Shown here: positions 1 through 64,000 of the stretch, piece after piece | How positions within the stretch are numbered: position 1 is the stretch's first letter | How the letters are laid out: the number at the start of each line of letters is the position of its first letter | Assembly: GCA_902597545.1 (NCBI GenBank) | Contig: CACJYD010000002.1 | Span: 62,001-126,000 of the forward strand | Source: an uncultured Bacteroidota bacterium | GTDB taxonomy: Bacteria; Bacteroidota; Bacteroidia; Flavobacteriales; Flavobacteriaceae | Length of the DNA: 64,000 nt | Reading direction: 5' to 3' | Notes under the pieces: generated by a model | Database searches by the model: none | What the model was told of the DNA's origin: nothing | What the model saw: only the letters and a program-made list of their open reading frames with translations | Made by a program: the position numbers and the translations under genes

Positions 1-849
1 TTTATAGAAAAGATTAATCAAGTATCAAAAGAGGATGTTAAAAGAATAGCTAATAAATATCTTAAGCCTGAAAATTTAAGGATAATAGTAGTCGGAAAAG
101 GACTTGATGTAGCAGATAAACTTGAGAATATTGATTACAATGGTAGTCTTATACCTGTTAAGTATTTTAATAAAGTTGGAGAGCTAATTGAAAAACCAGT
201 ATTTGCAAAAGAAATAGATGCAAGTGTAACAGTTAAAAATATTTTTGATAAGCACATTGAGTCGATTGGAGGAGCTGAAAAATTAAATACAGTTAAATCG
301 ATAAGTATTACTGCTGCTGTAACAATTCCTGGAGCACCATTTAAGCCAAATGCCATAATTAAAGAAAAGTTTCCAAATAAATCATCAATGGAAATGTCTG
401 TCCCTGGTATGGGAACTTTGATGTCTCAAAAATTCAATGGAGAAGACGGATACATAGAGCAAATGGGTCAAAAAATCCCATACGAAGATGATCAAAAAAA
501 TTCTGAAAAAGAAAAATTAGGATTGTTTGAAGAAGCTTATTTGGATCCATCAAATATGGAAATTGTTAGCCTGTCACCTATTGATGGGAAAGATGTTTAC
601 AAAATCAAAGTTAAAGATGATTCATTTAGGTTTTATGATGCAGAAACAGGACTACTAGTCATGACAGAGGAGACTACGTCTGCAATGGGAAATGAAATAA
701 TTACAGTGACTAAATTTTCTGATTATAAAGAAGTTGATGGAATCAAATTTGCCTTTAAGACTGAAATAGTAACTGGACCACAAACAATTGTAATTGAAGC
801 AGATCAAGTAATTGTTAATGAGGAAATTGCTGATGACTTTTTTAACTAG
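1..849 (+). CDS. M16-family zinc protease, C-terminal part (5' truncated by window)
   Basis: An open frame runs from the first base to a TAG at 847-849, giving 282 residues without a start. The first 45 residues read like the end of an M16 (pitrilysin/insulinase) C-terminal domain, with the typical wording VSKEDVKRIANKYLKPENL followed by IVVVGKG-like strand residues. The rest is a beta-rich extension that Bacteroidetes M16 proteins often carry, resembling lipoprotein-localisation folds. The HxxEH active site would lie outside the window, so whether this is the catalytic or the inactive partner cannot be judged. The last 8 bases overlap the convergent transporter gene. The M16 assignment rests on a short piece and is moderately sure. 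Confidence 0.7.
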   Translation, partial: FIEKINQVSKEDVKRIANKYLKPENLRIIVVGKGLDVADKLENIDYNGSLIPVKYFNKVGELIEKPVFAKEIDASVTVKNIFDKHIESIGGAEKLNTVKSISITAAVTIPGAPFKPNAIIKEKFPNKSSMEMSVPGMGTLMSQKFNGEDGYIEQMGQKIPYEDDQKNSEKEKLGLFEEAYLDPSNMEIVSLSPIDGKDVYKIKVKDDSFRFYDAETGLLVMTEETTSAMGNEIITVTKFSDYKEVDGIKFAFKTEIVTGPQTIVIEADQVIVNEEIADDFFN

Positions 850-1732
850 TCTTTTTTTTATTCACCATATAAACCCCAATTAATATAATTGCTGCTGCAA
901 AATATTGCATTAAGGTTAGTATCTCTCCGTCTAATAATGCCCAAAAAATTGCAACGATAGGCATTGTATATGTAACTGCTGAAGCGAATAATGGTGAAGC
1001 TATTTTAACGAACTTGTTAAATAAAGTCTGAGCTATTGCACTACTGAAAACACCCAAAATAAAAATAAATAAAATTGAGGTTTTAACTTCTGAATCATTA
1101 AAGTTTAAAGATGTAAAATCCGAAAGAAAAAGTACAACTAATGCTGGTGGAGAAATGGATAAAAAAATACCTGCTGTTACAGCCTCAGGTGGTATTTCCG
1201 TAAGGTATTTTTTTATTAAGTTAACTGATGCAGCATATCCAACAGTGGTCATAAAGACAAAAAATGAATAAAAAATGTTTGTATCTGAGTTAGTTTCTTT
1301 TGCCTCATAAAGCAATAATATTGATCCTACCAGTCCAACAAATAATCCTAACAATTGCTTGGTTGTAAATGTTAGACTGAAAAAAATAATTCCAATAATC
1401 AACGTATTTATTGGTGTTACTGTTGTAATTATTGATGCTAATCCACTTTCAATTTCTGTTTGACCATAACTAATTAAGTATACAGGGAAAAAAGTTCCAA
1501 AATAAGCTGTAATAATTATCCATTTCCAACTTTTCTTAGGTATTTTTTTTAAAGAATTAAATGAGTAAATACCAATTGCGGTTGCTGCAAAAATCATCCT
1601 TAAACTTGCCAACTGAAATGCAGTCAGACCAACTAAACCCTTTTTTATAAGAATAAAAGAGCTACCCCAAATTATCGATAAAACAGCTAAATACAACCAT
1701 CTCTTATTGTTTTCACTTATTTGACCAATCAA
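842..1732 (-). CDS. EamA/DMT-family membrane transporter
   Basis: The 296-residue protein has about ten hydrophobic helices in two similar halves, the layout of EamA (drug/metabolite transporter) permeases. The N-terminal stretch SIIWGSSFILIKKG is typical of the first EamA helix, and the C-terminal half repeats the pattern. The substrate cannot be read from sequence; the family exports or imports amino acids, nucleobases or other small metabolites across the inner membrane. The likely start is TTG at 1732, because no ATG lies near the N terminus. It overlaps the end of gldD by 20 bases and is the last gene of the mutY-ssb-gldD run, so it is probably cotranscribed. Confidence 0.85.
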   Translation of the reverse strand: MIGQISENNKRWLYLAVLSIIWGSSFILIKKGLVGLTAFQLASLRMIFAATAIGIYSFNSLKKIPKKSWKWIIITAYFGTFFPVYLISYGQTEIESGLASIITTVTPINTLIIGIIFFSLTFTTKQLLGLFVGLVGSILLLYEAKETNSDTNIFYSFFVFMTTVGYAASVNLIKKYLTEIPPEAVTAGIFLSISPPALVVLFLSDFTSLNFNDSEVKTSILFIFILGVFSSAIAQTLFNKFVKIASPLFASAVTYTMPIVAIFWALLDGEILTLMQYFAAAIILIGVYMVNKKKTS

Positions 1733-2261
1733 AACTTTCTATGATTTTTTTTATATCGTTGCGAATATAATGTATGTAAGGCAATAATGAATCATAATTT
1801 GGTTTTGAATCAAATAATAAACTAGCAGATAAAAAATTCTGCATAGAATCAGTTATAAAAAATTGAATATTTGATGGTGCATCACCCACAAAAAAATAAA
1901 CTCTAGAAAACACATCCTTGTATTGATTTGAATACTCACTTGTTAAAATTTGATCAGCAAATTCAGAATTATTAAAAACTTTTTCATCAAATTTTTTAGA
2001 TATCAAATCAAAATTGTTATCAGCAATTATACTACTGACATAAATTTTTGCATTTAATTCATCATACTCAATTTCATAATTACAATCAGGTTTGGCAATA
2101 ATTTTTGAAGCGTTATTTAATTTAAAACTATGATTGCAATATTCTAAAATTTTATAATTAGGAAAAGTGAAGTCTGGTGCAAAAAACCCTTTTTGCTTTG
2201 GAAGAATATTACTATCGCAAGATGATATAATTAATAATAAAAATAGTAGTCTAAGAGCCAA
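1713..2261 (-). CDS. gldD: Gliding motility lipoprotein GldD
   Basis: This 182-residue lipoprotein has a signal peptide with lipobox-like IISSC (Cys15). It matches the recalled GldD pattern: a KGFFAPDFP-like N-terminal region, a CNHSF segment, a central region with paired aspartates, and a C-terminal IHYIRNDIKKIIESFDW-type helix. GldD is needed for gliding and for the type IX secretion-linked machinery in Flavobacterium johnsoniae, where it sits beside gldE, ssb and mutY. Here it follows ssb by only 11 bases and gldE is missing from between them. The start is TTG at 2261; the frame stays open upstream into ssb, so the exact start is uncertain. Confidence 0.85.
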   Translation of the reverse strand: MALRLLFLLLIISSCDSNILPKQKGFFAPDFTFPNYKILEYCNHSFKLNNASKIIAKPDCNYEIEYDELNAKIYVSSIIADNNFDLISKKFDEKVFNNSEFADQILTSEYSNQYKDVFSRVYFFVGDAPSNIQFFITDSMQNFLSASLLFDSKPNYDSLLPYIHYIRNDIKKIIESFDWSNK

Positions 2262-2272
2262 TAAATTATCAA

Positions 2273-2710
2273 TTAAAACGGCAAATCATCAACCTGGTTT
2301 TGAGTGCCTTCGCTATTTGTCTGAGACTGAGAATTTTCAGGACTGACAGAACTCACTGGATTATCTCCATCAGATTTATTATTTAAAAAATTAAATTCAT
2401 TTACATGAACCTCTGTTGAATATCTTTGAATTCCATCCTCTCCCTGCCACTTTCTGGTTTTCAATTTTCCCTCAACATATACTTTATCACCTTTTTTTAA
2501 ATATTTGTTACAAATTTCAGCAGCCTTATTTCTAACAACAATATTGTGCCATTCAGTATTCATAACTTTTTCGCCAGTCTGCTTATTAGTATAATTTTCG
2601 TTAGTAGCAATTGGAAATCTTCCAATGCATCCACCATCTTCAAAATGATGCATTTTAATATCATCCCCTAAATTTCCAATCAGCATAACTTTATTTAATG
2701 ATCCACTCAT
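2273..2710 (-). CDS. ssb: Single-stranded DNA-binding protein
   Basis: The 145-residue protein has an N-terminal OB fold (residues 1-110), opening MSGSLNKVMLIGNLG and including WHNIVV and GDKVYVEGKLKTRKW, all SSB hallmarks. A low-complexity Ser/Gln/Asn linker follows, then the acidic tail DDLPF that docks partner proteins such as RecQ, PriA and Pol III chi in other bacteria. It acts as a homotetramer coating ssDNA in replication and repair. It lies between mutY (26 bases upstream) and gldD, the order known from gliding Flavobacteria. ATG start at 2710; no anomalies. Confidence 0.97.
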   Translation of the reverse strand: MSGSLNKVMLIGNLGDDIKMHHFEDGGCIGRFPIATNENYTNKQTGEKVMNTEWHNIVVRNKAAEICNKYLKKGDKVYVEGKLKTRKWQGEDGIQRYSTEVHVNEFNFLNNKSDGDNPVSSVSPENSQSQTNSEGTQNQVDDLPF

Positions 2711-2736
2711 AAGGATAAATATAATTAAAAAAAAAG

Positions 2737-3756
2737 TCAGATAAGCTCAGAAATAAATTTATTTATAGGCTTTGGGAATGGGTAACTCTCCAAGGTATTA
2801 ATATCGACTAAATCATCAAGTTTATAATCTACTTTATAGACAAAAAAATTAATATGCAATAGTTGATGAGATAACCTATGATTGATTTTTTTGACAGATA
2901 ATAAATCCTTAAGATTTAAGTCAAGCTCTTTTGAGATTTGTTTGGCTGATGTTTCAATTTTAGTCTCAATTAATGGGAATTCATAAAGATTTTTCCAGAT
3001 GCCACTAGAATCTCTTTTTTTTATTTGAGTTTTATTATCATTAGTAACTACAACAACATAATTTAAAAATCGGTCCTTTACTTTAATTTTTTTCTTTTTA
3101 ACTGGATAATTTTCTACACTATTTGAATTATAGGCTTTGCAATCGGAAGAAAAAAGACAATTATTACAATCAAATTTTTTTGGTTTACAAATTGTAGATC
3201 CATAATCCATTAATGCTTGATTAAAGTCTCCCGGTTTTACATCTTGAATTAATTTAAATCCTAATTTTTTAAAATATTTTTTTGTTTTAATTGATTCAAT
3301 TGGTAAATCAATTTTATGTATTCTGGAAAGAAATCTTAAAACATTTCCATCAACAACTACTTGTAATTCATCATTACAAATAGAACTTATTGCCGAAGCT
3401 GTATAGTCTCCTATGCCAGGGAGCTGAATTAGTTCTTCATAACTTAATGGAAATACTCCATTAAAATTATTCAATACAATTTTTGCTGTCTTTAACATAT
3501 TTATGGCTCTCGAATAATAACCTAATCCTTCCCAAATCTTCATTAAATCCATCTCTTTACTATTTGCAAGTTTCTTAACATCAGGGTACTTTTTTATAAA
3601 CTTGTAGTAATATTTAATTCCAAATTCAATTCTTGTTTGTTGTAATATAATTTCAGAGACCCAAATTTTATAAGGATCTTTGGTTTTTCTCCACGGTAAA
3701 TCTCTTTTATTATGATTATACCAATTAATAAGTTTGTTTGAAAATGATACTGACAT
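2737..3756 (-). CDS. mutY: A/G-specific adenine glycosylase MutY
   Basis: MutY removes adenine mispaired with 8-oxoguanine in base excision repair. Residue numbers here count from a GTG at 3759; I prefer the ATG one codon later, which gives 339 residues. The HhH-GPD core shows SEIILQQT (catalytic-type Glu36), the hairpin LPGIGDYTASAI and VVVDGNV (catalytic Asp137). The 4Fe-4S loop is complete: Cys191, Cys198, Cys201 and Cys207 with C-x6-C-x2-C-x5-C spacing. The C-terminal 110 residues form the NUDIX-like domain that recognises 8-oxoG. The gene is divergent from HU and heads the ssb-gldD run. Confidence 0.96.
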   Translation of the reverse strand: MSVSFSNKLINWYNHNKRDLPWRKTKDPYKIWVSEIILQQTRIEFGIKYYYKFIKKYPDVKKLANSKEMDLMKIWEGLGYYSRAINMLKTAKIVLNNFNGVFPLSYEELIQLPGIGDYTASAISSICNDELQVVVDGNVLRFLSRIHKIDLPIESIKTKKYFKKLGFKLIQDVKPGDFNQALMDYGSTICKPKKFDCNNCLFSSDCKAYNSNSVENYPVKKKKIKVKDRFLNYVVVVTNDNKTQIKKRDSSGIWKNLYEFPLIETKIETSAKQISKELDLNLKDLLSVKKINHRLSHQLLHINFFVYKVDYKLDDLVDINTLESYPFPKPINKFISELI

Positions 3757-3795
3757 CACAAGTTTACATAATTAAAAATAATGAATATTACAATA

Positions 3796-3825
3796 GTTTT
3801 TTTATCATATAAATTTATATATTCG
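3796..3825 (+). promoter_or_regulatory. Possible promoter of the HU gene
   Basis: TATATTCG at 3818-3825 differs by one base from the Bacteroidetes -7 consensus TAnnTTTG and lies 24 bases before the chosen HU start. The matching -33 position (3796-3798) reads GTT rather than TTG. The assignment is weak and rests mainly on the -7 box. Confidence 0.35.
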
Positions 3826-3849
3826 CAACCTAATATTAAACTATTAAAA

Positions 3850-4131
3850 ATGACGAAAGCAGAAATAGTAAATAAAATTTCTTCAAATCTCGGTTTAGAA
3901 AAAAATGAAGTTTTAGCAACATTAGAAAATTTCATGGATGAAGTAAAAAATTCTTTGAGTGAAGGTGAAAATGTGTATTTAAGAGGATTTGGAAGTTTTA
4001 TTGTTAAAAAAAGAGCTGAGAAAACTGGAAGAAATATTCTTAAAAATACAACTATTAAGATACCTGCTCATTCCATTCCAGCATTTAAACCTGCAAAAGT
4101 CTTTGTTGAGGATGTAAAGAACAACAACTAA
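3850..4131 (+). CDS. HU/IHF-family nucleoid protein
   Basis: The 93-residue protein starts MTKAEIVNKISSNLG and carries the HU/IHF signature around GFGSFIVKKRAEKTGRN followed by the proline-bearing arm region. It binds and bends DNA as a dimer. I chose ATG 3850 because all family members start there; an in-frame ATG at 3781 would add 23 residues with no family match and would remove the promoter region. It is divergent from mutY and followed on the same strand by a small basic gene and rng, a common Bacteroidetes arrangement. HU versus IHF-beta naming cannot be settled by eye. Confidence 0.93.
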   Translation: MTKAEIVNKISSNLGLEKNEVLATLENFMDEVKNSLSEGENVYLRGFGSFIVKKRAEKTGRNILKNTTIKIPAHSIPAFKPAKVFVEDVKNNN

Positions 4132-4141
4132 AAAAAAATAT

Positions 4142-4231
4142 ATGCCAAGCGGTAAAAAAAGAAAAAGACATAAAGTTTCTACTCACAAGAGAAAAAAAAG
4201 GAGTAGAGCTAATAGACATAAAAAAAAGTAA
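4142..4231 (+). CDS. 29-residue basic protein, AURKAIP1/COX24 (mS38-like) type
   Basis: ATG 4142 to TAA 4229-4231 encodes 29 residues, most of them Lys, Arg or His, beginning MPSGKKRKRHKVSTHKRK and ending NRHKKK. I recall near-identical tiny proteins across Bacteroidetes annotated as AURKAIP1/COX24-domain proteins, a domain shared with the mitochondrial small-subunit ribosomal protein mS38. A ribosomal role is therefore likely but is inference. The gene starts 10 bases after the HU stop and lies before rng, the position I recall for it in the phylum. It is easily lost by gene callers because of its length. RNA binding is consistent with its charge. Confidence 0.8.
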   Translation: MPSGKKRKRHKVSTHKRKKRSRANRHKKK

Positions 4232-4320
4232 TTTAAATTATTTTTTAATTACGTTCATTGAAATAGAAGATTTAAAATCTTCAAACGAAACAAATCAAGT
4301 TTAATTAAAACAAATTAATT

Positions 4321-5871
4321 GTGAATAAAGAAATTGTTATTCGATCAATTAATTCAGCTGTTGATTTTGCTGTCTTACATGACGGTAAGCTTATTGAATT
4401 ACATAAGGAAAAAGATAATAATAAATTTAATGTAGGTGATATTTTTATTGCTAAAGTTAAAAAGACAATTACTGGTCTTAATGCAGCATTTGTTAATGTT
4501 GGTTATGAAAAAGATGCTTTCTTGCATTATCATGATTTAGGACCAAAAGTTAAAACACTTATGAAGTTTACAAAACTTGTAAGTGAAGGTAAAATCACAA
4601 ATTATTCTCTTGAAAAACTAAACTTTGAAAAAGAAATAGATAAACATGGTAAAATTGATGATGTCTTATCTCCAAATAATACCATTCTTACCCAGATTAT
4701 TAAAGAGCCTATTTCAACAAAGGGACCTAGAATTAGCTCAGAACTTTCTTTCGCAGGAAGATTTTTAGTTTTAATCCCTTTCTCTAATCGTATCTCAGTG
4801 TCTCAAAAAATTAAAAGTAAAAAGGAGCGTGATAGATTAAAAAAACTCATAGAGGAATTTAGGCCAAAAGGTTTTGGAGTAATCATAAGAACAGTAGCAC
4901 AAGGGAAAAAAATTGCTGAATTAGAAAAAGACTTACAAGGTATGTATAACCAATGGTTGACGCTTTGTAGTAAAATTAATGGAGCAAAACCACCTTCAAG
5001 AATATTAAGTGAATTGAATAGATCATCTTCAATTTTAAGAGATTTATTTGATGACCAATTTAAAGGTGTTTATTGCAATGATAAAAATCTTTGTTACGAA
5101 CTCAAAGATTATATTCAACAAATAGCTCCAAAGAAGAAGTCTGTAGTTAAATATTATAAATCTGATAAACCAATCTTTGAACATTTCAAAATTGAAAGAC
5201 AGATAAAATCTGCTTTTGGAAGAACTGTTTCAATGAGTAAAGGTGCATATCTGATTATTGAACATACAGAAGCTCTTCATGTTGTAGACGTAAATAGTGG
5301 AAATCGATCAAACAAAAGTGAAAATCAAGAAGAAACTGCTCTTGAGGTTAATTTAATAGCTGCTACAGAAATAGCTAGGCAGTTAAGACTTCGAGACATG
5401 GGTGGAATCGTAGTAATTGATTTCATTGATATGCTAAAACATGAAAACAGAAGAAAACTTTTTAACCATTTCAAAACTGAAATGGAGTCTGATAGAGCTA
5501 AACATAAGATTCTTCCACCTAGTAAAATAGGTTTAATTCAAATGACAAGACAAAGGGTTAGGCCAGAAATGAATATAGTTACCCGTGAGGACAATCCAAA
5601 TGGTAATGGAAAAGTCGAGGCTCCTATTGTCATTATTGATAAAATAAATAATTCCTTAGAAAAAATAATAAATAATTCATATGTTACTAAACGTAATTTA
5701 AAGCTTCATGTACATCCTTTTATTGCAGCTTATTTAACTAAAGGATTATTTTCTAAACGTGTGAAATGGTTAATTAAATATAAAAAATGGATTAAGGTAA
5801 TTCCAAGAGATGCATATACATATTTACACTATAGATTTTTTAATATTAAAGGAAAAATTAATAATTATTAA
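4321..5871 (+). CDS. rng: Ribonuclease G/E family endoribonuclease
   Basis: The 516-residue protein starts at GTG 4321. It has an S1-type RNA-binding domain (about residues 35-130, GLNAAFVNVGYEKDAFLH) and the RNase E/G catalytic core with DVNSG (Asp323) and DFIDM (Asp367, Asp370), the Mg-binding aspartates of the family. It trims rRNA and starts mRNA decay. The CPxCxG zinc-link of the E. coli enzymes is absent; its place is taken by a RQRVRPEMNI segment, which I believe is normal for Bacteroidetes. No C-terminal degradosome scaffold is present. A strong hairpin terminator follows at once. Confidence 0.95.
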   Translation: MNKEIVIRSINSAVDFAVLHDGKLIELHKEKDNNKFNVGDIFIAKVKKTITGLNAAFVNVGYEKDAFLHYHDLGPKVKTLMKFTKLVSEGKITNYSLEKLNFEKEIDKHGKIDDVLSPNNTILTQIIKEPISTKGPRISSELSFAGRFLVLIPFSNRISVSQKIKSKKERDRLKKLIEEFRPKGFGVIIRTVAQGKKIAELEKDLQGMYNQWLTLCSKINGAKPPSRILSELNRSSSILRDLFDDQFKGVYCNDKNLCYELKDYIQQIAPKKKSVVKYYKSDKPIFEHFKIERQIKSAFGRTVSMSKGAYLIIEHTEALHVVDVNSGNRSNKSENQEETALEVNLIAATEIARQLRLRDMGGIVVIDFIDMLKHENRRKLFNHFKTEMESDRAKHKILPPSKIGLIQMTRQRVRPEMNIVTREDNPNGNGKVEAPIVIIDKINNSLEKIINNSYVTKRNLKLHVHPFIAAYLTKGLFSKRVKWLIKYKKWIKVIPRDAYTYLHYRFFNIKGKINNY

Positions 5872-5900
5872 AAAAGCGGCTTTATGCCGCTTTTTTTTTT
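5871..5900 (+). terminator. Rho-independent terminator after rng
   Basis: AAAAAGCGGC (5871-5880) pairs perfectly with GCCGCTTTTT (5886-5895) around a 5-base loop and is followed by a continuous T run to 5900. It directly abuts the rng stop codon and separates rng from recX. One of only two clear intrinsic terminators in the window. Confidence 0.93.
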
Positions 5901-5911
5901 AACTTATTTTA

Positions 5912-6379
5912 ATGAACAAAAAGTATTTTTCAATTGATGAAATACAAAAAAAACTTGAGTATTATTGCTCTTATCAGGAAAGATGTCACTCAGAGGTTTT
6001 TAATAAAATTATGACGTTAACAACCAATATTGGAGATGCTAATAATATAATTACTAAACTAATTGATGATGGGTATTTAAATGAAACTAGATTTTGTAAA
6101 GAATACAGTATTGGCAAGTTTAAACATAAAAACTGGGGAAAAAATAGAATAATCTCTGAGCTAAAAAAAAGAAAAATTTCCAATAGAAACATAGAGATGG
6201 GTTTGGATGAAATAGATGAAGATATTTACATTGAAAGGTTTAATGAATTGTTCGATAAACAATTAGAAAGGCATTCTAGTAAAAATGATATGTATACTAA
6301 AAAGAAAATTTTTGATTATTTTAATTACAGAGGATGGGAAAAAGATTTAATTTTTAAAAAAATAAATAAGTTATCTTGA
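5912..6379 (+). CDS. recX: Regulatory protein RecX
   Basis: This 155-residue, helix-rich protein has the three-repeat RecX layout. The central part, FCKEYSIGKFKHKNWGKNR followed by IISELKKRKI, is the characteristic second helical repeat. RecX binds RecA filaments and limits recombination. recA is not in the window. The gene starts 11 bases past the rng terminator, and its stop overlaps the probable TTG start of the next gene, suggesting coupled translation. Confidence 0.9.
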   Translation: MNKKYFSIDEIQKKLEYYCSYQERCHSEVFNKIMTLTTNIGDANNIITKLIDDGYLNETRFCKEYSIGKFKHKNWGKNRIISELKKRKISNRNIEMGLDEIDEDIYIERFNELFDKQLERHSSKNDMYTKKKIFDYFNYRGWEKDLIFKKINKLS

Positions 6380-8007
6380 AAAAATATAAAAGCTATATAC
6401 TAATTATATTATCTATTTTAAATTTCAGTTGTAATAATGAAGTTGATTTAATCATTGTTAATTCTGAAATATATACTGCAAATGAAAACAATCAAATTGC
6501 AAAGTCGATTGCTGTAAAAGATGGAAAAATTATCGAGGTAAGCAGTGAGAACTTAGTTTCCAAGTACGAAGCAAATGAAATATTAGATACCAATGGGAAA
6601 ACGATTCTTCCTGGTTTTATTGATTCTCACTGTCATTTCTATAATCTAGGTCTTGATCAACAAGTTGTTGACCTAAGAGGTACAACTTCCTTTGAAGAAA
6701 TTATTGAGAGATTAATTGCTAGTGATTTAAATAATCAAACTGATGTAATCTTAGGTAGAGGGTGGGATCAAAATGATTGGGACAAAAAACAATTTCCAGT
6801 AAATACTGAACTAAATAAAGTTTTTAAAAATAAATTAGTTGTACTAGAACGCATAGATGGTCACGCATATATTGTAAATGATAATGCTTTGGAATTGGCT
6901 GGAATTGATCAAAATACACTAGTCAGGGGAGGTCTTGTTTTGCTTAAAGATAATAGACCAACTGGAGTACTAATTGATGCGCCAATGTCCATGGTTGATA
7001 AAGTTTTACCAGAAAAATCAATAAGAGAAAAAGTAAATGCATTAAAACAGGCCCAAGAGATTTCCTTTAGTTATGGTTTAACAACAGTTAGTGATGCAGG
7101 GCTTAGTACTGAAATAATTAATGTTATTGATAGTCTTCATAAATCAGAAGAATTAAAAATTAAAATTTACGCAATGGTTAGCGTATCAAAAAAGAATATT
7201 CAAAGACTAAAGGAAACCGGAATTATAAAAACTCCAAAATTAAATGTTAGATCTTTTAAAGTATACGGGGACGGAGCCCTAGGTTCAAGAGGTGCTGCAT
7301 TAAAAAAACCATACTGTGATGATCCTCACAATTATGGTTTTTTGAGAACCGATATCAAAGATTTAAAATATTATGCAAATGAAATTGCTGGTATGGGATT
7401 TCAAATGAATACACATGCAATTGGAGACTCAACAGTATCAGTATTACTCAAAGAATATCAAAAAGTATTGAACGATATTGAAGATCCCAGATGGAGAATT
7501 GAACATTCTCAAGTCGTTGATCTAAATGAATTTGAACTATATAATGATAAAATTTTGCCATCTGTTCAACCAACTCATGCTACAAGTGACATGTATTGGG
7601 CATATGATAGATTAGGCAAAAGGATTGATGGTGCATACGCTTTTAAAGACTTATTATCTCAGTCGAAAAGAATTGCTTTGGGAACTGATTTTCCAGTTGA
7701 AAAAGTCAATCCATTTCATACATTCTACAGTTCGATTGAGCGTAAAGATTTAAATGGTTATCCAGAAAACGGATTTCAAATAGAAAATGCGCTTACCAGA
7801 GAAGAAACATTAAAGGGTATGACAATTTGGGGTGCTTATTTTAATTTTGAAGAAGATGAAAAGGGTACAATTGAAAAAGGAAAATCAGCAGATTTTATAA
7901 TTATTGATCAAAATATTATGAAAATTGAAGCGGATAAAATTCCAAATACAAAAGTTTTAAAAACATTTGTTGATGGAGAATTGGTTTTTCAAAAAGATGC
8001 CCTATAG
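6376..8007 (+). CDS. Amidohydrolase (YtcJ/Amidohydro_3 type) lipoprotein
   Basis: The 543-residue protein has a lipoprotein signal (ILNFSC, about Cys19) and a complete amidohydrolase TIM barrel: IDSHCHF (metal-binding His pair), VYGDGALGSRGA, THAIGD, RIEHSQVVD and GTDFPVE. This order is typical of the YtcJ-like metal-dependent hydrolases annotated as amidohydrolase 3. The substrate is unknown. The probable start is TTG 6376, overlapping the recX stop, because the signal peptide begins there. Its last 19 bases overlap the convergent TonB-dependent receptor gene. As a lipoprotein it should act outside the cytoplasm. Confidence 0.88.
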   Translation: MKKYKSYILIILSILNFSCNNEVDLIIVNSEIYTANENNQIAKSIAVKDGKIIEVSSENLVSKYEANEILDTNGKTILPGFIDSHCHFYNLGLDQQVVDLRGTTSFEEIIERLIASDLNNQTDVILGRGWDQNDWDKKQFPVNTELNKVFKNKLVVLERIDGHAYIVNDNALELAGIDQNTLVRGGLVLLKDNRPTGVLIDAPMSMVDKVLPEKSIREKVNALKQAQEISFSYGLTTVSDAGLSTEIINVIDSLHKSEELKIKIYAMVSVSKKNIQRLKETGIIKTPKLNVRSFKVYGDGALGSRGAALKKPYCDDPHNYGFLRTDIKDLKYYANEIAGMGFQMNTHAIGDSTVSVLLKEYQKVLNDIEDPRWRIEHSQVVDLNEFELYNDKILPSVQPTHATSDMYWAYDRLGKRIDGAYAFKDLLSQSKRIALGTDFPVEKVNPFHTFYSSIERKDLNGYPENGFQIENALTREETLKGMTIWGAYFNFEEDEKGTIEKGKSADFIIIDQNIMKIEADKIPNTKVLKTFVDGELVFQKDAL

Positions 8008-9812
8008 CCTATTATAAAGTTTCTACCTGGCATAGGAACTAAATTTGTTTCCCAATAACTTTCATTAAAAATATTATTTAGGTTTAAAAATATTTCTCCT
8101 GCGTCCTTAAATGGATTATAAACAATATTTGAATCAAGGATCGTATAGTTTGTCTCATCAGATCTTTCTGCATATCTAAAAACAATATTTTGAGTAAGAT
8201 TCTTAAGATACTTGAATGAAAATTTTGAAATAAAATTATTTTTTAATGAATTCAGTGAGTACTTGGAAAAATTGATATTATTTACATATGTATCATCATT
8301 TAATAAGGCATAACCTAATTTTAAAAATGATTTACTGTTAAAATTAATAACTATGTCAGACTCAAATCCATATGTCTTTAAAGATCTAATATTTGTTGCC
8401 TGCCATAAATCATCTTCATTTTTTTTAACATAATCAATTATGTTTTGAGAATCTCTCCAAAATATTGCAGATTTAAAAATTAAATTATTTGTATTGAATT
8501 TAAACCCAAACTCTGTTGATTTAGCACTTTCTGGCTCCAAGTTTTCATTTCCGATTGTAGTCCGATCACTATAATATAAATCTGTATAAGTTGGTATTCT
8601 AAATGTTTGCCCAAAATTTGCATATAATCGTAGTTTATTACTTAAGTCATAACCAATATCCAAACCAGGAAAAGAATGAAATGATAAGTCTGAAAAATAG
8701 CTTAATGAAACACCAGGGGAGATAGTTAACTTATTATTAAACAAACTAAAAGTATGATCAACATAAAAGCTTGATGTAAATCTTTTATGTTCACCAAGAT
8801 TATTACTTGTTATGGAGACATTTGAAAATTCTAAACCAAAACCAGTATTTCCTAAAGAGGATAAATAATTAAAATTTACTTCAGCTGAAATTTTATTTGT
8901 TTTGTGAAGATTCCTATAAATTGAAGGATCACTTCTAACATATATATATTCATCTTGATTTCTTCTCCAATATATTTTAGGCTTTATAATAAGGTTTCCA
9001 GAATTATATATAGAACTTAATCCAACAAGACTAGTTTGGGTTTCTTCATATTGATCAATTGCATCTGGTGATGCGTAAAATCCATTGGCACCAAATTTTC
9101 TGTTAGATAAAGTGGCAATTAGATTAGTGTTTGCATTTTTCTTTGATAATCTTGATTTAATAAAAATGTTATCAGATTTATAATCTGTATTATATCTATA
9201 TCCTTTTGACTTTTCCCTTGTATAATTAATCAATCCACTGTATTGACTGGATGAAATATTTGAATACAATGAGTATTTAAAATTTCCATAAGATCCACCA
9301 GATAAATTATTTAAGAAAACCACAGCTTCTTTTTTTCCTGTCTTCCATGCTGATTTAGTAACTATGTTGATTGCTCCACTAAATGCATTCTGACCAAAAA
9401 TTCTAGCTGCAGGTCCTTTGATAATCTCAACTCTTTCAATCAAATGAACAGGAATCAGCATGTTTAATGTGTGATGACCGGTTTGAGAATCATCCATTTT
9501 CATACCATCTATAAGTAATAATGTTTGATCGAACCCACCTCCTCGAATATAGAGATCAGCCTGAACACCCCCAGCCCCTCTTCTTCTAATATCTAAACCA
9601 GTTGATTGTTGTAATAAATCAATAATATTTGAAACTCCACTTTCACGAATTTGAGATGAATTAATAATTTCAATTGACCTATAATTTTTGGAAAATGGCA
9701 CATTGATTTTAGTCTCAGTTACAATGACAGAATCTAGAAATTGTTTTTTTTGAGAAAAAATCGATAAAGAAAAACACAGTATGAAGAACCAGCTATACTT
9801 CAAAAAGCACAA
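7989..9812 (-). CDS. TonB-dependent outer-membrane receptor, BtuB-like
   Basis: The 607-residue protein has a signal peptide, a plug domain (about residues 40-155, with VIVTETKI, RGAGGVQADLYIRGGG, LLIDGMKMDD and VERVEIIKGPAA-like motifs) and a beta-barrel with a short ending of the YRASF type. It lacks the carboxypeptidase-like N-terminal domain of SusC-type receptors and resembles vitamin B12 or metal-chelate receptors. The start is TTG at 9812 or an in-frame TTG three codons later; no ATG is near. It begins 3 bases after the atpC stop, so it appears to belong to the atpD-atpC operon, an odd partner for ATP synthase. The substrate is not shown. Confidence 0.9.
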   Translation of the reverse strand: MCFLKYSWFFILCFSLSIFSQKKQFLDSVIVTETKINVPFSKNYRSIEIINSSQIRESGVSNIIDLLQQSTGLDIRRRGAGGVQADLYIRGGGFDQTLLLIDGMKMDDSQTGHHTLNMLIPVHLIERVEIIKGPAARIFGQNAFSGAINIVTKSAWKTGKKEAVVFLNNLSGGSYGNFKYSLYSNISSSQYSGLINYTREKSKGYRYNTDYKSDNIFIKSRLSKKNANTNLIATLSNRKFGANGFYASPDAIDQYEETQTSLVGLSSIYNSGNLIIKPKIYWRRNQDEYIYVRSDPSIYRNLHKTNKISAEVNFNYLSSLGNTGFGLEFSNVSITSNNLGEHKRFTSSFYVDHTFSLFNNKLTISPGVSLSYFSDLSFHSFPGLDIGYDLSNKLRLYANFGQTFRIPTYTDLYYSDRTTIGNENLEPESAKSTEFGFKFNTNNLIFKSAIFWRDSQNIIDYVKKNEDDLWQATNIRSLKTYGFESDIVINFNSKSFLKLGYALLNDDTYVNNINFSKYSLNSLKNNFISKFSFKYLKNLTQNIVFRYAERSDETNYTILDSNIVYNPFKDAGEIFLNLNNIFNESYWETNLVPMPGRNFIIGYRASF

Positions 9813-9815
9813 TAA

Positions 9816-10085
9816 TTAGTCAACTAATATAATAAGTTTATTCTTTTTCATTTCAACTACACCAGATTGAATTTCAAGTGACGCTTCATTACTGTTTATG
9901 ATATTTAAATTTTCTGATTTATTATCAAATTTTCCTTTTAATTTAATTAACCCCTCTTTTAATGTAGAAACTATGGGAGCATGATTATTTAAAATTTGGA
10001 AAGATCCCTCACTTCCAGGTAAATGAACAGAGGATACATCACCTGTAAATAATGTTTTTTCTGGACTTACAATTTCAACAAACAT
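9816..10085 (-). CDS. atpC: ATP synthase F1 epsilon subunit (short form)
   Basis: The 89-residue protein contains only the N-terminal beta-sandwich of the epsilon subunit: FVEIVSPEKTLFTGDVSSV, GSFQILNNHAPIVSTL and GVVEMKKNKLIILVD. The C-terminal helical hairpin that inhibits ATP hydrolysis in E. coli (about 138 residues in total) is absent. Short epsilon subunits are usual in Bacteroidetes, so this is probably not a truncation. It follows atpD by 8 bases. The other F1F0 genes are elsewhere. Confidence 0.95.
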   Translation of the reverse strand: MFVEIVSPEKTLFTGDVSSVHLPGSEGSFQILNNHAPIVSTLKEGLIKLKGKFDNKSENLNIINSNEASLEIQSGVVEMKKNKLIILVD

Positions 10086-10093
10086 AAAGGAAT

Positions 10094-11623
<1,530 letters not shown>

Positions 11624-11645
11624 TTATTACGTATTGTTAGATGTG

Positions 11646-11653
11646 CAAATATA
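11646..11653 (-). promoter_or_regulatory. Promoter -7 element of the atpD operon
   Basis: On the minus strand this reads TATATTTG, an exact match to the Bacteroidetes -7 consensus TAnnTTTG, 37 bases before the atpD start. No TTG occurs at the ideal 19-base spacing upstream; an A-rich stretch is there instead. The location and exact -7 match make it a good candidate. Confidence 0.6.
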
Positions 11654-11686
11654 GTTCAAACTAAGATTTTTTTTAAGAAAATTAAA

Positions 11687-11714
11687 TAAAAAAAGGCGTC
11701 CAAAAGACGCCTTT
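11687..11714 (-). terminator. Rho-independent terminator of the large TonB-dependent receptor gene
   Basis: AAAGGCGTC (11692-11700) and GACGCCTTT (11706-11714) form a perfect 9-base stem with a 5-base loop. On the minus strand the stem is followed by a T-rich tail interrupted by single A residues. It lies 30 bases beyond the receptor stop codon at 11744 and just before the atpD promoter. Confidence 0.85.
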
Positions 11715-11743
11715 ATTAACAATATCTGTTGATATGTATTTAA

Positions 11744-14662
11744 TTACGGATTCAAAGTAAACGTAACATAATATTGACTACCAACCATTCCAGAACCAGG
11801 CATCATCATGTAATCTTGTCCTGTAAAGTTTGTTGCACCAATTTTAAAATTACCGTTTAATTGAGGAGCATCAAAGTTCATTGCAGCATCAAATACCCAT
11901 GTTGCTGGTATCTGGCCAGAGAAAAATGTTGAATCCCAATAGTAAGAATTGTGATATCTGGCAGAAACATTGAATGAAAAATCATCACTAATTTCAGTTG
12001 AACCTAATGTGAACTTAGTTCTAATTTTTGGTGTATTAAAATATGTTGTAAAATTAGGATCCACTTTAGACTGGTCCATTTCATTGTAACTGAAAGTTGC
12101 TCCAAAATCTAGTTTGTCAATTTTAGTTTCTAATCCAACATTAACACCCATTGTAGTTACAACTTCTTCGGTATTATTATCAACACTAAATATTCTGAAA
12201 TCATTATTTACGAGAGCAGCTAGAGCACTGCTACCTCCACCTGAACCTGGATTACTAATATCACCATAAAATGGAACAACAACTTGCTTAGAGGCAATAA
12301 AATTATTGAATGTACTCCAGTGCGCTGCAAGATCAATTGAAACTTTTTTACCATTAAGTCTATATCCAAATTCTCTTGAAATTACATGTTGAGGCTCAAC
12401 GGGTTTTAAATTACCTGGCGTAAACGTACCTGCGAGAAAATCTTGTGCGATTAGACCATTATTCATTACCATATTACCAGTTACTGTGTATTTGTTAAAG
12501 TTTGATCCAGTGAATGACATATTAAATCTATCAATACTGTCAGGTGAAGAACCCATTAAAACAGCAGAACCAACGTCTAATGCAATGTATTGATCCTGAG
12601 ATGATGGATTCATGAAACCAGTTTGATAAGAAAATCTAATATTTTGGATTGGAGTTAGATTTATAACTGCACCTAATCTTGGAGTAAATGTACCATCAAA
12701 GAATTGGCTTTTGTCGTATCTCATAGAACCAGTTATTTTAACATTTCCGTCGAACAAATCTTTTTGAACCTGAGTATAAACTCCTAGTTGATTAAACTTG
12801 ATTGGTTCATCGTAGTCAGTAAATAAAGATCCTCCTGAGTTAAGTACATACTCTCTTGCCTGAGCTCCTAGTTGAAGATCAAATCCTGAAACAAGATCAG
12901 AGGCATTATAATTTACTTCAAAGTTGTTACTTTTTGAATTGTCTTTAATTGCAGCTCCACCACCTGAAATAGGAGTTGTAGTTGCCGCATAGTACGCTTG
13001 TTTAAATGCATCTGTACCAGGTACTAGCATGTTTTTATTTGCCTCTCCTCTTGCAAATGCATGTGCTTGGTAATTCATCTTTGGTGTAACATAATAATCA
13101 AACATGCTTGTATCACCAAAAAACATGATACCTCCTAACAAAGTATTTAATGCAGCTACAGGATTTGGATTAACCTGACCAAATAAATTTAAAAAGTAGT
13201 TTTGAAGATAAGTACCTGCCCATCCACCTTGAATTCCACCTGGCTGAGCATTGGCAATTCTTCCACCTAGAGCGGATAAATCGTGAGTGTTTCCAGCATC
13301 TTCTATACTAGTATAGGCTCTAAGGTTAAGATTTTGAGTTTTATATTCAATTCTGTGTTGTTGAATTCCAAAGTTTTTCAACATATTTCTGTTTGTTGCA
13401 TGGTAAATAGTATTTCCAGTTCCAACTTTTGAATTTAATATCAGTTCTGAATTTCCATTGAATCTGTAATGGGCAGCAACATCAATTTTAAAACTTGAAG
13501 CAATTCCATCAATCAAATCACTTTCAGCATATCCTTGTGTCGATAAAAGTTGCGATCCAAAATAATCTGGAGCCATCATTCCCATAATTCTTGTAATTGC
13601 CGAAGCTTGACCAGCACCAAGTTGTCCTGCATTGACTAGCCCAGGAACAACTAATCCCAAAAATGTGTCTGTCAAATTTAAATTAACAGCTTGTTCACCA
13701 TACATGTTTAGTCCATCATAATCTGGGAATGTTGATGAATCGGCCAATTCAGTTGTGCCAGGAACATATCTACCGTCCAAGTAATTAACATCTCTCATAT
13801 CATTAGCTCCCCAATCTTGACCCTCAGTATAACTAATATTTACCTTTACTGCTAATTTATCACTGAAAGCTTTAGCAAATCGAACACCAACATCATAGTA
13901 GTGATTGTCACCGGAGAAATCTTGAGACGTTACACCATTTGTAAAGTATGCGCTAGTACCTTGAAAATCAAATGGGTTTTTTGAATTCATTAATAGAATA
14001 CCTTTAAAAGCATTTGCTCCATATAATGCTGAAGCAGCACCAGGGAGTAATTCAGCACTCAATAGGTCTAGTTGACTAACACCAACCAAATTACCTGCAG
14101 CAAAACTCAAACCAGGAGCTTCATTATCCATTCCATCAATTAACTGAACAAAACCAGTGTTATCAATTGTAGAAAAACCTCTAACTGAAATAGTTTGAAG
14201 CAATAATCCACCAGTATTAATTTGAACTCCTTTTAACGATGACAAACTTGAATAAAAATCTGCACCAGTTGATTGAGCAATATCTTTATAATCAAATCTT
14301 TCAATTGTTACTGGCGAATCAAATAATCTTTGTGGTACCCTTGAGGCAGATATAACAACATCATCTAATAAATTTTCAGATTCAGTTAGAGTGATGTATA
14401 ATGATAAATTATCAGACCCAACTTCAATTGTGGCAGTTTCAAAACCAATACTAGAAACTTTAACAGAGAAGGGTGGATTTTGATTTACTGTTAATGAAAA
14501 TTCACCATCGAAGTTAGCAACTGCTCCAGTGGTAGAGTCAAAAACAATATTTGCTCCAGGGATTGGATTGTTGTCTTCATCAACAACAGTACCTGAAACA
14601 TTAGTTTGTGCGAAGATGAAAGTACTTATTAATACGGCCATCAGGGACAAAATTCTTTTCAT
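11744..14662 (-). CDS. TonB-dependent receptor with carboxypeptidase-like N-terminal domain
   Basis: The 972-residue outer-membrane protein has a signal peptide ending near FIFAQ and a CarboxypepD_reg-like domain (about residues 20-105: VSGTVVDEDNNPIPGANIV). A plug follows (about 108-235: VVISASRVPQRLF, SVRGFSTIDNTGFVQLIDGM, LLPGAASALYGANAFKGI) and then a long beta-barrel. The domain order is that of Bacteroidetes CirA/SusC-like transporters. No SusD partner lies next to it, so it is probably not a polysaccharide-utilisation receptor. The cargo is unknown. It is a single-gene unit with its own terminator. The adjacent exb operon supplies the energising proteins. Confidence 0.93.
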   Translation of the reverse strand: MKRILSLMAVLISTFIFAQTNVSGTVVDEDNNPIPGANIVFDSTTGAVANFDGEFSLTVNQNPPFSVKVSSIGFETATIEVGSDNLSLYITLTESENLLDDVVISASRVPQRLFDSPVTIERFDYKDIAQSTGADFYSSLSSLKGVQINTGGLLLQTISVRGFSTIDNTGFVQLIDGMDNEAPGLSFAAGNLVGVSQLDLLSAELLPGAASALYGANAFKGILLMNSKNPFDFQGTSAYFTNGVTSQDFSGDNHYYDVGVRFAKAFSDKLAVKVNISYTEGQDWGANDMRDVNYLDGRYVPGTTELADSSTFPDYDGLNMYGEQAVNLNLTDTFLGLVVPGLVNAGQLGAGQASAITRIMGMMAPDYFGSQLLSTQGYAESDLIDGIASSFKIDVAAHYRFNGNSELILNSKVGTGNTIYHATNRNMLKNFGIQQHRIEYKTQNLNLRAYTSIEDAGNTHDLSALGGRIANAQPGGIQGGWAGTYLQNYFLNLFGQVNPNPVAALNTLLGGIMFFGDTSMFDYYVTPKMNYQAHAFARGEANKNMLVPGTDAFKQAYYAATTTPISGGGAAIKDNSKSNNFEVNYNASDLVSGFDLQLGAQAREYVLNSGGSLFTDYDEPIKFNQLGVYTQVQKDLFDGNVKITGSMRYDKSQFFDGTFTPRLGAVINLTPIQNIRFSYQTGFMNPSSQDQYIALDVGSAVLMGSSPDSIDRFNMSFTGSNFNKYTVTGNMVMNNGLIAQDFLAGTFTPGNLKPVEPQHVISREFGYRLNGKKVSIDLAAHWSTFNNFIASKQVVVPFYGDISNPGSGGGSSALAALVNNDFRIFSVDNNTEEVVTTMGVNVGLETKIDKLDFGATFSYNEMDQSKVDPNFTTYFNTPKIRTKFTLGSTEISDDFSFNVSARYHNSYYWDSTFFSGQIPATWVFDAAMNFDAPQLNGNFKIGATNFTGQDYMMMPGSGMVGSQYYVTFTLNP

Positions 14663-14703
14663 GATATAAAAATTTAGTTTTTTTAGTTGTTTTATATAAT
14701 CTG

Positions 14704-14711
14704 TAAATATA
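14704..14711 (-). promoter_or_regulatory. Possible -7 element of the large receptor gene
   Basis: The minus strand reads TATATTTA, one base off TAnnTTTG, about 42 bases before the receptor start. No matching TTG at -33 was seen. Weak call. Confidence 0.35.
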
Positions 14712-14781
14712 AGGGATTTTTATAAAACTATTATTTTTTTACCTCTATTATGGACAATTTGATAAAAATGTGATGATTATT

Positions 14782-15441
14782 TTACAAAATATAAAAAATA
14801 AGCCCAAGTTTAAACTGTTCCAAGTCTCTCGGAAGGGATTTAACATTATTATTGAAAAAGGAGTTTAAAGATTTGTATAGACCTAAATTCCAAGTATTAT
14901 ATCCAATATTCAATGTAAATCCTATCTGATCTAAATTAATTGACGGGTTATTAATTTTATAATTTTCCTGTTGATTCTCAAAATTATAGGAAGATGATAA
15001 CAGCCTTGAATATTTAATGCCTGCATAAATCCTCCAAAATTTATAGTTATTTGGTGTTGAATTCCTCCATCTTATTTCAAGGGGAACTTGGAATTCAGAA
15101 AAATTAAAGACGTTTTTCTGAGGAATTTCCCTACTACTCAATAAATTATAAGAATTTGAACTATCAGATGATAATTTAAGATTATTATTAAATGAATTTA
15201 CACCTAATCCTAAACCAATTCCTAAAGCAAGTTTTCCAGACTTTGATAATGGGATGTCTCTAATAAATCCAAAATTAAGGCTACTAGAAAACTTATTCTC
15301 TTTAAAATTATCAAGATTATCCCCTAATGAATTATAGTATACGCTAAAATATATTTGATCCTCGCGGTATTTTTGAACATTTTCTTGAGTATATCCATAA
15401 TATACTAACAAGAAAAACATGCAATAAATAATTCTAGGCAT
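14782..15441 (-). CDS. Outer-membrane beta-barrel protein (porin/PorT-like), last gene of exb operon
   Basis: The 219-residue protein has a short signal peptide (MPRIIYCMFFLLVYYGYTQ) and alternating hydrophobic strands with repeated G-x-G and aromatic ends, including LGIGLGLGVNSF, WRIYAGIKYSRLL and FTLNIGYNTWNLGLY. This is typical of small 8-stranded outer-membrane barrels in Bacteroidetes. It ends in FKLGLIFYIL, a plausible beta-signal. It follows the second exbD by 38 bases, and I recall a porin-family gene in this place in other Flavobacteria, so it may act with the Exb complex. No specific function can be assigned. Confidence 0.65.
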   Translation of the reverse strand: MPRIIYCMFFLLVYYGYTQENVQKYREDQIYFSVYYNSLGDNLDNFKENKFSSSLNFGFIRDIPLSKSGKLALGIGLGLGVNSFNNNLKLSSDSSNSYNLLSSREIPQKNVFNFSEFQVPLEIRWRNSTPNNYKFWRIYAGIKYSRLLSSSYNFENQQENYKINNPSINLDQIGFTLNIGYNTWNLGLYKSLNSFFNNNVKSLPRDLEQFKLGLIFYIL

Positions 15442-15479
15442 TAAAAGTAGTTTAGACTAAGATAAATAAAATTATGTCT

Positions 15480-15959
15480 CTAGTTATTTTGAGTATAGTC
15501 TCCTATTCTAGTTGTGTAGTTTATTTTAAGAGCATTAACTTTTCTTAGCTCTTGTTTAATGTCGGATATTAATCCCATTTTTGTTTCTCCATCAACTTTT
15601 AGTGCTGTTGTCAAAACATTTTGAAGCTCCTCTCTTTTGGAAGCTCTTTCTGCTAAAACATATGCTCCGACATCTGAAACAGTCGCAAATTTATCATTCA
15701 ACTGAATTCTTGGTTGATTTCCGTATTTATCTTGATATCTAGCGCTAGGCTTTCCTGCATAAATGTAAATGACTCTATCTTTTTTGTCTAATTTTTGAAT
15801 TTGATCAGCAGCAGGCAGAGTATTCTGAATCATAAGCGTATTATCTCTTAGTACTGTAGCAACCATAAAGAAAAACAATAACATAAATACGATATCAGGT
15901 AATGAAGCTGTTGATATTTTTGGTAACTCTCCGCTACCCTTTTTCTTAAACTTAGACAT
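15480..15959 (-). CDS. exbD: ExbD/TolR-family biopolymer transport protein (second copy)
   Basis: The 159-residue protein has a short cytoplasmic N terminus and one membrane helix (about residues 20-42) containing the proton-path aspartate in LPDIVFMLLFFFMVATV. A periplasmic ExbD domain follows. It works with ExbB to drive TonB-dependent transport by the proton motive force. The gene starts one base after the preceding exbD. Paired exbD genes are common in Bacteroidetes. The region also contains IYIYAGKPSARYQDKYG, a periplasmic insertion before the ExbD core. Confidence 0.9.
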   Translation of the reverse strand: MSKFKKKGSGELPKISTASLPDIVFMLLFFFMVATVLRDNTLMIQNTLPAADQIQKLDKKDRVIYIYAGKPSARYQDKYGNQPRIQLNDKFATVSDVGAYVLAERASKREELQNVLTTALKVDGETKMGLISDIKQELRKVNALKINYTTRIGDYTQNN

Positions 15960-15960
15960 A

Positions 15961-16584
15961 TTAACTTGTTTTATTTGGTTCAGCTTCTGAGAGCTTCATT
16001 GGATACATAAGTTTTATAACACTTAGTTTTTCCTTCAGCTTTTCCTTAACTTTTTTATCAGTTCTTGGATCAGTGTATTTTTTGTCGGCCTGAACATAAT
16101 CCATATTCTCAGATGGGTACAATCTCAAAAATTCTCTATTTCTTAATTGATTGTAAGCAGCCACTAGTTCATTTTGAACAGAAATGTAAACTTTATAGTC
16201 TGTTTCTCTGTCATTTTTCAAAGAAATAATAGCCTTATCAGGGTTATCAGACGAGCTTCTGTCTCGAGATCCCTGGCAATAATCACATGCCTCTTCTGCT
16301 AAACCACCTCCATTATCTAAAAAAGCAACTGCCTCACTCCTTAGATCTTGAATATTCATGAGTTCTTCTTCAACCAAAATTTGGTTATTTTTATTTACAA
16401 CTACGGTAAAAATATTTCTTTCTTTAATTATTGGAGGATCAATAATTTCTTCCATTGGTGGTAGCTTTCTATTGATACCTGAGTCTGTTTCAATGGTCGT
16501 AGTTACCAAAAAAAAGATCAAAAGCAGAAAAGCTATGTCAGCCATTGATCCTGCATTGACTTCAGGAGCAGATCTTCTTCCCAT
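15961..16584 (-). CDS. exbD: ExbD/TolR-family biopolymer transport protein (first copy)
   Basis: The 207-residue protein is longer than usual ExbD (about 140). The membrane helix near residues 15-35 carries the key aspartate in SMADIAFLLLIFFLVTTTIE. The periplasmic part has an insertion with a CxxC pair (ACDYCQGS, near residue 100), followed by KAIISLKNDRETDYKVYI and NELVAAYNQLR typical of the ExbD fold. The function is proton-driven energisation of TonB receptors together with ExbB. It sits between a four-helix membrane protein gene and the second exbD with single-base spacings, so it is certainly cotranscribed. Confidence 0.9.
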   Translation of the reverse strand: MGRRSAPEVNAGSMADIAFLLLIFFLVTTTIETDSGINRKLPPMEEIIDPPIIKERNIFTVVVNKNNQILVEEELMNIQDLRSEAVAFLDNGGGLAEEACDYCQGSRDRSSSDNPDKAIISLKNDRETDYKVYISVQNELVAAYNQLRNREFLRLYPSENMDYVQADKKYTDPRTDKKVKEKLKEKLSVIKLMYPMKLSEAEPNKTS

Positions 16585-16585
16585 A

Positions 16586-17035
16586 TTACTTTTTAAAGAA
16601 TTTACTTACAGAGAAATAAATCATTATTCCACCTGCAATAAAAGTTAACAAATAAAATGTTCTAATCCCGGCTTCAACTAACTGTGATTCAAGAGCTGAA
16701 AGCATTTTTCCATCCTGCATTGGGGTCTCAACACCAGATGAGAGAAAAAAAGCAACCAGAAAAACAAAAACAAATGAACCTATAGAAATTCCAGCTTTTT
16801 TTAGTTTAGATTTTTCAGAAACTAAATTCTTCACAGAAAAAATAAGAGTCATTAATACTGTAACTAAAAGAACAAATAAGGCTAAATTTATCATGATAGA
16901 TACAAAGCCATAGTTTCCCTGCATAGCAGACATTTCAATATATTCATCACCCTGTCCTATAATAACACCTAAAACAATTAAGGCAACAACAGCTAATATA
17001 ACTACAGTGATGTTTGTAATTTTTTGAATATTCAT
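16586..17035 (-). CDS. Four-helix membrane protein of the exb operon, unknown function
   Basis: The 149-residue protein has four predicted membrane helices (about residues 8-28, 42-66, 80-101 and 122-145) and a short polar loop EKSKLKKAG. I do not recognise a named family. The position between exbB and the first exbD, with gaps of 9 and 1 bases, and the recalled presence of an equivalent gene in other Flavobacterial exb operons suggest an accessory subunit of the ExbBD motor. That role is inference from context only. Confidence 0.75.
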   Translation of the reverse strand: MNIQKITNITVVILAVVALIVLGVIIGQGDEYIEMSAMQGNYGFVSIMINLALFVLLVTVLMTLIFSVKNLVSEKSKLKKAGISIGSFVFVFLVAFFLSSGVETPMQDGKMLSALESQLVEAGIRTFYLLTFIAGGIMIYFSVSKFFKK

Positions 17036-17044
17036 GTTAATGTT

Positions 17045-17833
17045 TTATTTCTTGTGTGAAACTAAAATATCGATAAGAGTTATGGATGCATCCTCCATAT
17101 CATTTACAATACCATCAATCTTTGATACAATGTAATTGTAAAAAATTTGAAGAATAATTGCAACAATAAGTCCAAATACTGTCGTCAAAAGAGCAACTTT
17201 AATACCACCTGCAACTAATGATGGTTGCATATCACCTGCCGCTTGAATTTTATCAAATGCTTGGATCATACCTATTACCGTACCCATAAATCCTAACATA
17301 GGTGCTAAAGCAATGAATAATGAAATCCAAGAAACATTTTTTTCTAACTGTCCCATTTGAACTCCACCATAAGCAACAACTGCTTTTTCAGCACTTTCAA
17401 CACCTTCACCAGCTCTGTCCAATCCTTGGTAAAATATAGAAGCAACAGGACCAGGCGTGTCTTTACATACTTCTTTGGCAGCATTAACTCCACCAGACTT
17501 TAAAGCACTTTCAACATCACCAATTAACTTGTCTGTATTAGTTGTAGCAAAATTTAGATAAATTATTCTCTCAATGGCAATCGCTAGACCAAGAATTAAA
17601 CATGCTAGAACGATACCCATAAATCCTGGGCCTCCTTCTATAAATCTATTCTTAAGTTCTTGCGTAAATCCAATTGATTGAGGTTCTTCAGCAACACTCT
17701 GTTCAACTTCCTGCATTGATTCAGCAACTTCAACAGTCTCTGATTCTTGTTCTTGATTAATTGAAGCAAAGTTAATTTGACCAACTAGTAAAAAGAAGGA
17801 ACAAATTACTGATAATGATAATATTTTTTTCAT
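17045..17833 (-). CDS. exbB: ExbB/TolQ/MotA-family proton channel protein
   Basis: The 262-residue protein has a signal-like first helix, an acidic periplasmic stretch (about 26-55), and three membrane helices. The MotA/TolQ/ExbB core includes VSWISLFIALAPMLGFMGTVIGMIQAFDKI and a later VALLTTVFGLIVAIILQIFYN helix. It forms the pentameric stator around ExbD helices. The N-terminal extension with a cleaved-type signal is usual in Bacteroidetes ExbB. It is the first gene of the operon, with a good promoter about 30 bases upstream. Confidence 0.93.
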   Translation of the reverse strand: MKKILSLSVICSFFLLVGQINFASINQEQESETVEVAESMQEVEQSVAEEPQSIGFTQELKNRFIEGGPGFMGIVLACLILGLAIAIERIIYLNFATTNTDKLIGDVESALKSGGVNAAKEVCKDTPGPVASIFYQGLDRAGEGVESAEKAVVAYGGVQMGQLEKNVSWISLFIALAPMLGFMGTVIGMIQAFDKIQAAGDMQPSLVAGGIKVALLTTVFGLIVAIILQIFYNYIVSKIDGIVNDMEDASITLIDILVSHKK

Positions 17834-17862
17834 GGTTATATTATTATAGTTTTAAGGATTGC

Positions 17863-17892
17863 TAAATATATACAAAAAACTTAAAAACTCAA
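17863..17892 (-). promoter_or_regulatory. Promoter of the exb operon
   Basis: Minus strand: TTG (17892-17890), 19-base spacer, then TATATTTA (17870-17863). This matches the Bacteroidetes TTG-N19-TAnnTTTG pattern except for the last base. It lies 30 bases before the exbB ATG. Best-formed two-part promoter in the window. Confidence 0.65.
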
Positions 17893-17949
17893 ATCAATTA
17901 TAAACTGGATTTTTGAAATGCCCATTAATATATTTGGTATCAATAAATA

Positions 17950-19173
17950 TTATCTAATGAATTTCTGTTTTTTGCCGTAAGTAAACGATCTCCACATCCA
18001 CTCTAAAGGACCAAATCTAAATTTTTCTAGCCATGGCTTAGACCAAGTTAATTGTAATATCCAAATTAATAAGACAATAATAACCTGGATCCACCTATCA
18101 ACCTGTCCGAATAAACCAAAACCAATTCCAAAAAATAATATGGTGCATATAAAAGATTGTGATATATAATTAGTTAATGCCATTCGTCCAACAGCTGCTA
18201 ATCTAACTTTTAAGGATTTTAAAATATTTGAATTTATAATAATCATAAAAATTGATATATATACAATACACAAGAATAAGCTGCCCCAGTAATTAAATTG
18301 AGAACCTAAAAACCTTGAGTATTCCCAATTCCAATCTGCGCTAAAATTTTTAATTACCCCTATAATAATAAGCGTAAAACCTAGTGGAGATAAAATAAAT
18401 ATAAGCCTGTAATAATAAGCATTCAACTTTTTAGAAGTAAAAAAACCTAATTTATACAAAGCCATTCCAATCAACATTAGACCACTCACTCTCCAAAATC
18501 CATAGAGTGATAGAAAGAAATTAGTCTCAAGGTATGTGGCAACAGCAGAATTATATTGAATTTGTTGTGATAAAGTACCAGTTATCATTCCAATTTCAAA
18601 GTTTATTCTTTCAAGATTTGGCGCCCACGATTGCGCCATTTCTGTTAATGAGTCAGCAGGCCACTCACCAATTGTAGCTCCAAAGAATCCATACATAATT
18701 GAATGCACAGTAAATATCATAAGTCCAAGTAATAACTGAATTGAAGGTTTTATTTTCCTTAGTGGGAATAAGATCAATGCGCACAAAGCATATGTAAAAA
18801 GTATATCTCCATACCATATTAAATGTGCATGAAATAAACCTAAGATGAGTAGCCAAAAAGTTCTTTTGTAATGTAGACTGGCTGATTTTCCAGTTTTGAT
18901 TTCAGATTTTGATGTTACCAAAATTATTCCAGCACCAAACAAAATTGAAAAGATATTCATGAATTTCATATCAGCAAATACATGACTTACAATCCATACC
19001 CATTTATTAATTCCATTTAGATCACCAAAGGCCAAAGGATTTGAATAAGCAGAGCCTGGCATTGAAAAACTTTGTATGTTCATGATTAAAATTCCCAGAA
19101 TTGCAATTCCTCGAATTATATCAAGTGATTGGATTCTCTCATTTAATTTTGTTGGTGATAAAGAGGACTTCAT
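17950..19173 (-). CDS. DUF418-family (YeiB-like) membrane protein
   Basis: The 407-residue protein has about ten membrane helices. The N terminus SLDIIRGIAILGILIMNIQ and the C-terminal block LAAVGRMALTNYISQSF with FGPLEWMWRSFTYG are the hallmarks of the DUF418/YeiB family, which is related to membrane acyltransferases and heparan N-acetyltransferase-like proteins. The biochemical role is unproven. It starts 11 bases after the tRNA-Ser gene on the same strand and may be read through from it. ATG start at 19173. Confidence 0.88.
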   Translation of the reverse strand: MKSSLSPTKLNERIQSLDIIRGIAILGILIMNIQSFSMPGSAYSNPLAFGDLNGINKWVWIVSHVFADMKFMNIFSILFGAGIILVTSKSEIKTGKSASLHYKRTFWLLILGLFHAHLIWYGDILFTYALCALILFPLRKIKPSIQLLLGLMIFTVHSIMYGFFGATIGEWPADSLTEMAQSWAPNLERINFEIGMITGTLSQQIQYNSAVATYLETNFFLSLYGFWRVSGLMLIGMALYKLGFFTSKKLNAYYYRLIFILSPLGFTLIIIGVIKNFSADWNWEYSRFLGSQFNYWGSLFLCIVYISIFMIIINSNILKSLKVRLAAVGRMALTNYISQSFICTILFFGIGFGLFGQVDRWIQVIIVLLIWILQLTWSKPWLEKFRFGPLEWMWRSFTYGKKQKFIR

Positions 19174-19184
19174 AATTTTGCTAG

Positions 19185-19272
19185 CAGAGAGGAAGGGATT
19201 CGAACCCTCGATATGCTATTAACATATACACGCTTTCCAAGCGTGCGCCTTAAGCCACTCGGCCACCTCTCT
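19185..19272 (-). tRNA. tRNA-Ser (anticodon GGA)
   Basis: On the minus strand a complete 88-base class II tRNA is visible. The acceptor stem AGAGAGG pairs with CCTCTCT, and the anticodon stem CACGC/GCGTG closes the loop TTGGAAA (anticodon GGA, reading UCC and UCU). It has a long serine-type variable arm and the T loop GGTTCGAATCC. The discriminator base is G. The 3' CCA is not encoded and must be added enzymatically. It lies between tatD and the DUF418 gene. Confidence 0.96.
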
Positions 19273-19291
19273 AATTGGGGTAAAAATAATC

Positions 19292-20065
19292 TTAATTATT
19301 AAAATCAAACACATCATTTGCATTTAATGATGTTTGGGATATTATTTCAGAGTTAGAAAGACCATAAATTTCTGAAAGTTTATCTATAACATAACTTATG
19401 TATGAACTTTCATTTCTCTTCCCCCTGTGTGGTACCGGAGCTAGATATGGAGAATCCGTTTCTAACACTATATTAGAAATATCAATTTGGTTTAAGAACT
19501 TATCAATTCCACCATTTTTAAATGTTACAACCCCGCCAATTCCAATTTTAAAATTTAAATCTATAATTTTTTTAGCATCATCAATTGTTCCCGTAAAACA
19601 ATGCAAAACTCCTCTTAACTTTTCTGACTTATTCTTAATTAGAATTTCGTATATATCATCAAAAGCTTCCCTACAATGGATCACGATTGGTAAGTCTTCA
19701 TCTATAGCAATGTCAATTTGACTCTGAAATGCAATTTTTTGTTGTTTTAAAAATGAAATATCCCAATGCTTATCTAATCCAATTTCACCTATTGCAACAC
19801 AATTATGATTCTTTAGATTTTCTCTAACAATTTTTAATTCATCCTTGAAGTTTTCTTTGACATAAACTGGATGCAAGCCTGCCATCAAAAAAAAGTTTTC
19901 TGGGTAACGCTTAAGTGTGGTAATCATTTTTTGATTATACTTTGAGCTAATTGAAGGGAAAATAAACTTTTTTATACCACATTGAAATGATCTTAAAATC
20001 ATTTCATCAAAATCATCGTCAAATTGGTTTAAGTATAAATGAGTGTGAGTATCAATTATCTCCAT
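19292..20065 (-). CDS. TatD-family metal-dependent hydrolase
   Basis: The 257-residue TIM-barrel protein has all TatD metal ligands visible: DTHTHLYL (His7, His9), IGEIGLDKHWD (Glu), VIHCREA, LHCFTG and ETDSPYLAP. TatD proteins are Mg-dependent 3'-5' exonucleases linked to DNA repair and quality control, but several paralogues exist, so the exact substrate is open. It is located just upstream of tRNA-Ser on the same strand. ATG start at 20065. Confidence 0.92.
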   Translation of the reverse strand: MEIIDTHTHLYLNQFDDDFDEMILRSFQCGIKKFIFPSISSKYNQKMITTLKRYPENFFLMAGLHPVYVKENFKDELKIVRENLKNHNCVAIGEIGLDKHWDISFLKQQKIAFQSQIDIAIDEDLPIVIHCREAFDDIYEILIKNKSEKLRGVLHCFTGTIDDAKKIIDLNFKIGIGGVVTFKNGGIDKFLNQIDISNIVLETDSPYLAPVPHRGKRNESSYISYVIDKLSEIYGLSNSEIISQTSLNANDVFDFNN

Positions 20066-20101
20066 TAGTGTAAAGTTATTACATTAGTTGAAAATTATAT
20101 T

Positions 20102-20539
20102 TTGAAATTAAAATCATTATTAAAAAAAAGTGGATACCTATCAATTTCCTTTAAGAGGTTAAAAACTAATCACATTCAAATTAAGGCAGAAATAAATAGT
20201 GTAAAAGGTGTATTTATAATTGATACTGGGGCATCTAATTCTTGTATTGATTTAAAATTATGTGATTTTTACAATATCAGCTATGAGAAAAGCTCAGAAA
20301 AGGCATCAAGTGCAACAGATCAAATTTCTAATACAATGATTTCAAAAAAAAATCAAATCAAAATTGGGAAATGGTTTAAAAAAAATATGACAATTGTCTT
20401 ATTTGATATGACATTCATCAACAAAACGCTCAATGAGCATGGAATAGAATGTGTTTCCGGGATAATAGGCTCTGATTTATTAAAAAAAGGAAAAGCAATT
20501 ATAGACTATTCTGAAAATAAATTATTTTTAAAATCTTAG
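20102..20539 (+). CDS. Single-domain retropepsin-like aspartic protease
   Basis: The 145-residue protein has the catalytic signature [13 protein letters not shown] near residue 42 and a second family feature, the hydrophobic GIIGSDLL block near residue 122. Retropepsins (clan AA) have one active-site motif per chain and work as dimers. No signal peptide or membrane helix is visible, so it may be cytoplasmic. The start is TTG 20102; the upstream region is divergent to tatD. The last 4 bases overlap the convergent sucB stop. The target is unknown. Confidence 0.82.
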
Positions 20540-21756
20540 ATTTCCAGAGATTTTTTTAAATCACTATTCATTAGTCCCTCAATAGGGTTTTCTAGTAATT
20601 CTTTAACTTTTAATAAGAATCCAACCGATTCTTTTCCATCAATAATTCTATGATCATAGCTAAGAGCAAGGTACATCATGGGGTGGATTTCAACCTTACC
20701 ATTTACAGCAATTGGTCTTTCAATTATATTATGCATACCCAAAATAGCAGATTGTGGAGGGTTTAAAATTGGTGTTGAAAGCATTGATCCAAAAACTCCA
20801 CCGTTAGAAATAGTAAATGTCCCACCTGACATATCCTCAACTGTAATTAATCCGTCGCGAGCACGAATTGCAAGTCTCTTGATTTCTTTTTCAATTCCAG
20901 AAAATGTTAAATCTTGAGCATTACGGACAACTGGGACCATCAATCCTTTTGGTCCAGAAACTGCAATACTAATATCATAGAAATCAAATTTAATTTGTTG
21001 ATCTTCATCAATCATGGAGTGTACATCAGGAAATTCCTTAAGAGCTGATACAACAGCTTTAGTGAAAAAACTCATAAAACCTAAACTAACATCATGTTTT
21101 GCTTTGAACGTTTCTTTATACTTTTTTCTAATTTCAAAAATGGGGGTCATGTTAACTTCATTAAATGTAGTTAGCATAGCTGTTTGATTTTTGACAGCAA
21201 CAAGTCTTTGAGAAAGTTTTCGTCTAAGTAATGACATTTTTGATGTATCAACTTTTCTATCTTTTGAAATGCTATCAATATCAACTCTTGGTAATGTTTT
21301 TAAAGCATCCTCTTTAGAAATTCTACCACCTTTACCAGTTCCTTTAACATTTTCGTAATTAACCCCTTTGTCATCCAATATTTTTCTAGCTGCAGGGGAT
21401 GGTATGCCTGAATGTGAATTACTTACTGTATCTTCAGATTTAGTTTCAATAACTATTGGGTTTTCATTTTTGGTGACAGTTTGAGATTCAATATCGTTAT
21501 TTTTCTTTAATACTTTTTTTCCACTAGTATCTATTAAGCAAACTATATCACCAACTAGTACAGTATCACCTTCTTGAGCTTTAAGAGTTATAGTACCACT
21601 TTCCTGAGCAGGTAAATCTAGAGTTGCCTTATCAGAATCAACTTCGGCTATAGTTTGATCCTTTTCAACATAATCACCGTCCTCAACCAACCATTGTGCA
21701 ATTTCTACTTCAGAAATTGATTCTCCAGGTGATGGTACAGGCATTTCTAAAATCAT
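20536..21756 (-). CDS. sucB: 2-oxoglutarate dehydrogenase E2 (dihydrolipoyl succinyltransferase)
   Basis: The 406-residue E2 core of the 2-oxoglutarate dehydrogenase complex has a lipoyl domain (residues 1-77, lipoyl-Lys in [11 protein letters not shown]), a flexible linker, an E3/E1-binding domain (about 118-155, [15 protein letters not shown]) and a catalytic domain ending with [16 protein letters not shown] (active-site His). It transfers succinyl to CoA in the TCA cycle. It is transcribed after sucA but separated from it by a PNGase F-like gene. The sucA-type E1 nearby supports the 2-oxoglutarate rather than pyruvate specificity. Confidence 0.95.
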
Positions 21757-21795
21757 TCAGTTAAGTTTAAATTTAAATTTACCACTTTTAATTAT

Positions 21796-23175
21796 TTAAT
21801 TTGAAATTGTAGCAGGTTCAATTTCTTGATCACTTTTTAATACAATAAATGTTGAGATGGCATTGTATGCATTTTTATTATTATAACCAGGTGTACCAAC
21901 AAAATTATTTGTCCATGGTTGAAAATAATACTCAAAATTAATATCAGTATTTGACACATCAGTATCAAACTTATCTAATCTTAGAGGGACAACCATTCCA
22001 GGACACCAACCTGCTCTGTCAGGAGCCCAATTTCCACCTTGATTACTGATAGGATTATTACCACAACCAATCGGTCCCATGTAGTGACTAAATTTATCAA
22101 CGTTATTAATTTTAATCTTATGTGTTCTAAAGCACCACTCAGCACAAGCCCTTCCATCACTATCTGCAGGTGTGGCATGACCCCATCCTGAAATTATTGT
22201 TCTAAAATGGGCACTTTTAATATTTGAACCAACTGAAATAGTCTTAGTTAAATCAAATTTTTCTTTATCAAGTTGTGTATTTCCATTTTCACCACCATAT
22301 GGTACTCCAGAAAGTGAATTTCTATTAAATTGTATGACAGGTGTAATTTGATAATATTTATAGTCAGGGTTTCCAGCCAAATAATCAAATTCTAATGAAA
22401 TTACCCATCCACTTCCAACCCATGTTTCAGCATAGATTTTTAGTTCCACATTTCCTGAAAGGAGTGATTTAAAATCTGTAACATCAACTTGTAATCCTCT
22501 TGTTAACTGTGAATTTCCTACACCATAGGGTGTTATGTGACGAGCCATTTCATACCACTGATTTGTATTAGAATTTTTAACTAAAATATTAGCAAACCTA
22601 TCCCAAGGGTCACACCCTCCAGATGGACACTCAAGTCTTATATACATTTTAATCCCCTCTATGTTGTCATTATTATTGTGTAAATCAAAACTCTGTGAAG
22701 CTGACTGACTAAAACCTGATCCCCATGCCAACCTTGTTTTTGAAAAAGCTTTATAATTATACTTTAATTGGACCCCATCTCCTGACAAACTAATTTTTAC
22801 ATCATTAGCTTCAGCATTCTTAATATCAATTGATCCAGAATATGTTTGAATTTTTGAAGGTGAGAAACGAACATGGATAGTTTTTGATTGATTGGCATCA
22901 ATTGTTAATGAATTTCCAAAATTCAGATTATCAGATGAAATTTCAAATCCATCAGTTACAATAATTTCCACAGATGAGTTCACATTTTTACTTTCAACTA
23001 AAATAGATGAGGCAGATGATGATTTTGAAACCATCGTATCATCAAAATTCAAAGATGTTTTATCAACAATTATAGATGGTGTATCTGGGATAACTATATC
23101 GTCTGATGATTCATCTCCACCAGAGCATGATATAAAAAATAAAATTATTCCAATCACTAAAAAAAACTTTTTCAT
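21796..23175 (-). CDS. PNGase F-type peptide:N-glycosidase, lipoprotein
   Basis: A 459-residue protein. Residues 1-18 are a lipoprotein signal (FFISC, Cys17) followed by an acidic stretch. Residues 35-135 look like an SPD-2/Hydin-type Ig fold. Residues 140-455 closely follow Elizabethkingia PNGase F as I recall it. The catalytic equivalents are present: Asp192 (CDPWDRF, D60), Glu250 (YAETW, E118) and Glu346 (CAEWCFRTH, E206). The three disulfide pairs are also conserved as Cys183/188, Cys344/348 and Cys371/391. It should release N-glycans from glycoproteins at the cell surface. It lies 8 bases after sucA and 39 before sucB. The added Ig domain and lipid anchor differ from the secreted enzyme. 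Confidence 0.92.
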   Translation of the reverse strand: MKKFFLVIGIILFFISCSGGDESSDDIVIPDTPSIIVDKTSLNFDDTMVSKSSSASSILVESKNVNSSVEIIVTDGFEISSDNLNFGNSLTIDANQSKTIHVRFSPSKIQTYSGSIDIKNAEANDVKISLSGDGVQLKYNYKAFSKTRLAWGSGFSQSASQSFDLHNNNDNIEGIKMYIRLECPSGGCDPWDRFANILVKNSNTNQWYEMARHITPYGVGNSQLTRGLQVDVTDFKSLLSGNVELKIYAETWVGSGWVISLEFDYLAGNPDYKYYQITPVIQFNRNSLSGVPYGGENGNTQLDKEKFDLTKTISVGSNIKSAHFRTIISGWGHATPADSDGRACAEWCFRTHKIKINNVDKFSHYMGPIGCGNNPISNQGGNWAPDRAGWCPGMVVPLRLDKFDTDVSNTDINFEYYFQPWTNNFVGTPGYNNKNAYNAISTFIVLKSDQEIEPATISN

Positions 23176-23183
23176 TTCAAATA

Positions 23184-25916
23184 TTAATTTTTAAAATTAT
23201 TTTTTGTTTTATCAAAAACATATTCAATCACTTCATTGTGTCTTTTATCAAATCTAGCTTTACTTCCAGAAGCTGGAGCTCCATAAAATCTTCTAGAAGC
23301 AACCCTGAATTCTTTTGCTCTATCTAAATGCATTAATAAATGTCCCCAAGCGCCCATATTTCTTGGCTCTTCTTGAGCCCATACTATCTCATCAAATGAA
23401 TAGTTCTCAATAATACTTTCAATCTCTTTCTTCGGAAGAGGGAACAATTGTTCTATTCTCACAATCGCTACATTTGAAACTTTATTTAGTCTTTTATAAT
23501 ACAGGAGATCATAATAAAATTTACCACTACAAAAGACTAAAGATTTTACATTTTTTTGTTTATCGCTGTCATCAATTACAGGTAAAAATTCTCCAGTAAT
23601 TAAATCGCTAGTTTTTGAAATTACTTTTGGATGCCTAAGTAAACTTTTGGGAGTTAATAGTATTAAAGGCTTTCTAAACTTAGTTACCAATTGCCTTCTA
23701 AGTATGTGGAACAAATTTGCTGGAGTTGTACAATTAGCCACATACATATTATCCTTAGCGCATAATTGTAAATATCTTTCCAACCTTGCAGATGAATGCT
23801 CAGCACCCTGACCTTCATATCCGTGGGGAAGCATTAATACAAGTCCATTTTGAAGCTTCCACTTATCCTCAGCTGAGGAAAGGTATTGATCAATCATAAT
23901 TTGGGCTCCATTACTAAAGTCTCCAAATTGAGCTTCCCAAACCGTCAAAGTATTAGGATATGCTAGTGCATAACCATACTCAAAGCCCATGACTCCATAC
24001 TCCGATAACAACGAATTATAAATTTGAAATGAGCCTTGATCTTTTGAAATATTATTTAATGGTATAAACTCTTTTTCAGTTTTCTCTGTTTTTAATATTG
24101 CATGTCGATGAGAAAATGTTCCTCTCTCCACGTCTTGACCAGAGATTCTAACATTATAATTTTGATCCAACAGGGTTCCATATGCAAGTAATTCAGCAAT
24201 TGCCCAATCAATTTTATTATGTTTGAAAAACATATTGTTTCTATCATTCATTAATCTAACCACTTTTTTTAAGTAAAGATCAGGGTTATCTAACTTGAAA
24301 ATATTTTTTGCAACTTTTTCTAATACGTTCTTATCAACCTTAGTAGAAAAAGTTTTTAACATTTCTTTTCTTTTAGCACTCGATAGACCTTTCCACTCAT
24401 GCTGCATAAAAGGTGTAATAATAACATTTTTTTCCTTTTTAGAATCTGATAAATCTTCATTTAAATCTTTACTGTAATCATCTTCAATATTCTTAATTTC
24501 CTCTCGATCAATAACTTTCTCATTTACAAGTTGTGTTGAGTATATTTCTTTAACACTAGGATGAGTTGAAATTGATTTGTAAAGCTTAGGTTGAGTAAAC
24601 CTGGGTTCATCACCTTCATTGTGACCATATTTTCTATAACCCAATAGGTCAATAAAAACATCTCTTTCATATCTCATTCTATATTCCAAAGCAAAATTAG
24701 ATGCATGAACAACTGCTTCGACATCATCAGCATTGACATGAAGAATTGGACATAGATTAGCTTTTCCTACATCAGTACAATAAGTTGATGATCTTCCGTC
24801 AACATAATTTGTGGTAAAACCAATTTGGTTATTAACTACTATATGAATTGTTCCGGCTGTTCGATATCCCTTTAACCTTTCCATTTGAACTACTTCATAA
24901 ACAACTCCTTGGGCAGCTATTGCAGCGTCACCATGTATAATTACAGGTAACACATTTTTTACATTATCCTTGTGATACTTATCTTGTTTAGCTTTAGAAA
25001 TTCCCTGAACAACTGGACCTACTGATTCTAAATGCGAAGGATTTGGTGCTAAATTTATGTATACATTTACACCTCCATCAGATTTTCTTTTTGATGTCCA
25101 ACCAAGATGGTATTTAACATCTCCATCAAAAATTTGCTCCTCGTAGTCTTTTCCATCAAACTCATTAAAAATTTCTTTTGCTGGTTTACCAAAAATATTT
25201 GACAATGTATTAAGTCTTCCCCTGTGTGCCATACCAACCACAAATTCTTTAACTCCCATTGATGCAGCATTCTCAAAAATTGAATCTAGAGCAGGAATTA
25301 ATGACTCTCCACCCTCAAGTGAGAATCTTTTTTGACCGACATACTTTTTTTGTAAAAATTGTTCAAAATTAGTGGCTTGAACTAACTTTTTTAATATATG
25401 TTTCTTTTGTTTTTTATTAAAATTAGTCCTATTATCATTTTCATTGAGCTTCTCTTGAATCCATTTGATTCTTTCAGGGGTTCGTATATACATGTACTCA
25501 ATTCCAATAGAATCACAATAAATTCTTTCTAAATGAATTAGTATATCAGCCAAAGTAGAGTTACCAATTCCAATTATTTCACCGGCACTAAAACTTAAAT
25601 CTAGATCATCTTTTGAAAGTCCAAAATTTTCTAAATCTAAATTTGGTGAATATTTCCTCCTATCACGAACAGGATTCGTTTTGGTAAATAGATGTCCTCT
25701 AGTTCTATAAGCATTAATGAGCTTAACAACCTTAAATTCTTTTAAAATATTTTCTGGAATATCTTCTTTTTTTGAAGCTTTATCAATTCCAAATTCAAAT
25801 CCTTGAAAAAAAGCGCGCCATGATGGTTCAACAGATTCGGGATTAATTAAATATTGATCGTAAAGCTCAGCAAAATAAGCTGTATGGGCAGTGTTTAAAA
25901 ATGAATAGGGATCCAT
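23184..25916 (-). CDS. sucA: 2-oxoglutarate dehydrogenase E1
   Basis: The 910-residue thiamine-diphosphate decarboxylase component of the TCA-cycle complex begins with the SucA-specific N-terminal helix (DPYSFLNTAHTAYFAELYDQY). It has GMAHRGRLNTLSN, IHGDAAIAAQGVVYEV, the TPP/Mg-binding NNQIGFTTN region and the C-terminal WAQEEPRNMGAWGHL block. It decarboxylates 2-oxoglutarate and passes the succinyl group to SucB. ATG start at 25916, 59 bases after the cupin gene on the same strand. The E3 gene is not in the window. Confidence 0.97.
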   Translation of the reverse strand: MDPYSFLNTAHTAYFAELYDQYLINPESVEPSWRAFFQGFEFGIDKASKKEDIPENILKEFKVVKLINAYRTRGHLFTKTNPVRDRRKYSPNLDLENFGLSKDDLDLSFSAGEIIGIGNSTLADILIHLERIYCDSIGIEYMYIRTPERIKWIQEKLNENDNRTNFNKKQKKHILKKLVQATNFEQFLQKKYVGQKRFSLEGGESLIPALDSIFENAASMGVKEFVVGMAHRGRLNTLSNIFGKPAKEIFNEFDGKDYEEQIFDGDVKYHLGWTSKRKSDGGVNVYINLAPNPSHLESVGPVVQGISKAKQDKYHKDNVKNVLPVIIHGDAAIAAQGVVYEVVQMERLKGYRTAGTIHIVVNNQIGFTTNYVDGRSSTYCTDVGKANLCPILHVNADDVEAVVHASNFALEYRMRYERDVFIDLLGYRKYGHNEGDEPRFTQPKLYKSISTHPSVKEIYSTQLVNEKVIDREEIKNIEDDYSKDLNEDLSDSKKEKNVIITPFMQHEWKGLSSAKRKEMLKTFSTKVDKNVLEKVAKNIFKLDNPDLYLKKVVRLMNDRNNMFFKHNKIDWAIAELLAYGTLLDQNYNVRISGQDVERGTFSHRHAILKTEKTEKEFIPLNNISKDQGSFQIYNSLLSEYGVMGFEYGYALAYPNTLTVWEAQFGDFSNGAQIMIDQYLSSAEDKWKLQNGLVLMLPHGYEGQGAEHSSARLERYLQLCAKDNMYVANCTTPANLFHILRRQLVTKFRKPLILLTPKSLLRHPKVISKTSDLITGEFLPVIDDSDKQKNVKSLVFCSGKFYYDLLYYKRLNKVSNVAIVRIEQLFPLPKKEIESIIENYSFDEIVWAQEEPRNMGAWGHLLMHLDRAKEFRVASRRFYGAPASGSKARFDKRHNEVIEYVFDKTKNNFKN

Positions 25917-25975
25917 AAATCCTTTATCTATTTAAAATTACAACTAATCTCGAATTTAAAACAGAATATTTTAAA

Positions 25976-26458
25976 TTATCTTCCATAATCATCATCTAAT
26001 CTAACTATATCATTCTCATCAGACGAATTATTTGAATCTATATGCTGCCAAATCTCAGCTAAAACTGCATAATCATCCAATCCTATAAGCCTGTGCCTTT
26101 CTCCTTTTTCTAACTTAACCATATCACCTTGAATAAGTTTTATAATTGGACTTTGCTCATTATCATGACTCCTTGATATACCAACGTTACCCTTAAAAAC
26201 TTTCCATATTTCCTCTCTTCTTTGGTGATACTGCCATGAAAGTTTTGAATTTGGTTTTACAATGAGAATTTTTGGACTTAGCTTTCCTCCTAATTTTAAA
26301 GTTTGGATATTAATACCATCAAAAAATTTATTTGCAAATTCTTGTACTTGATTTTCATTTATAACTAAAAACCCTCCCCATGGTCTTTCAAAATCTTTTG
26401 AAATAATATCAAAACCTAAGCCTTTAATTTCATCCTCAATTTCATGTAAATAATCCAT
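25976..26458 (-). CDS. Cupin protein related to mannose-6-phosphate isomerase type II
   Basis: The 160-residue protein begins with a PWGGF motif, and its RmlC-like cupin core has WQYHQRREEIWKVFKGN (metal-binding His/Glu) and KLEKGERHRLIGL. This pattern is that of the C-terminal isomerase domain of bifunctional ManC/type II phosphomannose isomerases and of short flavobacterial proteins often labelled phosphoheptose isomerase. It may interconvert mannose and fructose 6-phosphates, but activity is unproven. It precedes sucA on the same strand and is divergent from umuC. Confidence 0.7.
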   Translation of the reverse strand: MDYLHEIEDEIKGLGFDIISKDFERPWGGFLVINENQVQEFANKFFDGINIQTLKLGGKLSPKILIVKPNSKLSWQYHQRREEIWKVFKGNVGISRSHDNEQSPIIKLIQGDMVKLEKGERHRLIGLDDYAVLAEIWQHIDSNNSSDENDIVRLDDDYGR

Positions 26459-26528
26459 ATTTTAAAGTTATCTAAATTTTAATAAAAAAATCTTGAATTA
26501 GGTGTTATTTCAATGTATTTTTAAATTG

Positions 26529-27788
26529 ATGTTTGCCCTAATCGATTGTAATAATTTTTACGTGTCTTGTGAAAGAGTTTTTAATCCAAAACTCAATAAT
26601 AAACCTGTTATAGTTTTATCAAACAACGATGGTTGTGCAATATCAAGAAGTAATGAAGCAAAAGCTCTTGGTATACCAATGGGAGCACCTGCATTTAAAT
26701 ATGAAAAAATATTTCGAGAAAATAATGTTCAGATTTTTTCTTCAAACTTCCCTTTATATGGTGACATGAGTAGTAGAGTAATGAGTATACTTTCAAAATT
26801 TACCCCAAATATTGAAATCTACAGCATTGATGAAGCATTTCTAAAATTTGAAGGCTTTGAAAACTATGATTTAGAATTTTACTGTCAGAAAATAAAAAAT
26901 ATGGTATTCAAATGGACTGGGATACCAATAAGTATTGGAGTTGCACCTACAAAAGCACTTGCAAAAGTTGCCAATCGAATTTCTAAAAAATTTCCAAATC
27001 AAACAAAAGGAGTTTACTTAATAAACTCAGAAGAAAGAAGGATTAAAGCATTAAAATGGCTAAAAATTCAAGATGTTTGGGGAATAGGTTTTAGGCATGC
27101 AAAAAGATTAAAAAATATCAAAATAAATACCGCATATAATTTTATAAACCTTGAAGACAATTGGGTAAGAAAAAATATGAGTGTGGTGGGATTAAGACTG
27201 AAAAAAGAACTAGAAGGAAAGTCTATATTAGAATTAGAAGAAGTTAGATCTCCAAAAAAAGCAATTGCTACCACTAGAAGTTTTGAGGGAACAATTACTA
27301 ATTATGAAAAAATAAAGGAAAGGATATCAACTTTTGCCATATGCTGCGCTGAAAAACTAAGATCTCAAAATAGTAATTGTAATTCTATATATGTATTTGT
27401 AAGAAGTAATAAATTTCAAAAAAACAAAACACAATATAGAAATGGAATATTGATGACAATTCCTTTTTCGACAAACTCAAATATTATAATTAGTAAATAT
27501 GCCATTGAAGGCCTTAGAAAGATTTTTAAAAAAGGTATTAGCTATAAAAAAGCTGGAACCATAGTTATGGGATTAGATTCGTCAAACAATCATCAGCTGA
27601 ATTTGTTTGAAAATGAAAATCCAAAACACAAACATCTAATGAAAACTATAGATTTTATTCAGAGAAAACAAGGTCAAAGTAAAATTAAACTTGCCTCTCA
27701 AGATTTAAGAAAAAGGTGGAAAATGAAGCAAGAAAAATTAAGTCCTAACTATACTTGCAAATTAGATGAAATTATCAAAGTAAAATGA
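26529..27788 (+). CDS. umuC: Y-family DNA polymerase V catalytic subunit UmuC
   Basis: The 419-residue protein starts at ATG 26529; a GTG 27 bases upstream would add nine residues without family match. Motifs are MFALIDCNNFYVSCERVFNP (catalytic Asp), SNNDGCAISRS, YSIDEAFL (catalytic Asp-Glu), IPISIGVAPTKALAKVAN and the UmuC-specific C-terminal GQSKIKLASQ. It copies past DNA lesions with low fidelity after activation by cleaved UmuD. It overlaps umuD by 4 bases (ATGA), and in contrast to E. coli it precedes umuD. Confidence 0.95.
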   Translation: MFALIDCNNFYVSCERVFNPKLNNKPVIVLSNNDGCAISRSNEAKALGIPMGAPAFKYEKIFRENNVQIFSSNFPLYGDMSSRVMSILSKFTPNIEIYSIDEAFLKFEGFENYDLEFYCQKIKNMVFKWTGIPISIGVAPTKALAKVANRISKKFPNQTKGVYLINSEERRIKALKWLKIQDVWGIGFRHAKRLKNIKINTAYNFINLEDNWVRKNMSVVGLRLKKELEGKSILELEEVRSPKKAIATTRSFEGTITNYEKIKERISTFAICCAEKLRSQNSNCNSIYVFVRSNKFQKNKTQYRNGILMTIPFSTNSNIIISKYAIEGLRKIFKKGISYKKAGTIVMGLDSSNNHQLNLFENENPKHKHLMKTIDFIQRKQGQSKIKLASQDLRKRWKMKQEKLSPNYTCKLDEIIKVK

Positions 27789-28219
27789 AAAAAAATAAAC
27801 TCACATTTTTAAAACCAAAAAGTGAAGATTCATTAGGTCAATGGTTAGTTGAACAGGGCGTTTCTGCAGGTTTTCCATCACCCGCAGATGATTTTAAAGA
27901 AATACGAATAAGCTTAGATAAAGAGCTTGTTAAAAATGAAGAGTGTACATTTTATGCTAGAGTTAGTGGAAATTCAATGGAAAATGCAGGACTATCTGAT
28001 GGAGACATGATAGTCATTGATAGAAGTTTAAATCCTGAAAACAAAAAAATAGCTATATGTTTTTTAGATGGAGAATTTACAGTAAAAAGAATAGTTAAGA
28101 AAAATAATAAACTATATCTAAAGCCTGAAAATAAAAACTATAAAGAAATAGAAATAACCAATGATAATGAATTATTTATATGGGGGATAGTAACATTTGT
28201 AATCAAAAAATTAAATTAA
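27785..28219 (+). CDS. umuD: UmuD-type S24 peptidase, polymerase V accessory subunit
   Basis: The 144-residue LexA/UmuD-fold protein has a self-cleavage site visible as SAGFPSPADD (Ala28-Gly29), the nucleophile Ser64 in VSGNSMENAG and the general base Lys101 in GEFTVKRI. Cleavage on RecA filaments yields UmuD', which activates UmuC. No DNA-binding domain is present, so it is not LexA. It is translationally coupled to umuC by the ATGA overlap. Its 3' end overlaps the convergent NUDIX gene by 17 bases. Confidence 0.94.
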   Translation: MKKNKLTFLKPKSEDSLGQWLVEQGVSAGFPSPADDFKEIRISLDKELVKNEECTFYARVSGNSMENAGLSDGDMIVIDRSLNPENKKIAICFLDGEFTVKRIVKKNNKLYLKPENKNYKEIEITNDNELFIWGIVTFVIKKLN

Positions 28220-28646
28220 AAATAACTTTTTTATACTCATTCGGACAATTGATATTTTTAATCTGATTTTTAGTGAAAAAATTAAAATCAGAGTGCTCAA
28301 AAGAAATTTCTACAGGATTATCAGATCCTATTAAAGATTTATACAATACTATGCCAACAGGTATATCGTTGAATTTTAAATTTAAAAAATCAACTAATTC
28401 AATGTTTTTTAAACTGAGTTTTGTTTCTTCAAAAACCTCTCTCTTTAAACACTGGATTGGATTTTCATAAAAATTAATTTTTCCACCTGGTAAATCCCAT
28501 TCATTTCTCTCATTTTTTAGAAATAATACCCTGTTATTATCAATTATTAAAATTTTTAATGAAATTGGAAATTTATCTGCTATTTCATCAGTTTTAATAA
28601 ACTTAGAAAAAAAATAAACTACAATTCTATATATAGTTTTAAGCAT
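28203..28646 (-). CDS. NUDIX hydrolase
   Basis: The 147-residue protein has a full Nudix box, G-x5-E-x7-R-E-V-x-E-E-T, between residues 54 and 77 (starting GGKINFYENP). It hydrolyses a nucleoside diphosphate linked to another group; the substrate could be a nucleotide sugar given that it is the last gene of the polysaccharide array. It overlaps the start of that array's dehydratase gene end by 8 bases. The N-terminal 25 residues are hydrophobic and basic (MLKTIYRIVVYFFSKFIK), not a clear signal peptide. Confidence 0.85.
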   Translation of the reverse strand: MLKTIYRIVVYFFSKFIKTDEIADKFPISLKILIIDNNRVLFLKNERNEWDLPGGKINFYENPIQCLKREVFEETKLSLKNIELVDFLNLKFNDIPVGIVLYKSLIGSDNPVEISFEHSDFNFFTKNQIKNINCPNEYKKVIFNLIF

Positions 28647-30480
28647 TATCTAAAACTTGATATTTTGAGTTGTTTGATTTATATTCCGGGACAATTTTTT
28701 TCATAAACTCTACAATCTTGTAATTATCATCACTGTTTTTTTCCAAAATAGTTAGTAGCTCTTCGATTAAATTATAAGTTTTTATATCTATTTTTTCTTT
28801 TTTAGCTATGTAAATTAACTTATTATGAGTTTTTTCTAAATCTTCTGATTCAACTAAAATTTCTTCAAACAATTTTTCACCTGGCCTTAAACCGATGTAT
28901 TCTATAAAAATATCTTTATTAGGTTTAAAACCAGATTGAATAATCATATTTTTGGCTAAGTCAACAATTTTTACAGGTTTTCCCATATCAAAAATATAAA
29001 CCTCACCCCCCTTACTGATGGCTCCAGCTTCTAAAACCAATTGAGTAGCTTCGCTAATTGTCATAAAATATCTAATTATTTCTGGATGGGTTATTTTAAT
29101 TGGACCACCAGATTTAATTTGTTTTTCGAAAATTGGTACTACAGATCCGTTTGATCCTAAAACATTACCAAACCTTGTAGATATTAGGGATGTACAGTGT
29201 TTAGTTTCAGTTAGCTTAAATGAAAGATATAATTCACAAATTCTTTTTGTTGCACCCATTACATTAGTTGGATTTACAGCTTTATCAGTAGAAATCAGAA
29301 TAAATTTTTCAACTTCAAATTTTATTGCATTGTCGACTAGAACTTTAGTTCCAAGTATATTATTATAAACAGCTGTTTTTGGATTCATCTCCATCATATT
29401 GACGTGTTTATAAGCAGCTGCATGAAAAACTACATTAATTTTATTTTTTTTGAAAAGGCTAGCAATAAATTTTTTGTTTGTAACAGAGTTAATATGATAA
29501 ATAAATTCTATTTTACATGGCTTATTCTTTAACTCCTCTCTTAATATAAACATAGGAGTTTCTGCATTGTCAATCAGAATAATTTTTTTTGGATTGAATT
29601 TAATAAGCTGTCTGACAATTTCACTTCCAATTGAACCTGCTGCACCAGTCACTAAGAGATTTTTTCCTTTATATAACTTTTCATTCTTTTTTATATCTAT
29701 ATTAATTTCAGATCTTCCAAGTAGGTCTTGTATCTTAATTTCTTTAAGACCTGAAACTAATGGTATTCCATTAATCCATTCATTAACAGGCGGAATTTCA
29801 AGTATTTGAATACTATACTTTCTGAAATGATTATATAAAAATTTTAGCCTATTAGAAGATATTTTTTGGGTAGTGATAATTATTTTATCAATTTTATTTT
29901 TCTTAATAAATTTTTCTAAACTTTTATTAATTCCATAAACTTTTACACCATCTATACTCATATTCAATTTAGATTTATCATCATCAACAAAACCTAGAAC
30001 CTTAAATTCTGAATTATTAAAAAGAGCTCGTTTAGTTAAAATACCTGAATTTCCACATCCAAAAATTAAAACCTTAAAAGGAGTTTCATTTATTGCTGTC
30101 ATATTTTTATTAAGATACTTAACTAAAATTCTGTAAAAAATTATGAATGAGGAGGAAATAAAAAAATTAAGTAAACAAAAAATTAAAGAAGTGTTAGTTT
30201 TATCTGTTATAGAAAATAAAATAATGTTCGATAGAGCTAGAACACATATAATTTTTAATATGTCGTTGAATGATGTGTATCTTAAAAAAAAGTTATAGGA
30301 TTTTGAGAATATAAGTACTAATACGGGAATTAGAATAAATACTAAAATATTTTTATCAAAAAACGTCGTAGGTTCTATTAATAAAAAAGATACCAACTTA
30401 AATGTTAAATACAATATAATTGTATCTATTAATATAGACCACCCACTAAAAAACTCTTTAAATATAATTTTTAATAACAC
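28639..30480 (-). CDS. CapD/WbpM/PglF-like membrane UDP-sugar 4,6-dehydratase
   Basis: The 613-residue protein has four N-terminal membrane helices (residues 15-125), a first Rossmann domain (about 135-230, LIFGCGNSG), and an extended SDR catalytic domain with NAD motif TGAAGSIGSE near 280. The catalytic block STDKAVNPTNVMGATK has Met where ordinary SDRs have Tyr, the SMK triad typical of WbpM/FlaA1-type long dehydratases. It probably converts UDP-GlcNAc to UDP-2-acetamido-2,6-dideoxy-4-hexulose for the first sugar of the repeat. It follows the priming transferase gene by 6 bases, a frequent pairing in bacterial polysaccharide loci. Confidence 0.92.
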   Translation of the reverse strand: MLLKIIFKEFFSGWSILIDTIILYLTFKLVSFLLIEPTTFFDKNILVFILIPVLVLIFSKSYNFFLRYTSFNDILKIICVLALSNIILFSITDKTNTSLIFCLLNFFISSSFIIFYRILVKYLNKNMTAINETPFKVLIFGCGNSGILTKRALFNNSEFKVLGFVDDDKSKLNMSIDGVKVYGINKSLEKFIKKNKIDKIIITTQKISSNRLKFLYNHFRKYSIQILEIPPVNEWINGIPLVSGLKEIKIQDLLGRSEINIDIKKNEKLYKGKNLLVTGAAGSIGSEIVRQLIKFNPKKIILIDNAETPMFILREELKNKPCKIEFIYHINSVTNKKFIASLFKKNKINVVFHAAAYKHVNMMEMNPKTAVYNNILGTKVLVDNAIKFEVEKFILISTDKAVNPTNVMGATKRICELYLSFKLTETKHCTSLISTRFGNVLGSNGSVVPIFEKQIKSGGPIKITHPEIIRYFMTISEATQLVLEAGAISKGGEVYIFDMGKPVKIVDLAKNMIIQSGFKPNKDIFIEYIGLRPGEKLFEEILVESEDLEKTHNKLIYIAKKEKIDIKTYNLIEELLTILEKNSDDNYKIVEFMKKIVPEYKSNNSKYQVLDNA

Positions 30481-30486
30481 TTATAT

Positions 30487-31206
30487 TCAATTTAAATTAT
30501 CTACTCCAGGTGGGGTCGATGGCTTTAATCTATTTTCCCTTTTTGAAACACTTACAAGGTTTTCTGGTGCATTAATTTTTTTTAATAGCTTATTTAAAAA
30601 ATATAAAGCTTTTTTCTTAGAGAAAATAGCAATTATAGTTAGTAAAATTAAAAATAAATCAATTTTATTTGTCCTTGTTTTAATATACAACAAACCTAAT
30701 CTACTTTTCCAAGGTCTAATGAGTAGATTGTAATCAGTATCAGGATCTTTACTTAACTTTAAAATTTCACCCTCATCAGAGAAAACTATGGACGAAAAAT
30801 CTGTTATACCTGGACGAACTGTTAATAATTTTTTTTCTTCATCAGAATATTTATTCAAAACATGATCAATTATTTGAGGTCTTGGTCCGACAATACTCAT
30901 ATTTCCAATAAAAACGTTGAATAATTGAGACAGCTCATCAATTTTAAACTTCCTTATAATTTTGCCAACAGATGTAATTCTACTATCATTAGATGAAGTT
31001 GAACTTACTCCAGTTTTATCAGCTCCAGCAGACATAGATCTAAATTTAATCATTCTAAAAGGCTTTAAATCCTTACCCATTCTTAAAGGAGTATAAAATG
31101 GTGATTTTAAATCGCCAAGAAAAACAAAAAGAATTGTAAATAAAAAAATTGGAGACAACAGAATAATACCTATAGATGAAAAGGAGATATCAATAAACCT
31201 TTTCAT
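30487..31206 (-). CDS. Priming sugar phosphotransferase (PglC/WcaJ family)
   Basis: The 239-residue protein has a re-entrant N-terminal membrane helix (MKRFIDISFSSIGIILLSP) and the phosphoglycosyltransferase core RMIKFRSM, KIDELSQLFNVFIGNMS and VGPRPQ. It transfers a sugar 1-phosphate onto undecaprenyl phosphate to start repeat-unit assembly at the inner membrane. The size suits the small monotopic PglC-like group. It overlaps the transketolase subunit upstream by 4 bases. The likely donor is the product of the neighbouring dehydratase after further modification. Confidence 0.93.
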   Translation of the reverse strand: MKRFIDISFSSIGIILLSPIFLFTILFVFLGDLKSPFYTPLRMGKDLKPFRMIKFRSMSAGADKTGVSSTSSNDSRITSVGKIIRKFKIDELSQLFNVFIGNMSIVGPRPQIIDHVLNKYSDEEKKLLTVRPGITDFSSIVFSDEGEILKLSKDPDTDYNLLIRPWKSRLGLLYIKTRTNKIDLFLILLTIIAIFSKKKALYFLNKLLKKINAPENLVSVSKRENRLKPSTPPGVDNLN

Positions 31207-32120
31207 TTTATAATTGATAATATTTTATTAAATATAGATTCAGTATCTAAACCATTAATTTTTCTTAAGTAAGATTGTGAACCAACGATAGTAGAAAAAG
31301 AAGATTCCAGACCCATAATTACAAATTTTCTTGGAAATACACCATTATTAATTAATACTTCACTTATTGCGCTACCAAGACCTCCGATCTTTGTGTGTTC
31401 TTCAACTGAAAGCATTGGTATGCCTTTACTTGCTGATTCTAAAATAATATCTTCATCAATTGGTTTGATTGTATGCATTGAAATGATTTTACAATGTATT
31501 CCCTTTTTTGATAATTTTTTTTGGGCATTTAAAACTAAATCGGTAATCCCACCTGTTGAAAAAACAATTATATCATTACCCTCTATCAAAACTCTTCCTT
31601 TACCCACAATAAATTCTTCATCATTGTTAATAGTTTTAGCGAAAGATTTATCAATTCTAATATAATTTACTCCACCTATTTCAACTACCTTCCTGGTAAC
31701 TTGTCTTACCTCCCAAAAATCACAAGGACTAAAAACTCTGATATTAGGTAGTGCTCTTAATATTGCAATGTCTTCAGTTGCATGGTGAGAATAACCGAGT
31801 GCACCATAACTGAAACCTCCACCAATTGAAACAATGTTAACATTAGCATCATGATAGCATGCGTCATTTCTAATTTGCTCCAAACATCTTAATGTATTAA
31901 AATTTCCAATTGAATATGTAAATACAATTTTTCCATCCATTCCCAAACCAGTTGCAATTCCTGTCATATTTTGCTCTGCAACTCCTGCGTTAATGAATTG
32001 ATTTGGAAATTTCTTAATAAAATTATCTAGTACGCCAAAACCTAAATCGCCTGTTATTAAAATTATATCTTTATTTGACTTTACAATCTGAGTTAACTCA
32101 TCTATAAAATTATCTCTCAT
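31203..32120 (-). CDS. Transketolase-like C-terminal subunit
   Basis: The 305-residue protein holds the pyrimidine-binding and C-terminal domains of a split transketolase: NAGVAEQNMTGIATGLGM (catalytic Glu), TYSIGNFNTLRCLEQIRNDACYH-type segment, GYSHHATEDIAILRALPNI, then the swivelling domain with SVEEHTKIGGLGSAISE. It must pair with the N-terminal subunit encoded two genes upstream. A methyltransferase gene lies between the halves. Within a polysaccharide locus a two-carbon transfer to or from a sugar is more likely than a pentose-phosphate role, but that is inference. Confidence 0.9.
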   Translation of the reverse strand: MRDNFIDELTQIVKSNKDIILITGDLGFGVLDNFIKKFPNQFINAGVAEQNMTGIATGLGMDGKIVFTYSIGNFNTLRCLEQIRNDACYHDANVNIVSIGGGFSYGALGYSHHATEDIAILRALPNIRVFSPCDFWEVRQVTRKVVEIGGVNYIRIDKSFAKTINNDEEFIVGKGRVLIEGNDIIVFSTGGITDLVLNAQKKLSKKGIHCKIISMHTIKPIDEDIILESASKGIPMLSVEEHTKIGGLGSAISEVLINNGVFPRKFVIMGLESSFSTIVGSQSYLRKINGLDTESIFNKILSIIK

Positions 32121-32124
32121 ATTT

Positions 32125-32859
32125 CTAGTCTAGAATTGCAAATCCAATATATGGATCTCCTGGGATGGTTTGAATTTTTAGATTTTTTATATTAAGACTT
32201 TCAAGAAGAGCTAAAGTTTCACCAGGCCACTGTGGATTGTCTAGCTCATCAAAAGCGATTATCGATCCCTTATGCATTCTAGGTAGAAACTGTTCTAAGG
32301 CAAATTTAGTTGGTTCATATAAATCAAGATCAATAAATAACATCCCAACAAGTAAATGAGGATTTTTCTCTAAAAATTTTGGAATCGTAAGAGTGCAATC
32401 CCCCTTAATTAATTCAATTTTATTTATGTGACCAAGAAACCTGTCTTGATTATAAATATGATTCAAATCCTGTAATTCTTGGTATACATCAGTATAGAAA
32501 TGGCCAAGCTCATGTTTATATTCAGAATTTTTATCTTTTTCATGTAAGCTTGTAAATCCTTCAAAAGTATCAAATCCGTAAACTTTTCTTATCAAATTTT
32601 CTGGTTCTAAAATTGTACTTAATTTTGCCCATGTTGTTAAACTAAAACCTCTAAAAACTCCTAATTCAACAATTGATCCTTTAACATTAAGTAGGTTTTT
32701 ATAAATTTCATACAAGGTTAAAAATCTTTTTAAATGTTGTCTTCTGACATATTTTGGAAAATTTTCTAACTTAATTTCAACGGACTCTGGACTCTTATTA
32801 AAAATTCTTTCTATAGATTTTCCAACCTCTAATTCCTTATTTGTTCTAAAACTTTTCAT
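32125..32859 (-). CDS. TylF/MycF-type sugar O-methyltransferase
   Basis: The 244-residue SAM-dependent methyltransferase has SAM motif VELGVFRGFSLTTWAK, DTFEGFTSL, and the metal-binding pair FIDLDLYEPT and AFDELDNPQWPGE typical of the TylF (macrocin O-methyltransferase) family that methylates sugar hydroxyls. It lies 4 bases upstream of transketolase C and 7 bases downstream of transketolase N, so it is embedded in the split enzyme's cassette. It probably methylates the same or a neighbouring sugar. Confidence 0.88.
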   Translation of the reverse strand: MKSFRTNKELEVGKSIERIFNKSPESVEIKLENFPKYVRRQHLKRFLTLYEIYKNLLNVKGSIVELGVFRGFSLTTWAKLSTILEPENLIRKVYGFDTFEGFTSLHEKDKNSEYKHELGHFYTDVYQELQDLNHIYNQDRFLGHINKIELIKGDCTLTIPKFLEKNPHLLVGMLFIDLDLYEPTKFALEQFLPRMHKGSIIAFDELDNPQWPGETLALLESLNIKNLKIQTIPGDPYIGFAILD

Positions 32860-32866
32860 AATTTGA

Positions 32867-33682
32867 TCATTTTAATTCTGACTTTGCTTTTTTATATTCA
32901 TCATCTTTTGCCGATCTGTAGTGCCATAAAACATTATTTTCAAAAAATGATACCCCTTTACCTTTTATTGTATGTGCAACTATGCATGTAGGTTTACTTT
33001 TAAAACTTGAAGCTTTGTTATATGACTCAATAATTTCAGTTATCGAGTGACCATCTATTTCAATTACATTCCATCCAAAAGCTTTCCATTTATCAACAAA
33101 TGGTTCGAGGCTTAATGTATTTTCAACAGTATCAAGACTTTGAATTTTATTGTAATCAATAATTGTTATTAAATTATTGAGCTTGTGATGAGCAGCAAAC
33201 ATTATTGCCTCCCAATTTGAACCTTCATCACACTCACCATCGCTTAGTAAAACAACTACCTTATTTTTTCTGTTATCAAATTTTGCTGCAAGAGCAAAAC
33301 CAACACCAACTGGCAGTCCATGTCCTAAAGAGCCGGTTGAAAATTCAACACCATTAATATTTTTGTGAGAAACATGACCACTTAAATTAGATCCATCTTG
33401 GTAATGAGTTTCTAATAATTTTTTTTTAAAAAAACCTGTCTCAGCCAAAGCAGCATAAACACCTGCACCGGCGTGGCCTTTACTTAATATAAACCTATCT
33501 CTGTTTGGATTATTTATATTTTTGGGGGATATGTTTAATAAATTACCATAAAGACAGGATAATATATCAGCTATTGAAAAAACTGAAGCGATGTGCGAAC
33601 TTGATCCGCGACTAGTCATATCTAAAGCATGGTTTCTTATATTCTTAGCAATAATTTCCAATTTTTTAATATTAACTTCCAT
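32867..33682 (-). CDS. Transketolase-like N-terminal subunit
   Basis: The 271-residue TPP-binding half has SRGSSSHIASVFSIADIL, LSKGHAGAGVYAALAE, GSLGHGLPVGVGFALA and LSDGECDEGSNWEAIMFAA with IIDYNKIQ (Mg-TPP motif). I chose ATG 33682 (MEVNIKK); a TTG 27 bases upstream is less likely. The start overlaps the aminotransferase end by 11 bases. Split transketolases also occur in central metabolism, but the placement in a sugar-modification cassette argues for a special donor or acceptor. Confidence 0.9.
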   Translation of the reverse strand: MEVNIKKLEIIAKNIRNHALDMTSRGSSSHIASVFSIADILSCLYGNLLNISPKNINNPNRDRFILSKGHAGAGVYAALAETGFFKKKLLETHYQDGSNLSGHVSHKNINGVEFSTGSLGHGLPVGVGFALAAKFDNRKNKVVVLLSDGECDEGSNWEAIMFAAHHKLNNLITIIDYNKIQSLDTVENTLSLEPFVDKWKAFGWNVIEIDGHSITEIIESYNKASSFKSKPTCIVAHTIKGKGVSFFENNVLWHYRSAKDDEYKKAKSELK

Positions 33683-34793
33683 AACCAAAAAAATTTCTGA
33701 TTTTATCAATTACATAACTTATATCATTATCATCTAGAGATGTGTTCATGGGTATCAAAAAAGATCTATTCATTATGTCCTCTGTAAATGGTAGTGAAAT
33801 TTTGAATCCTAAACCTTCAAATTGATGAACAGCTTTACCTCCCCATTGAAGAATTGTACCAATTCCTTGAGATTTTAAATAATTAATTAAGGACGTACGA
33901 TCTTTTGAGTTAGCAACCTCCAATTCATAATTTTGATATATTTCAAATTTATTTGAATCATAATCGGGATGTCTGGGTAAAACTAGCTCATTTACATCAA
34001 CCAATCCTTTTTGATACATTGAAGCAATTTGTCTCCTTCTTTTAACATCTCTATCATACATTTTCAATTTAAAGTCAAGTATTGCTGCGTTAATACTATC
34101 TAACCTAGAGTTCATGCCCCAAGTAACCACATTCCCAATTTTTTCTCGGCCATGATCACGAGTCAAAAAAATCTTCTCATAAATATTTTCGTCATTTGTT
34201 ATTACTGCGCCTCCATCTCCAAAACATCCAATGACTTTAGCAGGATAAAAACTAAATGATGATGCAATACCAAAATTTCCTGCAAATTTACCTTTATATT
34301 TTGCACCAATTGATTGGGCAGCATCTTCAATTAGGATCAGATTATTTTCATTACATAATTTAATTATTTCATCCATATCACAAACATGTCCATTTAATTG
34401 TGTTGGTATAATTGCTCTTGTTTTACTAGTTATGTTTTCTCTTATAGATTGAACAGATATTAGGTGATCAGGACCACATTCAACTGGAACAGGAATTGCT
34501 CCAGCGTGATAAATTGCAGAAGCCGTAGCAACAAATGTATGTGATGAAAAAATAACTTCATCACCAGGTTTTATACCTGCGGCTTTAATTGATAGTAAAA
34601 GTCCATCAGTACAATTTCCAACACCAAGGGCAAATTTTGATTCTAAATAATTTGATAAATTTTTTTCAAAAAATTTTAGCTCATCCTGCATAATAAATGA
34701 CCCTCTTTTAGAAACATCTAAAAGTATTTTTTTGAATTCATCAGCATATTGACCATAAACAAAACCATAATTGAAAAAGGGTACATTCATCAT
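33672..34793 (-). CDS. DegT/DnrJ/EryC1 sugar aminotransferase
   Basis: The 373-residue PLP-dependent sugar aminotransferase has the cofactor region GNCTDGLLLSIKAAGI, the aspartate in LILIEDAAQSIGA, and the PLP-lysine loop FSFYPAKVIGCFGDGG. Such enzymes aminate 3- or 4-keto nucleotide sugars with glutamate. Its substrate is probably the keto sugar made by a nearby dehydratase. It overlaps the methyltransferase gene start region by 4 bases and leads into the transketolase pair, suggesting a common sugar branch. Confidence 0.92.
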   Translation of the reverse strand: MMNVPFFNYGFVYGQYADEFKKILLDVSKRGSFIMQDELKFFEKNLSNYLESKFALGVGNCTDGLLLSIKAAGIKPGDEVIFSSHTFVATASAIYHAGAIPVPVECGPDHLISVQSIRENITSKTRAIIPTQLNGHVCDMDEIIKLCNENNLILIEDAAQSIGAKYKGKFAGNFGIASSFSFYPAKVIGCFGDGGAVITNDENIYEKIFLTRDHGREKIGNVVTWGMNSRLDSINAAILDFKLKMYDRDVKRRRQIASMYQKGLVDVNELVLPRHPDYDSNKFEIYQNYELEVANSKDRTSLINYLKSQGIGTILQWGGKAVHQFEGLGFKISLPFTEDIMNRSFLIPMNTSLDDNDISYVIDKIRNFFGYGS

Positions 34794-35554
34794 TTTTTAG
34801 TTGAAATTGATGAGAATTTAAATGCAAAGCTAGTGAAAAAAATAAACCTTTTGTCTAAATAATCTATAATTCTCTTAAGCTTTATAGGGCTTAGAAAAGG
34901 TTTTAAAATTGGGGCAATCCATACAAATAAATTAAAATAATAAAATGAAGTATCGGGGAACTTTGACTCTATTTTATTTAAAGTTTTCTGATTGGGCATT
35001 CTTCTGAATGTAGATAAAGACCTTCTAAAGGAAAGTACTTGAATTAATCTATTTAATTTATAGATTATATTGTTATCAAGCGAATCAACAATAATCAAAA
35101 TTCCATCAATTTTAAGTATCCTTTCAGCTTCATCTAAAAATTTATCACAATCTAAATAACTGAGACTACCTAAACATGTAATTACATCAACTGAATTATT
35201 ATCCAACGGAAGAGATAGAACGTCTGAAACAATAAATGAGGTATTACTACTAACTCCGTTTAATTCTGCTTTTTTTTTTGCAATATCAATACTTGATTTA
35301 ACAATATCAACCCCCAGTACGTCACCACCACATTTCGCAGATATTATGGAATGTTTACCATTGCCACAACATACATCAACAACTCTTGAATTTCTTTTTA
35401 AATTGTTTTTTATAAAAATTTCAAAAAAGTTATATGGTGATCTTAAATAAGGTGGATATGTTGTTGCTCCATGTTTTATAATTTCATCATCAGATAAATT
35501 AATCTCATTTTGTGATTTTTTTTGATATTGCTTAGAATCAAATGATTGTTTCAT
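34790..35554 (-). CDS. Class I SAM-dependent methyltransferase
   Basis: The 254-residue protein has SAM motif I VVDVCCGNGKHSIISA near residue 58, an acidic strand end VLGVDIV, and motif LPLDNNSVDVITCLGSLSYL. It resembles UbiE-like enzymes that are common in sugar loci. The C-terminal third is basic and hydrophobic and may touch the membrane. It is translationally coupled to the downstream aminotransferase (4-base overlap). Target unknown; a sugar, amine or carboxyl group is plausible. Confidence 0.82.
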   Translation of the reverse strand: MKQSFDSKQYQKKSQNEINLSDDEIIKHGATTYPPYLRSPYNFFEIFIKNNLKRNSRVVDVCCGNGKHSIISAKCGGDVLGVDIVKSSIDIAKKKAELNGVSSNTSFIVSDVLSLPLDNNSVDVITCLGSLSYLDCDKFLDEAERILKIDGILIIVDSLDNNIIYKLNRLIQVLSFRRSLSTFRRMPNQKTLNKIESKFPDTSFYYFNLFVWIAPILKPFLSPIKLKRIIDYLDKRFIFFTSFAFKFSSISTKK

Positions 35555-35559
35555 TATTA

Positions 35560-36597
35560 CTAGAATCCTCTTTTTATTCTATTATTTTGAAAAGGTGCTA
35601 AACCAAAAATAAGATTTTTAATTCCAATTAAAACCCCAAGTCCGTGTAAAAAATGATATAAAAAAAAACAAATTGGCAAAAATAAAATATGTAATATTTT
35701 ATTGTATTTTATGGCTTGTTGGACACTTGAAATTAATGATAAAGTAAAATAAAGTAATATCACTGAAACATAGAGATACAAAATGTTATTAGAAAAAATT
35801 GAAATAATGCCACCCAAAATAATACCCAAAGAGAATAAACCCGTGACTGCATGTCTAAATTCAAAACTATACTTTGCTATGTGCCACATATATGGGTTAT
35901 AAGGGGCATCTTTATAAAACTGTTTACTATAAAACTCTTTTAAAGTTGATTTATTATAATAGCTACTATATATACTTGAGTCTATCCACACTTTTCCACC
36001 ATTTAATTTAATTCGCCTATTAAACTCATAATCTTGACATCTAATTAATCTTTCATCAAATAAACCAATTTTTTGGAAAATTTTTCCCTTAAAAAAACCG
36101 AAAGGAACAGTGTCAACCTGTTTAGAAAAAACTTTTTTTGTTCTAAAATATGCATTTCCTACTCCAAAAGGGTGTGTTGTTAAAGCTTGGACTAATGCAG
36201 ATTCGTAAGATTTTGACGACTGCATTGTAATCCATATTCCACCAACATTCTCTGCATTAGTTTTTTTAGAAACATTATAACAATTGATTAGATATTCTTT
36301 TGGATATATTGTGTGTGCATCTAATCTCATCAAATAATCAAATTTTTGATTTTTTATAACAATATTTAAACCTTGTGACTGAAACTTACCGGGATTATCT
36401 ACTAAAAAAATATTTTTATACTTTAAAAAATTATCCTGAATTAATTGTCTTGTTTTATCAGTAGACATTCCATCAATTAAAAATATTGCAACACTAGAAT
36501 TAACTGGAATTTTAAAATCGAGTACAGATTCAACACACTTAATAATATACTTTTGCTCATTAAAAATTGGAATTGCGATAATAATTTTTTTATTCAT
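35560..36597 (-). CDS. GT2 glycosyltransferase with C-terminal membrane helices (ExoA-like)
   Basis: The 345-residue protein has a GT-A domain (residues 1-230) with IAIPIFNEQKYIIKCVESVL, LIDGMSTDKT and the metal-site region LMRLDAHTIYP (DxH form), plus the acceptor-side QDYEFNRRI. Three or four membrane helices follow (about 245-330). The DAH variant and helices recall ExoA-type succinoglycan glycosyltransferases. It should extend the lipid-linked repeat unit on the cytoplasmic face. The gap to the next gene is 2 bases. Confidence 0.9.
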   Translation of the reverse strand: MNKKIIIAIPIFNEQKYIIKCVESVLDFKIPVNSSVAIFLIDGMSTDKTRQLIQDNFLKYKNIFLVDNPGKFQSQGLNIVIKNQKFDYLMRLDAHTIYPKEYLINCYNVSKKTNAENVGGIWITMQSSKSYESALVQALTTHPFGVGNAYFRTKKVFSKQVDTVPFGFFKGKIFQKIGLFDERLIRCQDYEFNRRIKLNGGKVWIDSSIYSSYYNKSTLKEFYSKQFYKDAPYNPYMWHIAKYSFEFRHAVTGLFSLGIILGGIISIFSNNILYLYVSVILLYFTLSLISSVQQAIKYNKILHILFLPICFFLYHFLHGLGVLIGIKNLIFGLAPFQNNRIKRGF

Positions 36598-36599
36598 AT

Positions 36600-37817
36600 T
36601 TAATTTCTGGTTAATAAAAGATATTTTCTAAATCTAAAAAATAAAATTATTCCTATTAATATTAACGATGCTAAAACTATGTAACTTTTTGATATAAATA
36701 TTAGTATCGCACCAAACAACATTAATAAAATAATAGAAAATCTTATTTCGATAAATAACAACAATTTAATAGGTTGCTTCCAATAATACATATCTTTTGG
36801 TATTAAAGTTAGGGCTAGTAGAAGCTGATTTATCATAATGAACATTCCAATTAAAATCAAATTAGTTGAAATAATATTATTCTGAAGATAATTATATATT
36901 AAAAAGCCACTATAAGTTACCGTTATTACTAATAGTATCAAAGTAATTGTCTTTTTGCTAAATAAATTTTCATAAAATCTTTCTTTTTGATTCAAAATTT
37001 CTGACCGTCTAAAACTAAAATAAATTGTCTCAAATGAGACTGGTATTACGGAAAATATCATAATAATAACAGTAATTATGGGTAAAAATTCCCTGTCAAT
37101 TATAAATACAATAAGTCTGTCATAGCTTGAATATGCAATAGAAAAAACATTTGAGAAATACAGGTATAATGATTCCGATATTTTACTTTTAAGTACCGAT
37201 AATGTGGTTTTAAAATCTATTACTAAACTTGAAAATAACCTAAAAATTTTAATGAAATCGAAAAAGAATATTACTGTGAGAAAATTAATTAAAGTGAAAT
37301 TTAAAGTAAAGATTTTAATAAAATCTGAATCTGACAATTCATAAAATATTAAACCAAAAAAAATGGTAACTACCAAAAAAAATCTCAATAGAACTAATTT
37401 TGACCATGCGTAAAATTGTTTATTAAACAATTTAAACCTTAAGACCTCATCAATAAGTTTCTCAGAAAAAAAATAAAGAAATATATAGAAAATAGTGATG
37501 TCTAAATTAAATTCAAAATAACTAATTATTAAAACAAAAAATCCACCAAAAACTGCAGAGTAAAAAAAAATTAATAAATAACTTATAAAATTTTTGGCAG
37601 TATTCTCTTTAGTGTTAAAGAAAGAATAATAATATGATTTATGTGCATCAAAAGACGAAAACATCATTCCATATGTTAGAGCTAAGTAAATAACACTTAT
37701 TTGTCTAGCTGAATTTTCATAATTTATTGATGTTAAAACAATTAGTAATAATGGTTTGAAAACTATAGCAATTCCTCTTGAGAAAATTGTTAAAATTTTT
37801 TCTTTATTATAATTCAT
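36600..37817 (-). CDS. Polytopic membrane protein, probable Wzx-type flippase
   Basis: The 405-residue, extremely hydrophobic protein has about eleven or twelve predicted membrane helices and few charged residues outside short loops. I do not see a diagnostic motif. The helix number, the paired position next to a Wzy-like gene, and the gap in the locus for a repeat-unit flippase support a Wzx/MATE-like role of moving the lipid-linked oligosaccharide across the inner membrane. It could instead be another polysaccharide transporter. Confidence 0.6.
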   Translation of the reverse strand: MNYNKEKILTIFSRGIAIVFKPLLLIVLTSINYENSARQISVIYLALTYGMMFSSFDAHKSYYYSFFNTKENTAKNFISYLLIFFYSAVFGGFFVLIISYFEFNLDITIFYIFLYFFSEKLIDEVLRFKLFNKQFYAWSKLVLLRFFLVVTIFFGLIFYELSDSDFIKIFTLNFTLINFLTVIFFFDFIKIFRLFSSLVIDFKTTLSVLKSKISESLYLYFSNVFSIAYSSYDRLIVFIIDREFLPIITVIIMIFSVIPVSFETIYFSFRRSEILNQKERFYENLFSKKTITLILLVITVTYSGFLIYNYLQNNIISTNLILIGMFIMINQLLLALTLIPKDMYYWKQPIKLLLFIEIRFSIILLMLFGAILIFISKSYIVLASLILIGIILFFRFRKYLLLTRN

Positions 37818-37821
37818 TTAT

Positions 37822-39081
37822 TTAACTTTTGAAGTAAGTTTTAATGTAAAGAATTTCAAAAAAAATAAGAATAATAAATAGGTTATCAATTACATTAAAC
37901 AAATCTAATGGTGATTGAAAATAAATATTAAAAAAGAAAAGTGTAAGAAATACAACTCCAATACTATTAAAGCTAGTGAACAATGAATATATTCTTATAA
38001 TTCTTTTTTTTATAAAGTTTATATAAATTAAAAAAAGTAGTAGAAATATTATGTTATTATTTATATATCTAAAGGAAGCTAACAACCCAGGACTAGTGCC
38101 TTGATCTAAATCATTTTTTACATAATCAATGTTGGATATTTTTTCAAAATTAAATCTATTTACAGTTGAGTAATATGGCTTAACTTTATCACCTCCAAAT
38201 ATTACAGAGATCCTATATTTTAAAGAATTTATTGGGATTTTTATATATTCAATATTAGTTTCTTTTTTAAAGTTTTGAGCTGATCTGTATGAGACATATG
38301 GTGTGCTAAATAAATACCCAAAAACATATTGTGGTCCTAATGATAATTCATTGGATGAGTATAAGTTTACAGATTCTTTGACACTTATGCCCATTTTAAT
38401 TGAATTTCCAATTAGTAAAGCAAAAAATAAACTAACTATTAATACTAAGCTTAAAAAAAAATTTTTTAAAGAAAATAATTTTGAAAGAGGTTCGCAAAGG
38501 TACAATCGAATTTTTGGAAAAATCAAAATGCTAATTAAAAAGAAATTTGAAATTGCTGAAAAATTTCCATTGATTGATAAAATGAGATTAAAGATTAAAA
38601 GTATTCTAAAAAAACTCCATTTTTTTAATAAATAGAAATGATTAGATTTTGAAAAAATGTAATAAAAAACAAGATAAAAAATAATAGACTGAAATGTACT
38701 ATAAATAAATAAGAATATTCCGCCCTGAGAAATTCCAGCTCCTGAGTATCGGAATGAACTTAGCCCTTGCCCCATAAACATTACAATAAAAAAAATCAAG
38801 TGACCAACAAGATGTATATTCTTTTTTTTAAGGATTAGATTTACAATGGGTTTTAGCAAATCTATTCTGTTATAAATATTAATCTTTAGGGGTTTTATAA
38901 AACATATTATAAAAGTGATAACTAAAAAAGTAAAATACTTTTTAAACTCTAATTCAAATGGTACATATAAAATAGAATCAATCGAGAAGTATTGCTCATA
39001 CAAGTACGGAACTAATATGTAATATAAAGAATAATAAAATATAATTATTTTTATAAAAATATTTAATTTAAACTTAATCAT
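37822..39081 (-). CDS. Polytopic membrane protein, probable Wzy-type polymerase
   Basis: The 419-residue protein has about ten to twelve membrane helices and one large periplasmic-size loop (about residues 245-320) containing SYRSAQNFKKETN and several polar residues. This resembles O-antigen or capsule polymerases, which are too diverse for motif calling. It neighbours the Wzx-like gene (4-base gap) and overlaps the next upstream gene by 8 bases. The region is visibly richer in A/T runs than the flanking core genes, as is common for Wzx/Wzy genes. Confidence 0.6.
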   Translation of the reverse strand: MIKFKLNIFIKIIIFYYSLYYILVPYLYEQYFSIDSILYVPFELEFKKYFTFLVITFIICFIKPLKINIYNRIDLLKPIVNLILKKKNIHLVGHLIFFIVMFMGQGLSSFRYSGAGISQGGIFLFIYSTFQSIIFYLVFYYIFSKSNHFYLLKKWSFFRILLIFNLILSINGNFSAISNFFLISILIFPKIRLYLCEPLSKLFSLKNFFLSLVLIVSLFFALLIGNSIKMGISVKESVNLYSSNELSLGPQYVFGYLFSTPYVSYRSAQNFKKETNIEYIKIPINSLKYRISVIFGGDKVKPYYSTVNRFNFEKISNIDYVKNDLDQGTSPGLLASFRYINNNIIFLLLFLIYINFIKKRIIRIYSLFTSFNSIGVVFLTLFFFNIYFQSPLDLFNVIDNLFIILIFFEILYIKTYFKS

Positions 39082-40525
39082 TTTGGTTATTTAACAATTT
39101 ATCAATTCTAGAACTTAATCTAAAATGAAAGTTATTATTATTATTTTTTTTATTTATTATTTCTTCTAATACCTTAAACAAATCAGAGCTTAAATCATCT
39201 GAAATATATTTTAATATTTCATTTGAGAATAAGGAATTATCTTTAAAGGCAGTTGAAAAAATTTTACTACCGAAAAATTTTGCTTCCCAAAGTGTAGTTG
39301 AATAATGTGATATACATAAGTCCGATAAATAAAAACCCATGAATGTTTCTCTAGAAACAGGTATAGAGTAATTAGAAAAATGTTTATTAACAAAGTCTAA
39401 GTCAATACTTGGATGTGGAAAATATATTAATTTCAAATCTAATTTTTCTTTTTTAAAAAATTTAATTATGTCATTGCATAAATTAATTTCTTTCTTCAAC
39501 ATCCCAGATCCAATCACATCATTGTCATATGGCACGCCCCCAAAGTATGAAATAAATACCCCTTTATATGATGATAAATTATTATTAAAGATTTTTTTAA
39601 ATCCACTTTCTACAGAGTTAAATATTTCATTTTTAGAAAATTTATTTTTTATAAGGTGTTTATTAAAACTGAGATTTATATAAAATTTTTCAGGATATAC
39701 ATTTTTATTTTTGTTGTGAGCAATTAGTTTTGGGAGCATTTTTGTAATTATCAACTTAATTGATGATCTATTATTTTTGAACGAATAAAAATTATCTATG
39801 TAGGCTTCTGTGAGAACATCTGGAACGCCATGGCCAATTTCAATTATATTTTTAAAATTATATAATAAAGGCATGTAATATCTTAATAACTCTGATTTGA
39901 AACTATTACTTGTTAACATTAAACATTGCTTAATTTTTAAGTTGAAATTGTTTAAGAATGTTAAATAATAATCATGAGCAAAAACCGAAATATTTTTTTT
40001 TTTGAATAAAAAACTAAAAATTAATTTACCTATAATTAGTGGATTTTTTAGATAAAAATAAAATATATAAACATCATCTATAACAATTAAATGTGGGTTA
40101 TTTTTTTTTAATACCCAAAGCTTACTTTCAACCATTGAATCAAAAATAATTAGATTAGTATTGGATTTAGGAATTTGAGATATGTAGTTTTCTTTTTTTT
40201 CAGGAGAATATAAAAGATTTGATAAATAAAGATTAATATTATAACCAGATTTTTTTTTAATAAAATCTCTATTTCCATTACAGATAAATACTGTATTAGA
40301 TACTCTTTTTAAATCTTTTATTTGATAGAATTGATCTTTTAAGTTTGATTTATTATTATAGATTAACTTTATTATTTTGAAAAATTTATAGAAAATATTT
40401 AAGGTTCTGAATCCTAATAGATTTTTTTTTGCTTTTTCTATTTTATTTAACTCTTCAAGATTCTTAAATAGTTTATTTCTGTAGGAATTGAACATCCCCA
40501 AGAAAGTATTCCTGTATAAATTCAT
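39074..40525 (-). CDS. Putative GT-B-like transferase of the polysaccharide locus
   Basis: A 483-residue protein of no family I can name with confidence. The C-terminal part, YFPHPSIDLDFVN followed by DLCISHYSTTLWEAKFFGSK, resembles the end of GT-B enzymes such as TagF-like and sialyl-type transferases, where a Ser/Thr/Glu patch binds the nucleotide. A GHGVPD motif lies midway. No signal peptide is visible. In a locus making a CMP-activated nonulosonic acid, a transferase for that sugar is needed; this gene is one candidate, by context only. Confidence 0.5.
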   Translation of the reverse strand: MNLYRNTFLGMFNSYRNKLFKNLEELNKIEKAKKNLLGFRTLNIFYKFFKIIKLIYNNKSNLKDQFYQIKDLKRVSNTVFICNGNRDFIKKKSGYNINLYLSNLLYSPEKKENYISQIPKSNTNLIIFDSMVESKLWVLKKNNPHLIVIDDVYIFYFYLKNPLIIGKLIFSFLFKKKNISVFAHDYYLTFLNNFNLKIKQCLMLTSNSFKSELLRYYMPLLYNFKNIIEIGHGVPDVLTEAYIDNFYSFKNNRSSIKLIITKMLPKLIAHNKNKNVYPEKFYINLSFNKHLIKNKFSKNEIFNSVESGFKKIFNNNLSSYKGVFISYFGGVPYDNDVIGSGMLKKEINLCNDIIKFFKKEKLDLKLIYFPHPSIDLDFVNKHFSNYSIPVSRETFMGFYLSDLCISHYSTTLWEAKFFGSKIFSTAFKDNSLFSNEILKYISDDLSSDLFKVLEEIINKKNNNNNFHFRLSSRIDKLLNNQND

Positions 40526-40549
40526 TTCAAATAATTTATAGTTGAAATA

Positions 40550-41215
40550 CTAAAAAAAGTTGTAATAAGCGCATAAGTAGTATCTACTACCTTTAACACA
40601 AGGACTTGCTCTATGTAAACTCGATGTGTCAACAATCGCAGTAGTACCAGACTCACAAATGTATTTCACTGAGGGGTTTTTTTTCAATAAATTATCAACA
40701 AAAACATCATCGATATTTTGATATTTTCTCACTCCGTCAGATCGATAAAAATCCTTAATTGAGAAGTATTCTCCTTTAAGAATCTGTTTCATTTTAAAAA
40801 AATATGAATTTGTTTTTGGGATATATTCAAATGGTCCATTTTCAACTTCAATATCAGATAAAAATGTGAAAATTTTAATTTGTTTTCTTAATGAATCCAT
40901 GTGCCATCTTCCTTTTATTTGTTTTCCGTCACTTGGTATAGGAACATTTTTTAATGCTAAAATGGTGTAACTTTCAATTTTTTTATTGTAAATGTTGGAT
41001 AGCAAGGTATCAGATTTAATTTTAAAGTCTAAAATTAATTTGTTTTTTTTATGTGCATCCCAAATTCTAATTTCTGAGTTGCCATAATTCATTTCGGTAT
41101 CTTCACTTTGGTAATTATCAATAAATGAAATTATTTCATTACAAAGCTTTTTTGGATATTTTTGATTAAGAGTTATTGCAGTGTCTCTGTCAATTACACT
41201 TTTTAAATTATTCAT
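40550..41215 (-). CDS. Fe(II)/2-oxoglutarate dioxygenase (phytanoyl-CoA hydroxylase type)
   Basis: The 221-residue protein has the facial-triad pattern of PhyH-like enzymes: H105-M-D107 (RWHMDSLR), distal H201 (SSLHRASP) and the 2-oxoglutarate-binding R211 (KGSRYYLCAYY). The spacing and the VENGPFEYIPKTN loop fit the family. It would hydroxylate or otherwise oxidise a sugar or acyl group using O2. It sits between the amidotransferase cassette and the assembly genes, separated by 12 and 24 bases. The substrate is unknown. Confidence 0.8.
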   Translation of the reverse strand: MNNLKSVIDRDTAITLNQKYPKKLCNEIISFIDNYQSEDTEMNYGNSEIRIWDAHKKNKLILDFKIKSDTLLSNIYNKKIESYTILALKNVPIPSDGKQIKGRWHMDSLRKQIKIFTFLSDIEVENGPFEYIPKTNSYFFKMKQILKGEYFSIKDFYRSDGVRKYQNIDDVFVDNLLKKNPSVKYICESGTTAIVDTSSLHRASPCVKGSRYYLCAYYNFF

Positions 41216-41227
41216 AATACAAATATA

Positions 41228-42478
41228 TTAATTATATCCTCTACCTATTAGAATATAATTTTGTTTTTTATCGGTACTCTTTTTCGTTTTAGTTAAAATA
41301 AATGGCTTATAATTTTTAATGTCATTAAGTTCAAATTTTTTGTCACCGCTTCTTTTATAAAGTTCAATTAAATCCCATTTTATGACCCAATCCCAATTAT
41401 CATTTCTCTCCCAAATCAATTTATTCCTATGCTGATTAATAATATAATAAAAACTATTTTCAGAAATTCCAAGCCAATCCAAAAATAAATTTAAGTTCAC
41501 AGGTTTTTTAAACATATACTTTTTAACCAATTTAATTCCTTCATTTCTAGTCATTTTTCTTAATCTTATTTCTCTTACTGCATGATCTAAGACCTTTCCG
41601 TATCCATGTTTCAATAATTTAATGTAGTCATGAACATCTGAATAATTAAAACAATCTATATCATTATAATTATCAAAAGTTCTATTTTGATAACTGGTTT
41701 CATATCCATATTTTTTTATCATAAGCTCGTGTTGTGATCTAGAATCCCAACGAATATAGTTGTTTAAATAAATACCTTTAATTCCTACCATCTCAATTTC
41801 CTTATCATGTGGATATTTGAAATGTTTTATATCATCATATGTTACCCCATCAAATTCATCAACTAAATCCTCTGCTTCATGGTTCATTAAGTCGTGCTCC
41901 TTCCTATATTTTCTAGTCATCTCAACTTCATTTAAATGTGAATACATCCCAACTTGATCAACTCCTTGGTGGGCACCCCAAATAATTAATGGAATTTTAA
42001 ATTTTACAGCTATTTGTACAGGAAAGACTGTTTGACCTGCAATGCAATGCCAATATATACTTCCAAACTTCCTAAATGTTGATCGAGTAATCCTTTTAAC
42101 AACTTCAGGTGAAACAGTAAGATTAATTAAGTCACAATCGAATTTAATTTTAAGGTTAGATAAATTTCTTATACCTACATCGGTATTATAATGCTTATTA
42201 TATGAAACCAATAATGGATTCATTTTTAAAACATTTTTGACTGTATGAACAATAAAATAAGAATCTTTTCCACCACTGACTGGAATTATGCAATCATAAT
42301 TACTTTTAGACTTATTTTTATATTTTTTTAAAATATTTTCTAATATTTTTTTTCTTTCATTCCAGTCTATAATGTCTTTTTCCTCATGTATTCTACATCC
42401 ACTACAAACGCCAGCGTTATCAAAAGTTATATTTAGCGGATGGAACTCACTGTACAAGCATCTTTTACAAATTTTCAT
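41228..42478 (-). CDS. N-acetyl sugar amidotransferase (WbpG/PseA type), copy 1
   Basis: The 416-residue ATP-PP-loop enzyme begins with a zinc-ribbon (CKRCLYSE and CSGCRIHEE) and has the PP-loop PVSGGKDSYF near residue 67. WbpG and PseA convert an N-acetyl group on a sugar to acetamidino, using ammonia from a HisH/HisF-like pair. It overlaps the HisF-like gene by 4 bases. Compared with the second copy it has a longer C-terminal helical part with LRKMTRNEGIKLVKKY. Two such enzymes in one locus suggest two amidination targets or a heteromer. Confidence 0.9.
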   Translation of the reverse strand: MKICKRCLYSEFHPLNITFDNAGVCSGCRIHEEKDIIDWNERKKILENILKKYKNKSKSNYDCIIPVSGGKDSYFIVHTVKNVLKMNPLLVSYNKHYNTDVGIRNLSNLKIKFDCDLINLTVSPEVVKRITRSTFRKFGSIYWHCIAGQTVFPVQIAVKFKIPLIIWGAHQGVDQVGMYSHLNEVEMTRKYRKEHDLMNHEAEDLVDEFDGVTYDDIKHFKYPHDKEIEMVGIKGIYLNNYIRWDSRSQHELMIKKYGYETSYQNRTFDNYNDIDCFNYSDVHDYIKLLKHGYGKVLDHAVREIRLRKMTRNEGIKLVKKYMFKKPVNLNLFLDWLGISENSFYYIINQHRNKLIWERNDNWDWVIKWDLIELYKRSGDKKFELNDIKNYKPFILTKTKKSTDKKQNYILIGRGYN

Positions 42479-43332
42479 ATTATCTCATCATCAATTTTAA
42501 TAAATAACATATCATCCAAAATTTCATCATCTTTCTTTGATAATCTTAACCTATCATCAAATTTATTTTCCTTATAATTCACCCTATTATTTATTCTAAT
42601 TTTAATCTTATCACTCAAATAAGATTTAGATTTGATTACACTATGTTCTGTGAAATGAAAGAAATTTCCAGCTGCAGCTGCTGCAACATTTGTAAGATTA
42701 AATATTTTTTCGAAGTCCTTGGCTGATTTTGCCCCTCCTGCAAAAATTACAGGAATATCTGTTAGATTACATATTTTTTTTGCTAAATCAATATCATAAC
42801 CCTTATATGTACCATCTAATTCTACAGAATTAATTAAAATTTCTCCAGCACCTTCATCGCATACTTTTTTTACATAATCATCTAATTTCAAATCAATAAC
42901 TTTTCTTTGCTTATTGTTATATATTAAATATTTACCATCAACATTTGAAATATCAATACTTACAACAATGCATTGATTACCAAAAATTTTTGAGGATTTT
43001 TTAATTAAATTAGAGTTATATATAGATGCGGAATTAATAGAAATTTTATCAACACCTGATTTCATTAATTTTTCAATATGTGATATTTTACTAATATTAC
43101 CTCCAACAGTAAGTGGTACAAAGCATTTCGATGTTGATTTTTTTATCAAATCATAATTGGGTTCATCCTGATCTTCAATTTCAGTATATATTATTTCATC
43201 AATTCCCCAATTATTTAAAAATTCAAAAGCAATTTTAGGTTTCCCTATTGGAAGATATTCTCTAAATTTGATGCTTTGGACGACAATACCGCCTTTAGCT
43301 ACAACTAAACCTACAATTCTTTTTTTAAGCAT
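42475..43332 (-). CDS. HisF-like cyclase-type subunit for sugar amidation (WbuZ type)
   Basis: The 285-residue TIM barrel is related to HisF, with VPLTVGGNI, ISINSASI, VVSIDISN, GAGEILINSVELDGTYKGYD and IPVIFAGGAKS. In place of the first catalytic Asp of histidine HisF there is an AKGGIVVQS segment, the usual form of the WbuZ/WbpH-like proteins of polysaccharide loci. It should channel ammonia from the HisH-like glutaminase to the amidotransferase rather than make histidine. It lies between HisH and PP-loop copy 1 with 2- and 4-base spacings. Confidence 0.9.
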   Translation of the reverse strand: MLKKRIVGLVVAKGGIVVQSIKFREYLPIGKPKIAFEFLNNWGIDEIIYTEIEDQDEPNYDLIKKSTSKCFVPLTVGGNISKISHIEKLMKSGVDKISINSASIYNSNLIKKSSKIFGNQCIVVSIDISNVDGKYLIYNNKQRKVIDLKLDDYVKKVCDEGAGEILINSVELDGTYKGYDIDLAKKICNLTDIPVIFAGGAKSAKDFEKIFNLTNVAAAAAGNFFHFTEHSVIKSKSYLSDKIKIRINNRVNYKENKFDDRLRLSKKDDEILDDMLFIKIDDEII

Positions 43333-43334
43333 TT

Positions 43335-43955
43335 TTAAACATTGTTAAAAAATCCACGAAACAATTTCAAACCATTGTTTTGACTTTTTTCAGGATGAAA
43401 TTGTACTCCATAAATATTTCCATTGCTTACCGCAGAAATAATTTCAGACCCATAATTACATTTTGCGTCAACATATTTCTCGTCGCATCTGAATGAATAA
43501 CTGTGATCAAAATAAAAATCCGGCTCTTTTTCTAGTCTTGAGAAAATTTTTGAATCATTCAAATTAACTGAATTCCATCCCACATGAGGAATTCTAAAGG
43601 ATTTTTTTAATTCAATCTTGTCGACCACACCAGGTATCCAGTCAAGTCCTTCACAATATCCATTTTCAGTTCCATAAGTGGCTAGAATTTGCATACCAAC
43701 ACAAATACCTAAAAGAGGTTTATTTTTTACAAGAACTTCTTCACCTAAAATATTATCTAAATTATTTAATTTAAAATTTTCAATGCATTTATTAAAAGCT
43801 CCTACACCTGGCAATATAAAGCAATCTGAATTTTTAATTTGACCCTCATTGCTGCTAACATTAATATTTTTATAACCAAGCTTGCTAATTGCATTGTAAA
43901 CAGAGTGGACATTACCAACATCATAATCAATTATCGTAATTTTTATTGATTTCAT
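43335..43955 (-). CDS. HisH-like glutamine amidotransferase subunit
   Basis: The 206-residue class I glutaminase has its nucleophile in LLGICVGMQILA (Cys near residue 85) and the His-Glu pair in GVQFHPEKS near residue 185. It hydrolyses glutamine and passes ammonia to a HisF-like partner. The location next to the WbuZ-like and PP-loop genes shows a sugar-amidation rather than a histidine role. It overlaps PP-loop copy 2 by 4 bases (translational coupling). Confidence 0.92.
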   Translation of the reverse strand: MKSIKITIIDYDVGNVHSVYNAISKLGYKNINVSSNEGQIKNSDCFILPGVGAFNKCIENFKLNNLDNILGEEVLVKNKPLLGICVGMQILATYGTENGYCEGLDWIPGVVDKIELKKSFRIPHVGWNSVNLNDSKIFSRLEKEPDFYFDHSYSFRCDEKYVDAKCNYGSEIISAVSNGNIYGVQFHPEKSQNNGLKLFRGFFNNV

Positions 43956-45082
43956 AATCCTTTTCCAACTTTAAACTTTCTTTTGTATACACCTTTTTTA
44001 ACTCTACTAAATAAATTAAGGTTTACTGATTTATCAACTTGATCCCAAAATTCGTCTATGCTAATTCCAATATATTTTGAAAAGCTTTTGATATATTTTT
44101 CAGAGCATTTTCCATCATATTTTTTTACTAATTCAATTCCCTCTTCTCTCGAAATCCTACCTAATCTTATATCTTCGTTTACATAATCAGAAATTCTTCC
44201 AAAACCATATTTTAAATATTTAATCATTTGATTTAGGGTAACCCAGTCTTCATCCAAAGAAGTGATGCCCAAGGGATCTCCTATTTCCCATGGTTTTTCA
44301 CTTCTTATATCTAGACCTCTCAGAGTAGAAAAATTTCCATTATCAACAAGCGACCAATCCTTCCAAAAATAACCAAGAAATGTAATTCTAAGGTTTGCTT
44401 TCTCCATTCTGTCATTTGATGGATATAAATATTGTAAAATTTTATTTTTATTAATTTCTCGGTCAAGAAGCCATGAATAGTCTCCTCCTCCAAGTGTGTT
44501 CATCTTCTTTAAATTGTTACCATCAGATCCATCCTTACCCATGACATTTAAGTCTCCTAATTGTAGAGCAGCATTTTCACCCCACCATATTAAAGGAATT
44601 TGATAAGCAATAGCAAGCCTTGGAACACTACTAAATAATGCTAGCTCAGTTGATTTTGCCCAATTTGTAAAATTAAAAAAACCTTTACGCATTAATTTTC
44701 TCCAAATTTGAGGAGATGGATATATATTAACACAATCAAATCCATGATTAATCATATTTGAAATATTATCAGCACCTCTTTGAGTTAATTGTTCTGGCGG
44801 ATAGGACAAGCAAACAAGTAGGGGATTCATTTTAAGCACTTCTTTAACATATAATGCCTGTCTTAAACTATCTTTGCCTCCACTAACCCCAATTATACAA
44901 TCGTATCCAGAATTATTATTTCTTTTACCAAACTCAACAATTGATTTTAAATACTCTTTTCTAGAATCCCAATCAACCGTCTTCAATTGATTGTGATAAT
45001 TACAAGCAGGGCAAATATCATTTTCAAGAAATTTTATGCCTGGTCTAGTATCAGTTTGCAAACATTTTTTACAATATCTCAT
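43952..45082 (-). CDS. N-acetyl sugar amidotransferase (WbpG/PseA type), copy 2
   Basis: The 376-residue protein has the zinc-ribbon CKKCLQTDTRPG with CPACNYHN, the PP-loop GVSGGKDSLRQ near residue 66, and the family C-terminal LGRISREEGIELVKKYDGK. The N-terminal TDTRPGI wording is closer to the canonical WbpG pattern than copy 1. It probably converts an acetamido group to acetamidino with ammonia from the adjacent HisH/HisF pair. The sequence is clearly diverged from copy 1 throughout, so this is not a recent duplication or an assembly artefact. Confidence 0.92.
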   Translation of the reverse strand: MRYCKKCLQTDTRPGIKFLENDICPACNYHNQLKTVDWDSRKEYLKSIVEFGKRNNNSGYDCIIGVSGGKDSLRQALYVKEVLKMNPLLVCLSYPPEQLTQRGADNISNMINHGFDCVNIYPSPQIWRKLMRKGFFNFTNWAKSTELALFSSVPRLAIAYQIPLIWWGENAALQLGDLNVMGKDGSDGNNLKKMNTLGGGDYSWLLDREINKNKILQYLYPSNDRMEKANLRITFLGYFWKDWSLVDNGNFSTLRGLDIRSEKPWEIGDPLGITSLDEDWVTLNQMIKYLKYGFGRISDYVNEDIRLGRISREEGIELVKKYDGKCSEKYIKSFSKYIGISIDEFWDQVDKSVNLNLFSRVKKGVYKRKFKVGKGL

Positions 45083-45620
45083 GACTTTTTATAACACCAA
45101 ATTCTATAACATCATGAAATTTTCCATTATTAAATATTGCATCTTTTCTAGTACCTTCTTTTTTCATACCTAACTTTAATGCTAATTTCTGCATTCCTAT
45201 ATTTTCAGATGAAGTTCCACAATATATTCTGTGAATATTTAATTTATTAAATGCATGATCAATTAATAACATACCAGCTTCACGCATAATCCCTTTAGAA
45301 CGATATTTTTTATCACCTAATAAAAAAGCAATTTCACAATTCCTGTCAAGCCAATTTATAGATTGTAAGCTAATATTTCCAATGTGTAAAGAAGATTTAA
45401 GTTCAATTATTGCCAATACAATACAATCATTTTGATTAGTAACTCGTTCAACATATTTTTTTAATGCTGAAATAGAATATGGAAATTTACCATGAGAATT
45501 ATATTGATTGGTTTCAGGATCATTCAACCAATATTTATAATTTCCTTTAATATCATTTAAATTCAAGTCCCTTAAAAAAATATTTTTGCCTTTTATAAAT
45601 ATATTTTTAGTATCACTCAT
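45069..45620 (-). CDS. GNAT N-acetyltransferase (RimJ type)
   Basis: The 183-residue protein has the GNAT fold: IFLRDLNLNDIKGNYKYWLND, IGNISLQSI, and the acetyl-CoA loop region KKYRSKGIMREA. It is followed by LNIHRIYCGTSSENIGMQKLALKLGMKKEGTRKD, here read as a set of conserved positions near residues 125-160. Such enzymes acetylate amino sugars in polysaccharide loci. It overlaps PP-loop copy 2 by 14 bases. It is one of three GNAT genes in the array; which one serves pseudaminate synthesis is uncertain. Confidence 0.85.
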   Translation of the reverse strand: MSDTKNIFIKGKNIFLRDLNLNDIKGNYKYWLNDPETNQYNSHGKFPYSISALKKYVERVTNQNDCIVLAIIELKSSLHIGNISLQSINWLDRNCEIAFLLGDKKYRSKGIMREAGMLLIDHAFNKLNIHRIYCGTSSENIGMQKLALKLGMKKEGTRKDAIFNNGKFHDVIEFGVIKSHEIL

Positions 45621-45652
45621 AAAAATAAATAATGTTGCAAAATTAATTTAAT

Positions 45653-46630
45653 TTACAAAGTAAACCTAAGGTTATTAAAAAGATCATTTTTATTTCTACT
45701 TACTAATCCTATCTTCAAATGATTAATAGGATCAACAAATGTTTCATTAGGAATATGTCTTATTATTTTTTTTTTGAATATTGATGCTTCAATTAATAGA
45801 CTCGAAAACATTCCTATAATTACTTCCGAATAGTAAATTAAATCTATTGAATTATTATCATCACAAAAGAATACGTTATTTAGATTACTATCCTTAATTG
45901 AATTAGTTAATAATTTTATATTTTGATTAGGGTGAAATTTAATTGCTAAGAAATAATTGTTAATATTACAATTATTCAATACATCCACTAATTGATTCCA
46001 AACATCAATTTCATCAAAATTAAATTTATTTTTTCCATCAATATTTGAGAGTGGGTCTGGCGCAAATAAAATTATTTTTTTTTTCATTGGAAATTGATAT
46101 TTCTCAAATAGTTTTTCATAACTAATTTTTGGAATCCATTTTTTTAGAAAATCATGATAAAAATTATTTACAATAAATAAATTCGAAAACTTTGTAATTC
46201 CTTGCATATTTGCTATTTCTTTTGCTTTTTTATCAAGCAATAATAAATTATCAGGAAACAAATAAAAATTTTTAAATAAAAAGCGTTTTTTAAAGCTAGT
46301 ATAATGATCTAAATAAGAAAATGATTCAATATTTAATTTTTTAGCTTTTTCAATAAATCTTAACTCGATATCAGATGTATATGACGTACCCGTAAAAATA
46401 TAATCAGGTTTTATAATCTTTAAAATATCGTCTTCATCACCAACTTTGAAAATATTTACCTTTAAATTGAAATAGCTAAAAAAATTGTAATATCTATCAC
46501 AGAAAATAGTAAAGTTTTTTAATTTATTATTTTTGATGAATGATAAGATTGGTTTCGCTCCGCCAGGATCACTGAAAATAAAAACCCCCCTTTTTTTTTT
46601 TAATTCATTAATATTTAGACTATCTAACAT
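45653..46630 (-). CDS. Putative GT-B-like protein of the nonulosonate region
   Basis: A 325-residue protein I do not recognise. The N-terminal half begins VFIFSDPGGAKPILSF and has IFTGTSYTSDIELRFI. The C-terminal half has IKFHPNQN and DLIYYSEVIIGMFSSLLIEAS, resembling the nucleotide-binding side of GT-B enzymes. Possible roles are a glycosyltransferase or, less likely, a replacement for the missing PseG hydrolase, which has a related fold. It overlaps the aminotransferase by 11 bases and is followed by a 32-base gap, one of the longest in the array. Confidence 0.5.
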   Translation of the reverse strand: MLDSLNINELKKKRGVFIFSDPGGAKPILSFIKNNKLKNFTIFCDRYYNFFSYFNLKVNIFKVGDEDDILKIIKPDYIFTGTSYTSDIELRFIEKAKKLNIESFSYLDHYTSFKKRFLFKNFYLFPDNLLLLDKKAKEIANMQGITKFSNLFIVNNFYHDFLKKWIPKISYEKLFEKYQFPMKKKIILFAPDPLSNIDGKNKFNFDEIDVWNQLVDVLNNCNINNYFLAIKFHPNQNIKLLTNSIKDSNLNNVFFCDDNNSIDLIYYSEVIIGMFSSLLIEASIFKKKIIRHIPNETFVDPINHLKIGLVSRNKNDLFNNLRFTL

Positions 46631-47984
46631 TTTTTGATGATGCTGCGTCGACGGGTGTAAATATTTTTACATCAGTTTCTTTATAATTTGACTTTATTAA
46701 TTCAACATTTCCAATTATCTTCTTTATTGCTATAATCAGATCCATTAAATCAATTTCAGTCAGAGGTTCTCTAACCAAAGGAGTTATAATCATTTTATTA
46801 TAATACATTTCCTCAGTAACGGGACAATCGCCTTTTGAATAAGAATTATTAGGTCTATCTAAATCTTGACCAAATTTACCTAACTCTAATTTATATTTAT
46901 ATATTGGATTTAAATATAATGGCTCGACGTAGCCTTCACTAAGAGGAACACTTTCCCAACCTTCAGCATCAGGTAACTCAGCATTTACAGCTTTTACAAA
47001 AATACTTCTCTTAATTCCAATTTTTTTTTCATTAAACTTAATAGGAAATATATAATACGCATGTCCAATATAATCATGTGGCATGTAAGTATCTAGTCCA
47101 TCAATTTCTTTTAATTGATTATGTAAAAAATTTGCAAGTTTAATCCTCTTTTGTAAAATATTATCTAATTTGTCTAATTGAGCTATTCCAATTGCAGCTT
47201 GAATTTCAGTTAATCTGTAGTTACCTCCAATAATATTTGGAAAATTTTTAAGATTTAATTTTTTTGAAAAATTTTCACCATGATTTCTAATTAGTTGGCA
47301 CTTTAATGCAAGATCATCATCATTTGTAACTATCATACCCCCCTCTCCAGTATGTATATGTTTATGAAAATTTAGACTAAAACCTCCAATATCTCCAATT
47401 GCACCTACAGCCTTATTTTTATAATAAATTCCAGGGGACTGAGCAGCGTCTTCAATTATCTTAAGATTATATTTTTTAGCTAATTCTAAAATAGGATCCA
47501 TGTCGCATGATTGACCAAAAATATGGACCAGCAAAATTGCTTTTGTGTTTTTATTTATATTTTTTTCTATGGAATCGATTGAAATATTATATGATTTAGA
47601 GTCAATATCAGCAAAAACTGGTTTTGCACCATAAAACATAACAGATGTAGCAGATGCAGACATCGAATAAGGACTACAAATAACTTCATCACCTGGTTTT
47701 AATCCTACAGCTCCACAACATATGATTAAACCACTAGTCCATGAGTTCACCGAAATTGCATGTTTAAATCCATACTTATTTTTCCATTTATTTTCAAAGC
47801 TTTTAACTTTTTCACCACCCAAAAATTTTTCTCCTGGACCACCAATAAATGCAGATAAAATATCTGAATCCATTACCTCATTTACAATGTTTTTTTCTTC
47901 TTTTGACATTGTCTTTCTATTTTTGAATGGAGGAGATTTTCTTGTCTTTTTTCCTCCAATCAAAGCAGGTATATTATTATTCAT
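46620..47984 (-). CDS. DegT/DnrJ/EryC1 aminotransferase (long form)
   Basis: The 454-residue PLP aminotransferase is longer than the other two of the array. The cofactor Asp is in LKIIEDAAQSPGI and the PLP-lysine loop is FSLNFHKHIHTGEGG. The extra length is an N-terminal PFKNRKTMSKEEK segment and C-terminal additions. It is coupled to a Gfo/Idh oxidoreductase upstream (8-base overlap) and follows pseI and pseF, so a plausible job is oxidation then amination of a nonulosonic acid or a second sugar. That is inference from order. Confidence 0.9.
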   Translation of the reverse strand: MNNNIPALIGGKKTRKSPPFKNRKTMSKEEKNIVNEVMDSDILSAFIGGPGEKFLGGEKVKSFENKWKNKYGFKHAISVNSWTSGLIICCGAVGLKPGDEVICSPYSMSASATSVMFYGAKPVFADIDSKSYNISIDSIEKNINKNTKAILLVHIFGQSCDMDPILELAKKYNLKIIEDAAQSPGIYYKNKAVGAIGDIGGFSLNFHKHIHTGEGGMIVTNDDDLALKCQLIRNHGENFSKKLNLKNFPNIIGGNYRLTEIQAAIGIAQLDKLDNILQKRIKLANFLHNQLKEIDGLDTYMPHDYIGHAYYIFPIKFNEKKIGIKRSIFVKAVNAELPDAEGWESVPLSEGYVEPLYLNPIYKYKLELGKFGQDLDRPNNSYSKGDCPVTEEMYYNKMIITPLVREPLTEIDLMDLIIAIKKIIGNVELIKSNYKETDVKIFTPVDAASSKNVR

Positions 47985-48885
47985 TAATAAAATATTTAAT
48001 TATTGTTTTATTTAGTATTGCAGATTCTATAAAGTTGTCCGATCTATTAGTTATTATAGACTCTAATTCTTTGTAAACATCTATCATATAATTACAAATT
48101 AGTTTGTCCCATTTTTTAATCAATTTATTTTTTTTAAACAAATAAACCAAATCTCCTCTATTTTTAATACTTAATTCATATTCATTATATGAAATATTCA
48201 TTTCAAACTTTTTGCTTTTTATATCATTTCCATTAAGTTCAAACAAAATATCATTTGAAATAAATTTTGCTGAAACTGTTGGGTCATTTCTAAAGAAATC
48301 AAATTCCTTTTTGATTATATTAATTTTTTGTGGTTGAATTTTTTTATCGGTTATAAACTGAAACAAATCCAAAGCATGAGTAGCGTTGTTTAGTATTCCT
48401 TTACTATATATAATTTTTACACTTACAGGTTTAATATTTAATTTCTTAATATTTTCTTTTATTATTTTATATCCACTTTGAAAACGCCTGAAATAATTAA
48501 CCAAAATATAGCTTTCTTTATTGTTATATTTTCTAATTAAATTATCTATTTCTAAGATTGAATTAGAAATTGGCTTTTCACATATTATAAATTCAGTATT
48601 TAATTTTAAACTTAAATTTAAATAATTGAAGTGAGTATCCGTTGGTGAAGCAATACAAATTATATTGTGTTTATTTAATGTAGTCTCATTTAATTCTTGC
48701 TCTATTTTAAAATTATATTTTTTTGCAATTCTTAGAGATTTATCCAGATCTTTATCAAAAACATACTTATTTAAAATCCAATTAGAACTATTTAAAATTT
48801 TAGAATGAGTCAAATATTGATTAGAATTAAAATCGTATTCTCCACCAATATTACCACATCCAATGAGCAAAAATGAGTCTATCAA
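47977..48885 (-). CDS. Gfo/Idh/MocA-like NAD(P)-dependent oxidoreductase
   Basis: The 302-residue protein has an N-terminal Rossmann motif LLIGCGNIGGEY, the cofactor-side IICIASPTDTHFNYL and the family catalytic EKP in FIICEKPISNS. The C-terminal domain is shorter than usual. It oxidises or reduces a sugar hydroxyl or keto group. It overlaps pseF by 4 bases and the long aminotransferase by 8, tying the three together as a likely consecutive set of reactions. Confidence 0.85.
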   Translation of the reverse strand: MIDSFLLIGCGNIGGEYDFNSNQYLTHSKILNSSNWILNKYVFDKDLDKSLRIAKKYNFKIEQELNETTLNKHNIICIASPTDTHFNYLNLSLKLNTEFIICEKPISNSILEIDNLIRKYNNKESYILVNYFRRFQSGYKIIKENIKKLNIKPVSVKIIYSKGILNNATHALDLFQFITDKKIQPQKINIIKKEFDFFRNDPTVSAKFISNDILFELNGNDIKSKKFEMNISYNEYELSIKNRGDLVYLFKKNKLIKKWDKLICNYMIDVYKELESIITNRSDNFIESAILNKTIIKYFINE

Positions 48886-49571
48886 GAATTATTTAGATTA
48901 TATTTAATTTCTGCGAGTTTCCAATCTTCAATATTATCAATATCCTGAACTTGAGACTCTGGAATTTCTATAGTTGAGTTATTTATCATTACCATTTTTT
49001 TTTGCACAATAAATTTGTCAACTCTTAAAAAATAAAATTGACCCACATCATGAAAAACAGGTTCTAGATCCTGGGATCTTTTTAATTCATTTTCTGGCCA
49101 GATATATGAGGCTTTTTTATCATGATCAATCTTAAAACCACGCCAAATAGGAAAGCCAAATTTGGTGACAGTTATAACGGAGTCAACATTTTTAGCTACC
49201 ATTAAATTATAAGCATCAACTAACATATTTGAGTTTATTAGTGGTGCTGTTGGATATAAACAACAAATTATATCAAAATTTTTTCCTAAAATTTTGTATG
49301 AGTCTATAACTTCTAAAATAACTTCTGCAGTTGTAGCATAATCATTAGAGTTTTTTTTTGACCTGTAAAATGGAACTTTTGCACCATAAGAAATTGATAA
49401 CTTAGCAATTTCCTTATTGTCAGTAGTAACCATTACTTCATCAAAAATGTTTGAATTTAACGCTGAATCAATGGAATATTTTATAATTGGAATACCCAAA
49501 AAAGGTTTTACATTTTTTTTTGGGATTCTTTTACTACCACCTCTAGCCGGAATAATAGCTAATTTTTTCAT
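48882..49571 (-). CDS. pseF: Pseudaminic acid cytidylyltransferase PseF
   Basis: The 229-residue nucleotidyltransferase has the CMP-sugar synthetase signature AIIPARGGSKRIPKKN, LPVTTDNKEIA-like strand, YATTAEVILEV, and LYPTAPLI. The ICCLYPTAP and GQFYFLRV wording is close to Campylobacter PseF as I recall it. It activates the nonulosonic acid as CMP-sugar. It abuts pseI (stop and start overlap by a base), the usual pairing. A sialate or legionaminate NeuA activity cannot be ruled out, but the neighbouring pseB/C/I make pseudaminate most likely. Confidence 0.9.
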   Translation of the reverse strand: MKKLAIIPARGGSKRIPKKNVKPFLGIPIIKYSIDSALNSNIFDEVMVTTDNKEIAKLSISYGAKVPFYRSKKNSNDYATTAEVILEVIDSYKILGKNFDIICCLYPTAPLINSNMLVDAYNLMVAKNVDSVITVTKFGFPIWRGFKIDHDKKASYIWPENELKRSQDLEPVFHDVGQFYFLRVDKFIVQKKMVMINNSTIEIPESQVQDIDNIEDWKLAEIKYNLNNS

Positions 49572-50614
49572 TAAATTTTATCAATAAATTTTAAATCCAT
49601 CCTATCACCAAACTTAAGATTTTTATTAACTTTCTTTCCAATGATTTTATTATAGTACTTGGGGTGCAATCCAAATCCAGGCCTTATTGATTTAACATTT
49701 TTTTCAGTAAGAATTTCACCTTTTTTTACATCTTTAACAATATATAAAGATCTCGAAAAGTCTTTTCCCTTCTTTTGTTTTTCTGAAAGATTATAATCGA
49801 CTTTACCAATAGCTTTTTCAGCATCTCTTACTGCTCTTGTCATCATGAAAAATTCTTTCTCATCTAATGAAAATGATGAATCAGGTCCTCCAATATCTTT
49901 ATTCAAAATAAAATGTTTCTCAATAATTTTAGCACCCATAGATACAGCAACAATTGGCACTGTAATACCTAAAGTATGGTCTGAAAGGCCTGAAATTAAA
50001 TTATATTTTTCCATAAAATCTTTAATCATAATTATATTTGACTCATCAATGGGTGCAGGATAACTGGATGTACATTTTAAAAGAGCAATATCATTATTAT
50101 TCATTTTTTTACAAGCTTTAATAGCTAAATCAATATCTTCATCTGTTGCTATTCCGGTGGACATAATAATTGGTTTGCCCTTACTGGCAATATATTCTAT
50201 TAGTGGAATGTCAGTAATTTCAAAAGAAGCAATTTTATATGCTGGAGTATTTAACTCTTCTAAAAAATCTACTGATGATTTATCAAATGGAGAAGAAAAA
50301 CAAATTAATCCTTCTTCTTTAGCAACTTGCATAATTTTTGAATGCCAGTCCCAGGGAGTAAATGCTTTTTTATAAAGGTCATATAAGTTTTTACCATCCC
50401 AAATTGTACCATCAATTATAAAATCCTTATTTTTTGAATTTATTGTTAAAGTATCAGCAGTATAAGTTTGCAGCTTAATACAATTCGCACCAGCTCTTTT
50501 AGCTGCCCTTACAGATTCAAGCGCAACATCTAATGAACCATTGTGATTGGCTGAGAGTTCTGCAATTATAAAAACTTGAGAATTCTTATTTATATCAAAA
50601 TTACCAATTTTCAT
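49571..50614 (-). CDS. pseI: Pseudaminic acid synthase PseI
   Basis: The 347-residue protein has a NeuB-type TIM barrel plus C-terminal SAF (antifreeze-like) domain. The sequence runs closely along recalled Campylobacter PseI: FIIAELSANHNGSLDVAL, IKLQTYTADTLTINS, ICFSSPFDKSSVDFL, YKIASFEITD, STGIATDEDI, GLSDHTLGI, IEKHFILNKDIGGPDSSFS and RPGFGLHPKYY. It condenses phosphoenolpyruvate with 2,4-diacetamido-2,4,6-trideoxy-L-altrose to give pseudaminic acid. Length and domain order are normal. It overlaps the GNAT gene upstream by one base. Confidence 0.93.
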   Translation of the reverse strand: MKIGNFDINKNSQVFIIAELSANHNGSLDVALESVRAAKRAGANCIKLQTYTADTLTINSKNKDFIIDGTIWDGKNLYDLYKKAFTPWDWHSKIMQVAKEEGLICFSSPFDKSSVDFLEELNTPAYKIASFEITDIPLIEYIASKGKPIIMSTGIATDEDIDLAIKACKKMNNNDIALLKCTSSYPAPIDESNIIMIKDFMEKYNLISGLSDHTLGITVPIVAVSMGAKIIEKHFILNKDIGGPDSSFSLDEKEFFMMTRAVRDAEKAIGKVDYNLSEKQKKGKDFSRSLYIVKDVKKGEILTEKNVKSIRPGFGLHPKYYNKIIGKKVNKNLKFGDRMDLKFIDKI

Positions 50615-51057
50615 TATTTGATTAATTTATAAAAATATATATCATCTTTTCTTTTAAAATATTTAAAACCTATTTTTTTAATCATCGCTATTGAGGGTTT
50701 ATTACTTTTTTTTACCTCACAATAAAAAGTGCCTTTTTTATTTAATAAATAAATGCTCATCATTAACTGACCAAGCTTTTGGCCTCTATTTTCAGGATTA
50801 ATTGTATATGATAGATTGAACTTATTTGATTCGAAATTATATTCTCTAATTGTCCCAACAGGTTTTTCATTAAATAATAAAACAAATAAATTTTTGATTG
50901 AGCTTTTAAAAATATCATTTAAATAATTAATATGCTCTACATTACTAACTTTTTGAGTATTGAAAGAATTTTTTCTTGTTGAAGTATGATTTCTCCAAGA
51001 TAAAAGAAAATCTGAATCACTAATTTCAACTGGTCTTAGCTTAACTATTTTTTCCAT
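50614..51057 (-). CDS. GNAT N-acetyltransferase, PseH candidate
   Basis: The 147-residue protein opens MEKIVKLRPVEISDSDFLL and has the block LSWRNHTSTRKNSFN, which resembles PseH and the GNAT domain fused to some PseG proteins. The acetyl-CoA region is NRGQKLGQLMMSIYL. PseH acetylates the 4-amino group of the UDP-sugar made by PseC. The direct position before pseI supports this. Two other GNAT genes exist in the array, so the assignment is a best guess. No PseG fusion is present. Confidence 0.75.
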   Translation of the reverse strand: MEKIVKLRPVEISDSDFLLSWRNHTSTRKNSFNTQKVSNVEHINYLNDIFKSSIKNLFVLLFNEKPVGTIREYNFESNKFNLSYTINPENRGQKLGQLMMSIYLLNKKGTFYCEVKKSNKPSIAMIKKIGFKYFKRKDDIYFYKLIK

Positions 51058-51079
51058 ATTATTATAAAAATATTATTTG

Positions 51080-51637
51080 CTAATTCATATTAATTTTCGA
51101 ATGAATCACAACATTTTTGTATACTTTATTAAAAATACAATGTTCCTTGAGGATTCCCTCCTTTTCAAATCCAACTTTTTCTAGAGATTTGTAAAGATGA
51201 GGCCGTATGTCGAATGCATAAGTATAAATCTTGTGAAGTGAAAGTTGATTAAATGCTACATCCTCAATTAGATTGAGAAAAATAACCCAATACTTATCAA
51301 AATTTTTTTTCTCCAGCTTAGTCTGGATTAAAAAGGAAATTTCAGCATTTTTATCTTCCCAATTTATATGAACTAAACCTCCATAACCTACACATATGTT
51401 ATTTTCTAAAAATGAAAACAATATTTGTGGTGGTTTAGTATTATTAAATAATTTTGAAATTGTATTTTTAAAATAATTAACTTGATCTTTTTTGGTTAAC
51501 TTTTCTTTTTGTCTTAAATGATATAATTGTTCATTTCTCCATTTCATAATTTTAAACTTATCCATATCCCTAATTGGTAATAGTAAGAAGTTTTCAAAAT
51601 TATAAATCTGTTTATCTAAAACTATATATTCAGGCAT
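51080..51637 (-). CDS. GNAT-like N-acetyltransferase
   Basis: The 185-residue protein shows a GNAT layout with MKWRNEQLYHLRQ near residue 35, CVGYGGLVHINWEDKNAEISFLI in the beta core, and LSLHKIYTYAFDIRPHLYKSLEKVGF near the end (positions about 135-165). The typical acetyl-CoA loop Q/RxxGxG/A is not obvious; its place has KLEKKNFDK, so cofactor binding may be altered. I chose ATG 51637 over the first in-frame start at 51649. It may act on an amino sugar of the nonulosonate pathway. Confidence 0.75.
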   Translation of the reverse strand: MPEYIVLDKQIYNFENFLLLPIRDMDKFKIMKWRNEQLYHLRQKEKLTKKDQVNYFKNTISKLFNNTKPPQILFSFLENNICVGYGGLVHINWEDKNAEISFLIQTKLEKKNFDKYWVIFLNLIEDVAFNQLSLHKIYTYAFDIRPHLYKSLEKVGFEKEGILKEHCIFNKVYKNVVIHSKINMN

Positions 51638-52700
51638 AAGCAAAACCATTAAATCCTGAAATCTTCAAATTATCAGGTATTTGATTAATTTCAATTTTTT
51701 TCGAATTATTTAACGACGAAAAAACAATACCAGATCTAACAACTGCATTTGTCAAAATTTCTTTATTTGAAATCATCAATTTTTCTTTATTAAGATAACA
51801 ATTAATCATGTTTTCAAAAATATTTTCAGTACAACTCTTAATTGCATTAAAATCTAAAAAATATGGGTTATCTAAGTAGCCTGATTTGTTAATTTTTCTT
51901 ATTTCAACCTTATATGCGTCAGAGTATATTGTTATTATTGCTTTTTGCAAATATAATCTTGTATTTAACCCTCTACCTTTAGAAATAATTGCACTTATTC
52001 CATTTCGTAAATTTATTTTAGCAAACTCAACTAGAGGATCATCATCAATAAATAGTTCATCTGTTAACTTACAGTCAGATCTAAAATTGCATTTAGCTGT
52101 TATATTTTCAATCTGATGAGTACCTGAAAAAAATAAAATTAAATCAATGGAGTGAGGATGGCTCCAAAGAAGATTAGAATAACCATGTTCAATTACAATC
52201 TGTTCAAGATTTCCAAACTCACCAGAATCTACAATTTTTTTAACCTCTCTATAGCTTTTATGATATCTTCTGTTAACACCATATCCTAATATAGCTTTTT
52301 TGTTATCGACATACTCTAAAATTTTTTTTGTTTCAACTAGACTACTTGCCAAAGGTTTTTCGACATAAATAATTTCTGCACCATTATCAAGACTATTAAA
52401 AATAATTTCTTTTTTTTCATTAGTTCTTGTCGCAATTGAAACAAACTTTGGATTCTCAATTGACAACATTTGTTTATAATCAGTGTATATATTTTTAATT
52501 CCATAAATTTTTGAGATTTCATTCAACCTTTTTTTGTTTAAGTCACATATCCCTTCTAATAAACAATTTTTATTTTTAATTATAGTTTCAAGATGACTAA
52601 TTGGTAACCACCCACTTGGAACTGAGGATTCTAATCTTTTTGATGGCTCAGCACCCATTCTTCCCAAACCGATTAATGATGTTTTAATTTGATTTACCAT
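51630..52700 (-). CDS. Gfo/Idh/MocA-family oxidoreductase
   Basis: The 356-residue NAD(P)-dependent oxidoreductase has SLIGLGRMGAEPS (Rossmann), FVSIATRTNEKKE, IIYVEKPLASSLVE (EKP catalytic motif) and a C-terminal alpha/beta domain with WSHPHSIDLILFFSG. It overlaps the MDR dehydrogenase gene by 7 bases; this pair lies between pseC and the acetyltransferases. Such pairs recur in nonulosonate and deoxyamino-sugar loci, where they change the oxidation state of ring carbons. The exact substrate is unknown. Confidence 0.88.
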   Translation of the reverse strand: MVNQIKTSLIGLGRMGAEPSKRLESSVPSGWLPISHLETIIKNKNCLLEGICDLNKKRLNEISKIYGIKNIYTDYKQMLSIENPKFVSIATRTNEKKEIIFNSLDNGAEIIYVEKPLASSLVETKKILEYVDNKKAILGYGVNRRYHKSYREVKKIVDSGEFGNLEQIVIEHGYSNLLWSHPHSIDLILFFSGTHQIENITAKCNFRSDCKLTDELFIDDDPLVEFAKINLRNGISAIISKGRGLNTRLYLQKAIITIYSDAYKVEIRKINKSGYLDNPYFLDFNAIKSCTENIFENMINCYLNKEKLMISNKEILTNAVVRSGIVFSSLNNSKKIEINQIPDNLKISGFNGFAYA

Positions 52701-53713
52701 TTTAAAATCGTTGTAAATAACAAAGATGATCGACTTGCATATTTTTTATATTGATTTTCTAAATCAGTATAATCAATTTCAGCTGAAATAAAAGAATTCA
52801 AGTCTAAAAGGTCAGAATCAATTAAACTTTTTATATATAATAAATTATTTTTTAGATTAAACCTACTTAAAAAATATGGTGAATCATTCTCATCAAGAGC
52901 ACATAAAGATTTGATCGTCAAATTTTTAAAATATGTATATTTTGGTAATAAGGGGTTGAAATTTGGTAATTTTTCTCCTCTACCAGGAAATCCTAGATTT
53001 ATTATTTTACCTGATTTATTAACTATTTCTAGACAAAATTTCCAATCTTCCCATTTATTTGAAGTATTAATTATGATATCCAAACCTATATTATTAGTCA
53101 AATTATATATATGTCTAACTGAACTTAATTTTTTATTAAAAACATTGATTTTTGATTTTGAAAAAATTTTACTAACAGATTTTTGATTTGAGAATACGAA
53201 AGTTTTTGATCCAGAAATTTCACTCATTAGAGCAGTAGAATATCCTAAAGTACCGCAACCAACAATTCCTACATTTAGACCTTGGAAGTTTTTTGCAGTC
53301 AAAAGAGAATGAAATCCAAGATGAAGTAAATAAATACAAGCGTACTTTTTTGCTACACTTAAACTAATATTACCTAAATTAAGATAAAAATCCTCAATAG
53401 GTTGAATGTAATGACTTTTATGAGACTGAAAAGTCAAAACAAATTCACCCTCTTTTATAGATTTTACATCTGAACCTACTCTAATTATTTTTGCAACATT
53501 GCAATAGCCAACAAGTCTGGGGTAAATAACACCTTCCTTTAAGTGTTCTAATCCCAAATAGGCACCTGTTTCCGTTCCTGGTGATATTGCTGAAAAAACT
53601 GTTTTTGCACAAAATTCATTTGACTTTAAACAATCAATATTTATCTTGAATGATTCTAGTTTTAAATCTTTTGGATTTTTTAAATTATAATTTTTAGCAC
53701 TTAAAAAACTCAT
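52694..53713 (-). CDS. Medium-chain dehydrogenase/reductase (BchC-like, no catalytic zinc ligands seen)
   Basis: The 339-residue protein has the MDR fold: a GroES-like domain with SAISPGTETGAYL and VGYCNVAKIIRVG, then a Rossmann domain with VGIVGCGTLGYSTALM. The usual catalytic-zinc Cys and the GHE motif are not visible (VGY stands in place of GHE), as in some BchC-type and non-zinc MDR enzymes. It overlaps pseC by 20 bases and the Gfo/Idh gene by 7. It probably acts on a sugar intermediate. Confidence 0.8.
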   Translation of the reverse strand: MSFLSAKNYNLKNPKDLKLESFKINIDCLKSNEFCAKTVFSAISPGTETGAYLGLEHLKEGVIYPRLVGYCNVAKIIRVGSDVKSIKEGEFVLTFQSHKSHYIQPIEDFYLNLGNISLSVAKKYACIYLLHLGFHSLLTAKNFQGLNVGIVGCGTLGYSTALMSEISGSKTFVFSNQKSVSKIFSKSKINVFNKKLSSVRHIYNLTNNIGLDIIINTSNKWEDWKFCLEIVNKSGKIINLGFPGRGEKLPNFNPLLPKYTYFKNLTIKSLCALDENDSPYFLSRFNLKNNLLYIKSLIDSDLLDLNSFISAEIDYTDLENQYKKYASRSSLLFTTILKW

Positions 53714-54845
53714 CTATTTTATTTATTACAAATTGCTGATCATTTTTTGACAACTCAGGATATATTGGAAGCGTTAAACACTTTTTATAATATTCCTCAG
53801 AGTTGATTAAATTTTCATTGTTGTTAGAGATTTTTGAATAATATGGAAACTTATGGATAGGAATGTAATGTATTTGACAATAAATATTATTGCTTGCCAG
53901 GAAGTCATATAATTCTTTTCTATTTTTTACTTGAATTATATACAAATGATAAGCATGTCCTTTGGTTAAAGATGATTGGGATATTATATAATTTTTATTT
54001 TTAAAATGATTAAAATAATTTTCAGCAATTTTCCATCTTTTTTTTAAGTTTTGACCAATTCTATCTAGTTGGGAAATACCTAATGCACATTGAATATCAG
54101 ATAATCTACAATTATAGCCTAAATCAATCATTTCATAGTACCATCCACCATCATTATTATTTAAAAGCTCCTTCTTCTTTGTTATACCATGCGTTCTTAG
54201 AATATTTAATTTATCATAAAGTATTTTATTATTTGTTGTTATCATACCACCCTCGCCAGCTGCTATATGTTTAACGGGGTGAAATGAAAAAATTGATAAA
54301 TCTGAATAGGTTCCACTGCCACACTTGATTTTTTTACCTGTTGAGTTAATTATATATCCTCCAGGTGAATGACAAGAATCTTCAATAATCCATAAATTAT
54401 ATTTTTTTGCAATCCTAGAAACTTCTTCAAGATTTACAGGCAGGCCAGCAAAATTTACAGGGATTATACCACTAAAAAAACCTTTTGGTTTTGTTTTAAT
54501 TAAGACTTCAAGCTTTTTTAAATCTATATTGTATGTGTCAGGATTTATATCACAAAACCACACATTTGCATCCCTGTACCTAATGCAATTTGCAGATGCT
54601 ACAAATGTAATTGGAGTAGTGATGACGTTTTGATTTTTTTTCAATCCGAGGACTTTAGTGCATAAATCAAGAGCAACTGTTCCATTAGAAACAGCAACAG
54701 CATATTTTGCTCCAACAAATTTTGAAAATTTATTTTCAAATTCAGAGACTTTAGGTCCTTGGGTTAAATAGTCAGATTTTAGAACTTCAACAACTGAGTC
54801 AATGTCCTTTTGACTTATATTGTGGGCTCCATAAAATAACTTCAA
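53694..54845 (-). CDS. pseC: UDP-4-keto sugar aminotransferase PseC
   Basis: The 383-residue DegT-family aminotransferase opens with KSDYLTQGPKVSEFENKF, the PseC-like start. It has the PLP Asp in LWIIEDSCHSPGG and the PLP-lysine in SIFSFHPVKHIAAGEGG. It aminates the C4-keto product of PseB to UDP-4-amino-4,6-dideoxy-N-acetyl-beta-L-altrosamine. Gene order directly after pseB (4-base gap) is the classical pairing. ATG start at 54845. Confidence 0.92.
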   Translation of the reverse strand: MKLFYGAHNISQKDIDSVVEVLKSDYLTQGPKVSEFENKFSKFVGAKYAVAVSNGTVALDLCTKVLGLKKNQNVITTPITFVASANCIRYRDANVWFCDINPDTYNIDLKKLEVLIKTKPKGFFSGIIPVNFAGLPVNLEEVSRIAKKYNLWIIEDSCHSPGGYIINSTGKKIKCGSGTYSDLSIFSFHPVKHIAAGEGGMITTNNKILYDKLNILRTHGITKKKELLNNNDGGWYYEMIDLGYNCRLSDIQCALGISQLDRIGQNLKKRWKIAENYFNHFKNKNYIISQSSLTKGHAYHLYIIQVKNRKELYDFLASNNIYCQIHYIPIHKFPYYSKISNNNENLINSEEYYKKCLTLPIYPELSKNDQQFVINKIDEFFKC

Positions 54846-54849
54846 AATT

Positions 54850-55860
54850 TTATATTTTTAATTTACTAATTAGTTTGGAAATTTGATTAACATTTAGAAA
54901 ATCAGGGTTATTTCCGGAATGATAATGAAAATCCATAACGACTTTTTTTGCTTTATGAGATTTAATAAAATCCTCTAAATTCCATTGCGGTTTTGCAGGT
55001 AAAATGACATAATAATTATCAATTTCATACGTAAAATAAGAATCTGCTGGTGAAATCATCTCTTCATGAATTTTTTCACCAGGTCTTATACCAATTTCTA
55101 CTAACTTACAGTCAGGACATACAGCTTTGGCAACATCTGTCACTTTGTATGATGGTATCTTGGGTACATATAATTCTCCTCCCCATGAATTCTCTAAAGC
55201 ATGAATAACCATCTTAACACCATCATCAATTGAAATATTAAACCTAGTCATGTTTTTGTGCGTTATTGGTAATTTTCCTGTTTCTTTTTTTGAAATGAAG
55301 AATGGTATAACTGATCCATTTGAACCCATTACATTACCATATCTAACAACACTAAATTTCAATGATCTTTTACCTTTAATATTATTTGCTGCTATAAATA
55401 GTTTATCTGATGCTAACTTGGAAGCTCCATAAAGATTTGTAGGAGCACACGCTTTATCTGTTGATAGTGCAACCACACTATTTACATTGTTTACAATAGC
55501 TGCATTTATTACATTTTGGGCACCTATGATGTTCGTTTTTATACATTCATCAGGATTGTACTCTGCGATTGGAACATGTTTCATTGCTGCTGCATGAATA
55601 ATATAATTAACATTCTCACAAGCTCTAGATAATCTATCTTTGTCTCTAACATCACCAATAAAAAATCTTATATTTGGATAAAGGTGGGAAGGATAATCAT
55701 TAGCCATGTTATACTGCTTCTGCTCATCTCTAGAAAAGATAATTAACTTGTTTACTTTAGGCCACTTTTTTAGAATTTCTTTTACTAATGCTTTTCCTAG
55801 TGAACCAGTACCCCCTGTTATTAAAATATCTTTATCGTTTAGATCAAAAGAATTTTTCAT
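54850..55860 (-). CDS. pseB: UDP-GlcNAc 4,6-dehydratase (inverting) PseB
   Basis: The 336-residue cytosolic SDR starts at ATG 55860 (MKNSFDLNDKDILITGGTGSLG). An upstream in-frame start would add 31 residues and overlap ahcY, so it is rejected. Motifs are TGGTGSLGKALV, YIIHAAAMKHVPIAE, and the catalytic STDKACAPTNLYGASK with the normal Tyr, unlike the long membrane dehydratase of this array. PseB makes the L-arabino 4-keto sugar, the first step of pseudaminate synthesis. It begins 4 bases after the ahcY stop. Confidence 0.94.
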   Translation of the reverse strand: MKNSFDLNDKDILITGGTGSLGKALVKEILKKWPKVNKLIIFSRDEQKQYNMANDYPSHLYPNIRFFIGDVRDKDRLSRACENVNYIIHAAAMKHVPIAEYNPDECIKTNIIGAQNVINAAIVNNVNSVVALSTDKACAPTNLYGASKLASDKLFIAANNIKGKRSLKFSVVRYGNVMGSNGSVIPFFISKKETGKLPITHKNMTRFNISIDDGVKMVIHALENSWGGELYVPKIPSYKVTDVAKAVCPDCKLVEIGIRPGEKIHEEMISPADSYFTYEIDNYYVILPAKPQWNLEDFIKSHKAKKVVMDFHYHSGNNPDFLNVNQISKLISKLKI

Positions 55861-55864
55861 ATAT

Positions 55865-57172
55865 CTAGTATCTATAATATTCAGGTTTGAATGGTCCATC
55901 AACCTCAACTCCAATATATTTAGCTTGCTCAGGCGATAATTCTTCAAGTTCAACTCCTAATTTTTCAAGATGAAGTTTAGCAACTTTTTCGTCAAGGTGT
56001 TTTGGAAGCATATAAACCTCATTTTTATATTTTGATGAATTATTCCAAAGTTCCAGTTGAGCTAAAACTTGATTAGTAAATGAATTACTCATCACAAAAC
56101 TTGGATGACCAGTAGCACAACCTAAATTAACCAATCTACCTTCAGCTAAAATAATAATATCATTACCATCAATATTGTATAAATCAACTTGTGGTTTAAT
56201 CTCAACTTTTGTATTTCCATAATTTGAATTTAGCCATGCCATATCAATTTCATTATCGAAATGACCAATGTTACAAACAATTGTTTTGTCCTTCATTTTT
56301 CTAAAATGATATTCAGAAATAATATCCTTGTTTCCAGTTGCAGTAACAACAATATCTGCATTATGAATTACAGAACTCATTTTTTTAACCTCATAACCAT
56401 CCATAGAAGCCTGTAATGCACATATAGGATCAATTTCTACAACAGTTACAATTGCACCAGCAGCACTAAAAGATGCTACAGTACCCTTTCCAACATCTCC
56501 ATAACCAGCTACAACAACTCTTTTACCAGCCATCATGACATCAGTGGCCCTTCTGACTGCGTCAACAGCACTTTCCTTGCATCCATATTTATTATCAAAT
56601 TTTGATTTTGTAACAGAATCATTGATGTTAATTGCAGGCAATGTCAATGTTCCATTTTTTGATCTTTCGTACAATCTGTGAACCCCAGTTGTAGTTTCCT
56701 CTGATAAGCCCTTTATATCAGGAACCAAATTTTTAAAATTATCTAAAACCATATTGGTTAAATCACCTCCATCATCAAGAATCATATTTAATGGTTTTTG
56801 CTCTTCACCAAAAAATAATGTTTGCTCAATACACCATTCAAATTCTTCTTCATTCATGCCTTTCCAAGCATAAACAGAAATTCCTGCTTTAGCAATAGCA
56901 GCAGCTGCATGATCTTGAGTGGAGAAAATATTACAAGAGCTCCAAGTTACATCTGCACCTAATTCTACAAGAGTCTCTATTAGCACTGCTGTTTGAACAG
57001 TCATGTGCAAACAACCAGCAATCCTTGCTCCATTAAGTGGCTTTTTACCTTTAAATTCTTTTCTTAAAGACATCAAACCTGGCATTTCTGCTTCAGCAAG
57101 ATTGATTTCTTTTCTTCCCCAATCTGCTAATGATATATCTTTAACTTTATATTTTACAAACTTTTTTTTCAT
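55865..57172 (-). CDS. ahcY: S-adenosylhomocysteine hydrolase
   Basis: The 435-residue enzyme splits S-adenosylhomocysteine to adenosine and homocysteine. It has the NAD site [18 protein letters not shown], the substrate-side [29 protein letters not shown] and the C-terminal family ending FKPEYYRY. Length and motifs are normal. It lies 1 base after metK and 4 before pseB on the same strand, so this methyl-cycle gene appears built into the polysaccharide operon. Confidence 0.97.
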
Positions 57173-57173
57173 A

Positions 57174-58424
57174 TCATATATTAAATTTTTCTTTAATTTT
57201 TTCTACATAATCTAATTTTTCCCATGTAAATAACTCTACTTCGAATTTTTTGGTTTTGCCATCAATAGATTTAAAAATTTTATTTACTTTTTTAGGCTTT
57301 CTTCCCATGTGACCATATGAGGATGTTTCACTGTAAATTGGAGATCTCAATTTTAATCTCTTTTCAATAAAATAAGGTCTCATATCAAAAATTTCCTCAA
57401 CTTTTAACGCAATTTCACTGTCTGATATATTGATTTTTTTGGAATTGTAAGTATTAACATATATACCCATTGGTTCAGCAACCCCTATTGCATAACTGAC
57501 CTGAACTAAACATTCATCACATAAACCGGATGCTACAAGATTTTTTGCTATATGTCTAGTAGCATAAGCAGCACTTCTGTCAACTTTACTTGGATCTTTT
57601 CCTGAAAAAGCACCACCTCCATGAGCACCCTTACCACCATATGTATCCACAATAATCTTTCTACCTGTTAAACCTGTATCTCCGTGAGGTCCTCCAATAA
57701 CAAATTTTCCAGTTGGATTAACATGATAATTAATTTTGTCATTAAACAAAGACCTGTACTCAGGATACTTATTTAATAATCTGGGTATTAGATAATTAAT
57801 AACATCATATTTTATTTTTTTCAACATTTTTGCTTCATCATCAAAATCATCATGCTGAGTAGAAACAACTATAGATATAATTTTTTTGGGTTTATTATCA
57901 TCTCCATATTCCACAGTTACTTGAGATTTGGAATCTGGCCTAAGATATTTTATATCATTATTTTCTCTTCTGATTTCTGCAAGCTCAATTAGAATTTTAT
58001 GTGATAAGTCAAGTGGTAATGGAATAAAATCTTTGGTTTCATTGGTAGCATAACCAAACATCATTCCTTGATCGCCAGCACCCTGAAGTTCTGCTTTTTC
58101 TCTTTCAACACCCTGATTTATATCAGATGATTGCTCATGTATTGAAGATAGAATTCCGCATGATTGTGAATCAAACATATAGTCACTATCGTTATATCCA
58201 ATTTTTTTTATAACGTCTCTTGCAATTGACTGAACATCAAGTGAAACTTTTGATTTAACTTCACCTGCCAAAATCACCTGACCAGTAGTAACTAATGTTT
58301 CACATGCAACTTTTGAAGATGGATCAAATGCAAGGAAATTATCGATTAAAGCATCACTTATTTGATCTGCAACTTTATCCGGGTGACCTTCACTAACCGA
58401 CTCTGATGTAAATAAATAGCTCAT
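57174..58424 (-). CDS. metK: S-adenosylmethionine synthetase
   Basis: The 416-residue protein starts at ATG 58424 ([17 protein letters not shown]); a longer frame upstream has no family match. Motifs are [40 protein letters not shown] and [19 protein letters not shown]. It makes SAM from methionine and ATP. Adjacent to ahcY, it completes two steps of the methyl cycle, supplying the locus's two methyltransferases. No SAM riboswitch is possible in the 8-base gap upstream. Confidence 0.97.
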
Positions 58425-58432
58425 AGTTAAAG

Positions 58433-59263
58433 TTATGTTATAGCACGACCTTTCATTTTCTCCCAATCTCTATTAGATCTAAGATCGTCATTTGTTTCTT
58501 TTGTTGATGTTAAAACGTGGTTTGTTGTTCCATGTTTTTTTGTAAGCTGAATGATTGCTGATAGGTCTTTTGGAAAACAATGACCACCAAAACCTAAATC
58601 ACCATCTGGACCAGGAACTGCCCAATGGGACTTTCCTAATCTTTTGTCAAGAGTAGCATATTCAACAACTTTATCATAATCGAGATCTAGAGACTTGCAT
58701 AGTTGATACATTTCATTAGCAAAAGATACTTTGGTTGATAAAAAACAATTAGTAAAATATTTTACCATTTCTGCATGTGATTCGCCGGTTTTGACAATAT
58801 GAGCATTAGGAAATACTTTCGAATAAACTTGTTTTAAAATGGATGTAGCTGGTCTAGGTCCACCAAGAATAATTCTACTTTGATTATTAAAATCCTCCAC
58901 TGCATTTCTTTCAGTTAAAAATTCAGGATTGAAAACAATATCTAAATTTTTATACTTTTTATTGAGTTCTTTAGTCGTTCCAGGGACAACAGTTGATTTA
59001 ATTACAACAATAGATTTGACTTCATTAAGAATTGAGACTGTCTCCTCAACCAAACTAATATTACAATTTCCATCTTTATCCATTGGGGTTGGAAGACAAA
59101 TAAAAATAATTTGGCATTTCTTCTTAATAAAATCAATATTTGAATTTGACAAGGAAGGTTTTAGATCATATGTATAAACATCAAAATAAAGTTTAAACTT
59201 TTGATAAATTGCATTACCAACAAAACCTTGACCTATGATACCTATATTCATGTTGTTTTTCAT
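58433..59263 (-). CDS. Short UDP-glucose/GDP-mannose dehydrogenase-like protein
   Basis: The 276-residue protein begins with a Rossmann motif MNIGIIGQGFVGNAIYQKF and has IIFICLPTPMDKDG, the central helix domain with FNPEFLTERNAVEDF, and the catalytic-cysteine loop GFGGHCFPKDL near residue 227. Family members have about 430 residues; the C-terminal UDP-sugar-binding domain is absent. Some phage and marine bacterial relatives are equally short as I recall. It may still oxidise a UDP-sugar to a uronic acid, feeding the UDP-xylose synthase nearby. It is the first gene of the array. Confidence 0.8.
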   Translation of the reverse strand: MKNNMNIGIIGQGFVGNAIYQKFKLYFDVYTYDLKPSLSNSNIDFIKKKCQIIFICLPTPMDKDGNCNISLVEETVSILNEVKSIVVIKSTVVPGTTKELNKKYKNLDIVFNPEFLTERNAVEDFNNQSRIILGGPRPATSILKQVYSKVFPNAHIVKTGESHAEMVKYFTNCFLSTKVSFANEMYQLCKSLDLDYDKVVEYATLDKRLGKSHWAVPGPDGDLGFGGHCFPKDLSAIIQLTKKHGTTNHVLTSTKETNDDLRSNRDWEKMKGRAIT

Positions 59264-59272
59264 AGCTTCGCT

Positions 59273-59295
59273 TGTTCAGTTACAAAAACCGAACA
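59273..59295 (-). promoter_or_regulatory. Inverted repeat at the 5' end of the polysaccharide operon
   Basis: TGTTCAGTT (59273-59281), a 5-base gap, then AACCGAACA (59287-59295): a 9-base dyad with one mismatch on the plus strand that becomes a G-U pair in the minus-strand transcript. It overlaps the end of the -7 box and the expected transcription start, 10 bases before the first gene. It could be an operator or a leader hairpin; not a terminator, as no T run follows. Confidence 0.5.
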
Positions 59296-59301
59296 AAGAT
59301 A
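59294..59301 (-). promoter_or_regulatory. Promoter -7 element of the polysaccharide operon
   Basis: The minus strand reads TATCTTTG, an exact TAnnTTTG match, 31 bases before the first operon gene. A TTG at the usual spacing was not found. The inverted repeat just downstream overlaps it by two bases. Confidence 0.55.
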
Positions 59302-59333
59302 TCAACTTATTTAAATTACAGCTGAATTTAAGT

Positions 59334-59840
59334 TTAATTTTCAATCAGAATTAAATAATTCTGATTAGGAAGTTTATGAGATACTAAAAAACAAACTTTC
59401 CTCTCTATAACTTTTTCAATCTTAGATTCTAACTGTTTAAGATACTTTAAATCAATATTATCTCCAATTATCAAAACCTCTATAAAACCACTGTCTAACC
59501 CTAACGCATAATCCCCTAAAAGAGCAATTTTATCAACAAAGCCAATTCTCTCATAGACTTTTTCTATAATTTCTTCTAACCCCAAATACTTGTGAATGAT
59601 TTGTTGAATGACTTTGAAAAGAGGATGTTTTTTATTTGCAGAGTAAAAAATTTTATTTTCTCTGGCCTTTTTTACTAAATAACCAGCACTCGATAAATTA
59701 TTTAATTCTTTTCTAACAGAGTTTGTCGATTCACCAAATTCATTTGCAAGTCCATTTAAATAACCTTCATTTTGAATATTAACAAAAAACTTAATTAAAA
59801 GCCTTAATCTTGTTTTGGATTTTATTAAAGTACTTAACAT
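59334..59840 (-). CDS. Winged-helix regulator with degenerate nucleotidyltransferase-like C-terminal domain
   Basis: Residues 1-80 of this 168-residue protein form an ArsR-like winged helix with a recognition-helix pattern GESTNSVRKELNNLSSAGYL. Residues 100-165 read IALLGDYALGLDSGFIEVLIIGD, like a minimal nucleotidyltransferase fold but without the catalytic GS-x10-DxD residues, so probably a ligand-sensing remnant. Similar regulators sit at capsule loci of Bacteroidetes. It lies 70 bases upstream of the operon on the same strand and is divergent from UDP-xylose synthase. Its start codon overlaps an inverted-repeat array, which suggests self-regulation. Confidence 0.8.
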   Translation of the reverse strand: MLSTLIKSKTRLRLLIKFFVNIQNEGYLNGLANEFGESTNSVRKELNNLSSAGYLVKKARENKIFYSANKKHPLFKVIQQIIHKYLGLEEIIEKVYERIGFVDKIALLGDYALGLDSGFIEVLIIGDNIDLKYLKQLESKIEKVIERKVCFLVSHKLPNQNYLILIEN

Positions 59841-59860
59841 TAAGTAACAAATTTACTTAA
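59831..59860. promoter_or_regulatory. Three-half-site inverted-repeat operator candidate
   Basis: TACTTAA (59831-59837), TTAAGTA (59840-59846) and TACTTAA (59854-59860) are three perfect half-sites giving two dyads with 2- and 7-base spacers. The array covers the regulator's ATG (59838-59840) and its -7 box. This is the expected site for autoregulation by the winged-helix protein. Confidence 0.6.
59848..59855 (-). promoter_or_regulatory. -7 element of the winged-helix regulator gene
   Basis: The minus strand reads TAAATTTG, exactly TAnnTTTG, 7 bases before the ATG. If used, the mRNA would be leaderless or nearly so. It lies between the second and third operator half-sites. No -33 TTG was seen. 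Confidence 0.45.
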
Positions 59861-59879
59861 TTTTTTGTTAAAAAAAGAA

Positions 59880-59887
59880 TAAATTTG
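59880..59887 (+). promoter_or_regulatory. -7 element of the UDP-xylose synthase gene
   Basis: TAAATTTG on the plus strand matches TAnnTTTG exactly and ends 2 bases before the first possible start codon, again pointing to a leaderless transcript. No -33 TTG at standard spacing; the upstream region is a run of A residues. Confidence 0.4.
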
Positions 59888-59889
59888 GT

Positions 59890-60831
59890 TTGGTGAAAAA
59901 AATTTTAATTGCTGGAGCTGCAGGATTCATCGGCTCTCACTTATGTGATTTTTTTATAAAAAAGGGTTACCAAGTTATTGGTTTAGATAATCTTTCTACT
60001 GGCCGAATAGAAAATATCGCACACTTGATAAATAATTATAATTTTTCTTTTTTAAATCAAGACATTAACAATTTAAATGTAATTGAAGAAAAATTAGATT
60101 TTATTCTCCACTTTGCATCACCAGCAAGCCCAATAGATTTTAGGCTAAAACCTTTTGAAATTTTAAATTGTGGCTCGGTTGGAACTCAAAATTTATTTGA
60201 CTTAGCTTTAAAAAATGATGCATTAATACTTTTAGCCTCATCATCTGAAGTTTATGGAAATCCATTGCAACATCCTCAAACTGAGGAATATATTGGAAAT
60301 GTTAATTCTTTTGGAGAAAGATCCGTTTATGATGAATCCAAAAGATTTTCTGAATCACTAGCTTACGCTCATATAAGATATAAAAATTGTAATGTGAGAA
60401 TCGCAAGAATATTTAATACTTATGGTCCTCGCATGAGAATCAATGATGGTAGAGCTGTACCAAACTTTATAAATCAGTTAATATCAAATAAAGATTTCAC
60501 TGTATATGGGAATGGAAATCAAACTAGATCATTTTGTTATATTAATGATTTAGTTGATGGTATATATAAATTGCTATTATCTAAATATAACAAACCAATT
60601 AACCTTGGAAATCCAAATGAAATTTCAATAAATGAACTTGTTATTAAAATTAAAAATCTTGCAAAAAATAATTTAAAAATCATTTATAAAAAATTACCTG
60701 CTGATGATCCAATAATGAGAAAACCAAATATAGAAAAGGCAAACAATATTTTAAATTGGAGGCCAATTATAAAATTAGAAGATGGTCTAAAGAAAACATA
60801 TAATTATATGATAAAAGAAAATAATGCTTAG
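59890..60831 (+). CDS. UDP-glucuronate decarboxylase (UDP-xylose synthase)
   Basis: The 313-residue extended SDR has NAD motif GAAGFIGSHLCDFF, LDNLSTGRIENIA, the catalytic YDESKRFSE, and the UXS-typical RIFNTYGPRMRINDGRAVPNF followed by YGNGNQTRSFCYINDLV. It converts UDP-glucuronate to UDP-xylose. The start is TTG 59890 or GTG 59893; GTG gives the usual VKKILIAG beginning. Divergent from the regulator and from the shortened UDP-sugar dehydrogenase, which could supply its substrate. Confidence 0.88.
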   Translation: MVKKILIAGAAGFIGSHLCDFFIKKGYQVIGLDNLSTGRIENIAHLINNYNFSFLNQDINNLNVIEEKLDFILHFASPASPIDFRLKPFEILNCGSVGTQNLFDLALKNDALILLASSSEVYGNPLQHPQTEEYIGNVNSFGERSVYDESKRFSESLAYAHIRYKNCNVRIARIFNTYGPRMRINDGRAVPNFINQLISNKDFTVYGNGNQTRSFCYINDLVDGIYKLLLSKYNKPINLGNPNEISINELVIKIKNLAKNNLKIIYKKLPADDPIMRKPNIEKANNILNWRPIIKLEDGLKKTYNYMIKENNA

Positions 60832-60840
60832 ATTTAAAAT

Positions 60841-61545
60841 ATGAAATCGAATAATTTCATTTATTCTAAATTAATTTGTTTTTTCCTTCTCATTTCATGC
60901 TCATACCCTGAAATGGAGAGTGACATTCTAGTATATGAAAATACTTTTGAAGACAACGTGCTTGAAAATATTGATGGAGGGGAAATCAATTCATATAATA
61001 ATACAAAAGTAATTGGTCCTTTTAATAATGACGGATTCACACTGCATTTAAATGATATTGGGGATCATGATTATATTTTTATATCATTTGATCTTTATAT
61101 TCATGGTTCTTGGGACGGAAATCGAAATGGTTTTGACAATAATGATAAGGGCGATATTTGGTATATGAAAATAAATCCTGGAATGGATTTACATAATGAT
61201 ATAAGTTCAAATTTATTTAAAACAACTTTTTCAAATAGCCCATGTTTTGACAACTATTGTTTGAGGCAGTCATATCCAATGCCTTATCCATTTGAAAATA
61301 TTCCGAAAAAAGGCTCATTTCAAACTGATTTACCTGTAACCTGCAGAAGTAATTTTTTTGGAGGTCCAACTACTATATATAAAATTGAAAAGGAATTTTC
61401 AAGCTCAGGCAAATCTGTTGTCATAAGATTTTATGATGAACTATATCAACCAAATGCTATTGATAAAGATGGAATTCCTCAGCAAAAATGTGATGAAAGT
61501 TGGTCAATTGATAACTTAAAAGTTAGAGCAATTAAATACAAATGA
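60841..61545 (+). CDS. Lipoprotein of unknown function in the capsule export region
   Basis: The 234-residue protein has a signal peptide with lipobox FLLISC (Cys20) followed by SYPEMES. The rest is rich in Asp, Asn, Gly and aromatic residues with short beta-strand patterns (ISFDLYIHGSWDGNRNG, DESWSIDNLKVRAI), suggesting a beta-sandwich, perhaps calcium-binding. I recognise no family. It lies 9 bases after UDP-xylose synthase and overlaps the Wzi gene by 4, so it may assist capsule attachment at the outer membrane. Confidence 0.7.
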   Translation: MKSNNFIYSKLICFFLLISCSYPEMESDILVYENTFEDNVLENIDGGEINSYNNTKVIGPFNNDGFTLHLNDIGDHDYIFISFDLYIHGSWDGNRNGFDNNDKGDIWYMKINPGMDLHNDISSNLFKTTFSNSPCFDNYCLRQSYPMPYPFENIPKKGSFQTDLPVTCRSNFFGGPTTIYKIEKEFSSSGKSVVIRFYDELYQPNAIDKDGIPQQKCDESWSIDNLKVRAIKYK

Positions 61546-63239
61546 AATATATAAAGTTTGTCCTGATTTTATTTTTTATTGAATTTAATTTTAGTCAAAC
61601 TTATGATTTAAATGACTTTAGTTTCTATGAATATCAAAGAAACAAGCAAATTATTGAACAAATATCTGATAATTTTTCTTATACAATTAGACCTTTTAAT
61701 AGTAAATTTTCAAATTCAAATTTAAATTTATTATTTCCTAATATATTGAATTTTGGAAACAACAATAATCTAAAACTGATTCCAATCAATTATAAAATTG
61801 AATATAACTCAACTAATCCTTATAACAGGAATAATGGCAATATGATTCCCAACAGAGGATATCAGCACATGATAAGCTTTGGCTTACATTTAAATTTGGG
61901 ACCATTAGAAATTCAAATTAAACCTGAGCATATTTTTGCTGAGAACAAAAAATATGAAGGTTTTTGGTCTGGTCATTACGATTCTATATGGGCTCTAAGA
62001 TATAACTGGTGGAATCACATAGATACGCCTGAAAGATTTGGTGAAAAAAGATATAACAAGTTTTTAAATGGTCAGTCCTATATAAAATTAAATTTTGGAA
62101 AATTAAGCTTTGGAATTTCAAATGAAAATTTATGGTGGGGTCCATCAAAAAGAAATAGTATTATGATGAGTAACCATGCTAGTGGTTTCAAACATTTAAC
62201 ATTTAATTCAAATCGACCAATTAATACATTTTTTGGAAATTTTGAGTTCCAACTTATAAGTGCAAGATTAGAAAGTTCTGGATTTTTACCACCGGACCCA
62301 TTTAGAGAATTTAATGGTAGAGGTCTGTGGATAAATAAAATTAATCAACTTGGAGAGGATGATGATTGGAGATATTATCAAGGTCTAGTTTTTACTATTT
62401 CTCCAAAATGGCTTAATGGTTTACACATTGGTGTAATAAGATGGGCTCAAATGTATTCTGCACTTGTTAGAGGGAAGTATGATTGGATGGTGGGTAGTCC
62501 CTCATATTTTCCAATTTTTAATAATCTTTTTAGAAAAGCAGATAAATCTGTAGATTATGAAGCTCAAATTGATCAAGCTGGAGGAGCTTTTTTCAGATGG
62601 GTTTGGCCTGAATCTTTGGCAGAGTTTTACGGAGAATTTCATTTTAATGATGCTAAATATAATTTAAGGGATCTTTTATTAGATTCTGATCATTCACGTG
62701 GAGTTACATTAGGCTTAAGTAAAATATTTAAAAGAAAAAATGATAATAGTTACTATGCTTTTAACTGGGAATGGACTCAGCTTGAGCAAAGTGGTGGAAG
62801 ATTACTAAGAGATGCTGGTTCTTGGTATTTACACTATAATGTATATGAAGGTTATACTAATAATGGTGAAGTAATTGGTGCTGGTATTGGGCCAGGGAGT
62901 AATTCTCAATATATATCATTTTCATTAAACAAAGGTTTTGAAAAATATGGTATTTCTTTAGAAATAATTGATCAAAATAATGATTTTTACTACCAAGCCT
63001 TCAATAGCGCTAATGACTACAGAAGATATTGGAAAGATTTTAATCTACATTTAGATTATCGAAAAGAATTTAAAAATATTTTTGCATCTTTTAAGATAAT
63101 TTATAATAGAAGTTTGAACTACCAATGGGAGCTGGAAGATTATGCTACACCTTACTATCATCCCGGAAGAGATGTTAATAATTTTCATGTTAATATCAAC
63201 TTGTTATACAAGTTTTCAAATAAAAAAATTAATTATTAA
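61542..63239 (+). CDS. Capsule assembly protein, Wzi family
   Basis: The 565-residue outer-membrane beta-barrel has a signal peptide ending near NFSQT. Wzi-family signatures are LWWGPSKRNSIMMSNHASGFKHLTFN-type positions (about 200-225), YRWWNH-like aromatic blocks and repeated barrel strands to the C-terminal INLLYKFS. Wzi anchors capsule polymer on the cell surface. The gene follows the lipoprotein gene with a 4-base overlap and ends 11 bases inside the convergent glycosyltransferase gene. Its presence makes the neighbouring operon likely to produce a capsule. Confidence 0.88.
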   Translation: MKYIKFVLILFFIEFNFSQTYDLNDFSFYEYQRNKQIIEQISDNFSYTIRPFNSKFSNSNLNLLFPNILNFGNNNNLKLIPINYKIEYNSTNPYNRNNGNMIPNRGYQHMISFGLHLNLGPLEIQIKPEHIFAENKKYEGFWSGHYDSIWALRYNWWNHIDTPERFGEKRYNKFLNGQSYIKLNFGKLSFGISNENLWWGPSKRNSIMMSNHASGFKHLTFNSNRPINTFFGNFEFQLISARLESSGFLPPDPFREFNGRGLWINKINQLGEDDDWRYYQGLVFTISPKWLNGLHIGVIRWAQMYSALVRGKYDWMVGSPSYFPIFNNLFRKADKSVDYEAQIDQAGGAFFRWVWPESLAEFYGEFHFNDAKYNLRDLLLDSDHSRGVTLGLSKIFKRKNDNSYYAFNWEWTQLEQSGGRLLRDAGSWYLHYNVYEGYTNNGEVIGAGIGPGSNSQYISFSLNKGFEKYGISLEIIDQNNDFYYQAFNSANDYRRYWKDFNLHLDYRKEFKNIFASFKIIYNRSLNYQWELEDYATPYYHPGRDVNNFHVNINLLYKFSNKKINY

Positions 63240-64000
63240 AAATTTTAACATAAGACTTAACAATATAATCCCATTTATATTTTTCTGGAAGTAAAAAATT
63301 ATTATTATCAAATTTTGAAAAATTTGATTCAAAAAAATTTAATTTATCGGTTATATCATTGATATTTTTTTTAAAAAAAATTGCATTTCTCCCCCTTAAC
63401 ATTTCAATCGTAAATCTAGTATTTAGCGCTAATATTTTACAGTTTGAACTTAAAGCATTAATCATTGTTGGATTAGTTCCTCCAAATTCATGACCATGTA
63501 TATATGCAAAACAATTGTGATATAATTCACTGAGAATTTTATCATTTTTAACATATCCTGTAAATACTAAATTCTTATTTCTAATTCTCTTGACTGATGA
63601 TGCATATTTGTCTTTATAAGGCACATCACCGACAATTACAAGTTTTTTTTTCGAATTAGATTCGATGAAACCTTTTATTAATAACATTGAATTATTATCT
63701 GGAATTAATCTACCAACAACCAAATAATATCCATTTTTATCCAATTTCCAATTTGATAATAAATTTTTTTTTGACTTTTTCTTTATTGAAGATCCATATG
63801 CTATTACTGTTGAATTTCTTTTGAATTGATCCTGATAAATTTTTTTCATCTGATCTGAATCTGTTATTATTACGTCAAAAAAAAATGTGGATAATTTTGC
63901 TGCTAATCTAAAATATATTCCACCTAAACCTTTCCACTTTGGTCTTAACCACTCTAATCCATCAACATTAATAAATGTCTTTTTCATGAAAATTTTAGTA
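63229..64000 (-). CDS. GT-B glycosyltransferase, C-terminal part (5' truncated by window)
   Basis: The frame is open through the window edge, so the N terminus is missing; an internal ATG at 63987 is not a convincing start because the coding pattern continues upstream (TKIF). Visible parts are a DGLEWLRPKWKG segment typical of DUF1972/rhamnosyl-type GT4 enzymes, VIITDSDQMKK, the GT-B donor site VVGRLIPDNNS, and the C-terminal GHEFGGTNPTMINALSSN with conserved Glu. It probably adds a sugar to the surface polysaccharide. It is convergent with the Wzi gene (11-base overlap). Confidence 0.85.
   Translation of the reverse strand, partial: TKIFMKKTFINVDGLEWLRPKWKGLGGIYFRLAAKLSTFFFDVIITDSDQMKKIYQDQFKRNSTVIAYGSSIKKKSKKNLLSNWKLDKNGYYLVVGRLIPDNNSMLLIKGFIESNSKKKLVIVGDVPYKDKYASSVKRIRNKNLVFTGYVKNDKILSELYHNCFAYIHGHEFGGTNPTMINALSSNCKILALNTRFTIEMLRGRNAIFFKKNINDITDKLNFFESNFSKFDNNNFLLPEKYKWDYIVKSYVKIFNN

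Follow-up and report, generated by a model that had tools for sequence, protein, structure and literature searches.

A gene for a PNGase F-type amidase, a predicted lipoprotein of 459 residues, lies between sucA and sucB in the window (the whole stretch of 64,000 nucleotides analysed here), and the same order is held in 12 related genomes, that of the window included. By its sequence, the protein is an ordinary member of the PNGase F family; what was new to us is the location of the gene, not the type of enzyme. Among the papers searched, none combined sucA, sucB and PNGase, and none that names both genes used the wording "between sucA and sucB". We consider it probable that the gene was captured by the operon, is co-transcribed with sucAB and encodes a surface deglycosylase that opens polypeptides to peptidases, with purifying selection and possible allele exchange acting on it. 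This gene, inside a core operon, gives a predicted surface N-deglycosylase to an uncultured bacterium whose genome measures about 1.4 Mb at 85% completeness.

The PNGase gene and its neighbours

The PNGase gene occupies positions 21796–23175 of the minus strand, with the coordinates, strand and spacing that the initial annotation had given. In a phmmer search, residues 139–458 of its product matched 1PNF with an E-value of 5.7e-106, 53% of the 306 aligned residues being identical, and both PF09113 (33.2 bits, cut-off 25) and PF09112 (28.1 bits, cut-off 22.4) were found by Pfam. The alignment to 1PNF defines a core at residues 139–391 (22003–22761, minus strand), in which D192, E250 and E346 correspond to D60, E118 and E206, as had been proposed. 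The residues W59, R61, Y85, W120, S155, W207, R248 and W251 of 1PNF are also kept. Its cysteines 51, 56, 204, 208, 231 and 252 all have counterparts (C183, C188, C344, C348, C371 and C391), in agreement with the earlier claim of three disulfide pairs. We take the mapped positions to be the catalytic and disulfide residues of PNGase F, and the six cysteines presumably pair into its three disulfides. Among 19 homologues (15 from the genus, G027 and L008–L010), every one retains the six cysteines and the equivalents of D60 and E206, and 18 retain that of E118, which is D in G007. The predicted model (mean pLDDT 69.8) has the PNGase F fold according to Foldseek, matching 1pgs with E 1.8e-31 and a TM score of 0.83 by target length. 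Ahead of the core, residues 33–134 (22774–23079, minus strand) form an Ig-like region assigned by Pfam to the Cep192_D4 domain (PF22073, E 1.8e-11); a choice_anch_D match fell below the NCBIfam cut-off.

Both flanking genes exceed NCBIfam equivalog cut-offs. Upstream, sucA (23184–25916, minus strand) encodes a 2-oxoglutarate dehydrogenase E1 of 910 residues (NF006914, 1202 bits, cut-off 764), and downstream, sucB (20536–21756, minus strand) encodes a dihydrolipoyllysine succinyltransferase E2 of 406 residues (NF004309, 482 bits, cut-off 449; TIGR01347, 469 bits, cut-off 379). All three genes lie on the minus strand, the PNGase gene being separated from sucA by 8 nt and from sucB by 39 nt. A scan found no terminator-like site in either gap, and promoter scans gave nothing above chance (51 vs 41.8, sd 7.0; 5 vs 7.6). 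The captured gene would most likely be read within the sucAB transcript.

The strand run opens, as the initial annotation had noted, with a cupin gene resembling the C-terminal part of mannose-6-phosphate isomerase (25976–26458, minus strand; PF01050), 59 nt ahead of sucA. However, this gene also precedes sucA in G017, G003, G022 and G026, where no PNGase gene was seen between sucA and sucB. The cupin is therefore not tied to the PNGase, and it was rejected as a member of a glycan module; it adjoins sucA whether or not a PNGase gene follows.

Conservation and origin of the gene order

The genus set comprised 23 small-genome flavobacterial genomes, 55–87% complete, in 16 of which sucA was found. 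The interval between sucA and sucB holds a PNGase gene in 12 of these (the window genome and 11 relatives), is empty in two (G017 and G003), holds another ORF in one and is unresolved in one. With start codons chosen mechanically, the PNGase ORF begins 3–6 nt past sucA in 8 of the 11 relatives and overlaps a preceding methyltransferase ORF by 10 nt in the other three, and its spacing to sucB ranges from an 8-nt overlap to 41 nt. A metK-ahcY-methyltransferase cassette precedes the PNGase gene in 3 of the 12 genomes; its distribution is scattered (G006, G019 and G020), and metK occurs also in G022. A 345-residue ORF of G018 had no match in Pfam or PHROGs.

A chimeric assembly or contamination could in principle have placed a PNGase gene of other origin next to the suc genes, as some of the relatives are single-cell or metagenome assemblies and an inverted sucB piece on contig C6 of G022 looks chimeric. 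Against this, the order is identical in 12 genomes whose PNGases are 59–81% identical to the window protein, on contigs of up to 287 kb, with the cupin gene and tatD outside where the contig extends. Because 12 genomes share the gene order, this explanation was set aside, and its probability is negligible.

Operon capture, one of the origins raised initially, is supported by the tight same-strand packing in 12 genomes, by the tree and by G026, in which sucA and sucB are 9 nt apart and whose sucA is the most similar among the genomes not belonging to the genus. Across genomes outside the genus, the gap between the two genes is shorter than 200 nt in 124 of 139. The 12 PNGases from the slot form one clade (support 100/99.5) with the copies of G016–G018 outside it, and a single capture is therefore the simplest reading; it would have taken place in the ancestor of two clades. 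The branching order of clades A, B and C is not resolved in the flank tree, so that capture followed by later loss in clade C is possible.

The position might instead be neutral, the gene having landed there by chance with no meaning for regulation or exchange. Unrelated genes occupy the interval in other genera, it is empty in two genomes of the genus, and it may be no more open than other gene pairs. Retention in 12 genomes of two clades at very short spacing argues against a neutral position, which we regard as quite possible, if short of likely. Beyond the genus, 20 neighbourhoods were read from the 28 genomes with a PNGase match, and only that of G177 contains sucA, about 7.2 kb from the PNGase gene with eight ORFs between; this proximity was rejected as a link and taken as chance. 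No suc genes were seen in the PNGase flanks of L008–L010.

Selection and silent-site divergence

The PNGase gene is under purifying selection, with dN/dS of 0.069–0.143 in seven genome pairs. Kept under such selection within a core operon, the gene suggests that glycoprotein is a steady food and not an induced one.

In three of the seven pairs, the silent-site divergence of the PNGase gene clearly exceeds that of sucA and of sucB: G000/G014 (dS 1.43 vs 0.31 and 0.39), G007/G021 (1.82 vs 0.73 and 0.60) and G005/G010 (0.93 vs 0.32 and 0.45). The other four pairs give no clear excess; the genes are alike or nearly so in G014/G011, G020/G006 and G008/G021, and sucA is the most diverged in G021/G005 (0.81 vs 0.35). 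A generally slow silent-site rate in the suc genes does not account for this, since all three genes are alike in G000/G020 (pS 0.52–0.82). Furthermore, G000 groups with G020 and G006 in the PNGase tree (81/86) and with G011 and G014 in the flank tree (100/100). The excess in three pairs hints at allele exchange, in which PNGase alleles may pass between strains through recombination within sucA and sucB, the conserved flanking genes. Other readings remain: the same data would also follow if sucA and sucB had recently been homogenised. Outside the slot, tatD likewise shows a high value in G000/G014 (dS 1.92), and in G005/G010 the divergence of the PNGase gene is matched by that of the first half of sucB.

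More broadly, the interval could be, across this bacterial family, a recurring cargo slot that takes in mostly genes for exported proteins, gives them growth-linked expression from the TCA operon and allows them to be swapped between strains by homologous recombination through the sucA and sucB arms, with no dedicated recombinase. Candidate occupants would be the PNGase, a DUF3887-M23 peptidase, an esterase lipoprotein and the metK-ahcY cassette. We hold this idea to be unlikely; it is weakened by tatD, which lies outside the slot and is as diverged as the PNGase gene in the best pair. The slot esterases of G196 and G116 were considered as counterparts of the esterase adjoining PNGase in G017 and G018 and were rejected, the likeness being distant (33–39% identity). 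If the cargo-slot idea were true, genes for surface enzymes could land in a housekeeping operon and be exchanged there, and the interval would be a simple place to look for others.

Surface display, role and comparison with known PNGases

The product is probably exported, lipidated and displayed on the cell surface. A lipid-anchored surface form is plausible, as a cysteine follows a hydrophobic stretch in all 15 genus homologues, judged by eye. In the export signal (LES) of Bacteroidota surface lipoproteins, as described in PMC5080379, polar and acidic residues come after the lipobox cysteine, with the consensus SDDFE in F. johnsoniae; the window protein reads C17-S-G-G-D-E. The initial annotation had regarded this form and the Ig-like domain as distinguishing features. 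A surface-bound form is not unusual, since bacterial PNGases are typically at the cell surface according to the text of PMC12381499 available to us. The Ig-like domain is present, but it is dispensable, as the G019 homologue lacks it.

The predicted reaction is cleavage of the GlcNAc-Asn amide bond in N-glycoproteins, which would convert Asn to Asp and free the glycan, and the likeliest gain would be access of peptidases to the polypeptide rather than sugar. GH92 was found in 1 of the 23 genus genomes and GH130 over the cut-off in none (one weak match in G005, 18.4 bits vs 26). The near absence of both favours the unlocking of protein for peptidases over eating of the glycan, although genes may be missed in genomes this incomplete. 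Outside the genus, an M1 peptidase gene adjoins the PNGase gene or sits one gene away in 8 of the 20 neighbourhoods (five called by Pfam, three by look).

Alternatively, the PNGase could serve sugar use, the freed glycans being imported and degraded while the suc operon gives steady expression. Glycan use is possible given a GH20-family gene in the window's own genome, GH20 matches in 16 of the 23 genus genomes and two GH92 genes in G018. The PNGase gene of G016 has a BNR sialidase-like gene three genes away, SusCD-like or GH92 contexts make up four of the 20 neighbourhoods read beyond the genus (G433, G213, G398 and G388), and the available parts of PMC12381499 present bacterial PNGases as nutrient enzymes. 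However, besides the scarcity of GH92 and GH130, all six clade-B genomes are without a GH20 match, and Pfam found no SusCD or glycosidase gene among the eight ORFs scanned around the slot, where the arrangement of an N-glycan utilisation locus (PUL), with SusCD and mannosidase genes beside the PNGase, is absent. We regard this sugar-use reading as rather unlikely.

Compared to PNGase F of Elizabethkingia meningoseptica (PDB 1PNF/1PGS/3PMS), the window protein has the same fold in the model and keeps the catalytic, contact and cysteine positions checked, including W207, which we take to be the tryptophan described beside the glutamate. PNGase F has Trp there and other members have His, according to the sections of PMC12381499 consulted. 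The window protein differs from PNGase F in its lipoprotein-like N terminus, its Ig-like domain, a few additional residues in loops around 298–305 and 425–432, and the position of its gene, which lies between the two suc genes. PNGaseL of Flavobacterium akiainvivens and five further enzymes described in PMC12381499 belong to the same superfamily and are likened here by description; variable beta-sheet accessory modules are common to them and the window protein. By contrast, that paper reports T9SS signals for PNGaseL and PNGaseDo. The genes of these enzymes are mostly orphan, with one within an N-glycan operon, and the portions of that paper used here do not mention a TCA operon. PNGase F-II (4R4X), PNGasePm (7ZGN) and the B. 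fragilis PNGase (3KS7) are structural matches of the window model at 12–14% identity. In the same portions, F-II and the Phocaeicola enzyme are described with an N-terminal bowl-like domain, whereas the window protein has an Ig-like domain.

The sucA–PNGase–sucB locus and its protein

In the window, the genes encoding the 2-oxoglutarate dehydrogenase components E1 (sucA, 23184–25916) and E2 (sucB, 20536–21756) both pass NCBIfam equivalog cut-offs, and the gene between them (21796–23175) passes the Pfam cut-offs for both domains of the PNGase F-type N-glycan amidase (PNGase). All three are on the minus strand, separated by 8 nt (sucA/PNGase) and 39 nt (PNGase/sucB), as the initial annotation had placed them. 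The protein, which carries a Pfam Ig-like domain at residues 33–134, matches PNGase F with an E value of 5.7e-106 and 53% identity across 306 aligned residues. This alignment bore out the proposed catalytic residues and cysteines: the equivalents of D60, E118, and E206 and all six PNGase F cysteines are present, and 8/8 further active-site residues checked are in place. For an AlphaFold model with a mean pLDDT of 69.8, built on an alignment of ten rows, the top structure match was 1PGS (E 1.8e-31). Conservation of the active site suggests that the enzyme has PNGase F activity. PMC12381499 describes PNGase F as carrying Trp where other members carry His.

A small aspartyl-protease-like gene (20102–20539) adjoins sucB on the opposite strand. 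Among the 16 genus genomes with sucA, 14 show it beside sucB and the remaining two have contigs that end there; G026, G057, and G177 also have it at this position. At 28639–33709, past umuDC-like genes, there begin genes that by eye resemble those for surface-polysaccharide synthesis, and gene content beyond dinB varies among relatives; past 33.7 kb, our reading covered metK–ahcY only.

Gene order in the genus and the family

The genus set consists of 23 genomes, the window's own (G000) included, with completeness of 55–87%. The PNGase gene is present in 15 and sucA in 16, with sucB in the same 16; the seven assemblies lacking sucA are uninformative on gene order. The sucA–PNGase–sucB order is conserved, on one contig and strand, in 12 of the 16 (G000, G005–G011, G014, and G019–G021), with the individually read loci L002–L007 and L011 counted once, together with G020, G006, G014, G021, G005, G019, and G011. 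As for the other four, sucA and sucB are 9 nt apart in G017 and G003; a 345-aa opposite-strand ORF (L063, 7915–8952), with no match in Pfam or PHROGs, interrupts the operon in G018; and in G022 metK comes after sucA, followed by an inverted sucB fragment in what looks like a chimera. G016, G017, and G018 carry their PNGase genes outside the interval. The G007 PNGase (L068, 7723–9135) has Asp at the E118-equivalent position and a long branch.

In G006, G019, and G020 the order is sucA–metK–ahcY–methyltransferase (PEMT/ICMT)–PNGase–sucB (L002 copies assigned by Pfam), with metK and ahcY at L002 2579–5596 and L007 2873–5911; the metK next to sucA in G022 is at L076 560–1675. The window's ahcY–metK pair (55868–58424) lies ~30 kb from sucA, and metK–sucA distances are ~22–50 kb wherever one contig holds both without this insertion. 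ahcY adjoins metK at all loci read but that of G022, whose contig stops at this point. Because metK gives a single match per genome (15/23 genus genomes), its position in the interval is a relocation, not a duplication, a claim limited to metK.

In a family survey of 149 genomes, nearly one per genus, sucA was found in 144 and sucB in 143. Both were tabulated in 143 genomes and shared a contig and strand in 141, including 139 non-genus genomes, of which 124 have a gap below 200 nt and 15 a larger one. We read 14 of these 15 (all but G141) and the two genomes in which sucA and sucB lie on different contigs. Ten other genera have exported-looking DUF3887 proteins in the interval (L092–L097, L099, and L101–L103), with an M23 peptidase in seven (G030, G040, G060, G127, G186, G189, and G206; the G186 DUF3887 match falls under the cut-off) and without it in three (G129, G152, and G198); these cases may reflect a single old event. 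Other contents are an esterase (G196), a TonB-plug protein with a DUF4299 protein (G045), and ORFs of only 48 and 71 aa (G208 and G128). On separate contigs, an esterase follows sucA in G116, and nothing relevant was found 3′ of sucA in G057. Signal-peptide-like N termini were seen by eye in most, not all, of the family's interval proteins.

Probable capture and possible later exchange

Five flanking proteins, concatenated, gave a tree with clades A (window, G006, G011, G014, G019, and G020), B (G005, G007–G010, and G021), and C (G003, G017, G018, and G022), whose branching order is not settled. In the PNGase tree, the 12 PNGases between sucA and sucB form a single clade (support 100/99.5) separate from the clade-C copies. 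In G026, the nearest non-genus genome by sucA identity (72%), the sucA/sucB spacing is 9 nt. The simplest reading is one capture predating the A/B split.

The PNGase gene has a dN/dS of 0.069–0.143 across seven genome pairs. In three of these seven, PNGase clearly exceeds both sucA and sucB in silent divergence (dS): G000/G014 (1.43 versus 0.31 and 0.39), G007/G021 (1.82 versus 0.73 and 0.60), and G005/G010 (0.93 versus 0.32 and 0.45). The excess is absent in G014/G011 and G020/G006 and not clear in G008/G021; sucA shows the greatest divergence in G021/G005 (0.81 versus 0.35 for PNGase). In 75-codon windows, G000/G014 divergence steps at both PNGase borders (0.28 and 0.16 at the sucA end; 0.46–0.76 in PNGase; 0.35, 0.36, and 0.17 in sucB), and tatD, beyond sucB, is as high as PNGase (0.75–0.78). 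The first two G005/G010 sucB windows (0.47 and 0.55) are about as diverged as PNGase. Inherently slow silent sites in the suc genes are disfavored, since all three genes are diverged to the same degree in G000/G020. The PNGase tree places G000 with G020/G006 (81/86) and the flank tree with G011/G014 (100/100). Either PNGase alleles may have been swapped or sucA and sucB may have been recently homogenized, and we do not rank one above the other.

Function and comparison with known PNGases

The PNGase gene family is already known. A PNGase between sucA and sucB had no prior report among the literature matches listed, and this site is not mentioned in the portions consulted of PMC12381499 and PMC10154615. 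Most subscription journals were outside the literature searched, so this silence is not proof of novelty.

GH92 occurs in one of the 23 genus genomes (G018, two genes), and GH130 in none above the cut-off, with a single weak match in G005. GH20 occurs in 16/23; in the window's own genome, the matching ORF carries both GH20 domains and begins like a lipoprotein. Because mannosidases are missing, the gene content tips the balance to the genus PNGase in the interval serving protein use over sugar use.

Across the family, 30 of 397 genomes, in 25 of 237 genera, encode the PNGase core. An M1 peptidase gene adjoins PNGase or lies one gene off in eight of the 20 non-genus neighborhoods read, called by Pfam in five (L126, L130, L131, L136, and L141) and by look in three (L137, L139, and L143). 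Most of these groups also include a gene that we take to be RecG-like and a patatin-like gene, the latter tested in one case. SusCD-like contexts account for three of the 20 neighborhoods (SusD and MFS were tested in one of them), and a GH92 context for one more. Relatives' PNGases therefore show protein as well as sugar settings.
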